Below, piece after piece: positions 1 through 64,000 of a DNA stretch of 64,000 bases. Both the position numbers and the translations under genes were made by a program. The DNA lies in contig JANCIK010000002.1 of the NCBI GenBank assembly GCA_028532985.1, positions 3,162,001-3,226,000 on the forward strand. Reading direction: 5' to 3'. Position 1 is the first letter of the stretch, and every line of letters starts with the position of its first letter. The notes under the pieces are model-generated. The model saw only the letters and a program-made list of their open reading frames with translations. It was not told the DNA's origin and made no database searches. Origin of the DNA: Stropharia rugosoannulata. Lineage: Eukaryota; Basidiomycota; Agaricomycetes; Agaricales; Strophariaceae.

Positions 1-551
1 TATTGACATTAGTGAATTTATTTGGCGTTTGAGACGGATGCCAACTTGTCGCTGACGTTCCTGGATGGTATGAGACGAACCCCTGGTTATTGTATGCTTT
101 CTGAGAAGGGGCTGTATAAGCAGACTGGTGTTGAACTGAAGCTACATATCAGAAATCTGGGATCGTTAAACCAGTATCTGTGAGGAAAACACAAACCGTG
201 CTGCACAGTAGGTAATATTTGTCCTGAGGTGTAGGGGCGGTATGTTGCCGGTATATGGTTTGGAACAGCTATGGTTGACGAGTAGGATTGTACTTGCGTA
301 GGAAGGATCTGAGTTGAACGATACTCTGACCGTTGCGGAAATTGGTTCTGTACAGGTAATATGTATGAGTTATTCCGGGATACTAGCGCTTCGGATGCGA
401 GTGGAAGCTATATGGATACACTTTTATACTCATTCACTCGAGAAAGTATTGTCAACGCACCTGACTACTGTCTGGATGAATCTCCTCGATCCTTGCACTA
501 CCAACAGAAGCTGTTTCGGCTGATATATGTTCTGTGGATAAAGTTGATTGC
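1..551 (-). CDS. Partial low-complexity protein, runs off left edge
   Basis: Three exons on the minus strand can be joined in one frame: 551-461, 407-197 and 135-1. The introns are 460-408 (GTGCGT...ATAG) and 196-136 (GTTTGT...TTCAG). The translated product is rich in Gln, Ser, Asn, Tyr, Thr and Pro, with the recurring short motif ILPT/ILPV-Q (for example QILPTQVQ and ILPTVQH), and shows no recognisable domain. The true 5' end was not found: the exon beginning at 551 needs two bases from an upstream exon, and no clean start codon connects. The 3' end lies outside the window. The intron sizes and the frame continuity are the only support; the function is unknown. Confidence 0.45.
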
Positions 552-643
552 CTATGAAAAGGTCAGCATTATGACTTTCATGTAAAGTTTACAGAAGACT
601 CGCCGTTTATCCAGCTCCTCGAGATAACGCCTGTGCAAGTACG

Positions 644-925
644 TTAGCCAAATGCAACTCGCAAAGCGGAGCGGCTCTTCGCGTGAACGTACTGGGCCTG
701 AAGGCCTTCCTGTATTTTCTTCTGTAGCTCCTCTTTTTGCTTCAAAAGTAGTTCTTGTTCTGCTTCACGCTGTTGTTTTTCTCTTTCGGTGAACTTTTGC
801 AGACCCTGTCGATTCTTATTCTCCATCTCTTCCAGTAGTTTCCTCGCCTGTTCAATCTTCGCCTGGTTACTGAGAAAGGTTTCAGGCGAGATGAATTCGT
901 TGTCGGTACGACGGCTCAGCGACAT
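644..925 (-). CDS. Small coiled-coil protein, 93 aa, unknown function
   Basis: A single-exon frame with a good ATG at 925. The protein is highly charged: from about residue 18 to 80 it is a Glu/Lys/Gln-rich heptad-like helix (motifs such as EMENKNRQ and EQELLLKQKEEL), typical of a coiled coil. No signal peptide or membrane segment is seen. It lies head to head with the NDUFAF5-like gene, with 231 bp between the two start codons, so the two probably share a promoter. That pairing hints at a mitochondrial role but does not prove one. It could also be the 5' exon of the partial gene to its left, but the splice phases I tried do not match. Confidence 0.55.
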   Translation of the reverse strand: MSLSRRTDNEFISPETFLSNQAKIEQARKLLEEMENKNRQGLQKFTEREKQQREAEQELLLKQKEELQKKIQEGLQAQYVHAKSRSALRVAFG

Positions 926-1156
926 TGGGAGCCCCGATGCAGAAAACGAATAAGCTACGTCTCAAAGGGAATGCAAGATACGTTCCGTGTTTACGTGCCT
1001 TTCGGTCCCTTCACGGAACTCACCATAATTATCCGCGTGACGCGCGTGACCATACTATTCCACTTAAGTTGTATTCTCTCAGCTAATGCTTTCTTGTCGG
1101 AATTGCCGCAGTGGAGAACTGACACAGCACTCCTAACTTTTTTTTCTTTGCAGAAC
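926..1156. promoter_or_regulatory. Divergent promoter, coiled-coil gene / NDUFAF5
   Basis: The 231 bp between two divergent start codons. A pyrimidine tract ending in CTTTGCAG at 1153 lies 3 nt before the ATG at 1157, so a 5' UTR intron of the NDUFAF5-like gene may end here. No TATA box is seen. Confidence 0.4.
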
Positions 1157-2637
1157 ATGACTCTTATATGTCTCTCTAAATATCTCCATCACTTTTCGAA
1201 ACATACTCGGTTGTTTGCAGCAGTATCTAACAGTTCGCCGCCACCGAGCTTTAATGCCGTTGGACCATACCAAGTTTTTGACCGGAATGCTAAACGAATG
1301 CAACGAGACCGGGCAGCTTCTCTGGACGGAGGGAAGCAGAGCAGAGTGGTCGACTATGTCCGCGATGAAGTCGCCGACAGAATGATGGAAAGGTTCATGG
1401 TACGTCGTACAGCCGGTCGTGTTCAAAACAAATAGCCTTCATGTTAAAAGCATCTTTGAGGATATCAAAAGGAAATTCAACACCGTGATTGATCTGGGCT
1501 CTGGACCCGGCCATTTCTCCAAGCTATTGGAGTCCGATAAAGTAAAGAAATCTATTATGATAGATTCAAGTGGTAACTAGACCAGTTTTGTCCAGTACTT
1601 TTACTTGACGCACAAGGGCAGAAATTACTTTGAAGAGAGATCCGCATTCAGAATTTGAAGGTGGTTTCTTCTTGCGACTATTCATTTATCAGTGCTGACC
1701 TAAAATCATAGTTGAAATTGAACGGATACAGGGAGACGAAGAAAACCTCCTCAGCATTGTAGAACTAGACTCTCAAGAAGCTGTAGTATCATGTCTAAGC
1801 CTTCACTGGGTGAACGATCTGCCCGGTTAGTATCTGGCTTTATTCTTCGTCATAAGTAAACTGAATATGACATAGGCGCTCTTGTTCAGATACAGAAGGC
1901 ACTCCAACCTGATGGGTTATTCCTCGGCGCTATGTTTGGTGGAGATACATTGTTTGAACTAAGGTACTATCTTTTTGCACTTCATTCTTATTCCAACATT
2001 GTTGATGAATATATATAGAACCTCGCTACAGTTAGCAGAAGTTGAGCGTGAGGGAGGAATATCACCTCACGTTTCGCCAATGACGGGTTTGTTTATCGTT
2101 TCTTCATACCGTCCTACTATTTATGAGTCTTCTTGGTATAGATACACGCGATATATCCAACCTCCTCGGAAGGGCAGGCTTTACCATGCTGACAGTGGAT
2201 ATAGACGAGGTTAAAGTTGCTTACCCTAGCATGTGGGAGTTAATGGATGACGTGAAGGACATGGGTGAAGGTAATGCTGTTATTGGAAGGTAATACAAAA
2301 CTCATTTCACGGTTTTACTTGTGTTAAATCGACCGCTGTCATCACAGACGCAATATTATCCCTCGGGATACATTGGCAGCTGCCTCAGCCATTTATAAAG
2401 GTACCACTTTTTGGCCAACCTGGAGCTCTGCATAATGACCGCGGTCCTTAGAACTGTATGGCTCAGAAGATGGCTCTATATCCGCCACTTTTCAAGTCAT
2501 CTATATGGTATGTGTTCCAGGCCCTGTCCCCCAATTTCATAGTTCATTTGTTTTAGATCGGTTGGAAGCCTGCACCTACCCAACCAAAACCTCTGGAAAG
2601 AGGGACAGGAAAGGTCAACTTAAAAGATGTTCTATGA
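1157..2637 (+). CDS. NDUFAF5-like complex I assembly methyltransferase
   Basis: A class I SAM-dependent methyltransferase-fold protein of the NDUFAF5 family, which modifies a core subunit during mitochondrial complex I assembly. The N-terminus ([16 protein letters not shown]) is basic and amphipathic, as expected for a mitochondrial presequence. Exon 1 ends at 1399 and exon 2 starts at 1461. Recognisable blocks are the SAM-binding [12 protein letters not shown], the family signature [11 protein letters not shown], then [31 protein letters not shown], and [16 protein letters not shown]. All blocks can be joined across short introns with no break, and the reading frame ends with KVNLKDVL. The gene is interrupted by about eight introns. 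Family assignment is secure; the exact chemistry is inferred from NDUFAF5. Confidence 0.9.
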
Positions 2638-3623
2638 ATGACTTCACTTAAGGAATCTGCTGCATTGTAACGGTGGTGAGAACCGATTCCTTCGCAGACC
2701 GATGGCATTGCCTATATGGATCTGTATTTTACATTCAAATTTCTTAATGAGGATTCCATGAATCCCAAAACTTCACGACTAATTTAGGTCCCCTTCTCCG
2801 GATCCTGGTTTATCCTGACATGTCGTCAGCCCATTTCAGTAAGTATTTCAATGCGGGAAGCGTACCATTGAGAAGGCAGGCGGCACGCCGCACATCCACG
2901 CTGCATCGCCTTCAATACGCATTCGGCATGCCTCCACCTGCTTTGGCGAATAGACAAGCCGCCGGGTTGTTAGACTTGGCTAGATTTGCCGGCGGGTAGT
3001 CACGCTGTCATTTGACCTGGCTATCGCCGCCGGGATGGTATTACTATACATAAGTACATATGTACACAGATTCCGTTAGGTTTAATAAGATTTCGTTGAG
3101 AACTTTATATCTGCACCAAATCTGCAATACATAAGCCTTGCACAAGCGTTCTGTTGTTTCACGATAGGCATCGACTCGTCTCACGCTTTGCAACCGCTTC
3201 ATATTTCTTGATAATCGTGCCTAGCTTAGTCTCAGTATCATGGCGTGACAAGTCTTACGGTGTGGCATTAAGTTACTCAACCTCTGATAAACGGCTAACG
3301 CGTTCCAAAAATTGTTTTGCCGAGTATGTTGACGTGGATTATACCGTACCGAAGGCTGGAATACACTAAAATTATATGTGCTCGCAGGAAGATTCGGTAC
3401 TATGGAATCAGACATATAAATTAATGTGTGCATTCGAGACTACGGTCATAGCGTTTATCCTATCAACTGATGTCATACTAGGATCCCTGAGTGAACGATA
3501 TCATATGAACCACACATATGGAAATAACCAATTAGTCAAGGTATCAATCGCAGAGAGGCTAGAGATAGCAGGCCGCTTCGATGATGCCTTACCTCCCCCC
3601 CGCTCCCAACTGCATTGGTCGTA
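2638..3623. other. Convergent intergenic region, no gene seen
   Basis: This stretch lies between the 3' ends of the NDUFAF5-like and TRM10 genes. It has a GC-rich patch near 2875-3035 with imperfect inverted GCCGGCGGG/CGCCGCCGGG sequence. No reading frame with family similarity or splice support was found. Confidence 0.6.
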
Positions 3624-4922
3624 CTATGAGGACGCAACAGGATTTTGGATATTGTCTTCCCCAGACACATTACCTTCGACTTCACCCAGGTCTATATTAG
3701 TGTCGTTGGGATTGCCTTTTCCTCCTAAATGAAATTTCCTCTTGGGTATGACAGAATACAAAGACTCTTCCCAGTCCTTGGTTTCTACCCATTTAACTAG
3801 GATTTCGAAGACCTGGTTGACCGTTAGAACTTTGCGGGTTGGAAGGGAGGCTAGATAGCGCCCAATGGGAAGCCGTGCGGTGCGAATGCCGGATTCTTTC
3901 GCTTTATTCAGACAAAGATTCTATGGTTGATGTAGCAAGTTGATAAGAGCCTGACGGGATTTTAATGCGTGTAAGCAACTCTCTCACCTTGTACCGATTG
4001 TGGTCGCATATACCACCGATGATGTAGGTTTCATTCGGCTTCAGCTCTGTTAATTCGTCCTCCGTGTCTGCCGTGAGGTACACGAAGGTATTCTGGGCAT
4101 TCGTTCGGGGTACGATCGGTGAGCAGCCGATCACTTCATCTGGCACTACTGCCGGAGCAAAATCCTCGCCTGGAGCGGCGGTGCTTATATGGTGCGGCAA
4201 GGAGGGGTCTCCCTGGATTGCAGGGTCCGGAGCCGAGGCTGTCGATGTGTGATCCCTCCATAGTTGTTCGTAGCCTTCTGCTATCCAGGTGGTGTTGGCC
4301 CATCGTTTGTAGCTGGCGTCACCGAGACCTTCAAGTCGTTCATAGGTCCGGCCATCCAAAGACGTGAAGATCAGCGAAAAGGGGAACGAAGCGTTGCGGT
4401 TCGCACTGTGCGTATACGCCAACTGTGAGCACAAAGATTTAACTTCCTAGAGTCCCATATTAATATCTTTGCAGACATTGGGGGGAACTAATCGTACATG
4501 GTATGATGGCTTACCTTGTCACTCATCAACTTGTCAAATCCGAGGTCAATAAGAACTCTGCCGCCGAAGGAAAGCTTGCGTTTCTTGGACTGTCGCTTTT
4601 TCTCCTCGTCATCTTCTTCGTCGAGCTCGCCAGCTGCGCGTTTCTCTGCACGTTCCCGTTTCTTTTCCTTCTTGACCGCTTTCTCGCGCGCGCGGCGCTC
4701 GAGCTTTAAAGAAGCCAGTTTTTCTGCCTTAACTGCCTTTTTCATAGCACTCTTGGACATGGGATTGGCTTCGGCTACAAGAACGACCCCGGACGGTGCG
4801 ATATCTCGATAGACAGAATTTGCGGTCGCTTGCTCCATTTCGACGCCCTGGCCAGCTACTACATCCTGCTGGGAAAGCGCGTCGGGCCCCGTAGGCTGTT
4901 CAACGCCACTTTCTGTAGTCAT
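3624..4922 (-). CDS. TRM10: tRNA (guanine-9-N1)-methyltransferase
   Basis: A SPOUT-class methyltransferase that makes m1G at position 9 of tRNAs. There are three exons: 4922-4515, 4446-3988 and 3920-3624, giving 387 residues. Residues 1-120 are a disordered, then strongly basic Lys/Arg/Glu-rich helix, the usual TRM10 N-terminal extension. The catalytic region starts with GGRVLIDLGFDKLMSDKE, continues with LCSQLAYTHSANR, and carries the SAM-site block FVYLTADTEDEL and IIGGICDHNRYK. The last exon adds NLCLNKAKESGIRTARLPIG and VLTVNQVFEILVKW, both hallmarks of the family. The usual IGGIVDHNR reads IGGICDHNR here. It is divergent from the thioesterase gene with 243 bp between start codons. Confidence 0.95.
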
Positions 4923-5165
4923 GGTGTGTATTGTTTCCAGGAAAAGATTTCAAGCAGAGCATTGGGAGCGGCGCGTACGAGTTGGGCGACCGGTAGATGC
5001 CGATGGCCCGAAGATCGATTATTCATATCACGTCGCGGCGGACAGAGCTTGTGGATGTACTACTGGTCAATCAACTTTGGAATCATTGTTGGTCTTGCCT
5101 TCTATCACCTGCCTTCATCAATTAATCCAAACTATACAACTACGCCTGCTCCATATCCAGAAATA
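4923..5165. promoter_or_regulatory. Divergent promoter, TRM10 / thioesterase
   Basis: The 243-bp interval between two divergent start codons must hold the promoters and 5' UTRs of both genes. No TATA box is evident, as usual for housekeeping genes. Confidence 0.5.
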
Positions 5166-6206
5166 ATGGCCGTTGCTCCTGCCCTGAAATTCCTCACTGT
5201 TCCTGCGGCTGCTAAACATACGGCGACTGTCATATTCGTCCATGTAAGCATATTACCTGCCCGAACTTCATCAAGTCTCGATCCCTGTAATTCTCAACAT
5301 TCCTATGCCATTCCTATTTTCCGTCACTAGGGATTGGGCGACACTGGCCACGGCTGGAAGCCAGTCGCCGATATGTTTAAAGTTGACCCAGCCCTCGCCC
5401 ATGTAAAATGGGTCTTCCCACATTCGTTAGTTTCCTGCTTTCCTCGCTCATGTAAATGCTCTGACTGAATACTTGCTTCCCCATTATGGCTGTGGCTTTT
5501 CTGCTTGCTTTTTTGCTTACTACTAATGAATCTTATATCAGCCCTATACGGCCTGTTCGAGCGAACATGGGAATAGAAATGCCCTCATGGTAACCACACT
5601 GCCTGGTGGGGTTCTGTTCAACTCATTAACCTTTAACACCATGCGTTAGGTACGATATATATCACTTCGGCTTGCAGACCGATGAAGACGAAAGTGGGAT
5701 GCGGGATTCTGCTGGCAAAATTAACGACCTCATCAAACACGAGGTCGAAACCAACGGAACTGATCCCAGTCGCATCCTGCTTGGTGGATTTAGTCAGGGT
5801 GGAACCATGACAATTCTAACAGGCTTGACTGGTCCATATAAACTCGCAGGCCTCGTCGTTCTCAGCGGTTGGCTGCCATTGAAGACTAAATTCAAGGAGG
5901 TTTGTGCCTTCCCATGCTTGCTCTTGCCTTTCCCTGAATACTGCGGCAACTGCATCGTAGATGACAGTGCAAAACAACGTAGACACTCCTATTTTCTGGG
6001 GTACAGGTAGTATGGACCCGCTTGTCAAGCTCGAGTACACCAAAGCATCCGTCGAACACCTGGTTGATGTGATTGGCGTACCCAAGGCCAAGCCTGATGT
6101 TTTTGGCGGCTTGTCGTACAATGTGTACGAGGGCATGGGTCACACAACTATCCCAGAAGAGCTCACCCAAGTCAAAGAATTCATCAAAACCGCTATTCCT
6201 GCCTAG
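5166..6206 (+). CDS. Acyl-protein thioesterase 1 (serine hydrolase)
   Basis: An alpha/beta hydrolase of the APT1/LYPLA family that removes palmitate from S-acylated proteins in the cytosol. It starts at 5166 (MAVAPALKFLTVPAAAKHTA), and an intron at 5244-5330 interrupts IFVH|GLGDTGHGW. The nucleophile Ser is in LLGGFSQGG, the catalytic Asp in GSMDPLVK, and the catalytic His in EGMGHTTIPEEL near the C-terminus. The conserved IYHFGLQTDEDESG block is also present. There are five to six short introns. The ending EFIKTAIPA and overall size of about 240 residues match the family. No defect is seen. Confidence 0.95.
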
Positions 6207-8146
6207 TAGGTCTTGCAAAGGGCGAGAATTCAAATAATATACACTCTATTGGAGTCTCGCCGTTGCTTTTGTGGCGAATTCTAGGTTCCATTTGTGTTTT
6301 ATTCTGGTGCTAAACGATCTTCTTTTAGACTGTTTCTAACAAAACAAAACTATCCTTTATGCTCTCCAAATCCTGTCCTGCTCTGATATATCATCCATTC
6401 TGTACCTCCTACACCGTATTGTTCATAAACATAAATACCGAGTTGAAGATCGTACAGTACTAGATGTTGATTACCATCCCTACGAATTTATTGTTTTTCT
6501 ATGCCGTTTCTAAGACGATCCTTGTGGCCTTTGCTTTGAGAGAAGCTCAAGCAGCCATAAATAGCTTCCAGTGTGCCTTGTGAAGTTCTGAAGATCCAAA
6601 GTGCCAATAAAGTGAGCTATAATTACTACATGCTCAGCTGCAAGGCAACCTAGATTGCTAGATCGCCTTTAAAGTCCACTGGCTTTCATATAGAACTATA
6701 CTGACCAGATTCCAGAGAGTTTGTTTACGCACGTTCCAGGTGTGGAATTGTACACCTAGAAATAGGCGGGGCCGATTAGGCTTCTCCATGGGCCGGCCGT
6801 TCATCCATTCTCTACGCCACGAAGTGCAGTCCATTATCCCAGCAGGTTGGGGGTATTGAAGGTATTTAGACCGTAGGTCTCAGAGGGCTTCTCATCTCGG
6901 GACAAATATATTATCCTCTGGCAGCCGACATTCTCTTCGTCTTCTGTTGGTTGAGATGGCGGCTTGAGCAGCAGGGGCTAACATAATTAATACTTATAGC
7001 CGGCGACACCACACTTGCACCACACGCACTGCAGATGGCAGGCATTGCATACTCCCAGGTCAGCAGCTCTTAACAAGCACACTTATACCCAGGCTGCTCT
7101 GCTACCACGTCACCTCGACGAGTACTTGATCCGGACGAAAGCCTCGAGGCGTGCGGTATACTTAAGGTCCAGCTGGCGGATTACTTCCTCACCTCCCATC
7201 ACTCATACGCCTTCACAGGACTTGACAGAAATTCCTACACCCCCGCGTCCAAATCTCGACGGGCAGTGAGAACCAGCTACAAAGGTTAGTGATTTCTCAG
7301 CATCTTCGGTGGATTGTGAGATAGTGACCATCATTGACATTCTTGCGAATAGAACAGACGCGATATCTTCCACACTTGAATTTCTCAACCGGCGCAGTTG
7401 GGCACTACAACATTTCGGATCTGATGTATTGAGGGCGAAGAGGAGTTCTGTACAATTTTGCGCATATAATACATAGGAATCCTCGTGGGTATCTATTGGT
7501 AATTTATATCATCATCTTAGACGGCAAGATGCTGACCCCATTGTGTTCTTTTTCCCGGCCCAGCCCGCCAACGTTACTCGAGTTCTGTGAAGACACTTCG
7601 GTATCTTGTGTTAAGGCTCATCAAAACAAAGACAAGGCCTGTCAAATATCAGAAACTGATCAGTCTTCATTAATCATTGTTCCATAACCTCATTGATCTG
7701 CCTGCGGTTTCCGTGTTCTTGCCTAACGTTTTCCCATCGCACCACGGGGCACATATTGCAGTCCGGCAACAAGCCATTACAGATACAGATAAACGCGTCG
7801 TAACCATAATTCTCGTTTATACAGACTACGATATACTGCGATCTTAATTTGGAGACGGCCGTCGGCGACGATCTATCAACGCCATTTGAAGGGTTCCTGC
7901 CAAAGCGACGCGCACAACATTCATCGACACTGTCGTCATAGGATTGAATACAGGCATAAATAACTTCCAGAGAAGCGATCGGGATTTTGGAACATAAGGA
8001 CGGAGTTAGGTTCGGTACACATTTCACTCATCGGCTACATTTGCACCTGAGCACGAAGTAGCGGAGAAAACGATAAATCCGAGCCTTTGGACACCCTTCA
8101 CTCATCACGTATAAATCAGATAAAAGCCAGTTCATTCCCATCGACT
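6207..8146. other. Intergenic region, no convincing gene
   Basis: Nearly 2 kb between the thioesterase and the single-TM gene. A few short frames occur on both strands, including a Cys-containing 117-residue frame on the minus strand at 7674-8027, but none shows a domain, a signal peptide or convincing splicing. Confidence 0.5.
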
Positions 8147-8758
8147 ATGGCACGCCCTACTCCACATGAGGGTACCCCTTTCCTTATATCTCGCTCGTCT
8201 CTACAGACTCCTACACATCTCTCAGATTCTTCAGTTTTGTCTTCTGAATCTCCATCGTCTTCTATTTCGTCCTCATCGTCTCGAACAGTAACGGGACCAT
8301 CAGCACATGTCCTACAAGCCCATAATCCCCATTATGCCCTTGACTCCGCAAATGATGTTCAAAGACATTCGCCACCACCGACATACGCATCGCTAGGGGC
8401 AGTTGCACCTCCGCATGTTTGGGTATACAACTCGGAAGGGAGAACAGATGGGATTGTATCTCCTCCTCAATCACAACAAGACGCTGGGACCCCATTCTCT
8501 ATGTTTCCAGCGGGAACACCGCAGCCGCATGAATTTGGCCCAACTCCACTGAGACGCGCAGAGACCGTGCCTTATGCATCGTATATCGACGCGCCAGGCG
8601 CACCTGACGCTCGGGCCTGGCGAAGATTTGTAGGGGCACTTGGGCTGGCGTTTCTGATTTTTATTTTGTTGAGCGTTGGGGTTGCGCTGGCATCTCTAGG
8701 AGAAGTCGGATGGCTGCATGGGCCGCTGGTCATGTGGGGCAGGGATGCAGGGAAGTGA
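8147..8758 (+). CDS. Single-pass membrane protein, unknown function
   Basis: A single-exon frame of 203 residues from the first in-frame ATG. Residues 1-160 are Ser/Pro/Thr-rich and look disordered, including a Ser-rich stretch around residues 30-45. Near the C-terminus one hydrophobic helix (FVGALGLAFLIFILLSVGVA) is followed by a short tail ending RDAGK. No signal peptide is seen, so it would be a tail-anchored or type II protein with a long soluble N-terminus. No family is recognised. The hydrophobic helix and composition bias make a real gene likely, but conservation is untested. Confidence 0.55.
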   Translation: MARPTPHEGTPFLISRSSLQTPTHLSDSSVLSSESPSSSISSSSSRTVTGPSAHVLQAHNPHYALDSANDVQRHSPPPTYASLGAVAPPHVWVYNSEGRTDGIVSPPQSQQDAGTPFSMFPAGTPQPHEFGPTPLRRAETVPYASYIDAPGAPDARAWRRFVGALGLAFLIFILLSVGVALASLGEVGWLHGPLVMWGRDAGK

Positions 8759-9451
8759 GAGCTCATAGACGGGAGAAGCGCGGTGAGCTACCTTATTCTG
8801 GATTTATCAACAGTACGGTCGGGAAATAAGACTTGGGGAACGAACGCATGTCATGTTCTGCAGGCCGCTTCGAGCCGCACTGCCCGCCTGGACGCCGACC
8901 GACGCAGATTCCAGCCGCGGGCTGTGACGGTGCGCAGTGCGGAACGGACTTGGCTAAGCCACATGGCGCGACAATACGATGATTTACATTTCATAGCTTG
9001 CACATCTATTTGAAGCGCCGAAAGGGGGTGGATGCCGCGGCACAAGAGCTAACTTGGGTGCGGATGTTTTTCTGTTCCCTGAGGCAAACGGCTCCCTGGA
9101 AGGCAACTATTATTTTTACATATACGGTGATCTGGGCGATATCGAGATAGAGTTAGCGACGCAGGAGAGGATGTAGTTTCGTAAGAGCAGGTGCCGATCG
9201 CGTAGATTTGCACGCAGTTAAGCTAAGAGGCAGAGTGAAGTGTCCATCACGAGTATTTTGAGGTGGACAAGCGCCCGTGGAGGGGCGACAGGGAGCCAAT
9301 GAGGGACGCGCCGAGGATGCCGAGCACGTGCCGGGGTTGTTGTTGTGTACAGAAGGACCGTGCGTGGAAGAAATGTTGTGTGATTGTGACTGTCGGGAGC
9401 GACGGCACATTCCCTCTCGATCGACCACTATCTCTGCATGTCCGCTTTCTG
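8759..9451. other. Upstream region of the RNA-binding protein gene
   Basis: No gene is seen. The reading frame of the next gene is open upstream from 9263, but the sequence there lacks family-like content, so it is taken as 5' leader and promoter. A short out-of-frame ATG (codes for four residues then stop) lies at 9438, just before the chosen start. Confidence 0.5.
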
Positions 9452-12400
9452 ATGCCCTCCGCAACCCCCGCCCACCTCTCCGACGAGGACTTCATCAACA
9501 AGTCCCTCCTCGACTCCCTCAACGCCCAGGCAGACGCAGAACCCGTCCATCCCGACGACGACATCCACGACCCCGATCCCCGTTACGCCCAGCCCCGCCA
9601 CCATCCCCACCCCGCACCCGACGACCAGCAGGACCAATACGCCTCTTTTCATGCTCTCCACAACCCTGACGGCCTCTTCCCTGTCCACCAGGGCCTTTAT
9701 TCCACCCAGCCCCAGCATATCCGTCAGGAATACCCCCAAGAATATATCCCCCATCCCCACCATCCCTCTGGGGCGCAGCAGGCGCAAGTTCCCGCCGCCA
9801 AGTTGAACGGCGCCCCCCCAGGCTCTACCTACCGCAACTCGTTTACCTCGTATCCTAATACCACGCGGACCCGGCTTCAGGCGTCCCAGGGCGGCCTTGC
9901 TGCCAACCCATCCTATCGCGAGTCAGGATCAACGTTCTATCCCTCCCAAGACGGGTTCAATGGCCAGGTGACTTCACCAATTCAGCCCTATGGTTCCTAC
10001 GACTATCCACCACAAGCGCAGGTTCAGCTCCATCAGCCGCCGCCTCACCACCATCAGCAGCAGCAGCTTTCGTCCGTAGCGAATGGGGTCCATAAATCAC
10101 CCTATCTGATCGATTCATACTCTGCCTCATCTAAGGCATCCGCACAGCAGCCACAGTCAGTTCCGGGGCTCGGGCAGCCGTATGCGTTCCCCAGTAGCAT
10201 CGGGGTCCAACTCTCATCACAAACACCGTATGGACCCCACATTCCTGCAGGAGGCTCCATTGGGGTTCCTACATCAAACTCTCACAACGGCGCCAACCCC
10301 GGCATTCCATCGGGCTCATCTACCGCCATGCCTATCGCTACCTCAAACAGCAATGGCCCGACCACGACCGCCAACGGCGAAGAAATATCGACAATATTTG
10401 TGGTTGGCTTTCCTGAAGACATGCAGGCATGTTCACTTTTTGATTCCGTTACACATCTTCTCTAGCGTTATTGACTGACTTCCCTTCTTGTAGGAACGTG
10501 AATTCCAGAATATGTTCACTTTCAGTACTGGATTCGAGGCCGCCACCTTGAAGATTCCAAATAAGGATTATAATGCATATAATCCTTTGCTTGGTGGCTC
10601 TGGCACTTCCAATGGCGTCAACGGAGTTACAGGCAGCCGACCTTATGGAGCGACGAATGACCCATATAACGTAGTCAATGTCAACCAAGGCGGCATCGTT
10701 GATGGTGGCAGGGACGGTATCGGTTCATGGGCGGCAGCGCAACCAGATGAACTTGCTTCCCATTATGCAATGGGTGGGATGGGGATGAACCCCTTGAACG
10801 CTCTCAACACGCTTAACCCATTGAATTCTCTTGCATCCCTTAATCCTCTCGGATCGCAAGCCGCTCTCCCGCCTCGCAAACAAATCATTGGGTTCGCTAA
10901 ATTTCGCTCTCGTGAGGAGGCACTGGCAGCCAGAGATGCATTGCAGGGCCGTCGTGTTGACATAGAAAAAGGAGCTGTCCTGAAAGCTGAGATGGCGAAG
11001 AAGAATTTGCACACCAAGCGAGGCGTGGGATTAGTTGGAGGGGTTGGTCAGGTTGGCAATATTGGTCAGCAGCCACAAGTCCATACGCTTGACAACATGG
11101 GTTACGCTGCTGCAGAGCCGGCTTTAGCACGCATCGGGCACTGGTCGCGCGAAAATGGCCAAGCGTCTGGTGTTGCAGCTTCAATGCCTACCCTTCAAGC
11201 AATGGAAGGTCCGATCATAAATGGCTTCAGCAAGGAGAATACCGTTGGCGGTCCTGTCACTGAGGACGAAGGTCGGAAGCGGGATAGTGTTAGCCATGTC
11301 GCTGGCATTCTTCCCAATCTGTCGCTAGGTCCCGCCATCAGAGGCGCACGCGAACGCGAGGAAGAAGATCGCCGCCGCAGAGGAGAACGTGAGATGACTT
11401 TGTCCCGTCTGAGGGCCACCAATACCGCCGCGTTCGACGCCTTCCACGCAGTTGCAAACCCTTCGGCTACCAGCAACATACCAGTCGTTGGTAATGGCGT
11501 GACTCCTGGCAATGGAAATGGGAGCAATAATGGTGTTAAAATGACTGTAATTTCTCGCCAAAGCTCCACTGCGTCTTCTAACTCGCTTTGGGGTTCGTCT
11601 GCCGTCACGTCGGGCGCAGTGGCTGCTATCAATGCTTCAAGTCAGCAATTATTAGGACAAGATAACTCGGGACTGGGCAGCGTTCGCCAGACAGACTTAC
11701 TCGAATCACCCAGCGAAGAAGAAGATGCCCAACAGACCGCACATCGCCAACAGCTCCAGCAGCAACTTGATGACGAGGATGAGTTCGAACGACAACAAAT
11801 GGAACAAGAACGCAGGCAGGAGGAAGATGCAATGCGTCGCGAGTACCAAGAACGGCTGCAGCAAGGACAGGTGCAAATCGCGTCTGAGGATCCCGCTGTT
11901 GGACCTTGGGATCAACTGCAACACAGCTCATCTTATGCTGCCATCGCCAGGCATGCTGGCGCAGCTGGAGGTGGTAGTAATGGCGCGACTATAGATACAT
12001 CAGGCAGTGGCCAATCTCAAGTGCATCCTAGTTCAAGCTCTGAACGGTCTACCTCGCCGAGCAGCTGTGTTGATGTGCATCACGGCCCGGCGCCGAGTCA
12101 AGGTCAGGGCGGGTATATTCCCCAGTTCCAACATTTGCAATACCACCACGAGCAGCAGAGACTTTTGCAGCGTCAGTCACAGTTATTCGGACAGCAGGCT
12201 GTACAGCAGAGTCAATCTAACCATGGCTATCGTACGCAGAGCGAGTCGAGTGAGACCAGTGCGATAGATGTGAACCCCATTGTGAACCCGGCAGGGTACG
12301 TTGGGGCGGCCCCTATGCGTCCGTTAGGGGCACATACAAATGGAATTCTCGAGCGTCTCCAGCAGCACGCGTCGTCGTCATCTTCCTCAACGTCAGCATC

Positions 12401-13811
12401 GGTGTCCACGTCAACCTCAACATCAGCACTTGCATCTGGATCAACTTCTGCTTTGGCGTCTTCTGTGTCGTCCACGTCGTCCACGTCAGGTGGTGTCGTA
12501 AATGGTAGTGCAGGTGGGAGCAGTGGTGGCGTGTCACCATTGCCACAGAGCACAAGCAGTGGAAGTGGTAGCGCAAGCACCAGTGCGCCTGGCAGTACAG
12601 GCAATACTTCACCTCAGTTGCCATCGCCTGCAGGGTCAGGCGGGTCAAGCAGCACGACAAGCTTGCGTGGGACGGTTGACCAGAATCCCCCAGTGAGTCC
12701 CTCTTCATATAGCGATTGTTGAACCATTTCTGTACTTTCCCGCCCATACAATAATGCCCGAGTCAAGGCGAATCATTTACCTTATATGCACCGCTTCTAT
12801 TATTGTCTTGTCTGTTTTGTCTTTCTGCCCTTTTTCTTTGCCGGATTGCACATTTTGAGCTATGATAATTGGCTCTGCATTTATCAAAAATGGATCTATT
12901 CATGATGCTAACTCATCTTCTTTTGTCTTCTTTTGTTATATTTTAGATTAATACGCTGTACGTGGGTAACCTGCCAACGTCACCTCCTCCGTCCGGATAC
13001 CCCAATGATTACCTTGAGGACACTCTTCGGGAGGTATTCTCGGTCCGCCCTGGATACCGGAAGCTCTGCTTTAGACAGAAGGCAAATGGACCTATGTGTT
13101 TTGTTGAGGTAAGACTTCGACATTTTGTGACATTCGTAGCTTACGTTTGTATCGTTATATTAGTTCGAAGATGTCCACTATGCGAGCAAGGCTCTGAACG
13201 AAATGTCGGGCAATACCCTCCGTGGGGCTGTGAAGAATGGGATTCGGTTATCGTACAGCAAGAATCCGCTTGGCGTTCGTCCCCCAAATAGCAGCGGACA
13301 GACTACTTCTGGCACCTCAACACCGTCTCAGGTACAACAGTTTCCGCAAAACAATAATACTCAGTACCAGCATGCGCAACAGCTCCAGTCACTGTCATCT
13401 GTTTCGGATGAATTTTCCGGGCATCAGCAACCTCGGCTGCCTACGGCTATCTTGAGGCGTGACTCGACATTGTCGCCTACCTCATCAACATATATGGGCA
13501 CCAGTAGTAGTAATGGAAGCCAGAACAGCTTTTTCTCGTCCCCTCCTCCCCGCTTCTACAGTGCAGGGTCGCCTACAGGGTCTATCCAGTTGACCGGCTC
13601 ATCGACTGCGTTTGTACCACGCACAGCGGCTGCTGCGGCAAACGGTTCCGCCTTGTATGGCTACAACGGACCCGGAGGCGCATTTTCACCATTCGGGATG
13701 TCGTTTGGTGGCAACGATGCGCAAAGCTCGGTGATTCCGCCCAACATGCAGCCGAATCAAATGTATACTCAGCATGAGGGCGCTCAGCAACACCATGCGG
13801 ATGAGCTATAA
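9452..13811 (+). CDS. Scw1/Whi3-type RNA-binding protein, two RRMs
   Basis: A cytoplasmic RNA-binding regulator of the Scw1/Whi3 family, which controls cell-wall or cell-cycle mRNAs in other fungi. There are four exons (9452-10426, 10494-12692, 12947-13108, 13164-13811), all joined in phase 0, giving 1,327 residues. The start [20 protein letters not shown] is chosen because coding bias begins there. RRM1 begins [21 protein letters not shown] and resumes as [20 protein letters not shown] after an insertion of about 100 residues. RRM2 begins [18 protein letters not shown] and continues [19 protein letters not shown]. Long Gln-, Ser- and Pro-rich linkers surround both domains. The first intron is GC-AG; the second is long (254 nt). 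Confidence 0.93.
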
Positions 13812-15371
13812 TGGACTCTCCAGCACCTCATTCATGCACACTTGATTTACATAAAGCTCATATAGAGCCACGATCACTTTTCTTTTCATCTGCATATATT
13901 GGTTTTCGATATCGCCTTCTTATCTATGGGTATCCCTCTGTGCTTTTCATCGTCATTTCATACCCCCTCGCATCATCATCATTGCATCCATCACCATCAC
14001 CGCCACATCATTTATAATTGCACTCACATGCACGCATACAACCTACTGCAATATCTATTGTACATCCTTGGTGTGATGCTAACGATGAATACATGCCATT
14101 GGCTGGCAGCCCGCTTTCATCTATATACCGCTTTCCGCACGCGCGCAATCCCTATCTCAACATTTATCTGAAGACTTATTTGCATCCCCATCGTCGTACT
14201 TTATTCGCTTTTTTGTGTCCTATCGCTTCTATGTGCCTCTTTGTTTCTGCCCCACTTTCAGCAACTTCTGTTGTGTTGTGTTGATTAGTATACTTTAGTG
14301 ATTTATTGTTTTTCCCTTTCGTCACTTTATTTACTGTCCTCCTTTTCCTTCCACCTATTTACGAAATCCCAGACCCGCAAGCTACTTAATCCCTCCACAA
14401 CTGCTATGCTTTCAAGGACATCTCGACAAATAACAACCTTTTGGTACATCCAGCCTGCCGTCTACTATCATGTTGCATTCACACTTTTGCCCCTCTATAT
14501 CATCTTTCAACTATTTCACATCATTGTCATTTACATTACTTCCTTGTTTTTCTCATACATGCTTTCCAATCTCATCAACTACACTGCCCAGTAATCAGTC
14601 GTATTAACGTATAAACCCCTCTGTTTCCACATACCAATTCATCCCTGGTTTTCCGCTAACATTATCTCTGCCACTTTTCGCCGTTTCAAAAACGAGAGCA
14701 AGTGCAATACATATCTCCACCTGTTTTTGTCCGTTTGATCTCTGGTTTACTCGAAAGCATCGCGTGTTGAAGTTGGCTCAAATGATCTTGTTCATTTTAT
14801 GTACACTCTTCAAGCTTGCACCCTTTTAAATGTTTGAAAACGATACTTTTACGCCTTACAACGCTCCTACTACTATGAATAATTATACGACATTGACCAT
14901 CCGCATACAATCAATCTGTGTAAACGTGTCGTCTCATCTTGTGTAGAGCAATCCGTTGCAATAACTAAATAGAGAAGGCCCTTTCCATAAACTGGGCAGC
15001 ACTAGTCTCCAGAGTCAAGAGTTATCAAGAGTTTACCTGTTCACATGCACAGGTTATTCAAGAGATGTGAATGGATAATAATTTATTGTAAATGGTATCT
15101 CATATGGATGTTGTCTGAGATTTGATCCATGAAATTCTGAGCAGTCAAAATAATCGACTGGTTTTTGGTTCCGGAGAACCGTAAAAAAAAGTATAATATG
15201 AGTAGCTGAGTACACTATTACACCGTTAACCCAATGATAGTAGTCATAATTAATGCAGAAAAACAAAGGAAAAGGTCTAATTTGAAAGATGTACATTGAT
15301 CATGAAAAACGAATGTGGCTGATTACATAGGTCCAGAGGCCAACGAAGTAAAAAAGAAAGGAATCAAACGA
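13812..15371. other. Convergent intergenic region, pyrimidine-rich
   Basis: Downstream of the RNA-binding protein and of the PP4 regulatory subunit gene. The plus strand is rich in CT tracts and CATCA repeats near 13960-14010. Several frames of 70-100 codons occur here by chance; none looks coding. Confidence 0.6.
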
Positions 15372-18300
15372 CTACCCTGTGTCTCCGTCTTTCGTGCCTA
15401 CTTCTGACGGAGAGTCCGCGCCCGCTGTTGGGGTTATTGTGTCCGTCACGGGAGCAGAAGCGACGGACAACCCAATGCTGCCAAGCTTGACTTTGATTTT
15501 CTTGCCTGGTGGATCGTCGCCATTTTTGGCGCGCCCCAATATTGACGTGACCGACTCCTTCTGGCTCCCAAGATCTGACCTTCTAGACGACTTGGAAAGC
15601 CGCACAAACAATTCGTCGTCATCATCGTCTGCCCTCCGCCGTTTCTCGCTTGGGCGCATCAGTCCCAGGCTGGGCAACGGAGATTCTGAGCGTGCTCGAG
15701 TATTGCGCGCAAGTGCCTCGAGCATATTGTCGTCGTCGTTAGCTTCGGTCGCATTTCGCTTAGGTGGCGGTCCGGACAATTGAGGGACCTCTGGCGACGC
15801 ACTTGAAGGTGATGCTGGTGACGGCGATCGCTTTATTTGAGACGCTAAGGGTTTACTGTCAGGAGATAATCCTAGCACTTCCGGAGCCGGATCGCTGGCA
15901 TTAACAACGTTATTCGGCTCTTCGTCGTCTTCGTCATAGTCGACCAAAGGACTAAGCTGAGGTGTTTTAAGAGGTGGCCTGTAACCCTTCGGTGCAGCGG
16001 ATATGCCCGGTCTACGCTTGCGTTTAAGTCCTGTATTGTTCTGAGAAAGCGGTGAGTTGAGCCATGACTGAGGATTTGCAGGAGGAAGAATATCTTCGTC
16101 GTCCTCAGCATTGAAATAGTCTTCTTCGGCAAGGTCGAGAAGGCGACCAGGCCCTCCCCATCCCCGATCGAGAGACCTAGCGTGGCAAAAATAATCAGCT
16201 TTAAAAAATTCCAACCGCACACAACTGATGACGTACTTGTCAGGAGTAGCTTCTTCTGGCGGCGGGGCATTGTTCATTTCCCACCTTCGGATAAAGAGGT
16301 CAAATCTTTGTGAACCGAGAGGTGTCTTTGCAAGCTTCTGGATCTCAGCCTCGTGGTGCGTCATGCAAAACTTAATCAGGTCCTTCATATTTTCCTATGA
16401 ATTGATGTTAACCGTAAAGGTCATCAACGTTATGATTCCCTGCAAAGACCGTACCTTGCGCATGTGCTCAAAATACTCCTGACAGGAGCAGCTGAGTAGA
16501 TTATCCCTCAGTGACTCTCTTAGTGTAAGATCCAAGATCGGCTTGATAATATCATGTTTCATGATGTGCGAATGGCTATACTGATTATTTTGCTTCAGAA
16601 TCAAACGGAAGATACGAAATGCAGCTATGAATAGTCGATGAATAGGAAGTTTGAGTATAACTAAAACAGGAGATTTGGCAAACTCACAATGCCGTAGATG
16701 CTTGTCCTTGGCTTTAAACAGAGTAGCCACACGGGACAGGATATCAGTAGTCACGGTATATGAATGGCTGCGAAATTGGTGTTGCTGAAGGAAGTTGTGT
16801 AGTAGGTCACACAGATAGACAAAGCGATTTGTTTCTTCCCGTGGTAATGATAGAACAGTATTCGTGTGATTTCGCCAGTGAGGAAGTTCGAAGATTGGCA
16901 GCATCAGTTTGGCGATAGGCTCCCGATAGAAATGATCCATGAACTTCTCATTTGTAGGATCGTCTTTCCGAATAGTTGCCGGAAGCTTCTGCCCGATCTG
17001 AGAGAGGGATTTAACGGATTTAGCTTTAGCTACGCAATTGTTGTAAAAAGACTGCCTACCTCAGGTCCAGCAGGCCCAGGTTGTGCTTCAGGCGGTGGGA
17101 TATCTGTCCAGACCTTGAGACAATCGCCCACCTGGCTCTGAACCGTCAAATCCTTGCTTTTGGCAAGTAATCTGCAGGCCATATCGATAAGCGTCTCCGC
17201 CTTATCCGCGCCTTTTTTCTGAGCATTCCTCTCCTTCTCGATAGCAACGATCTGCCGCAAGACATGACTGCGTACCCCAATCAAGTCATGGTCTAGTACA
17301 GCTGAGAGTACGTCGCCCGCCGCATTGACCATCTGCTTCGTAGTTTCCTCTTTTTCTGGCAGTGAAAGGGCCCATTGCACAGCAAACAGGACGCCGCGAT
17401 CAACTAGAGTGCGGAAGAGAGCTATCCGCGCAGGCATCTGCACATTCTTGCCCATCATGCACAATTGTTGTAGCAAAAGCACAACTTCACGGCGCAGAGC
17501 GATTTCGGATTCGGTAAGGTCGTCGGGCGGCGCAAATGCGTAACAATTGCTCCGTCTGGGGGTGCGCCCATTACTGAGTGTCTGTGCGTCGTTTTGGACA
17601 CCTGTATCCGCTGCTGCAGAGGGTGTTCCATTTGAATTCGCTGCAGAAGGCAATGCAGTTTTTGGGTCAATGTCCATCGAGGCAGCGTCGGGTTTGTCAA
17701 TATTATCAGAACCATCGTTTAAGCTGATGATCATGTGCTGAGGAGCAGTTACTACTTGTGAATTGAGTGCAGGCTGCGTTTGCTGCGGCTGAAACTGGAG
17801 TCGGCGGGCATTCGCGCCAGTGCCCATAAGCATCTCTTCATCGACGAAGAGGCGCACGATATCGCGAAGGAAACTCGAATCTTGCTGAATGTATGTGATG
17901 ATGTCGATTTGGTTGAATATAATGCACGAATTGAGGACATTGAAAGTGGAATCATCGAGAGCACGAGCAAGGACAACATCTTTCAAAAATTGCAATCGAT
18001 AGGTGTGGTGTATTTTGCGCTTTATGTTAAGATCACGCATAGGTATAGGCTGGTGAAATGAGGCGGTGTTATGCAAGAAGTCGCGGTAGTTTGCTTTATG
18101 ACCGGGAAAGTCAGGGTCATCTACGAGATGTTAACGCCAGTAAGATAAAACAAGAAGATTATCGCACATTCCAGCATCCCGACAACACCGTAAAACACTT
18201 CATCTTCCAAGATGTGCTCGTAAAGCCCGTGGTCATTCAGCATGACTATCAACAACGTGAGTGAATGACTATTGTAATGAAGCGAATGACGTACGGATTG

Positions 18301-19933
18301 TTTGCATGAGACTACATAGAGCATGCAAATTTTCCAAGCTCTCTAAATCTTCTGCATCCCCCATTACCTTTATCAAGGACTTGATGTAATCCTATCAATG
18401 GATGAACAAGCAACGTGTTAAGATCAGCTACTGAACATATATCATGACATTTGACGACAATATGAATAGTAAGGCGATTGTATTGTAGTAGGTTAACAGA
18501 CCGAACCAACAATGCATTATCCAAGAGAAGAAAACATAGTCGTGATAGACAATATCGCAACAGAATCCGAGCAACGTTACGAAAACGGGGTAAGAACTCA
18601 CTTTACTCTGTATGTATTCACATATGCGCTCTTTCACCGTCTGTGTTCGCGACAACGCTTTGATTGCTCTCTCTATTTCACTGATGATCCCTAGCTGAGG
18701 CGGAGGGAGGTGACCTGAACGAATAATACTACTGCTCGTCACGGAAAGTTCTGGTCCTAATAGGGGGGATAGATTTTCTACGAATGTTAATCGAACACTG
18801 AAAAGCGGGGCAACCTGAGACGAACCAGTGGCATTCATATGCTTTTGAACTTCGAGAATAAAGTTCCAAACTTCGGCACATCCCTCGGGGTCTTGAAAAC
18901 TCAGTGCATAGTCTACGCCGTCGGGTTCGGTCCAAACGATAAGGGTGTCTAAAACATAAATAGATCAGCATCATCCAAATGGACAAACATATAAGATTAG
19001 TGACGCGTGCATTCCAACAGGGGCGGTAAAGTGGTCGCGTGCAGCTTTACAAGTACCATGGACGGCAGGGAGTCAAATATTCAATCAACAAACTTACCTT
19101 GCTGCCGTTGGTAAACGTCGTTGGAGCGAATGGCTGTTGATAGGATAACTTCATTGTAATTCCTTTCGGATCGTGCTATAAGTAGAGCTTCGTTGTTCTC
19201 TTCTGAGAATTGGCCAAAGCAGAAAGCGGTTCCTTGATCTATCCACCGCGAGCCTATCAGTTCGTAAACCTGACAAAGCAGGTAAGCATTTGAGGATATG
19301 CAGGACAATACGGGCAAGTGAGATGCGGGAAAGCAAGTACTGTTTGGAGATGTCACTGGATTCTGACGTGCTAGGCGAACGAGAAGAATCCTATGCCATC
19401 AAGAGCACATACAAATTACATTTACATACCTTCACGCGCTTCAATTCGTGATCGGAATCAGGTATCCAATCTTGCCCATCCTCATGTATCATGATACCCG
19501 CATCCCCTTCACCAACAGCCTGCTCCGGGACATGTTCAAGCAATTCAATCTGACCATTGACAGGTTCGTGTAAAACATCGTGTTCCTGCTTCACGTCTGA
19601 CGACTCTGCCACTTCTACGTCTCCAACTAAGGTTCCGTCCTTGTGGTGTTCCTCCAGAACTACTTCCGCACTTCGGACAGCTGCATTCTCCGTGCCGGTA
19701 TGTGACTGCGCACTCGGTGATAGAGACTCAGGTGGCTCGTTCTGAGATTGGATTGCTGGCTCTGTTACAGGGGAGGACTGATCTGTGGGTGTAGGGGCAT
19801 CGTGAAGTGACGACTGAGAATTAGAAATGGCGGTGGAACCAGCACCCGTCGTGTTAGCAGACGTAGCAGGGGAGATTTCAACAGACTGAACAGAGGATTC
19901 TGTATGTTGTATATCTTTAACCAGGCCGTTCAT
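15372..19933 (-). CDS. Protein phosphatase 4 regulatory subunit 3 (SMEK/Psy2)
   Basis: A regulatory subunit that targets the PP4 catalytic subunit to substrates in DNA damage and nutrient signalling. Exon 1 (19933-19430) encodes 168 disordered residues ending DHELKRVK. It is spliced in phase 0 to the EVH1/PH-like domain: VYELIGSRWIDQGTAFCFGQ, EALLIARSERNYNEVIL, YQRQQ|DTLIVWTEPDG. The SMK-1 and armadillo region follows, with HGLYEHILEDEVFYGVVG, FHQPIPMRDLNIKRKIHHTY and FNQIDIITYIQQD. The C-terminal part has MDHFYREPIAKLMLP and ends in an acidic, Ser-rich tail with basic motifs, probably nuclear localisation signals. The gene has about nine introns. The long N-terminal extension is unusual; homologues begin near the EVH1-like domain. 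Confidence 0.93.
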
Positions 19934-20319
19934 GGCCTGCAAGTGAAAGACGAGCCAATGGAGGGAAAGAGACGAGAAAAATGAGCGGAAAGTGACAGAG
20001 CAGCGCACACCGCCGGTTCAAGGGGCCGTGGGTAACTTTTCAGCCAAATAAACCTTCGGCCCGATGGCCCTCAACAACAAGCCAGTGCCTGCCAGTGCTT
20101 GCCAGTAACAACGCGTGCATCAATGAACGGCCCCGCAACGCGCCCAGAGTCTGTCGGCGTCCAAGGCAATACTAATACCCCTCATACTGTTAGGTTAAGG
20201 CTGTGTACAATGATGTGGAACGAAAGCAGCGAATACCAGAAGCGACCCGGCCATTACGTCAGCATGTGAAAAAATCCAACGGAGTGTATGACGCTTGCCC
20301 GTTGAACTCGACATCCATC
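19934..20319. promoter_or_regulatory. Divergent promoter, PP4R3 / TOM20
   Basis: A 386-bp divergent interval. It holds three tandem copies of a GCCAGT-based decamer at 20081-20106, noted separately. No TATA box is seen. Confidence 0.45.
20081..20106 (+). repeat. Three tandem GCCAGT decamers
   Basis: GCCAGTGCCT, GCCAGTGCTT and GCCAGT occur at exact 10-bp spacing, so the repeats face the same side of the helix. They lie between two divergent genes and could bind a regulator; that is inference. Confidence 0.5.
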
Positions 20320-21088
20320 ATGGACAACAGGTCCGCCACATTCCTCACTGCCGCGGCGGTCACCGTCGCCGCTGGGATTGCTGCATACGCGGTCTACTTT
20401 GACTACAAGCGCAGGAATGACACCGAATTCCGCAGAAAACTCAGTATGTGTTACCCGTGTCGTTTCGCGAATTTCACCGACCTCTTTGTAGAAAAGGAGA
20501 AGAAACGCGTCCAAAAAGTTGTGGCCGAGACCAAACAAAACGAGGCTTCTTCAGGAATTACCAGCATAACCCCGGCCAGCCTTCGTGAGGCTCTTCAACA
20601 AATTCGAACCGAGCCCACTCCGTCAACGCCCGAGGAACAAGAACAGTATTTCATGAACCAAGTGGCCAATGGTGAAAGACTTGCCCTTGAAGGTAGTATC
20701 CTCCAGAACATGTTATCTAGCCTTTCCTGATTTGCGTTCAGGTCCTGGTTCATACTTGCCTGCTGCCATGGCGTTCTTCCGTGCTCTACGAGTGTATCCC
20801 TCCCCGGTAGAGCTCATCGTGATCTATGAAAAGACAATTATCGAACCAGTGTTCAAGGTGCGGCTCGCTCAAATTTTGAAACTAATGTATTTTAAATGGG
20901 TATTCTAGTTGATTATGGATTTGACCCAGCTGGACGTAAGTGATATTCCTTCGTCATTGGCGGAAAGCACGGGGCTCGACAGTGAATCTAGTCCGAGCAG
21001 GGGACCTCCCTCTGAGACCTCGTCACAGGAATGGGATAGGGTCACAGATCCAGAGTCTCATACCCCTGTGCGCGACCTGGAGGGTTAG
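20320..21088 (+). CDS. TOM20: TOM20 mitochondrial import receptor (own-stop isoform)
   Basis: The outer-membrane receptor that binds presequences and passes them to the TOM pore. There are four exons: 20320-20443, 20492-20692, 20742-20857 and 20909-21088, giving 206 residues. Residues 5-25 form the N-terminal membrane anchor (FLTAAAVTVAAGIAAYAVYF), followed by a basic cytosolic linker (KKEKKRVQKV). The receptor domain contains NQVANGERLALEGPGSYLPA and ALRVYPSPVELIVIYEKT, ending EPVFKLIMDLTQLDV. A 50-residue Ser/Glu/Asp-rich tail then runs to the TAG at 21086, like the acidic tail of fungal Tom20. A perfect donor (GAC|GTAAGT) sits at 20936 just before the tail, offering the alternative fusion described in the next entry. 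Confidence 0.9.
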
Positions 21089-22725
21089 CAGGAGATATCC
21101 TGCGCGTGATGGGGGGCAATCAGAAGAGATGCGTGGCACTGTAGGCAGCAATATGAATTATCTCTCTCTCTCATCTTTTATATCCATTTGCTTCTCTTCG
21201 CGCCGTTTGCAACACGTGTTCTAATATATTTGTTGCATATCCGTCTTTCGATTCTGCTTCCAGGTGAAACATCGCGTTGAAGGTGAGTTGCGAAAGATCT
21301 TTGGACAGCTGTCAGCACTTAGTAATCAATCCACTGCGTTTATCTCGCAGCTTACTATGACTTTTTCCCGCCAAAGCGGACGAATGTCTCCGTCGACATA
21401 CGAGAAACTTATCAGGGTCCCGGTGCTCGCCAAGTTCTTGTTGTAAATAAGGATTTCGCTGCTGGTGAAATTGTCTATAAGGTTAATATCTCGATACAAC
21501 TAGTATACTTAAGCTCAGTTCATCCACGCTATAGGAATTCCCCGTCGTCACTACTTTGGACGCCGACTTGCAAAACAAAGGAACATACTGCAACCAATGC
21601 CTCCGCCCCATCGAACCTGAAATGTCCCTACAATCGCCGAAAGACACTAGCACTTCAACCTTCCATCTCACATACTGCTCCAAGGCGTGCATGGTCTCAT
21701 CCAAAAAGCAGTCGCAATCGCTCTTGTTCACTTTGGACCCGGCTCTTCCTCCCGAGATACCATCCCCGCCCGCGTCTGCGGAATCCCAAGAAGTTCGCAA
21801 GGAAGCGCAGATTAAGTTTGCTGACTATATCAAATCCACCGGAAAGTCGCTGCCCCTACTCGTTGCCCGCTTCATCGCCCGTCAAGTGCAAGGGGAGACT
21901 CAGAAACTCGTCCAGGCCACCTCTCCTGGCAACCGTGCTACCCCCAGCGAGGACGATTACACGGATGCTGAAGCTGGCGCAGAGAAGTATGTACTCGCCG
22001 ATCACCTCGAACGTCTCCGCTACCTTGAAATGGTACCCAACAAGGAAGAGTCTGAGCTCTTAGTCAAGGTCCTGCAAACAGCTCTTCCTGGCCTCGAAGA
22101 ATTCATTACCTCCGAGAAATACGCGACACTCAGCGGAAAGATGGCCTACAATGCATTCGGCGTGTGCTATGGCGGAGGACGTGATGATAAGGCGCGTGTT
22201 CTTTTAATTCAATACTACGTGCTATGCCTATGACAATAGCACTGACTTCAAACCCAGCCCCAGCCCACCGTGCGCCCTGAAGATGTCGAGAAGACGCGCA
22301 CGCCTTACGGGACTCATCGCCAAATTGGCAGCGCGCTCTACACCGTGTCGTCGTATCTCACTCACTCCTGCCAACCTTCCGCGCGCCCTTCGTTCAGCTC
22401 CGGCACGTCCGAAATTTCCATCATCGCGAACAAAGACCTCAAGAAGGGCGACGTGCTCACTATTGCGTTTGTTGATGTAACCCAGCATCCGGATGAGTCG
22501 TCTGTTGATTGCCGCCGCAGGAGGCGTATTGAGCTTGCGCGCGGTTGGCGCTTTGCTTGTGGCTGCCCCCGCTGCGTTGAGGAGGGTAAAAACATGACGG
22601 TCGAAGAAAAAGCTGGCGCATCTGAGCAGCCTAAAGATGAGTCCAAAGTTGAGGATTCCGTCAGGAACTTCTCTCGGGGACAAGAAGCTGCACCCAATGA
22701 AGGGCAAACAAACAACATTGATTAA
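20320..22725 (+). CDS. TOM20-SET fusion isoform, predicted
   Basis: If the intron 20936-21263 is removed (GTAAGT donor, CTAAT branch site at 21221, CTTCCAG acceptor), the TOM20 body joins in phase to exons 21264-21282, 21351-21481, 21535-22197 and 22258-22725. The product would have 582 residues. The added part is a SET/SMYD-like lysine methyltransferase domain: GPGARQVLVVNKDFAAGEIV, then a Cys-rich insert (YCNQC...YCSKAC), then YLTHSCQPSARPSF, KKGDVLTIAFVD and the post-SET CGCPRC. The SET frame has no ATG before about residue 80 of that part, so it cannot make a complete domain by itself. Which isoform dominates cannot be read from the DNA. Confidence 0.8.
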
Positions 22726-23343
22726 ATGTCACCATCTTCCCTTCCGTGAGCTGACTTTCTTGAATGAAAAACATTGAGCTTCGTGCGCTACTATGAAAAG
22801 TACAAAAATATTTAACTTATCCTTTTTTCAAGAGGTTACCATACATATTTTAAATCATATTCTACCATTGACTATACCCCACGTAGTTGATTGACTCTTG
22901 GTGTATATACTTGCACTTTCTTCACGATTGCTAATGAGATAAATTGGAGAAGCTGGTATTAGAGTATGGTACAGGTAGTATAGACCACTATCAAACATGG
23001 ATAGAAACACTGAGGATCTACCAAAAATGATAGCACAATTCAACAGTTATTCTTCCTACAATCCATAGCTCATGGAGTACAGATGCAATGTACAGAAAGA
23101 TAGACAAAAGGTATATGTGATGTGCAGAAGATATCAAATGCTATGTCAAGATGTGTGGTGAGACAGAACGGACTGTGACTGGCAAAACTTGTTTGGACTA
23201 AGTATTAGACGGAGAGGCAACTGTATCCCTATTGTTGTCGGTGTTCAAGAGCATGTATGGCACGTAATGAAATAGTCAATAAGACGTTGCAGTGCTGCAA
23301 CGGTTAAATAAATTTACTCAGTGGATGACTGCGAGGCAGGTCA
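22726..23343. other. Convergent intergenic region
   Basis: AT-rich sequence between two convergent genes. It holds the 3' UTRs; no gene is seen. Confidence 0.6.
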
Positions 23344-25961
23344 TTATGCTAAACTTCTCCACATGCCCTCAGATGGTAGCTCGTCCCGTGCCTGAATGAT
23401 CTTCAATGCATGGTGACGCCCTTGTTCGCCGGACTCTCGATACGTCTGTGAAATCTCATCTTTGTCGGTTTCTTCTTCGTCTTCGTCTTCCAGTGGGAAA
23501 TCTAGGGCACCTGGGTCCATGGCACGTTTGCGATCCCGTTCGCTGTATAGCGCCTTCCGGATGGCTGTTGATGATAGCGGCTTATTATTTGCGCTCAAAC
23601 TTCCGACTTCCGTCGATTTTGGGCTGCCCTCCGGCATAGCACTTGGTGGTAAATATGACGATAAGTTCAATGGCTCCTTCGGCTTGAATCTGTTGACAAT
23701 GTTGACAGGCATAGATTGGACTATCTTCGTTGAGTCATCTATATAGTTGTTAGTATTAATAAATCATTAGAACTCTACTGGGACGCACCATTGTTCGATG
23801 CAACCTTTGTATATATGCTGATTGCGTTAGGTTTGGATTCATCCTCGCCTGCTTCCGACGAAGCTGAAGTCTCTGAGCTCTCCGCAGAGCTCCTTCGGCG
23901 AGTTAAATCCCGCCATGCTCTGCTGTCCGGCCGCCAAGCTCCTCGATGACTCGGGATATCCGCAGCGACCAATTTCATAAGTGCTGCCTCATTGTCGGTC
24001 AACGGTCTAGAAGATGGAGGGGGAGAAGAAGCTCGTCTTGCATCCGTATGCGCAGCACCGTTCAGCGCCCGCGATAAACTGGGAATCACGCTTTGAGAGA
24101 AAGAATCAACGCCAGGCTGGCTCCGCATTGGTCGAATATGCGACGGAGCAGGTAACGAAGACGGTCTCAATGCTGTGAAAGCTTCATGAGCTGCTTTGTT
24201 GAGATGGCGTCTGCTTGGACGTATAGGCTGGAATTTCGACTCCGCGAGTGGTAAATCCTGCGGAGAACCTGGTGCCTGAACGCCTTCTTCTGGCTGTTCT
24301 GGTTCATAAGGGAAGATCATAGTTTCTTCTTTCTCTTCAGGACTTTCGGTAGGGGTTGGTTCAACAAAAGTAACAACTTTCTTTGCCTTGTCACGGGCGC
24401 GAGAAGACTTCTGCGCCTCCAATTCTGAGGCCCCAGAAGAAGATGCAACAGCATTTGGGAGTATATTACTGGAAGTTTTGGCCATCGCGGGATGGTTTGC
24501 CGCCTCTTGTTGTTGTTGGTTTTTCATTATTTGTTCCTGAGCCTCCTTATATCGAGCCATATCTTCTGCAAGAGTAACGAAGTACTTGAACGAAGAAGCT
24601 GTGTTTCCATCCACAAGAATATTACCACTCTCTCTAGGAACGGTGGTACGAGTGGGTGTCGATCGGGCGAATACGCTTGTATTCGAACCCAGACTCTGAG
24701 AAGACGATTGTTCTTGCACCTCTCTGGGATGATAGAATTTCGAAGTAGCTAGCGAGGCTGATAAGGCTGAAACATGAGGGGAAGTTTTAGAAGGTCCGGA
24801 GCGCTGTGGAGAGAGCACTGGTTGTGGCGTAAAGTCACGAATGGTAACCGATGACGATAGGTGCGGTGTATTGCTAGGTTGAGATCGCGATAGTGACCTC
24901 CCTGTATTTGAGGAAACTCGTCGTTGAATTTCAAGCGAGTCGAGATTATGTTTGAAGTTCTTCCATAGAGCTGCCACCTGTTGTTTTAGGACCTCTTCCT
25001 CCCTTTCAAGTCCGGCTGTTTCGGCTTTTACGAAATCCGCGATGCGCCGCTCAGCAGCTGAACGAAGCTCTTGTGACTTTTTCGTTGCCAGGTCTGCCAA
25101 GTGAACAAATATTGGATGCGACGACGTCAAAGGGGGCGGTAAGAACAGCGGCTTTGCTCTTTCCAGATATTCTTTCGGAGGCGCATCTGTTTCTGGTGCT
25201 TCTGTCAACGAATCCTCCTTTTCTTCTATCGGGGATGGAAGTGGGGATGAGGTAGATTTCAAAGATAGAGAAAATGTAGAGGTATATGTTGGCGATTTCA
25301 GGAGTTCAAGCACTTTGTCCCCTCTCTGTATGGATGACCGGTCAGCTGATGTTAGAAGCACCATGCAAATGTAAGTTGAATAATCAAAAGTAGTGCAAAT
25401 CTCCAACATATGAATGCAGAGTGAAGAGTTTCGACGCATAAACAGCCATATGTAGCAGAGATACCCATCTACAGATCGTATAATGATAATTGGAAATTGA
25501 TTATTCCACTTACCAGGCTATCCTTATGCACATCGATCCATCCAGTCGCACTTTTCAGGATCTCGCGCTCAACCCAATCTTCCGAGGGCAACAAAGTGAC
25601 TCCGAACCCTTCCACTTCCGGAGAGACTATATTATGCACGCGATAAATTGGCAATGAGCAGAATAAACACGTCAACAAAATGAACCGCGAGTATCGCGAA
25701 GAGCCTGGTAGTGGTTCAGCCTTCGAGTGTAGCCTCACAGTTACCTGGGGGTGAGTCTAAAGATATATAAACCATGTTTTCGTTAAACAGCCTTCCTTGG
25801 ATAAGATATAAACTTACGACCGATATACCCCCTTCCTGGATGCATACTGGGGTATAATTTGGATCACGGGGGTAGTCTGGAGGTGAAGCAGACGACGGAG
25901 ATGCAGTAATGCGGACATTGAGGCACTTGCATGCGTACTGCTCAATGTTGTCAGTAGACAT
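23344..25961 (-). CDS. Uncharacterised protein with central coiled coil
   Basis: I do not recognise the family. The start is the ATG at 25961 (MSTDNIEQYACKCLNVRI), giving a short N-terminal part with a CxC pair that continues EGGISV. After one or more small exons comes a conserved-looking block, SPEVEGFGVTLLPSEDWVER, then SATGWIDVHKDSL. The middle has a strong helix (KKSQELRSAAERRIADFVKA and EREEEVLKQQVAALWKNF), likely a coiled coil. A long Ser/Pro-rich disordered region follows. The last exon starts after an intron near 23712-23790 and contains MPVNIVNRFKPKEPLNLSS, an acidic run EDEDEEETDKDE and the ending EGMWRSLA. The N- and C-terminal blocks look like conserved interaction motifs. The exact exon borders near 25700-25830 are uncertain. 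Confidence 0.7.
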
Positions 25962-26313
25962 GAGCGGGGAGGTGGGAAGACTGGGCTGGCAGTATGGTGT
26001 TGTGGGCGTAGAGTATGTCAACTAAGAGTTTGGGACCTGCCACCTCTCCGGATCGGGACGCCGGCCCCAAAACGGACATTCAACCGGAGCTCAAAGCTAT
26101 TGTTCCACCATGATTTCACACCTTCCACTCCATCGACCATCGATGCGTCCACAGGCCGAACATTATACCACTCTGAGAATAGTACCTTATTCAAATATTG
26201 AGTCTCAAGGCATATCGAAGCTTCTCATTTCCCCGAGATAAAAAGTCATAGCAGGTATTATCGACAAGCTATTAACTATATGCATCAAATATGCATCGCA
26301 CTACTACCCCACA
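25962..26313. other. Intergenic, tandem minus-strand genes
   Basis: The 3' end of the CLPTM1-like gene and the promoter of the uncharacterised gene. No TATA box or other motif stands out. Confidence 0.5.
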
Positions 26314-29193
26314 TTACTTGTTCTTCTTCGACTCCTGATTGACAGCGTCTACTTCCGCAGCCAACACTTGGCCGTACTCGTTCACCCTCTTCGGGTCAAT
26401 GCGGTAAATCCATCGCTACACGCGTCTGGTCAGCAGGTTCAATCACGGATTGCCGCGGGAGTGACGCACCTGATACAAAAAGATGAGAAACACGACGTCG
26501 TCTCTACACGCCATGCAGCATGATTCGGTACTAGTTAGTTTTATACTCATGTTTTAACCAAGTGGACCGCCGTACCGGAAACAAGCCAAGCGGTGCAGGA
26601 ATGGCATCTTAATGCAGAACCTAATGCCGTTGGTCATCAGAACAGCGTTTCATAGCATAGTGGACAGAACATACGCAAAGAAATCATCCACTACAGTGGA
26701 GAGGGTCTTATAAACCATTGCCTTCATGGGCATATGCGCCACACTCTGTGTTAAAAATAAAAGTACACATGAGTTCCTCGAGATAAGACATGGGAAAATC
26801 GTCGAACCTTGAGCTTGTAGTTGATGATCAACTGGGGAATAAGTTGCGCCTTCGAACAAAATACAAGAAATCCTACTCAGAGGCATATCAAAGGTGATTA
26901 AAGTGATGCACTCACAAAGCCAAACATGTAGACAAAGGATGTAAGCGTAGAGATTATAAAGCTATACCATCCTCGATGCGACTCGTAAATTAACGAGTAA
27001 ATGGTATATGCGGCCAACAAGGGAATTGCCACGTAGGACACATAGCGGAACGCCAATTTATCATATCTGTCAATCACATTAGTCGGCATGCGCCACTGGG
27101 AGGGCGAGCGATATTTTGAAACATACTCTTGCGTTTTCTTCTCATCTTCACTTAGTATATGTTTATCTGTGCACCATTGGCTGTCATTAATGAACCGCTT
27201 GAAGGCGTGCCGTGCTTATAATAAACACATACCCCGTATGTCTAGTTTATATGGCAGCCATGAGCCAGCTGGAGCAGCGACAACGGTGATATCCACTGCT
27301 TTGGTAATCTAAATTGTTGACAGGATCAGCACTGTGCAGACAGACTAATTTGTTCTACCGCACCTTCCATGCCTCGATAACAACACCCATACCAGAACCC
27401 AGTAGGATCATCCAACTGGTATTGTCGTTGTTATCGATGAGATAAAGCAGAATGATTGTTTGCACAAAGACGTTTGTGATGATCTATTTCACATTAAGGC
27501 GTTTAGCACAGTAGATGAAAAAGCCGACTCACAGTCCTGCGTGATTAAGTCAATTAATGTGTCATTAGAAGAAAGAAGGACCCCCACCTGACTGATACTC
27601 CAACCATTTCCTTCTTCTGACGCCAATGAGAAACATCAGACTTGAACGCCAGCATTTCGAATCTACGGCAAGACTTGTCATTCAGAATTGCAGAAATTAT
27701 TTTAACGATGCTTACAAAACGTGAAGCAAGCTGACGAGGCCAGTCAGGCCTAGGAACCACGGGTTCGTCTCCAGCAGCATGCGCTTGACTTCATCAATCT
27801 CGGCATTCGAACCGCCACCTTGCTGCTTCGCTGCTTCGGCAAATCCATGCGTCATTGAGGCAAATATCTGATACTTTATCCACGACATTGGCTGAAAAGT
27901 TATCTGAAGTGGGAGGGTGGGAGTTGTCTCGTTAATCTGGATGTAATGAGAGCGAAGGTGCCAAAATTCATTGGGAAAAACAATTGGCTTGTAAAATCCC
28001 TGAGAACCGGTTCCATCGCGTATATTATCAACTAAGAGAACATCTAACCCGCTGCGTTAGAGGTCGTAGAAATGAGAAAAGGAACATGAACATACGCTCT
28101 CGAACCGGAGGGGGAAGAGTGGTGTATGGGACTTTTACTGCATCGGATATTAAAGCCAGTGTGACGTTCTAAATCTGGTTGTTCAATACTATGTCCCGTT
28201 TAAAGTGACGTACTTCCACTTACTGGATGCCAATGTGGGGCAATGACATCTGGCTAGAACAACATGTATTCAGATAAAATGGTATATGTAATATGTACTG
28301 GCTGACCTCTTCTACTTCTCCAGTATCTTCAGCTTCATTTGCCTTGAGAAGATTCTTTTCCTTCCTCACTTTTACGCGAGGAAGATATGGTGTAAGTACT
28401 AAAACATTGTCAGTACAAAACAAATTACACACTCAAGTTGCAAAAATGTTACATTTCCGAATGTGGTGGACATTCCGGTCATCGTATTGTTGGCTAACAG
28501 GATTTGGATTTGCTCCATCTCTAGTAAGAAACACATCTACCCACAGTGAGCCATTTCTGAGGACTGACTATAACAACAGTGTCATGATATGAGTCTTGGT
28601 CGGTATAAGAAATAAAAACAGCGATAAGACAGACCTGGGGAAATGCAACCTCAAAATCGACGACTCTATGATCATTATATTTTCCGTAAACTATATCATT
28701 CCAGACAAAGTGAGGGAGGCCCGACGGTCGAGAATCGGAAAAGACGTCGCCGGTTGGGGATGTCGAAAGGTAGACGTGCATGTCAAGACTTAGACCCAAG
28801 GGCCAGAAAGGAATGGCCTCGGTAGGTGGAAGGAGATGTGGATCAATTACAGCAGGCTTGATTATTTCTCCAGGGCCAGCATCCGGGCTTGGTGGTGCAT
28901 TGGCAGGCAGCTTATTATTGGCAAAGAATTTAGTAGCTACATGAAGGATGAACTGCGTCTCGGTAACCGCACTTTAGCTGAAAGGAAAGTCTTGATACTG
29001 ACCAAATTGTGTTAAAGCCCATATAAGAAATATTTGCTGTATCGGACAAAGGAAGGTGATTAGTCTCTCTCCTGTACATAGGTTTTCATGTCAGTGGCGT
29101 AGCAGCAAGTACCTGACCAATCCTTAGCAATTTCGCAAGACTCGACTCCTGTTGTTCTGGTGCCCCCGCGGGAGCAGCTGCGGGTTCAGGCAT
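26314..29193 (-). CDS. CLPTM1-family multi-pass membrane protein
   Basis: A member of the cleft lip and palate transmembrane protein 1 family, ER/Golgi membrane proteins with a large luminal N-terminal domain and several C-terminal helices. It starts at 29193 (MPEPAAAPAGAPEQQESS), then a hydrophobic segment IFLIWALTQF. The luminal domain has FWPLGLSLDMHVYLSTSP, LPHFVWNDIVYGKYNDHRVV and the tract LTPYLPRVKVRKEKN. The membrane part has KRMLLETNPWFLGLTGLVSL, FEMLAFKSDVSHWRQKKEMV, TSWMILLGSGMGVVIEAWKI, KLAFRYVSYVAIPLLAAY and PQLIINYKLKSVAHMPMKAM. The C-terminus is RIDPKRVNEYGQ and ends KKNK, compatible with a dilysine ER-retrieval signal. There are many (over 12) very short exons. About 600 residues. 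Confidence 0.93.
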
Positions 29194-30795
29194 GGTCGTA
29201 AAGGCGTATACCGGAAGAATGAGGTCTGACCAATTCGCGTGAGTGGCGACACAGTTCAAGCAGTTATCGAGCAGCAGTTTGGCAGCGAGCTCAATCACCG
29301 CGGTGTCATTTTTGCCAAGTGCTCACACGCTCCGAAAGCGGACATCGTTTGGGGACCAAACGCGAAACTCTCAACTGGCCTTAGCAGATCGACGTCTGAC
29401 TGTCATTTGTTTATTTGGTCTGTTAAGGAGACTACTTGCAATGCACATAGGCCTTTATATTCGGTTCTAGTTGGCTTTGATATATAGAGTCCACCTTTGA
29501 AACAGCCCGTTCAAGAGCTTTGTCTGAACCACTCTTTCTGTATTACTCCTTCACCAATGTCCACCAACAGAAACCTACGTGAGAGCCAAGTTGCTAGAAC
29601 CAGCCGCTCGTTCTGCCTTTGATCGGGAGAAGCTCTGCCGCCGCATTAAAATTTCGTATGTGCGTCTGTCTTGCAGAAGTTGTAATCATGAAGAAGGCCG
29701 ACGCGACTAACTGGCTATAACGAGGCTTAAAGGGTTGGAACCGATGAAAGCGACATGCATCTGCTACTTTTCTATTGGCTTTCAAGCATGCAAAGTTATT
29801 TGATCACATCTCTTTGCGTTCCGGCAGGGACTGGATGGCATTGTTACGACATTTACTGTTGATTTCGAATGTAACCAGATCTGCAAACATACATGAATTC
29901 GGCGCTACAGTGTAAAATAGTGACAAATCATCCATAAACGGGTATAGGAAGACGAATGCCATAATTGAAAGTCGTCGGGAGTCGTCGGGGAAGGTGTTTT
30001 GTGATGTGGCACTCCATCCGGAAGTATAAATATTGCTGAATCAAACCTGACTTGGATTCAGCCTCTACGGCTGTTCTGCTGGCTGGGAACCTTGAAGAGT
30101 AAGATTGCTTATCATAATAGAGCCGTTCAACGGTCGAAGCGTCATCATTTGTAGGAGCACAGGAGTGTGGACGATAGATAGCTATTCATAGACAGCCCCC
30201 CAAGCCCAAATTGGACAATTGGGTATGAGGTATGTAGGTGTGCACTCCACGAATGGCACAAAGCTATGGCGCTGTACCCACCGTGCTCCAGTAGACAAGT
30301 TGATGACGACAGTAAAGTAACACAGGACAGAGTCTCAAAAAGTCAGACGTACTGCGCAGGCGTCGTAACTGTGTGCTTCCATGTGAAGCAACAGTTTAAT
30401 CACTTTGACAAGAGAATTTGCAACATAGCGTAACATATAACGCGCTTGTAAGATGGAGGGCCGCGACGCGTGTCATCGCGAGATAATACGTAGCACAGGT
30501 AAGATAAAACGTCGAAACAGGAACTGGAATGGTGCCTCGGCGAGTCGGGCGGGCCTCAAGCATTTTGATGTGCAAAAAGAGGTCAAACAACGGACGACTG
30601 CGGCCAACAGACCAAGTCGCCGATGTCAAAGGATCGCACAAGATAGCTTATCCGCTGTGCAGAGCAGTAACCACCAGTTTAGCAGAGGTGAGCGGGAAGG
30701 TGATTAGGCTGAGAAACAAAGAGATCTTACGTCGTCAAGATAACAGGAGACTAGAGAAACATCATTTCTAGACGTGGAACATTCCATCGGAAGCG

Positions 30796-30801
30796 CACGT
30801 G
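30796..30801. promoter_or_regulatory. CACGTG E-box, 14-3-3 promoter
   Basis: A perfect CACGTG palindrome about 310 bp before the start codon, bound by bHLH factors such as Cbf1 in fungi. A second copy lies 39 bp downstream. Confidence 0.45.
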
Positions 30802-30834
30802 AATAAAGCCAACCCTTTGCCCTGCGGACCCGAT

Positions 30835-30840
30835 CACGTG
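30835..30840. promoter_or_regulatory. Second CACGTG E-box, 14-3-3 promoter
   Basis: The context is GATCACGTGC, close to the Cbf1 preference (TCACGTG). The pairing with the first copy strengthens the case for a functional site. Confidence 0.45.
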
Positions 30841-30954
30841 CTCCATGAAATAACCCTCTGCCCAAGTCGCTTTATTTCAGCTTGCCTCTCGCTGCCTCTT
30901 CTGCCCCATCAACCTCTACTCCACCCTATCAGGACATCCCCTGCACCTCTCACC

Positions 30955-31103
30955 GTGAGTCTCTACCTGTCCCCGCCCTAGACGTGGAACTCAGCACCGA
31001 GTTCGTTTAGCATCAACACTTTTCACCCCCATCTCCAATAATCCATCGTACGTGTTCCGACGCGTCTCTACGCGTTCTTCCCTGTGGCTCACTCATTTTT
31101 CAG
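30955..31103 (+). other. Predicted 5' UTR intron of the 14-3-3 gene
   Basis: CACC|GTGAGT at 30955 and TTTTTCAG at 31103 bracket 149 nt ending directly before the ATG. The exon-like CT-rich leader precedes it. Confidence 0.6.
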
Positions 31104-32033
31104 ATGCCTGAATCCCGCGAAGACTCTGTCTACCTTGCAAAGCTCGCCGAGCAGGCTGAACGCTATGAAGGTAAGCGAAATCGCTTTTAGCAAAGCACCC
31201 CTATTTATCAGTATCATCAGAGATGGTTGAGAACATGAAGCGAGTGGCTTCATCAGACCAAGAGCTCACTGTTGAGGAGCGCAACCTTCTTTCGGTTGCA
31301 TACAAGAATGTCATTGGTGCTCGCCGTGCCTCGTGGAGAATCGTGTCCTCCATCGAGCAGAAGGAGGAATCTAAGGGCAATGAAGCCCAAGTATCCATGA
31401 TCAAGGGCTACAGAGAAAAGATTGAAAGCGAGCTTGCTAAAATCTGCGAGGATATCCTCGATGTTCTTGACAAGCACTTGATCCCTTCGGCGGCCTCTGG
31501 CGAGTCCAAGGTCTTCTACCACAAGATGTACGTATCGGTCTTGTTCTTTGTTGATTCCTGTCGTTAAACCAATGTACAGGATGGGTGACTACCACCGCTA
31601 CCTTGCTGAATTCGCTACTGGCGATAAGCGCAAGGACAGCGCTGACAAGTCACTAGAGGCTTATAAGGCTGCTTCTGATGTTGCTGTTACGGAACTACCC
31701 CCCACTCACCCCATCCGTCTTGGTCTCGCCCTGAACTTCTCTGTGTTCTACTATGAGATCCTAAACAGCCCTGACCGTGCCTGCCATCTTGCCAAGCAAG
31801 CATTCGACGATGCCATTGCTGAGCTTGATACTCTATCAGAGGAGAGCTACAAGGACTCGACTCTCATCATGCAACTTCTCAGGGATAACCTGACTCTCTG
31901 GACCTCGGATATGCAAGATTCTGGTTAGTTCTCTTGCTTTCGAATTCATTCGTCATCTTATGCATATGCATTCTTTGTAGCCGACAAGACGTCTGATGCC
32001 AAAGATGAAGCTGAGCACCAGGCTGAAGAGTAA
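31104..32033 (+). CDS. 14-3-3 protein
   Basis: A dimeric phosphoserine/phosphothreonine-binding adaptor in signalling, cell-cycle and metabolic control. There are four exons starting [20 protein letters not shown], then [16 protein letters not shown], the first signature [20 protein letters not shown], and [14 protein letters not shown]. The second signature, [18 protein letters not shown], is near the C-terminus. The phosphopeptide-binding residues (Lys and Arg in [18 protein letters not shown] in DYHRYLAEF) are present. The C-terminal tail is short and acidic ([12 protein letters not shown]) and starts after an intron. The length (about 255 residues) is normal. A CT-rich leader, UTR intron and E-boxes suggest strong constitutive expression. 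Confidence 0.98.
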
Positions 32034-32367
32034 ACTTTTTGAGGGTTTTTTGTCTTCTCGTCTCCCACTGCATATTTCTGGCGCTCCCCTACATCTCTCG
32101 CGCCGAAGTCATTCTCCTCCGCTCGCCATGACATCCATTCTTTACTTGCATGCGTATTATTGAAATGTCTCCTTTATTACCAGTATCATCATAGTCGAAT
32201 CCATCTACCACTTCAAAAAAAAAACGCATATACTTAACTGTTATGTTTATACGTAAGGTTCGGACACAGTTGGCCGTGTTAGTGAAGGTAACATTGGTCG
32301 CCTACGTAATCATTAAGTAACTCATGTTGAATGATCTGAGAACCATCAGGGTTTTGTATTGTGCACC
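32034..32367. other. Intergenic, 14-3-3 to BST1
   Basis: Holds the 3' UTR of the 14-3-3 gene and the short promoter of the next gene. A run of A residues lies near 32215-32223. Confidence 0.6.
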
Positions 32368-35300
32368 ATGAGTGAGATGCCAGACTTTGCCACTGGAATA
32401 CTCGGAATTTTTTCCTTGTTGGCAATCTACTTCTCCTACTTGGCTACTTCGGGTATATCTGAAGACCTTTCGCCTCAAGGATGTCGAATGTCATATATGT
32501 CACCGTCATACATACTGCAGGCCGATTTCAATAAAAGCTGGTCTTCATTGAGTAGTAGGTATTCCCTATGGCTGTATCGCGAAGTCGACTGGGACGCACT
32601 GCAGGTTGGTACCTATGAGTTGCTGCTGAGCTGGAGCATGACATCTAACGGATTTTTAGGATGGGCGACGCCAGGATAGTCTTCCTGTCCTCTTCATTCC
32701 AGGTAATGCGGGGTCGTCCCATCAAGTCCGGTCTATAGCGTCGTCCGCGACACGACAGTATTTCTCGTCACCACATGTGGTTTCTCCGGAATATCGATCG
32801 AGTGCTGTGAAGCCTTTGGATTTCTACGCCGGTACGTAACAGATTTGCCCGACGCCATTTTTCTAACGTTCGCTGCAGTCGAATTCAATGAGGATCTTTC
32901 CGCCTTCCATAGCTCAACACTTCACTCCCAGATATCGTATTCTGCGCAGGCTATATCCTACATCCTTTCTTTATATCCGCCAAATACGCAAATTCTCTTA
33001 CTGGGACATTCCATGGGAGGAGTCGTAGCCACGTCGTTGCTTCCCTCTGGCAATGTATCTGCTGTCATTACCATGTCGACTCCGCATACTTTACCACCGG
33101 CTAGATTCGATTATCGACTAGACAAACTGTATGACAAACTGCAAATTTTACTGGAAAGTGACCCTACACCCATTATATCTATCTGTGGAGGAGCTATGGA
33201 TCTGATGATACCCTCGGAGTCGTGCATACTCCCCAAGACAGCAACGAATGTAACGCGGAAAACAGTTTTTACATCTTCTCTGGAAGGGGCCTGGACTGGT
33301 GTGGGCCATAGAGAAATGGTTTGGTGTCATCAAGTGCGGTGGAGGGTAGCCCGTGCGGCTCTGGAACTTGGTGCGGCTAAAACTCTGGAGTGGCGGGAGA
33401 AAATACTGTCTAGGTGGCTCCGAGATGGCAGTTCACTCCCGCCATTCCTTGGCGAAGATAAAGGATTTATTACCGGAGATGTCGAAGTACTTGATTCTGG
33501 AACGACTCTTAGGTTGAAACAGCCTCTCGTGTCCAAGCGATATCTTTTACCAGTTCAAAGATCGTCCAGCCCAGAAAGCCGCCAGAAAATCACAGTTCTG
33601 GTCTCGCAAGGATCTATTGCCTCTGTTTCCCCCCAAAACAAGGCCCCTTTACATATCTCTATCTTCTTATGTAACGGACAAGCGTCCTCGGATTGCGTGC
33701 CTTTGCAGCCTGACATCCTCAAGCTCATACCCAACCCGGTTCCTGGCAAACTTTTCCCTGTACCCCAAGAAGGAGCCGACGAATCTGAAGGAGCTGTTTT
33801 CTACGAAGCTGTAATCCCGAATGTCAAGACAGAGCATTGGGTTGGTATTGAAGTGGAAGGTGCAGCTCGTCAAGGCTGGGTATTGGCAGAGGTGACCCAG
33901 CAGAGGGAGATTAGAGTTACGGAAATCAGCACTCTTGGTACGTCTGTTATTTTCTGTCTCAGCGAACCACTATCAAAATAGACCAATCAGGCATAGCATT
34001 GTCGTCTACGACCGTTTCAATGCCTATGGATGTTGGACTAAGTACTCCATTCACGTTTCCGAACTTGATATCAAATGCTCTTATTGTGTATCGTCTGTCT
34101 GCACTCTACCGCGAAATGTCCGCCTGTTCAGGTAAGACCGTTAATTGAATTATTTGTGTGCTCAGTCATATAATTCGCTCACTATAGGCCTGCTACTACC
34201 CCCTCTACTGATGCATACATCGCACGTTTCGGAGACCCACTACTTTTCATTAGCCAACGGACGCGATCGCCCTATTTTGCTACACACTCACTTGTCTGCC
34301 CCTTTCATTGACCATAACCGACATTTTCCTTCTTATTCGAACTTCACAATTCTATCTTCAGGAGAAGCGGAGTGTCAGAGTGATTTTATGGGCTTTACTA
34401 TTACAGTGGATTGGTCTACCACTATTGGGAGATGGGCTTCTCGGTACTTGCATACGTTGGTCAGCTGGGCAGCCGGAGTTGCCTCACTCGTTGTATATTT
34501 TGGTCTGGCAGAAGCGGATACTAACGGTGAGTTTCATTATTTAGGTAACACACTTGAGCGGCTGACGATTTAAATTCTCAGCCACTTTCCCTAGCGTTAC
34601 CCAGTCGTTGCGTATCTGTCATCGCCATTTGATTCGATATCTTCTTCCTGCATCATTGCTTGTGTCTCTGCTCCCTATCCGGGAATGGGCTTACACGGGA
34701 AACAAGGGTATTCTTATACTTGCCCCAATTGCACCTCTTATCCTATTAGTGGCGACCGGGCTCGTGCATGTGCTGTGGTGGCTCTTGCTCCTTATTTTGC
34801 CCATTGTTGGGAGAATAAATGTCTTTGTGTTCAAGAGGTAAGTCCTCCTTTATGAGACCTGGTACGATTGGTTTTAACGTTGTTGATAGCGGTGTTGACC
34901 ACACAAGTGTACCAAAGGGTACCATTTTCTCTCTCTTAGCCATTTGTCTAGTAATCTTCTTGTTTGTGCCTTGGCAAGTTGCCTACGTCGCATGCTGGCT
35001 CCTGCACTTCCAATCTTGTGCACTGTCGCACCATCGGTTCAGTTCATCCAACCGTGATTTAAGGGTCGAGGCAGTTCCTCTTGTCAGACGACAGGAAGAA
35101 TCTGGACAAAGTAACGTAGACGAGACACAACCGTCTGTCGAGCATAGTCTCAGCGACGCATTCAATGTCAAAAGGGACAACCTTCATCTTAACCTGCACA
35201 TCTTGGTGTTGATGACTTGGTTGTTGCCATTGACTGCCCCGGTCTTGGCTGTATGGGTTCGGACGCTTCTCACAGCGGGTTGCACAACCCCGTTTGATGG

Positions 35301-35622
35301 CGACCACAATTTTCTAGCTGCCCTTCCTTTCCTGGTATTTACTGACTTTTCCTCCTGGACGCCCGACCAGATTCTGGGGAGGAAGACAAAGTAAGTATAG
35401 CTATATACTGAGTGCGCTGTCCGCTCTTGACTTTCTCCTCTTCTCAGACTGGAATCGCGCTTGTCGCTACGCTGGCCCTTCGCGCTTGTTGCTGCCACAG
35501 CGTTTGTTTTCGGGTCGCGGAAGCCGTATCTCGTTCTCGACGTCGCGCGCGTTGCTATGTGGATAGTCGTGATCATCAAGATTGGGCGCCGTTACTGGGG
35601 GGGGCAACCTTGGACTATCTGA
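32368..35622 (+). CDS. BST1: GPI inositol-deacylase (BST1/PGAP1)
   Basis: An ER membrane lipase that removes the acyl chain from the inositol of GPI anchors, needed for ER exit of GPI proteins. It starts at 32368; the first ATG gives MSEMPDFATGILGIFSLLAI with a membrane anchor at about residues 8-27. The lipase part has PVLFIPGNAGSSHQVRSIAS, FYAVEFNEDLSAFHSSTL, and the nucleophile in ILLLGHSMGGVVATSLL, followed by VITMSTPHTLPPARFD and a late His in TGVGHREMVWCHQ. The C-terminal part contains multiple membrane helices. The final exon after the intron near 35395-35447 encodes FALVAATAFVFGSRKPYL and ends WGGQPWTI. About 900 residues with roughly ten introns. No break seen. Confidence 0.93.
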
Positions 35623-35901
35623 ATAAGATTATCAGCGGACAGTGCACTTAGATCTTACAACAAAAACGGTACACCGTATACTAGTACATCTACATATACA
35701 ACTATTTAATTTATCGGCAATAGTAATATTTAATTATGCGGTATCTGGATCTCCTTCGCGTAGTATACTAGAGTATACTGTATGTACTTAGTAAAAATAT
35801 AATACATAGCTATGTAGTAAGGTGGTTACTCGACATTTTTACATATCAGTACGGGGAAGGAGATAAGATACTAAATTCTAATACAGTCGAACCTGTGAAA
35901 A

Positions 35902-35935
35902 GGCATACCCTTCGGTGGACGGCCGAGGGTATGCC
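35902..35935. repeat. Hairpin inside the MITE left end
   Basis: GGCATACCCTTCGG pairs with CCGAGGGTATGCC with one bulge, around a 7-nt loop. Confidence 0.7.
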
Positions 35936-35961
35936 TTACTGCAGGTTATGCCCTTTCTCAG
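35927..35961 (+). repeat. MITE internal direct repeat, copy 1
   Basis: Begins GGTATGCCTTACTGCAGG and continues TTATGCCCTTTCTCAGG. Copy 2 near the right end (36561-36596) differs only at a few bases in the middle. Confidence 0.65.
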
Positions 35962-36471
35962 GTCCGAGAAAAATACTGTAAAAAATCGCCTAAAAATGAT
36001 ACTTTGCATATCTACGATATATACTAGGCTGTTTACATGCTTCCAGTTTTTAAAATACTGGTCCAAAGTGGTATCTCATAGCCCCTCGTTGATCTGTAAG
36101 TGCATCTGCCTGTTAAATGACCCCAGAAGCGACTCCATTTCCCTTGCAAATGGAACATTGACGCTATTCACATGTCGGCGCACTGTAGACACAGCTTGAA
36201 GAACCTCGCGACAAGTTGGGAGTGGGCCGGTTTACGGACTTGTGTCATTGACATCATCTCCGCCGTTGATCTCAATGGTCTCACGTGCACTACTATGGGA
36301 CATAAACTACAAGAAAATTGGCCTAGAATATTCGTTGTCAGCAACAAAAATCACTCAGATATTACAGTTTTTGATAAATTGCGTCTTTTGCGTCATTTAT
36401 GAACACATTTACACAGCATCTGGCCTAACCAAGTGATTACCAGGTCTCAAAATCCACCTCAAGGTATGCAC

Positions 36472-36530
36472 TTTTTGACCCAAAGGGTATGCCTTATTAG
36501 GGTATGCAGGTATGCCCTATGGGTCAAAAA
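36472..36530. repeat. Inverted repeat inside the MITE
   Basis: TTTTTGACCCAAAGGG and CCCTATGGGTCAAAAA form arms around a loop containing further GGTATGC units. Confidence 0.55.
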
Positions 36531-36560
36531 TCTCCGCGAACAGAGTCGGTGGATGACAAA

Positions 36561-36596
36561 AGGTATGCCTTACGACAGGTTATGCCCTTTCTCAGG
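36561..36596 (+). repeat. MITE internal direct repeat, copy 2
   Basis: Begins GGTATGCCTTACGACAGG and continues TTATGCCCTTTCTCAGG, same orientation as copy 1. Confidence 0.65.
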
Positions 36597-36910
36597 TATG
36601 CCCCTTCTCAGGTTCGACTGTACAATACTAACGGGGATGGATAGGGATGGATACTAGTGGCATATAGTACTTACTTTTATTTACTTACTATCTGTTATTA
36701 TATGTAGAAGGCTGCAAAACCGGTGTCAATGAAGCAGCGAACCCATGAGTTGCCAGATTCAGTGAATATAGTTCAAGCTGCGTCACATACATAGCCCCGC
36801 GTGCCGGCGCTGATGGCATGTTGTGCCGATGGCTGGTATTGACCGCGCTGATCCTTTGCTCGTAGCACCCAACTTGTACTTATCTTGCACTAACCCTCAA
36901 CGATATCGAT

Positions 36911-39785
36911 ATGTGGAATAACGACAACCAGCGATCCAGCTATCCAGGAGGACCTCCTGCGTAAGTTACCCCTGCATGCATGCCTCCGAACTTGTGTATA
37001 AACTAATACCACAATCTGAAGCTTCCCCAGCTTCCCTGGCTCGTAAGATCTAATAGCGGTTCAACATCTCGGACTGGATCCTGACTTTTCTTAATGACAT
37101 AAAGAGATGCTGGCGGAGACATGCCTGCCCCGAACAATGGAATTCCGTCACCCCCGCATGGGTACAACCCGTCTTACTCGCCTTCCTATGCTCCACCCCC
37201 AGGACCGCCTTCTGGGTGCGTTCAAAATCGCTGTATATACATACGATTGACCGTCTCGCAGATTTGGTATCCCAGGAGTCAATCCCAGGTGAGTGTAGGT
37301 TTAAATGTTTACTTTGTATACTTATACTCCATCAGCTATAATGCACCACTGGGACCTCCCCCTTCCGGGTAAGCTTGGTTGAATAGTGATGCTTTATTTG
37401 AGTTTATATTGTATCATTGACAAGATACGGAGGCGGGTTCCCGGGTACACCGTCGTGAGTTGCTCTGTATTAGTTTACAGAAAGGGTACTGAATATGTCA
37501 TTCAAAAGCTATGGCGGTTCCCCAGCTCCACCTTCTGGGTGAGTTAATCTATCATCTTCACATGTCCCAACCTGTTATTTTCAATTTCAGTTATGCACCG
37601 CCTCCTGGACCACCGCCCTCAGGGTAATGTTCATTGCAAACCAAAAAAAACACAAGCTAAATAAATGATATAGTTACGCACCTCCTCCGGGCCCACCTCC
37701 TACAAGGTATGATCTATTAATTCTCTCCTTTGAAAGGCTCTAACTTTGTAATTAATTCAAAGAGGTTTCCCAGGACAACAATATCACCAGCAACATAACC
37801 AAGGTGGCTATCCAGGACATCAGTAAGGATTTTTTAATCAAACCTAAACTTGATTGTTAAGCTAAATCACAACAGGAATCAGACATACCAAGCTCCACGT
37901 TAGTGGTTTTTGTATTTTTCTGAATAACTATTCACTGGCATGACGATTTACACAGCCGGACCTCCGCCCCCGCCGCCTCCTCGTCCGCCAACCGAGGTCC
38001 AACATTATGGTCCAACATTCCAGGACAGGAATAATACAAACATGCAACCTTATTTTCAGTATTCGCAATGTACCGGAAAAAAGAAAGCCCTTTGTGTAAA
38101 TTCTCAAATGGCTTTTCTTATCACTGATATCCCTTCTCAACCGCATTTCTCTAGATCGGAATCAATTACTTCGGACAGAGTGGAGAGTTGAGAGGTTGCA
38201 TCAACGATGTAAAAAACATCTCTAGTTTCATTATCAGTGAGTCTCTGCGCCTTTTCAGGGCGTGGTGTAATATATAATATCCGATCGTCTGTCAAGATAA
38301 CTACGGGTATAAATCGGAAGATATTGTAATTCTCACTGATGATGCGACGGACCCCCGACGCATACCCACCAGAGCAAACATGGTGCGCATTACTCCCTTT
38401 ATCTTGAATCTTTATGTTTATTCTTCTAACAGCTCCAAGCTATGGAATGGCTTGTCCGCGGTGCTCAGCCAAATGATTCTTTATTCTTCCATTGTAAGAT
38501 TAAATATCTCGTCACCAACCCATTCTGATGTGTCATTTAGATTCTGGACATGGCGGTCAGACCAAAGATCTCGACGGTGACGAAGGTGATGGTTATGATG
38601 AAGGTGATTTACACTGCCATTTTCCTTTGTATACTGTAGCTGATTATATGGAACAGTCATTTATCCTGTAAATTCTACAGATCATTTTCAGTTCGTGTTT
38701 ACTCACTGGACATAGGTCGACTACGAGGCAGAAGGACATATTGTTGATGACGTACGTAAACAACCAGTATATGTCAATCAATTCGGAATCATATATACTT
38801 GCTGGATTTTTACAGCTCATTCATGCTACCCTAGTAAAGCCCTTGCCAGCCGGCTGCAGATTGACTGCTATTTTCGATGTAAGAGCATGTGTACACCATT
38901 TATTCAATACTCTGATGACGAGTTCTGTGACAGTCCTGCCATTCTGGTTCAGCTATGGGTGAGTCCTGGTGATTAATTTTATTACCACTTCGTGTCTCAA
39001 GATTCTCCTTTTGCAGATTTACCCTACATTGTCTGTACATTTCATTTTTTATTGCATGGTACAGACCCTCACTTTGGATGATTATAGTATTCCACGGAAG
39101 GCAAGATTAAAGAGCCAAACCTTGCCGCCGAAGCGGGTCAAGGTCTCTTGTCCGCTGTGTCTTCTTATGCTCGTGGAGATATGGGTGGTATGTTCAAGTC
39201 TGCCATGGGCATAGTCAAAACAGCCACGGGAAGCAACCAGAAGGCGGATAAAATTACAAAGGCGACGAGAACTAGCCCAGCTGACGTTGTACGTCCAGCT
39301 TCAGTCATACATCGGGTATAAGACCCATATTACTTTGCAGATATCTTGGAGCGGTTGCAAAGATTCTCAGACTAGCGCGGACACACAAGAGGCCGGACAG
39401 GCTACTGGAGCTATGAGTTATGTAAGTAAATTCTTTACCGTTATTGCAAAACGACGCTCATATAAGTAATATAGGCATTCATTGAGGCACTCGGTGCGTC
39501 TCATCAGGGTTCCTACTAAAGTTTTTATTGAAATATCCTTCTCAGGTTCCAATAAACAACAAAGCTATAAACAACTTCTTGTAGCTATTAGAGATATCTT
39601 GAAATCGAAATATAGTCAGAAGCCTCAAGTGAGTATCTACTTATCGAGCAATAGTATCTTTGTTTACGAGTTCTATATCATCGTAGCTGTCAAGCTCACA
39701 CGAAATGGTACTTTTCTTCTCTCCTCACGTATTACCAACTCATTTGATTCTATTGCAGGACACAAACATTATGTTTATTTGCTAA
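36911..39785 (+). CDS. Type I metacaspase with proline-rich prodomain
   Basis: A Ca2+-dependent Arg/Lys-specific cysteine peptidase (C14 family) linked to proteostasis and cell death. It starts at 36911 ([17 protein letters not shown]). About ten small exons encode a Gly/Pro/Tyr-rich prodomain with units such as [11 protein letters not shown]. The catalytic domain starts [17 protein letters not shown], then GCINDVKN. The catalytic His is in [16 protein letters not shown] and the catalytic Cys in TAIFDSCHSGS, after a splice at 38938. The domain ends [14 protein letters not shown] with TAA at 39783, as in fungal Mca1. All introns are short and over 18 can be counted. The MITE sits 290 bp upstream of the start codon. 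No inactivating change is seen. Confidence 0.92.
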
Positions 39786-47245
<7,460 letters not shown>

Positions 47246-48007
47246 TTATTTGTGTCGTTAGCAGTTATGTCGGTTTTGGTTGCCTTTTTGACTCGTTTTG
47301 ATATATATCGTTCCCTCTGTCATGTTTCGTTTCACTCGTTCTTGGTTTATTGCTTTCGCGCAGCGTCTAGTTTATTCTCACTTAAAGACACTTCTATTAT
47401 TATGTCACCCTGGATGCCTCTTCCCTGTCCTTCCTCCCCACCTATCTATGTAGTAAACTTGCGGAACTGTTGTTTTACTAGGTCAATATGATATGCCCAA
47501 CCGCGTTAAATATGTCATGAAATAAAATGCGTGGAATTCAAGACGATGCTATGTAACTCGAAATTCGAATGTATGCATAAAATAAAACAGTCAGATAAAA
47601 AGCACATATATATAAAACGTCCCTCTCGTAACGTCCCTTGCTCATAAAAATAAGGCACCAAAGATAAATGCATGTATGAGAAAAGATAAGAAGCATGTAA
47701 AACTACAGCCGGCAGGCGTGTGTGCTTTAAATAGGCGCTGGGCACGCAGCTTAGCTGGGATAAGGAAGACGTCTGACGCGCGGATATTTTGCGTTCATTC
47801 TATGTAGTAATCATTTTATGCGGTATGCCTATCGCATGCCTGCCTCGCTATGTCGTACAAAATACGCGCGGCAGACAAGCAGAATGGATCTAGGGTGGAG
47901 AGGATGAATGGCAGGCATGGCATACACAATGCCATGTCATACAACAGCACATATACAGCGAAGCATATATCTCTTTGGCGTACATGTAGTACATAGGCGC
48001 GGTACGC
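47246..48007. other. Convergent intergenic region
   Basis: 3' UTRs of the KDM5-like and magnesium transporter genes. No gene or repeat is seen. Confidence 0.6.
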
Positions 48008-50449
48008 TTATTTGCGCACCATGAAGCGGTACGTCGAGTATCCACCGATGACGGCGAACGCGGCGAGCGCTGCAATGATCGAGATGAACCACGCATAGCC
48101 CTGTCGGTCGGTCGGTCCGCACATGGTGAGAACAGAATGAAAAAAGGGACGAGTGCGGCGGCGAGGGAGCAAGCACGGCGTCTGTCAGCGCGTGCGTGAC
48201 GGAGAATAGGAAGAAGGGTGACGTACCGGGATGCCCTGGCCCGGGACATGTACGTTCATGCCCCACAGACCTAGAATAATAATAGATGGCGTCAGAAGGG
48301 CGCTAACTAATTATAGGCGATGTGGGCGCGCGCGACACGCTACGCACCTGTGACAAGGTTCATGGGGATGAGGACGGTACCGAGGGCGGTGAGCTTAGAG
48401 AGCACGTCGTTGATCTGGTTGTTCGCGTCGGTCATTTCGATGGATATCTGCGCCAGGTAGTTGGAGTGCGAGCGCGAGAGGATCTTTTCATAGTGGTTCA
48501 GATTCTGCGTCATCGTGATCAGATGGTCCTGGATATCGGAGAGGTAGAGGCCCTATGCGGGGGTTAGAGTGAGCGAGGTCAAGTGAGCGGGGCACGCACG
48601 ATGTCTGAGGTCGGCGCGACGCGCCAGTTCTCGTTGCAGCGCTTGGCAAGCCCTTTAACGACGTCTGCCTTGTTACCCATGAGGCGCAGGAGGCCCATGA
48701 CCTTCTTTCTGCATGTGCCGATGCGGCGCAACATGTCGCTCTGCTCTGCCTCCTTGAGGATGAGCACCAGCTCGTCGATACTGTCGACCTCGTACTCGAT
48801 GCCCTGGATGAGTGGGCCGAAGGCGTCCGTGATGTCATCGATAAGCGCGTAGGAGATCCAGTCGGAGGTGACGCTGATGTAGTCTTTGAGCTGCTTGATG
48901 CGCCGGCGGACGTTCTGGGGGTGGGGCGTAGGGCGGAAGTGGAAGGAGAGGATGCCTTCGCGAAAGACAATGATGTACATGTTCAGCGGCTCGAGGTGCG
49001 TGGGGCTATATGGGTCCTGGTCGAACGAGCGGAAACAGACGAGGTAGTAGTTGCGGAAGAGCTCGATCTTTTCGCGCGTCTCCTCCATGAGAATATCTTC
49101 TGTTGTAAGCGGGTGGATGGAGAATACCTGTGCGTGCGGTGAGTCAGCGCGCGGGGCGCGGGTCTGGGCGTACGCACCTTGCTGAGCATCTTCATTTCCT
49201 CATCGGTCGGGCTCTGGACGTCGAGCCACCAGGTATTCCCATCGCTGTCATTTGCAGGCGCACCTGGTCCGCCAGGCGGGCCCTTCTCGCCAAGAGAGCG
49301 CCCGTTCAGCACTGCTGTCGAGTTGCCGTTGACGCCGGCAAAGTAGTTGGTGGCCTCTGCACCCAGGTTCTTTGTGGCAGCGAGATTGCCGGACTTGGAG
49401 GGGTCCTGATAGGGGGGCGAAAATACCTTGGCTGATGCGGGCTCTGCCGCGGTCGCTGGTGGGGGGTGGGACATGCCTGCAAACAGCTGCTCGAAGGACT
49501 GGCCCTCTGCGGGGAGCTCGCTGAGGCTGCGCGCATGGATGGTGGCGGAGAGGGCATTGGAGTAGAAGGAAAAGCGGTAGGGGCGGTCGTGGCCGGTGGT
49601 GAGGATACCTGCGGTGGGAGGGATGTGGTCGTAGGAGGGCCCGGGGGGGATGCTGGGGTTCTGGCCGAGGACAAGGCCGAGCCGCGCAGAGAAGGAGGAG
49701 GGCGTGTCGGCGTGTGCGGACTCGAAGAGCGCCATCTTGCCGCCCTTGCGGTGCGAGCGCGGGTGCGCGTTCGATTGGCTGAGCTTCCGGCCGCGCAGGG
49801 GGCGCTGCTGCGCCTCTTCCAGGTCGGGGGGCGAGTGCACCGAGCCCGCGTCCAGCTGGACCGGCAGCGTCGAGCTGGAGGCGACCCCGCTGAGCTCGGG
49901 CTGGTCTGTGGCGGGGTCGACGACGGTCAGCTTGGGCGGGCGGCGGAGGGCGGCGAGGGAGAAGCGGGTGCTGGGGGGCGAGTTGAGGCCGAGGCGGGCC
50001 TTCTCCTCGACGGCGAACTCCTCCATGCGCGCAAAGTCGAACGCCGAGTGCGACGCATTCGCCTGATACGTAGGCAGCCCAAAGTTGGATGCCTGCCCGT
50101 CGTCGTGGTGCAGCGACGGCTCCGAGCGGTTCAGGCGCAGCGACGGCAGCGACACTGCGGGCTCGTCGCCGTAGTGCATGTCGGCCGCGGGGTCCTCGGG
50201 CTGTGGCTCGTCGTCGTCCATGCTCTTGGGGCTCGCAAAGGTGGCTACTGGGGAGGCGTGGAGGGTGTCGCGGCGGGCGAGGGAGAGCTGCATGGCCATG
50301 TCGACGTCCATGGTGCGCTGGCGCTCGCGGACCTGGGGGTCGTGGGGGTCGAACGAGCGGGCCAGCGTCGGGGACATGCGAGGCCGTGCATGCTCGCTGA
50401 GCTCGCTGGGCGACAGGCTCCGGCGAGACGCAGACACTGGTGAGTCCAT
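48008..50449 (-). CDS. ALR/MNR2-type CorA magnesium transporter
   Basis: A CorA-family Mg2+ channel of the fungal ALR/MNR2 subgroup, in the plasma or vacuolar membrane. It starts at the ATG at 50449 (MDSPVSASRRSLSPSELSEH). About 400 residues of disordered Ser/Pro-rich N-terminus precede the cytosolic domain: WWLDVQSPTDEEMKML, FSIHPLTTEDILMEETREKI, NYYLVCFRSFDQD and a long helix ending HYEKILSRSHSNYLAQ. The pore helix carries the invariant GMN motif in LVTGLWGMNVHVPGQG. The second helix is AWFISIIAALAAFAVIGGY and the tail is STYRFMVRK. There are four to five introns. The sequence is GC-rich, which produces a long false frame on the other strand. Confidence 0.95.
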
Positions 50450-50533
50450 CGAGGCAACAGTCAAATCACCAAACCACTTTTGCTTTCTTATCGCCCGTCC
50501 CGTCCTCCGTACCCACGCTCACACCCCCTCCAA

Positions 50534-50617
50534 GCCCCCGTTGTCTAATGGTTATGACGTCAGACTTCTACAACTCACGTGATCTGGAGGTTGCGGGTTC
50601 GAATCCCGCCGGGGGTT
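50534..50617 (+). tRNA. tRNA-Arg(TCT) with 11-nt intron
   Basis: A cloverleaf can be drawn. The acceptor stem is GCCCCCG/CGGGGGT, the anticodon stem TCAGA/TCTGG, and the T arm GCGGG-TTCGAAT-CCCGC (B box GGTTCGAATCC). The loop CTTCTAA gives anticodon TCT at 50567-50569. An intron of 11 nt (50571-50581) lies between positions 37 and 38, the canonical site. It lies 85 bp upstream of the transporter start codon on the opposite strand. A short T run follows at about 50635. Confidence 0.9.
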
Positions 50618-51574
50618 TCCGAGGCTCGAAGTCCCTTTTGCAAGTCCGCGCTGCCGAACATATTCGTTCCTCGAAGTCTGCAATCCGCCTGCATTTTGCC
50701 AGTTGAAGCAGCCGTTACCCGTGCAAGATGTCATGTTCTCTAGAGTCCCGCCTGTCGTTTTTGCGCTGTAACATTACTGGTTCCTAGGACCACCTGCACG
50801 ACCTTTGACTGTCGCAAAGCGTCGGTGGTCAAAACGCGCCCCTTGTCAGAGCTTCGAGGAACTGCGGCATTCAACACCTTTTATACAGTCGACTCCAATC
50901 ACCTTTAGGATGCAAAGCTACGTTTCTCCGGAGTATCCTGTCCCCCACAGTTAAACCTAAATGCCAATATGTCAATCCCCATTTATCACTTTCATCCTGT
51001 AGAGTAATATTTGCCAGCCTTACAAAAGGACCGAACTCTATGTCTGCTGAAAATTGCCAATGTCGGCTCCTGCAGTCCACCTTTCTTTGACTGTTGCATT
51101 TCTGTATTCCTCAAACCGCTTTTAACCCTTTTGCAGGTTATAATTTTTTCCAACCGGCGTTACTGGGATCATTGCACATCATACATTGCCGCCTTATGTT
51201 CACCTTTTCCCCGATATTCTGGGGCTATTACGATCTGTCTGGTGTCATATTCACACACATACACACTGCATTACTTGGAGATGAGTTCATCATCCGGCCT
51301 TCCAACATGACGCTTCAGGGCAGTCATTGTGTTGTACAACCTCTACGAAACTGGCTCGAGCCGCCCTGTCCATGGCGTTGTCAAAATCCGTTTATCTGGG
51401 CAACCCACACATTCCTTATTTTGATAGCCCACGAAATGGACCCATGTGCCCCCAGAAGGGCCTACACTTGGCCTACACATGTACTAATGTACTAACAAGG
51501 ACTACAAGGAAGGTTTTATAGAACTCTCAGGCTGTTGTAGAAGGGACCCTAGATCATTTCATTTGACATTTTCA

Positions 51575-51711
51575 TCACCATCTCGCGGCAAGAATTCTCC
51601 CTAATGCGTCATCGATGAAGCCATTGTCCTCGAGGATCTGCAGCATCTGCCAGTCAGCAGGCCCGTTGCACTTGCCCATGGCGCCGAAGGGGAACTCGAC
51701 GCGCGTCCCAA
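51575..51711 (-). pseudogene. Orphan C-terminal exon, likely gene remnant
   Basis: A 45-codon frame reads IGTRVEFPFGAMGKCNGPAD and continues WQMLQILEDNGFIDDALGR, then ILAARW and a stop. It begins directly after an acceptor-like CCGAGAATAG. Its composition looks like a structured protein and its base content is more GC-rich than its surroundings. No upstream exon in frame was found within several hundred bases. The family is not recognised. Confidence 0.4.
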
Positions 51712-52393
51712 TCTATTCTCGGAACGGATAGATTAGTTTGATGACATTGGCAATTCGGCTCTGCCAATTTGGTTTACGATTTGTCTATCTCACTCCAAGT
51801 GGGTTTCTAATGGTTGTGAACGAGCTAGAACGAGTGACTAGGTTTCAATGTCCACGCCAGGAAAACGTGGATCGAACACCGAGGAGCTGCGAAGCGGAGA
51901 TTATGGCCATGTTATCTTTGGCTCTTTTTCGCGATTGCAACACTCTCGGGCTGTGAGCCTGTGTCAAAGAGCATCCGCTCGCACTATGTCTATGGCAGTA
52001 CCAACCACTGGGAAACACTGTATATTCTGGTACGTTCGGAATAAACAGCAATGACACATAATGCACAAGATCTACTCGAGCGCTCTATAGCCCTCTGGTG
52101 TGCACAAAATCGACTTTAACAAGCACTTAACCCTTATAATCAGAACCTCGTGCGTCATATGTGTTTTCCCGTTGTATTATTGTCACTATTCATTATTTGC
52201 TAACTGGAGACATGCTCCACTCGTTCTCGACAGAAATCCCTAACATGCCCGCCGTGATGTGTATGGGCACTCCACTTTGACATCTTTATTCCTTCCAAAT
52301 GGCCTCCCATCACGGACTGAGACCAATCTGGGGAGAAAGACAAGCTTGAAAAAATACGGCCCTGCCTCTCTCTGCGCGAAAAAAAAAAAAACA

Positions 52394-52399
52394 TATAAA
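52394..52399 (+). promoter_or_regulatory. TATA box of the hydrophobin gene
   Basis: TATAAA preceded by a run of A residues (52379-52391), 82 bp before the start codon, a normal distance for a strongly regulated fungal gene. Confidence 0.7.
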
Positions 52400-52480
52400 G
52401 GCTTCCTGTCTTGCATTGATTTTTCTTCACTCGGACATCCAGATCAAGTTCAGCCCACCCGACCAGCCAGCTTAAGCAAC

Positions 52481-52888
52481 ATGCAGTTCTTCAAGCTCTC
52501 CGCACTCGCCACAGTTGCCTTTGCCACCCTTGCGGCCGCCACCCCCACTGCCCAGAGCAGCCCGTCGAACCAGTGCAACACTGGCTCGCTGCAGTGCTGC
52601 AACAGCGTACAGAATGCGAGCAACCCCGCCACGGCAGTCCTTCTCGGCCTTCTTGGTATCGTAGTCGGGGACATCACCGCCCTCGTTGGTGTCACCTGCA
52701 GCCCGATCACCGTTATTGGCACTGGCGGAACGTCCTGGTATGTTTCTCTTTTATGTTTTGCTTCGTGTATCTGTCAATGCTGACTTGACCACTCTCTGTA
52801 CAGCACGGCCCAGCCCGTGTGTTGCACCGACAATAGCTTCAACGGCGTTGTCGCGCTCGGCTGCACGCCCATCAACCTCAACCTCTAA
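52481..52888 (+). CDS. Class I hydrophobin
   Basis: A small secreted amphipathic protein that coats hyphae and fruiting bodies with rodlets. Two exons (52481-52737 and 52804-52888) give 113 residues. The signal peptide is [20 protein letters not shown]. The eight cysteines follow the class I pattern C-x6-CC-x32-C-x12-C-x5-CC-x12-C-x7: CNTGSLQCC, then [17 protein letters not shown] and [11 protein letters not shown]. The intron splits the fifth cysteine codon (TG|C). A TATA box lies upstream. The gene is flanked by two tRNA-Arg genes in inverted orientation. Confidence 0.97.
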
Positions 52889-54092
52889 GCACCTAGGCTA
52901 TTTTGTACGGACAATGGACTTATTAATAATTTGACTATGATGGGAGAAGAGCTGATAAGAATCATTCGGACTAGTTACTCGTGCTTCTGCTCTGAGTGCA
53001 GGGATTCTGGTATGGATTGTCAGACATCACTCAATCGTGAAATGAACATTATTATTGTTATGTACCTTATCTGTGCTTGAAGTTATTCTCGCACTATATA
53101 TCCAACTTATCTAGACATTTCTTCCAACTCGAGAGAGTGCAAGAGGCTCAGAAAATGCGGCGCTGTGGGGTCACACGGGCGCTTATTTAGGAATACTTCC
53201 TTCCATAAAAGTGCTAATCTGATGGCATCTTTCATATTCGTAATTTTCAAACTTTTTCAGTCCTCCGCTTGTCAGTTGTTTGTACCCCACAGCATTTTGT
53301 TGCCCGTTTACGACGGAAAATTCTATAAGGGAAGAAACTACTTGGTCTATGATCACTGGTATATCACTTTTTGTCAATGTGTAGCGGAATCTCGTTCGCG
53401 CCGCTGAGTATATTGAACTCAAATTGTCTTATGAATTATCGATCTTACTGTGGGATAGTGTATGATATGTATGTGAACGTTCAACAAAGAGGATGTATAT
53501 GATGTGATGGAGGTACTGTTGTGCACGAAAAAATGAGTTGAATTGACAAGAAAGATATCTTTGTGCTGCAACTGCCTCCAGGTTCAAACCGGGTTTACTT
53601 ATTCCATCATTGTACAGAGACTCAAGAGCCAAAGCAGGACACCAACAAAATTGATACTTGATAGGCTGCCAGCCCCAGGTCTTCGAAAATTGATAATAAA
53701 TCTGCTTTATAGTTCAAATTTCAAACTTCATGAATCGATTATCTGAATTGCTATATACGAATACGTATATGTACAATGTTTTGGCTCTGGCGACATATAC
53801 GGTCATTACACGTATACAGTTTTAGTATACGGTTGACCGTTAATACCAAACTAAATATCAAATAACTCCTTTTGTGCCAAAATTTTCTCATTTAATACAT
53901 GATATGTTAGCAAACACCGCATAAGAGAAAAATGATGATCAATCTAACAGTAAATTAATATTCCTTGAATATTCCTTGTATAGGAAAACAGTATAGTATA
54001 TGATTGGAGCTTTATATCACAGTTAGTGCACTTTAGTTTTTCACGTTTGGACTAGGTGGCAAAATAAAAGAGAAAACATTCTCTGCCAAGAA
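52889..54092. other. AT-rich intergenic region
   Basis: 1.2 kb downstream of the hydrophobin. It is very AT-rich, especially 53740-54060, and has no supported gene. Confidence 0.6.
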
Positions 54093-54176
54093 AACCCCTG
54101 GCGGGATTCGAACCCGCAACCTCCAGATTACAACATACATAGAAGTCTGACGTCATAACCATTAGACAACAGGGGC
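54093..54176 (-). tRNA. tRNA-Arg(TCT), second copy, 11-nt intron
   Basis: The same cloverleaf as the first copy, on the minus strand. The acceptor stem is GCCCCTG/CAGGGGT, where both members of pair 6-67 have changed together. The anticodon TCT is at 54143-54141. The 11-nt intron (54139-54129) occupies the same position but has an unrelated sequence (TGTATGTTGTA). A TTTT run directly follows the 3' end and fits RNA polymerase III termination. Confidence 0.9.
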
Positions 54177-55229
54177 TTCAACGTTAAATAATATGGTGTA
54201 TCTATAGCCACAGAGAGTTTCTACAACACTACACACCACGAGATGGTCTTCACGATTCACACCGTGAGGAAGTGTTGTGTACCCCCATTCGCAAGATTCA
54301 ACAGACGTCCATGCCATTTCATACGAGGCGCCACTGCCAAGTTCTGAAGTACCGTTCGCTCCCAGTTTTCAAGTGGCCCATTTCAACCTATTTCAACATA
54401 TACACTTCACTTCTTTGTGAATCGTCTCCAAGATCCCGAGGATTTCCCATGCCAGACAGCCTTGTGCGAACATCAAATTTCAGCGTACCAAAGACAGTGT
54501 TTCCTTCGAGTAATAAGTACAGGCGTCCGCGGCCATTGACAAAGCTAATACCGTCGGCCTTTAGCCATTCTGCTGGAACATTCAAGCACTAGCAACGGAC
54601 CTACAAAGTTTGTTGCTGCGCTCGACCCTCGCCTTTCAATAACGCTGTGCAAGAAGCAGACTTCTCTACTCGATCTTCCTTGGACCGCTGAACGACGGTG
54701 ATCACTAGCCGAGTCAAACCCGAGTGCGGCCATTGAAACTCATTCAATGTTACTTGGAAATCAGACTGCATAGGCAGAGCACATACCCTCCTGCCCTCCC
54801 ACAAGAATATTTGACGCCACATGGTGCGCATACTCGACCGCCTCACGGGCCCTTGTACGGATTCCCGCGCCGCTATCTTGCTAATCGCAGGAGAAGCTGA
54901 ACAGGCCGCCTATATTTATATGGAAGCGTTTGCGCAGTCTGACATACGTTAAACCTATTCACTCTCTAACTGGGCAGTTACACGCGAACGGCTTTCCTAA
55001 TTTCTAAAATTACTGTTAAGAAGTCACTCCGTGGGGACTGTGACCGCCGTACCTGTGCAAAATCATCTATGGAAATGCTCCAAGGACTCGCAATCGCTTG
55101 CAATATCAGCGGGCTTAAGGGTGCTCAACGGGATGACGTGAGAGCGCGATTTTATTGTGTTCCTTTAACTTGAGGATATAAAGTCTTCGACGTGGTCTTG
55201 CGCGCGCTGGTCTTTCACTGTCGGCCAAC
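54177..55229. other. Intergenic region upstream of S53 peptidase A
   Basis: No supported gene. The last 60 bp holds the TATA box of the peptidase gene. Confidence 0.6.
55177..55182 (+). promoter_or_regulatory. TATA box, S53 peptidase A
   Basis: TATAAA lies 48 bp before the start codon. The paralogue has the same box at a similar distance. Confidence 0.65.
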
Positions 55230-57800
55230 ATGCGACTCGTCAGGGAGCTTGCGGTTTTTTTGCTGCTTGCAGTATCCGGCTCCTCTGCTGCACCGCCAAA
55301 AGACTGTTCGTACAAGGTTAAAGAGAATATAGCACCCCCTCCGGGATGGACGAGATATACTATCCCACCACCCAACCATCTTATCTCGCTGCGCATTGGG
55401 CTTCCGCAAGACAACTTCGACCTACTGGAGAAGCAACTTTATGAAGTCAGTGATCCGGCGCACGAGCGCTATGGGCAGCATTTGTCCAAGGAGGAGGTGG
55501 AAGCTCTAGTCGCACCCCACCCTGACAGTTTATCAGCAGTCAACGATTGGCTAGGTAAATTTGATATCAAGGAGGACGATCTTGTGCGATCACCTGCCAA
55601 AGACTGGATTATTATCACAGTCCCAGTAAAAATGGCTGAAAAGATGCTTGATACGGTAATAAATTCATGTTGCCCTTTGTATACCGTCCACTGACAGATC
55701 ACTCTACTAAATAGACCTATCATGTCTGGAAGCACACGGAGAGCGGCGATCAGTTGGTCAGAACGACGAGCTACGGCCTTCCCAGTGATCTGCATAAACA
55801 CATTGAGGTCATCCAGCCTACAACTATTTTTGGGCGCTTCCGGCCAGATAGGTCCATGATTGCCATTCTTGAAGAAGAGCCGGTTAATGCTGTCTCGGAT
55901 GGTTCGACGCTTACAATCGGCAATACCGGTGTTACAGTAGACGCTAGCTGCAATACCACCATCACTGTCTCTTGTCTAAAGCAGCTGTATAATGCTGTTG
56001 GTTATGTCGCATCGAACACATCTAAGAATGCAATCGGTATTACAGGATATCTGGTATGTATTCAGCTTTATAGTGTCAACTTTATATGCTGATACTTTTG
56101 GTACAGGGACAAAATGCGAACAGGCATGATTTACAGACTTTTTTCGCTGATCAAGTTCCATCAGCTGTCAACTCGACATTCAACTTCGTTTCCGTAGCTG
56201 GTACGGTTCTCTTTCGTTTGGCATAATTATCTTCTAATGCTTGTAAATAACTGTAGGCGGTGTTGATAACCAAACCCTATCTCAGGCAGGGGGTGAAGCT
56301 GACTTAGATGTCGAATTCGCGTTCGGTATTTCCAATCCCATTCCTGTGAGATATTAACTCTTCACGAATACGGATTATTTATTACTCATACGAGCATAGT
56401 CGACCTTTTTCTCGACGGCCGGCAGTCCACCATTTGACCCTGACACGACAACCCCCACAAATACTAACGAGTATATATCCTTTTCTTCCCTCATTTGGGA
56501 ACGTCTAATCTCACTCTTGCAGACCTTACACCGAATGGCTCGACTTTATTTTACAGCAAGAAAACCCTCCGCATGTTATTTCAACAAGCTACGGAGATAA
56601 TGAACAAACTGGTTAGTTGTGTTAAAGCATCCAATAAGGAATTTATAACAATCATGGCTGCCCGCCTCATACTCAGTTCCTGAAAGCTTTGCAAAACGTG
56701 TCTGTGCTGGATTCGCTCAGCTGGGTGCACGGGGTGTCACATTAACATTCTCGTCTGGTGACCATGGAGTCGGTGATGGAAATCCCAATCCTGTGACCCA
56801 ACAATGTTTCACGAATGATGGGCGTAACGAGACGAAGTTTATTCCAACATTTCCAGCAAGGTATGAGTGCTTGAGTCCTGCGACCGAGTTAATCGGACTC
56901 TGAACGAGCTCGCACTTTTCCCTGCCCTAGTTGTCCATTGTATGTTTCACTCTCTTACGCGGCAGCACAGAGCTTCATACTAATACATTTGTTTAGTGTC
57001 ACATCTGTTGGCGGTACTACAAACATCGACCCTGAAGTCGCCGTATCTCGCTTCTTTTCTGGAGGCGGATTTAGCAATTATGTATGTACCACTACCTGAC
57101 AGAGATCTTCGCCTCATGTGCCATAGTTCCAAAGGCCATTTTATCAAGAGGCTACTGTTTCGAAGTATCTAAAAGGTTTACCTAAAGGAACTTATGCTGG
57201 TCTCTTCAATCCGTTAGTCTCTCTTCCACGGGCTTGTCAATTGAAAGTTTCACTTACTATTTCTACCTCTGATTTGATTAGTAATGGACGGGTGAGTAGC
57301 TTCATCATGATTATAGTAGCGAATACGATTTATCTCAGGCAATTTTTCAAGGGTATCCCAGATGTAGCAGCTCAATCTGATCGCTTTCGTATATTCCTTG
57401 GAGGTCGAATTGCATCGATCGGTGGAACATCAGCAGCGGCTCCCACTTTTGCGGGATTCATGGCTCTACTAAATGATGCTCGTATCAAAGCTAACAAGCC
57501 TCCTTTGGGTTTCTTGAACCCCCTTATATATAGTATTGGTCTTTCCACCTTTAATGACATTACTATCGGTCATAACTCAGGTTGCGGTACAACTGGATTC
57601 AACGTGGGTGCTTTCTTTTATTATGGCAATTTGTTCCTAATTGGGTTTTCTTTAAATTAGACTTCTGTCGGATGGGATCCAGGTAAATGCGCACCAGTCT
57701 TTTCCTACCCTACTAACATAAATAACTTGTAGTAACCGGCCTCGGCACGCTCAACTTTGAGAAACTCAAAGATATAGTCACGTCTCCTTTTGTTGGCTGA
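55230..57800 (+). CDS. Secreted S53 (sedolisin) peptidase A
   Basis: A secreted acid serine-carboxyl peptidase, probably a tripeptidyl-peptidase, for extracellular protein use. The signal peptide is [20 protein letters not shown]. The pro-kumamolisin propeptide includes [19 protein letters not shown]. The catalytic Glu and Asp are in [13 protein letters not shown], the oxyanion Asp in [12 protein letters not shown], and the Ser in [12 protein letters not shown]. The Ca-site end is TSVGWDPVTGLGT. Over twelve introns; two microexons are needed to keep the frame, 56931-56939 (9 nt, in PASCPFVTSVGG) and 57282-57291 (10 nt, in [14 protein letters not shown]). No inactivating change is seen. It is the upstream member of a tandem pair with peptidase B. 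Confidence 0.93.
56931..56939 (+). other. 9-nt microexon in S53 peptidase A
   Basis: TTGTCCATT lies between CCCTAG and GTATGT. It completes Ser, encodes Cys-Pro and begins Phe in the conserved motif ASCPFVTSVGG. Confidence 0.8.
57282..57291 (+). other. 10-nt microexon in S53 peptidase A
   Basis: TAATGGACGG between GATTAG and GTGAGT encodes the NGR of [14 protein letters not shown]. The paralogue encodes the equivalent residues without the upstream intron. Confidence 0.8.
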
Positions 57801-58852
57801 ACTGGAACAACACATGTAACAACAAGACTGACAAGATTGTAGGCATGCTAAGTTAGGAGATGCCGACATACATGTGGCACCTGGTCAGAATATTTAATTG
57901 ATAATCTGTATTTAGGGCGTGCATGAGAAATAGAAACATTCCAGGAAGGCGATCGCATGTGTTCTTTTTAGCGCTCTACTTGAAATAAAAAAATAAAATC
58001 AATCAGCCGCACAAAACCCTCGGCAATACCTGTCTCATCAACTTTCGCGACCGGGGGACCCTTCTATCAATCGCAGCGTTCATGCCACCGTCTTGACTCT
58101 TGATGGTTTCATGAATGTAAGAAATCCAGTCTACTATGTACACTAAACGCCATTCCGGGGTACGAATACGAATATTTAAACTTTGATGAAGGGGGATGAA
58201 GTCATGATCGTAGTACGCCGACTCCATGTGCATCTTGCTTCTTCGGATAACCGCAAGCTTGTTATAGAAGAGCGCGGATATTCGAGTCATCACTTCACCG
58301 GTCCCTCTGTGGTTTCAAACCGCCATTATGAACTGGCGGCGACTTGATACGTCATTTATGTACTTACCATGCTCTTGACATGTTCAACTATCTTATGTAC
58401 TTCAATCCTGTGCAATGATGCTAACACATCCCTTCCCTTCCGAGAGTAGTACGGAATATTGATAATTCAGGTATGGTCGACGGTCTCGCTTGAATCTAGC
58501 CAGAACCTCATCTCATATTACACTGTAAGCTTGTGACCTTATCAGTAATACTGATACATTGCCCTGAAGGAGTCGCAGGGACTTTATATTAGGAAGATAC
58601 CCCACGATTTTTACACATGTCAAGGTCAGCGCTGACTTGATGGGATAGCAAACAAAAACAAAAATAGCATGCGTGGGGCCAGTTTCGGCACTGGTAAGTG
58701 CTATAATTAAACGCAAGAACGATGATTTCTCATTACCACCATGAGAACGGCATCCGAAGTTATTCACAATTGGGCATCCCTCCAGGCTATAAATTCAGAA
58801 GGGAAGATGATACTCTCTCAGTCTCCAAGAAGAGGCCACTCTCTGTTCAAAG
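57801..58852. other. Intergenic region between tandem S53 genes
   Basis: About 1 kb. No gene is supported. The TATA box of peptidase B lies near its right end. Confidence 0.6.
58788..58793 (+). promoter_or_regulatory. TATA box, S53 peptidase B
   Basis: TATAAA lies 60 bp before the start codon. Confidence 0.6.
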
Positions 58853-61414
58853 ATGCGAACTTTCACCCGACTTGTGCCATTCCTCCTCTCAGCTCTACTT
58901 TTTGTCTCGCCGGTCTCATCTGTTCCTACGACAGACTGTGCACATAAGGTCAAAGAAAACATCGACGTGCCCAGGGGATGGCTAAAAGTTGGTGAACCCC
59001 CGGCAAATCGCAAAATCAGTCTCAAGATTGCTCTACCTCAACCCAACTTCCATGAGTTGGAACGGCACCTTTACGAAGTCAGCGACCCAGGCCACGAACG
59101 TTATGGACAGCATCTCTCGAAGGAGGAGGTTGAGGAACTCGTTGCCCCTCACCCAGAAAGCCTCGACACTGTAAACAATTGGCTTTCCACGTTCGGTTTC
59201 AGTGACGATGAATTGGTTCGAACCCCTGCGCAAGATTGGATTACAATCACTGTTCCGTTGCACGTCGCTGAAGAGATGCTCGACACTGTAAGTCTGGCTT
59301 CATACTCAACGTACTACATATGAGAATTAACACTTGTTCCTCCAGAAATATTATGTGTGGAAGCATATAGAGAGCGGTGATCATGTCATACGAACGACGA
59401 GCTACTCTCTTCCTCGCAACTTGCATGATCACATTGACCTTGTCCAACCCACAACCATGTTTGGGAGGTTCAGACCTGAAAAGTCAAACATATTCAAGGC
59501 GACTCCCTTCTCTTCTGACGCGCTTAAATCGGACGTCTCAGAAAGCGGTATCAGCGCAGGAAATGGTATAACTGTGGATGCCAGCTGCAATCAAGTCATC
59601 ACAATCACTTGTTTACAGCAATTGTACAATTCTGTTGGATTTACGCCAACAGCTAAGGAGAATTCTATCGGTATTACCGGGTACCTTGTATGCTTTTTTC
59701 TTTCTTATGCAGAAATTTCAAAACACTGAATTATGGTGTAGGAGCAATTTGCAAACATGCAGGATTTGCAGACCTTCTTTGCTGAGCAAAGGCCTGACGC
59801 TGTCAACTCTAGCTTCAAAGTTGTATCAGTGGCAGGTGATTTCGTCTTACAACAATTATCCAAATCACAAATTATCTGATCGCGAGCGAATCATTCCAGG
59901 TGGTCTCAATAATCAGAGCCTTGCTGCTGCAGGAGATGAGGCCGACTTAGACGTAGAATTTGCATTTGGACTGTCCCATCCAATTTCTGTTAGTATTATA
60001 TTGAACTTAGTCTTTATGTTATGCTAACTGTGCTCCTGCTAGCCTACATTCTTCACTACAGCGGGTAGTCCGCCCTTCATCCCTGACCTTCTTGAACCTG
60101 CTAATGACAACGAAAACGAGTAAGTAATAGTACTTGATCATTGAAACTTGTTTATAAACCCAACTTCTCAGGCCTTACACCACATGGCTTGACTTCATTC
60201 TCGCTACACCAGACCCACCAAAGGTCATTTCAACCAGCTATGGAGATAACGAGCAAACTGGTAAACAGATAGTCGGTTGCCTTCGAGTTTCCTTTCATTG
60301 AATTCAAATACAGTTCCCTTTAGCTTCGCACAGCGTGCTTGTTCAGGTTTTGCTCAACTAGGCAGGTTTTAATTTAAATGAGATACGTGCTGCTAATTGA
60401 TATTACCAGGTGCCCGTGGTGTCTCTGTTATATTCGCTTCGGGCGACTTCGGTGTTGGCGACGGCGACACAGACCCAGCGACCCAAGAGTGCATCACAAA
60501 CAATGGTCGTAACCAAACGAAGTTCATTCCCAGTTTTCCTGCTTCGTACGTGATTATTATAATCATCATGTTCTTCAAGAGTACTGACAGTATTTTCAGT
60601 TGTCCATTGTCTGTCCAATATCTATCAAGCTCGTGTGTTGGTCCTGATTTTGTCACCCAGTGTCACTTCTGTGGGCGGTACCTCTCATATTCCTGAGGTT
60701 GCTGTAGAGTCATTCTTCTCCGGAGGAGGGTTTAGCAACTTTGTATGTTCATCTTTTTGCATCGATTGCTGACTGCGTTTTGAACGGTCCTTCCATAGTT
60801 TGAGCGCCCTTCTTACCAAGACAAAGATGTGACAGCTTATCTTGACTCTTTAGCACCCGGAACATACGCAGGACTCTTCAATCCCAAAGGCCGCGTAAGT
60901 GTTGCAGCTTTGTACCACCTTGCAAATATAGATTGAAGTTATTCTTTATATGAATAGGGCATCCCAGACGTATCTGCACAGGCCGACCTTTTTAAAGTAA
61001 TTATTGGCGGAGAGCCTTTCCTAATTGGTGGAACTTCAGCTGCGACACCCACATTCAGCGCTTTCATTGCACTCTTGAATGACGTTCGCCTGAATGCTGG
61101 TAAACAAACACTGGGCTTCCTTAATCCGTTCTTGTACTCAAAGGGATTCGCTGGATTAAATGACATAACTGTCGGAAACAATGGAGGATGCGGAACACCC
61201 GGTTTCAATGTAAGTCGTAACAATCTTTTGGATATGTCAGACCGTTGATCAGTGATTATATAGGCGTCGAAAGGTTGGGATCCTGGTCAGTACTTACGCA
61301 TGCTTTTCCTTAATCGTTATTCATGTGCCAACACAACCCATTTCTTGTGCAGTTACAGGTCTCGGGACGCCTAATTTCGGTATCCTGAAAAAGTTGGTTT
61401 TGACAGAAGATTGA
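58853..61414 (+). CDS. Secreted S53 (sedolisin) peptidase B
   Basis: Tandem paralogue of peptidase A. The signal peptide is [20 protein letters not shown]. The propeptide has [19 protein letters not shown]. The catalytic Glu and Asp are in [13 protein letters not shown], the oxyanion Asp in [12 protein letters not shown] and the Ser in [12 protein letters not shown]. The end is ASKGWDPVTGLGT. It shares the 9-nt microexon (60600-60608) with A. It has an extra 48-nt intron at 60363-60410 inside [11 protein letters not shown], with a GC donor, which A lacks. It lacks the intron before the FNPKGRG motif that A has. All key residues are present, so the product should be active. Confidence 0.93.
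60600..60608 (+). other. 9-nt microexon in S53 peptidase B
   Basis: TTGTCCATT, identical in sequence and position to the microexon in peptidase A. The downstream donor is a weak GTCTGT. Confidence 0.75.
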
Positions 61415-61700
61415 CGAAGATATATCGGCGTAGCAAAATACAGCAGGACGGTTCATAGTTTGCAACATCAAGTATTAAGCGTAAACCTGTATCAATAGCC
61501 ACTAAACTTATATGATCGTTGAAAATGCAATTGTGTGGGATTACACGATAAAGTAATACCAAACTAATTATTCATTCAATGTATCTACAGTTGGTCAAGT
61601 ATACGGTGAGAAGTCCCTCAAGATGCCGCTTCAAAAAGTGAAGATGGACTCGCAAATTTATCTGACATGACTTCTCAATCAGAGCATTGAAATGGCTTAT
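61415..61700. other. Short convergent intergenic region
   Basis: 3' ends of peptidase B and the bZIP gene. No other feature is seen. Confidence 0.6.
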
Positions 61701-62246
61701 TTAAGTGTGCAATGCATCATCGGGGTAAGGAACCCCATTAGCAGATAATATGCGCTCCAGTTGCAGGGACCGTTCTCTCCAAGTGTTACGTTCTTCCGTA
61801 AGACGGGCAATGGTCTCCTTGAGCCTCTGAAATCCATTTCTTGGCTGCTGCTCCAAGCTCTGGCGTTCTCTAGTGAGACAGGCCACCGTCTCCTCCAACT
61901 CTTGCAACTGTTTTCGGCGGCGCTCTCGGCTTTTTCGAGCAGCCAAAGTATTGAGGCGCCGTTTCTCCAATTTCTTCGCTTCTGCAGGCGTAAGTGTACA
62001 GGATTTGCCTGTCGTCGCGCTGTCTTCATCGGACCTAGGCAATAATGAATCTCCAGTGGATTCTAACTTCACATGACGACTCGGGCCAGGGGAAGGAGTA
62101 GAGCCGTCCATCTGCAGTCTCTGGGATGCAGAAAAGGATCCGGAGGGGGTGTGCTTGACCTCCCCCTTGGTCGGAAAATGGCCAGGGACGCTTCTGTAAT
62201 AGCGCTCACTGGCATCAGTCAACTCTTGTATTGTCAAGATGGGCAT
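61701..62246 (-). CDS. bZIP transcription factor
   Basis: A single-exon gene of 181 residues from an ATG at 62246 (MPILTIQELTDASERYYRSV). The basic region reads EKRRLNTLAARKSRERRRKQ, with the DNA-contacting N-x2-AA-x-KSRER pattern typical of GCN4/Cpc1-type factors. A leucine zipper follows (LQELEETVACLTRERQSLEQ), and a second heptad-like helix runs almost to the C-terminus. The N-terminal half is Ser/Pro-rich and disordered. It lies tail to tail with peptidase B. GCN4-type factors regulate amino-acid metabolism, which would fit the peptidase neighbours, but that link is inference. Confidence 0.9.
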   Translation of the reverse strand: MPILTIQELTDASERYYRSVPGHFPTKGEVKHTPSGSFSASQRLQMDGSTPSPGPSRHVKLESTGDSLLPRSDEDSATTGKSCTLTPAEAKKLEKRRLNTLAARKSRERRRKQLQELEETVACLTRERQSLEQQPRNGFQRLKETIARLTEERNTWRERSLQLERILSANGVPYPDDALHT

Positions 62247-63476
62247 GTGAACTGTTTGTTCTAACAGCTTCCTTCACAGATGATGCACAGTGCCGTCGGA
62301 GTGTGTGGAATAGGGGAGGGTGGTACTTCAATACGCACCTAAAAACTTGAACATATCATTGCCATATGGCCAACGTGAGATTTCTTCCAGAAGGCCGAAG
62401 CACTTGTGCGTGGTTAAAATTCAAAATTTCATGGTTCCGAAATTTAAATATTCTGTATGATGCTGTACCCCCGGCCATCACGATCAACCCATCTAAACCC
62501 CACTACATATCACTACATATGTACATATCTCTATCGATCGACATTTAACGATTTGCGTACTTGCTGGAATCCTCTAGAGTCCCGTGCCGGGGAATATTGC
62601 ATAGTATGTACATAGCAGGCAACATAAACAACTCCCACTCATGTACCAATATGTACCAACCTTTGATTCCCGTACCAGCGAGAATGTCGGCAAACGTCCT
62701 AAAGTTCGGAGGTGAACAAGAGTTACCTAACAAGCCGCGAATTAGACCTGTCGTAAGTTAACATCCGGTCTTAATCTCGATCATGGCTTCTTGCTCCGAT
62801 GGGTACATAATAAGTTATTAAATATGCCGATCATATAATCCCTCTCCATCGCGTATAACAAGGCCTAGAGGCCACTGCAGTTCAGACCCAATCTGCAAGG
62901 AAATGCGCAAACACGAGGTTCACACTCCAGCAAACGGTCAAAGGTGCAAGCATGCTACGGACTAATCGGAGATGAATTGGTCAACCTACAATGTCGCAGG
63001 CATTCAAGTTTCAACCATTAAGTTCAGCGCCGGCGCCGGCGCAATGATACCACTACAAAGACTAAGTATATTCTCTCAAAGATGAGGGCTATCGAATCTT
63101 TCGAACACTTGAGACAAACGCGAGTCTTAGAACCGGGATTCTGATCCGAGTAATGAGGCTTTTGGTCAGTCTCGACGCCATGCCATTTTAATTTAAGAAA
63201 ACGATATGTACTCACCACAAACTTTATCGACGGGTTTCTCGTCGCTGATACTTACGTCACGTAGCATGCTACTTTGGATGCTATGCTTGGGTGCCAGTGA
63301 GTCGAAAACATATTTAAGCCACCGTTGATCATCCGCCTGTAGTTTTCTAATCATTGCGTCCAGCGCCTAGCGCTCCGTTACCCCGTAATTCCTCATCGAT
63401 TCATCAACCACACACACTTGTTGTGCCTTTATCCGTCAGACCTACAGCATCCTGTAACATTTCATTGGACCCCTCC
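62247..63476. other. Divergent intergenic region, bZIP / F-box-like
   Basis: 1.2 kb. It contains a 16-bp perfect palindrome at 63027-63042 and short CATATGTACATA-like sequence around 62505-62530. No gene is supported. Confidence 0.55.
63027..63042. repeat. GCGCCGGC palindrome
   Basis: GCGCCGGCGCCGGCGC is a perfect 16-bp palindrome. Confidence 0.6.
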
Positions 63477-64000
63477 ATGTCAAGCCTCCCCTTCGAGCTC
63501 CTGCGCGACATCTTCGAGACCATAAGGGACCTCCACACGCTCTTTACCCTGGCACTCGTTTGCAAAGCATTCTCCGCTGAAGCCGCACGGATCCTTTACC
63601 AGGCGCCACGCGATCTTACCCCTGCTCGTCATGTAAATTTCCTCCGCTCGCTCATGAACAACCCCGGCCTCGCGGCCCTCGTACAGCGCTATGCGTTGCC
63701 AGGGATGGTCGGACCTCATAGAGTCACCGCTTGGGAACTCTTGCGCATCGTCCTTCCTTCCATGGCCAATATGACGGACCTCTCCCTGCTCGCCACGTCT
63801 GCAGAGTTGCGTATTCTTCCATTGTCCAAAATGACATGCCAGCTCGAGCGGCTAAGTTGGATTATGATTGACATGGGGCCGAACAACGAATTTGTTCTGT
63901 GGTTGGAGACCCAGAGGCAACTGAAACACCTTCGTTGGATCTACAGGGACAAGGTCACAATATCGCGGACGGCACTTCCGAGACTTGAAAGCCTAGAGGG
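63477..64000 (+). CDS. F-box-like protein, partial, runs off right edge
   Basis: An open frame of 174 codons from ATG 63477 with no stop before the window ends. The start MSSLPFELLRDIFETIRDLH followed by TLFTLALVCKAFSAEAAR matches an F-box (LP-x-ELL-x-x-IF ... LALVCKAF), which links substrate receptors to SCF ubiquitin ligases. The following sequence (LRSLMNNPGLAALVQRYALP, LERLSWIMIDMG) looks like the leucine-rich region common in agaricomycete F-box families, which are large and fast-evolving. The C-terminal part is outside the window. Confidence 0.8.
   Translation, partial: MSSLPFELLRDIFETIRDLHTLFTLALVCKAFSAEAARILYQAPRDLTPARHVNFLRSLMNNPGLAALVQRYALPGMVGPHRVTAWELLRIVLPSMANMTDLSLLATSAELRILPLSKMTCQLERLSWIMIDMGPNNEFVLWLETQRQLKHLRWIYRDKVTISRTALPRLESLE

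Follow-up and report, generated by a model that had tools for sequence, protein, structure and literature searches.

The TOM20 locus of Stropharia rugosoannulata probably encodes two outer-membrane proteins, which would have the same membrane anchor and receptor domain and differ in their cytosolic ends. The locus is a gene-like set of exons on the plus strand, at positions 20320-22725 of the window (the whole stretch of 64,000 nucleotides that was analysed). Splicing of a 328-nt intron at 20936-21263 would join exon 4 to exon 5 and fuse TOM20 to a split SET domain of the SMYD type. If the intron is left unspliced, its donor would be translated as Val-Ser and the receptor would end in a 50-residue tail. 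The sequence offers both reading paths, and each of the two ends is conserved in relatives; we infer that both forms are made in S. rugosoannulata. The original prediction, in which one intron gives a single locus two C-termini, draws support from relatives, in which both ends are conserved and probable cDNA contigs of both kinds occur.

Exons 1 to 4 encode a complete Tom20 with the Tom20/MAS20 receptor fold. Exon 1 (20320-20443) supplies the ATG and the membrane anchor. The MAS20 Pfam match (E 4.2e-39; 134 bits against a cut-off of 27) reaches residue 150 and supports exon 1 as well as exon 3 (20742-20857, receptor domain). Exon 2 (20492-20692) was placed by reading frame and coding score, and the part of exon 4 common to both products (20909-20935, LIMDLTQLD) by reading frame. 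After D156 the frame continues for 50 codons through a Ser/acidic tail to a TAG at 21086-21088, as had been predicted, and this alternative end (20936-21088) gives a short form of 206 aa and 22.9 kDa. The predicted phase-0 donor (20936-20941) is present as GAC/GTAAGT, and a cut at 20936 gives an in-phase join to exon 5 and then to exons 6 to 8, whose product matches the SET domain (E 6.8e-7). The candidate branch site CTAAT (21221-21225) and the acceptor ending at 21263 were also confirmed, but the direct link to the SET domain that had been drawn from them was not, as a 19-nt micro-exon and a 68-nt intron intervene. The micro-exon, exon 5 (21264-21282, VKHRVE), is followed by exon 6 (21351-21481), with YYDFFPP and the N-SET motif GPGARQ, by exon 7 (21535-22191, possibly to 22197), with a degenerate MYND (CxxC..CxxxC) and the I-SET, and by exon 8 (22258-22725), with the C-SET (LTHSCQP), the post-SET (CGCPRC) and the stop; the three SET motifs named in the prediction were thus all found. 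Because micro-exon 5 precedes a 68-nt intron, the neighbouring introns range from 48 to 68 nt rather than from 48 to 60 nt, while the 328 nt of the long intron stands. In the region 22189-22263 the last intron can start at 22192 with a GC donor or at 22198 with a weak GT donor; the two choices keep the frame and differ by two residues. The spliced fusion product has 580-582 aa; the 64.8 kDa computed for 582 aa and the size of the short form agree with the roughly 64 and 23 kDa expected earlier. MAS20 stands upstream of SET in one protein provided that the 328-nt intron is spliced. As the prediction also held, no ATG yields a complete SET domain, the first in-frame Met of exons 5-7 being at 21622, behind the N-SET. 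Two open frames on the minus strand flank the locus (23775-25517 and 19391-19945), and neither gives a Pfam match at E up to 0.01. The TOM20 locus was the sole MAS20 locus detected in the genome searched (48 Mb, 20 contigs), which ruled out a second TOM20 locus, and a repeat inside the 328-nt intron was ruled out by finding one genomic copy. The intron had zero matches in Rfam at E up to 1, and relatives sought in viral contigs and prokaryote genomes were not found there.

A query with the SET part found 336 proteins; our counts cover the 120 that were listed, and the closest among these come from Pholiota (81% identity) and Flammula (74%). The Tom20 receptor helix was recognised by pattern in 98 of the 120, in 72 without the tail motif and in 26 with it (28 keep the tail inside the fusion by a wider tail pattern). 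By the same pattern 22 are SET-only, and one of these, P0114, is a fragment starting inside the helix, which brings the fused proteins to 99. The helix is joined directly in 55 of the 99 by pattern and in five more by eye (P0114, P0117, P0163, P0167 and P0182); the remaining fused proteins retain the tail or have other insertions. Annotated TOM20-SET proteins come from many Agaricomycetes and also from Umbelopsis, Cokeromyces, Apophysomyces and Ambispora; in these last four genera the join lies at the same helix, and junction residues similar to those of exon 5 recur in relatives. Because it occurs in all these fungi the fusion looks ancestral, and the fused form, common to Mucoromycota-type fungi, would be the older one, with the tail arising within Basidiomycota.

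Transcript-like evidence in relatives comes from read assemblies (jgi, lgn, ena, src), the only source of 38 of the short-form matches, 37 of them on sized contigs. The anchor, receptor and tail occur in one ORF on 11 of the 25 contigs of up to 2.7 kb and on 0 of the 12 longer ones, where ORFs run into or out of introns; a complete short form is missing from the other 14 short contigs. Contig sizes and intact frames fit genomic DNA for the contigs above 2.7 kb and suggest that at least part of the shorter ones are spliced cDNA. Nine SET matches come from read assemblies. Five of them span the junction (P0114, P0136, P0148, P0161 and P0190), and all five skip the tail with an LD/VK or LN/VK join; P0148 fills 94% of its contig, leaving no room for introns. 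The ORFs of the other four (P0083, P0085, P0093 and P0181) stop short of the TOM20 junction, and some of these could be separate SET transcripts. In P0083, P0085 and P0181 the SET ORF starts at or after the junction on contigs of 1.75-2.3 kb with 576-1,058 nt outside the ORF, and these could be either transcripts that retain the long intron or separate SET transcripts. In the short form P0024, encoded on a 1,947-nt contig, the core shares 99.3% identity with that of the fused P0183 of Pisolithus microcarpus over 144 residues. Taken as probable cDNA, the short contigs suggest that both forms are transcribed in relatives.

At least 13 genomes have annotations that split the short form and the SET part into two adjacent genes, with consecutive locus tags in Tricholomella, Asterophora, Arthromyces, Tephrocybe, Blastosporella, two Termitomyces, Pleurotus djamor, Collybiopsis confluens and Leucocoprinus leucothites, and by same-sized contigs in Leucoagaricus, Paramarasmius and Psilocybe cubensis. 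This would fit two tandem genes, in which TOM20 ends at 21088, the SET part has its own first exon (for example from an ATG at 21129 spliced to 21264) and the fusions are read-through products comparable to the polycistronic transcripts of mushrooms. In the Agaricomycetes studied, polycistronic transcription has been reported to involve as many as 8% of transcribed genes, with a mean inter-ORF distance of 364 nt in Plicaturopsis (PMC4503453), and our two-gene models scored 49.8-51.9 against 52.5 for the fusion. The SET-only models, however, have no common N-terminus by eye, and P0085, P0112 and P0124 start with residues like those of exon 5. The donors of the candidate SET first exons score 3.03 and 2.07, against a 25th percentile of 3.83 for predicted donors, and the longer candidate has a coding score of -1.5. 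A pair of tandem genes is also at odds with the junction-spanning helix common to Umbelopsis and its like and with a TOM20 donor that leaves a conserved Val-Ser, and we therefore regard it as unlikely.

The tail itself is conserved. Its core (consensus GPPSETSSQEWDKVTDPG) is found in 51 of the 72 homologues returned by the short-form query (the motif in 50 by a narrower pattern), including Schizophyllum, Tulasnella, Sanghuangporus, Wallemia, Microstroma and many Agaricomycetes, and in 22 of another 28 proteins found with a Microstroma query; in the window it reads GPPSETSSQEWDRVTDP (21002-21052, Trp codon at 21032-21034). Several of the 21 homologues without the core are intron read-through or fusion fragments. 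GTAAGT in phase 0 encodes Val-Ser, and these two residues, with which the tail begins when the donor is not used, are themselves conserved. When the 51 tail-bearing rows were placed gap-free from the YPxP motif, counting rows put out of register by insertions as mismatches, the first tail residue was Val in 40 of the 51 and the second was Ser in 41, with entropies of 1.4 and 1.2 bits against 2.9-3.7 at the following ten positions. Comparison across homologues, proposed as a check on the original prediction, bore out the conservation of the tail and of the residues that the donor encodes. The smut-type Tom20s (P0193-P0210, P0212 and P0213) carry a tail motif, for example SSQEWDTLSATS, and have no SET domain. 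They mostly have IA or AE at the place of the donor; P0213 has D-V-S at the window's donor place, apparently by intron read-through.

Chance was assessed with a simple gene model of our own, self-trained on 200 kb (20 stretches of 10 kb) from the same genome; its early rounds overpredicted introns, and the final coding model excluded the studied window from training. An open 150-nt frame is found in 4,416 of 33,260 non-coding windows (about 13%), which would suit a locus that makes the fusion constitutively and holds the intronic tail ORF as a relic or by chance, never making it. The 72 listed models fused without a tail motif and the apparent ancestry of the fusion also speak for this explanation. 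Yet only 84 of the same windows (0.25%) are both open and as coding-like as the tail in the TOM20 frame, and an in-frame stop at least 51 codons past the donor occurs in 1 of 260 predicted introns. Residue-level conservation of the core in 51 of 72 homologues is not expected of a non-coding intron, and tail-bearing probable cDNA ORFs occur in relatives. A fusion-only locus is thus very improbable. Conservation is stronger evidence than these chance tests.

For the fusion, 0 of 2,862 non-coding windows of 267 nt contain a micro-exon that matches exon 5 in strength, and the donor of exon 5 (7.58) is the strongest of the locus and lies above the 95th percentile of predicted donors (7.05). The donor at 20936 scores 5.75, with the 75th percentile at 5.76, and one as strong is expected 0.027 times per 153 nt of exon interior. 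The branch site counts against dual output, as CTAAT lies 39 nt before the acceptor; among 110 CTRAY sites in predicted short introns, this distance falls at the 95th percentile (39.1). Rival gene structures scored 49.8-55.3, and the two highest (55.3 and 54.1) are fusions in which a donor inside the tail, at 21084 for the best score or at 21068, leaves the tail in place as a linker. The donor at 21084 (AGG/GTTAGC) overlaps the TOM20 stop and joins exon 6 in frame (21084-21350), which would give a tail-keeping fusion of 625 aa. The 26 listed models with the tail likewise speak for a linker. The tail is skipped, however, by all five junction-spanning probable cDNA ORFs, the tail donors of the public models vary from species to species, and the donors at 21068 and 21084 score 3.55 and 4.15, below that at 20936. 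We give a tail-keeping fusion little credence, as little as a locus that makes the fusion alone; the gene-model scores cannot rank the rival structures.

On the preferred reading of two alternative ends, the RNA of the short form could arise by retention of the intron or by cleavage and polyadenylation inside it. Intronic polyadenylation would be the likelier route, because a retained intron leaves the stop far upstream of further introns. The composition of polyadenylation signals did not discriminate.

The SET end had been proposed to be a methyltransferase facing the cytosol, and the residues at its active site do not support this in S. rugosoannulata. Its SET part has the SMYD fold, with Phe (codon at 22468-22470) where SMYD3 has its catalytic Tyr, Y239, and Thr for the Asn of NHSC (THSC, with His and Cys retained). 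SMYD3 Y239F and SMYD2 Y240F are reported to be inactive (PMC3136521, PMC1524980). It further differs from SMYD2 and SMYD3 in standing behind TOM20 and in missing the second MYND zinc pair; CxxC and CxxxC are all that is present of the finger, and the window protein has no zf-MYND match at E up to 1, while the fusions of Umbelopsis, Cokeromyces and Apophysomyces reach 20.8-22.5, below the zf-MYND cut-off of 22.7. As a control, 14 SET matches were taken from the same genome, two N-terminal halves and three cut by apparent introns were left out, and the nine readable loci all have the Tyr by eye. The locus L040 (G000:C10:2620480-2620752) is the only other protein-query match to the SET part in the genome; it keeps NHSC and the catalytic Tyr and resembles Set5.

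Of the 120 listed relatives, 72 have Tyr at the catalytic position, 45 have Phe and 3 have Trp. Parsimony on a single FastTree tree gives 17 Tyr/Phe changes, of which well-supported branches force 14-15. The Asn of NHSC is retained in 14 of the 120, the two GxG glycines in 46 and 45 (in a gappy part of the alignment), and the zinc cysteines and the NHSC His in 118 to 120. The four older fusions, from Umbelopsis, Cokeromyces, Apophysomyces and Ambispora, have the Tyr; those of Cokeromyces and Apophysomyces (P0214 and P0217) have lost HSC, and their SET part ends before the post-SET zinc site. The view that the change from Tyr to Phe alone makes the SET domain dead was softened in the light of the 72 Tyr-bearing relatives, in which methyltransferase activity is possible. 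For S. rugosoannulata these residues make a non-catalytic or weakly catalytic SMYD-fold scaffold likelier than an active methyltransferase. Because of the same Phe and Thr, the earlier idea that import capacity is coupled to methylation is left unsupported.

The tail is Ser/acidic, as the prediction had it, but it is more than a generic acidic tail, as it contains a conserved short motif. The core is [ED]-W-[DE]-x-[VLI], with V, L or I three residues after the Trp in 51 of 52 rows (the window and 51 homologues) and M in one, and W-D-R-V of the tail matches the pattern of the Atg8-interacting motif (AIM), W/Y-x-x-L/I/V, whose X positions are described as acidic (PMC8700587). The first X is acidic (D), while the second is R. 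Like Atg32 and Atg43, as described in the same source, the short form would be an outer-membrane protein with W-x-x-[LIV] in its expected cytosolic part and acidic residues flanking the Trp; unlike them it has R as the second X. Its binding of Atg8 is predicted. The tail core resembles a mitophagy motif, and with such a motif conserved where an outer-membrane protein is expected to face the cytosol, a role in mitophagy can be put to the test. Docking of the tail to another TOM subunit or to a chaperone is an alternative on a par with this role. We propose that splicing would trade a candidate autophagy-docking tail for a SET-fold head. According to a review, Magnaporthe and other filamentous fungi have no clear Atg32 orthologue (PMC7711908). 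A more far-reaching and doubtful view, which we offer tentatively, is that the intron chooses between an Atg8-docking tail and a largely non-catalytic SMYD-fold head, that the short Tom20 serves as a mitophagy receptor where Atg32 is absent, and that the locus is an intermediate of gene fission, with the two parts fused in Umbelopsis and its like, both outputs made in Agaricomycetes and the tail form alone in smuts.

The MAS20-SET architecture has been published as Group 25 of the fungal SET proteins, with none in Ascomycota (Ding et al. 2022, PMC9692433), and our fusion resembles that group in having MAS20 upstream of SET. The architecture was derived there from predicted proteins, and the main text of the paper makes no mention of Tom20, fusion or alternative splicing. 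Nor is Tom20 mentioned in the part consulted of a Ganoderma annotation paper (PMC11590231), and no report of dual TOM20/TOM20-SET output was found in the literature searched. In Plicaturopsis, 25.2% of transcribed loci were reported to show alternative splicing and 28.7% alternative polyadenylation (PMC4503453); both being common in mushrooms, the mechanism is known in kind, and the new part is the pairing of products. What sets the locus apart from the Tom20/MAS20 import receptor as known is the pair of alternative cytosolic C-termini.

Public annotations of the TOM20 locus should be read with caution, as they conflict: it is annotated as fused, split or tail-kept, sometimes within one genus, perhaps because one locus has two outputs. 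The core of the short form P0030 of Termitomyces Mn162, for example, is identical over 155 residues to that of the fused P0163 from another Termitomyces. If both forms are made, a single-copy import receptor would exist in two versions, and one splicing choice could reset recruitment at the mitochondrial surface. Through the conserved tail motif, the idea of a Basidiomycota mitophagy receptor could be tested directly and cheaply. The locus may also show how a gene splits, with an ancestral fusion gaining an alternative end and later losing the old one.
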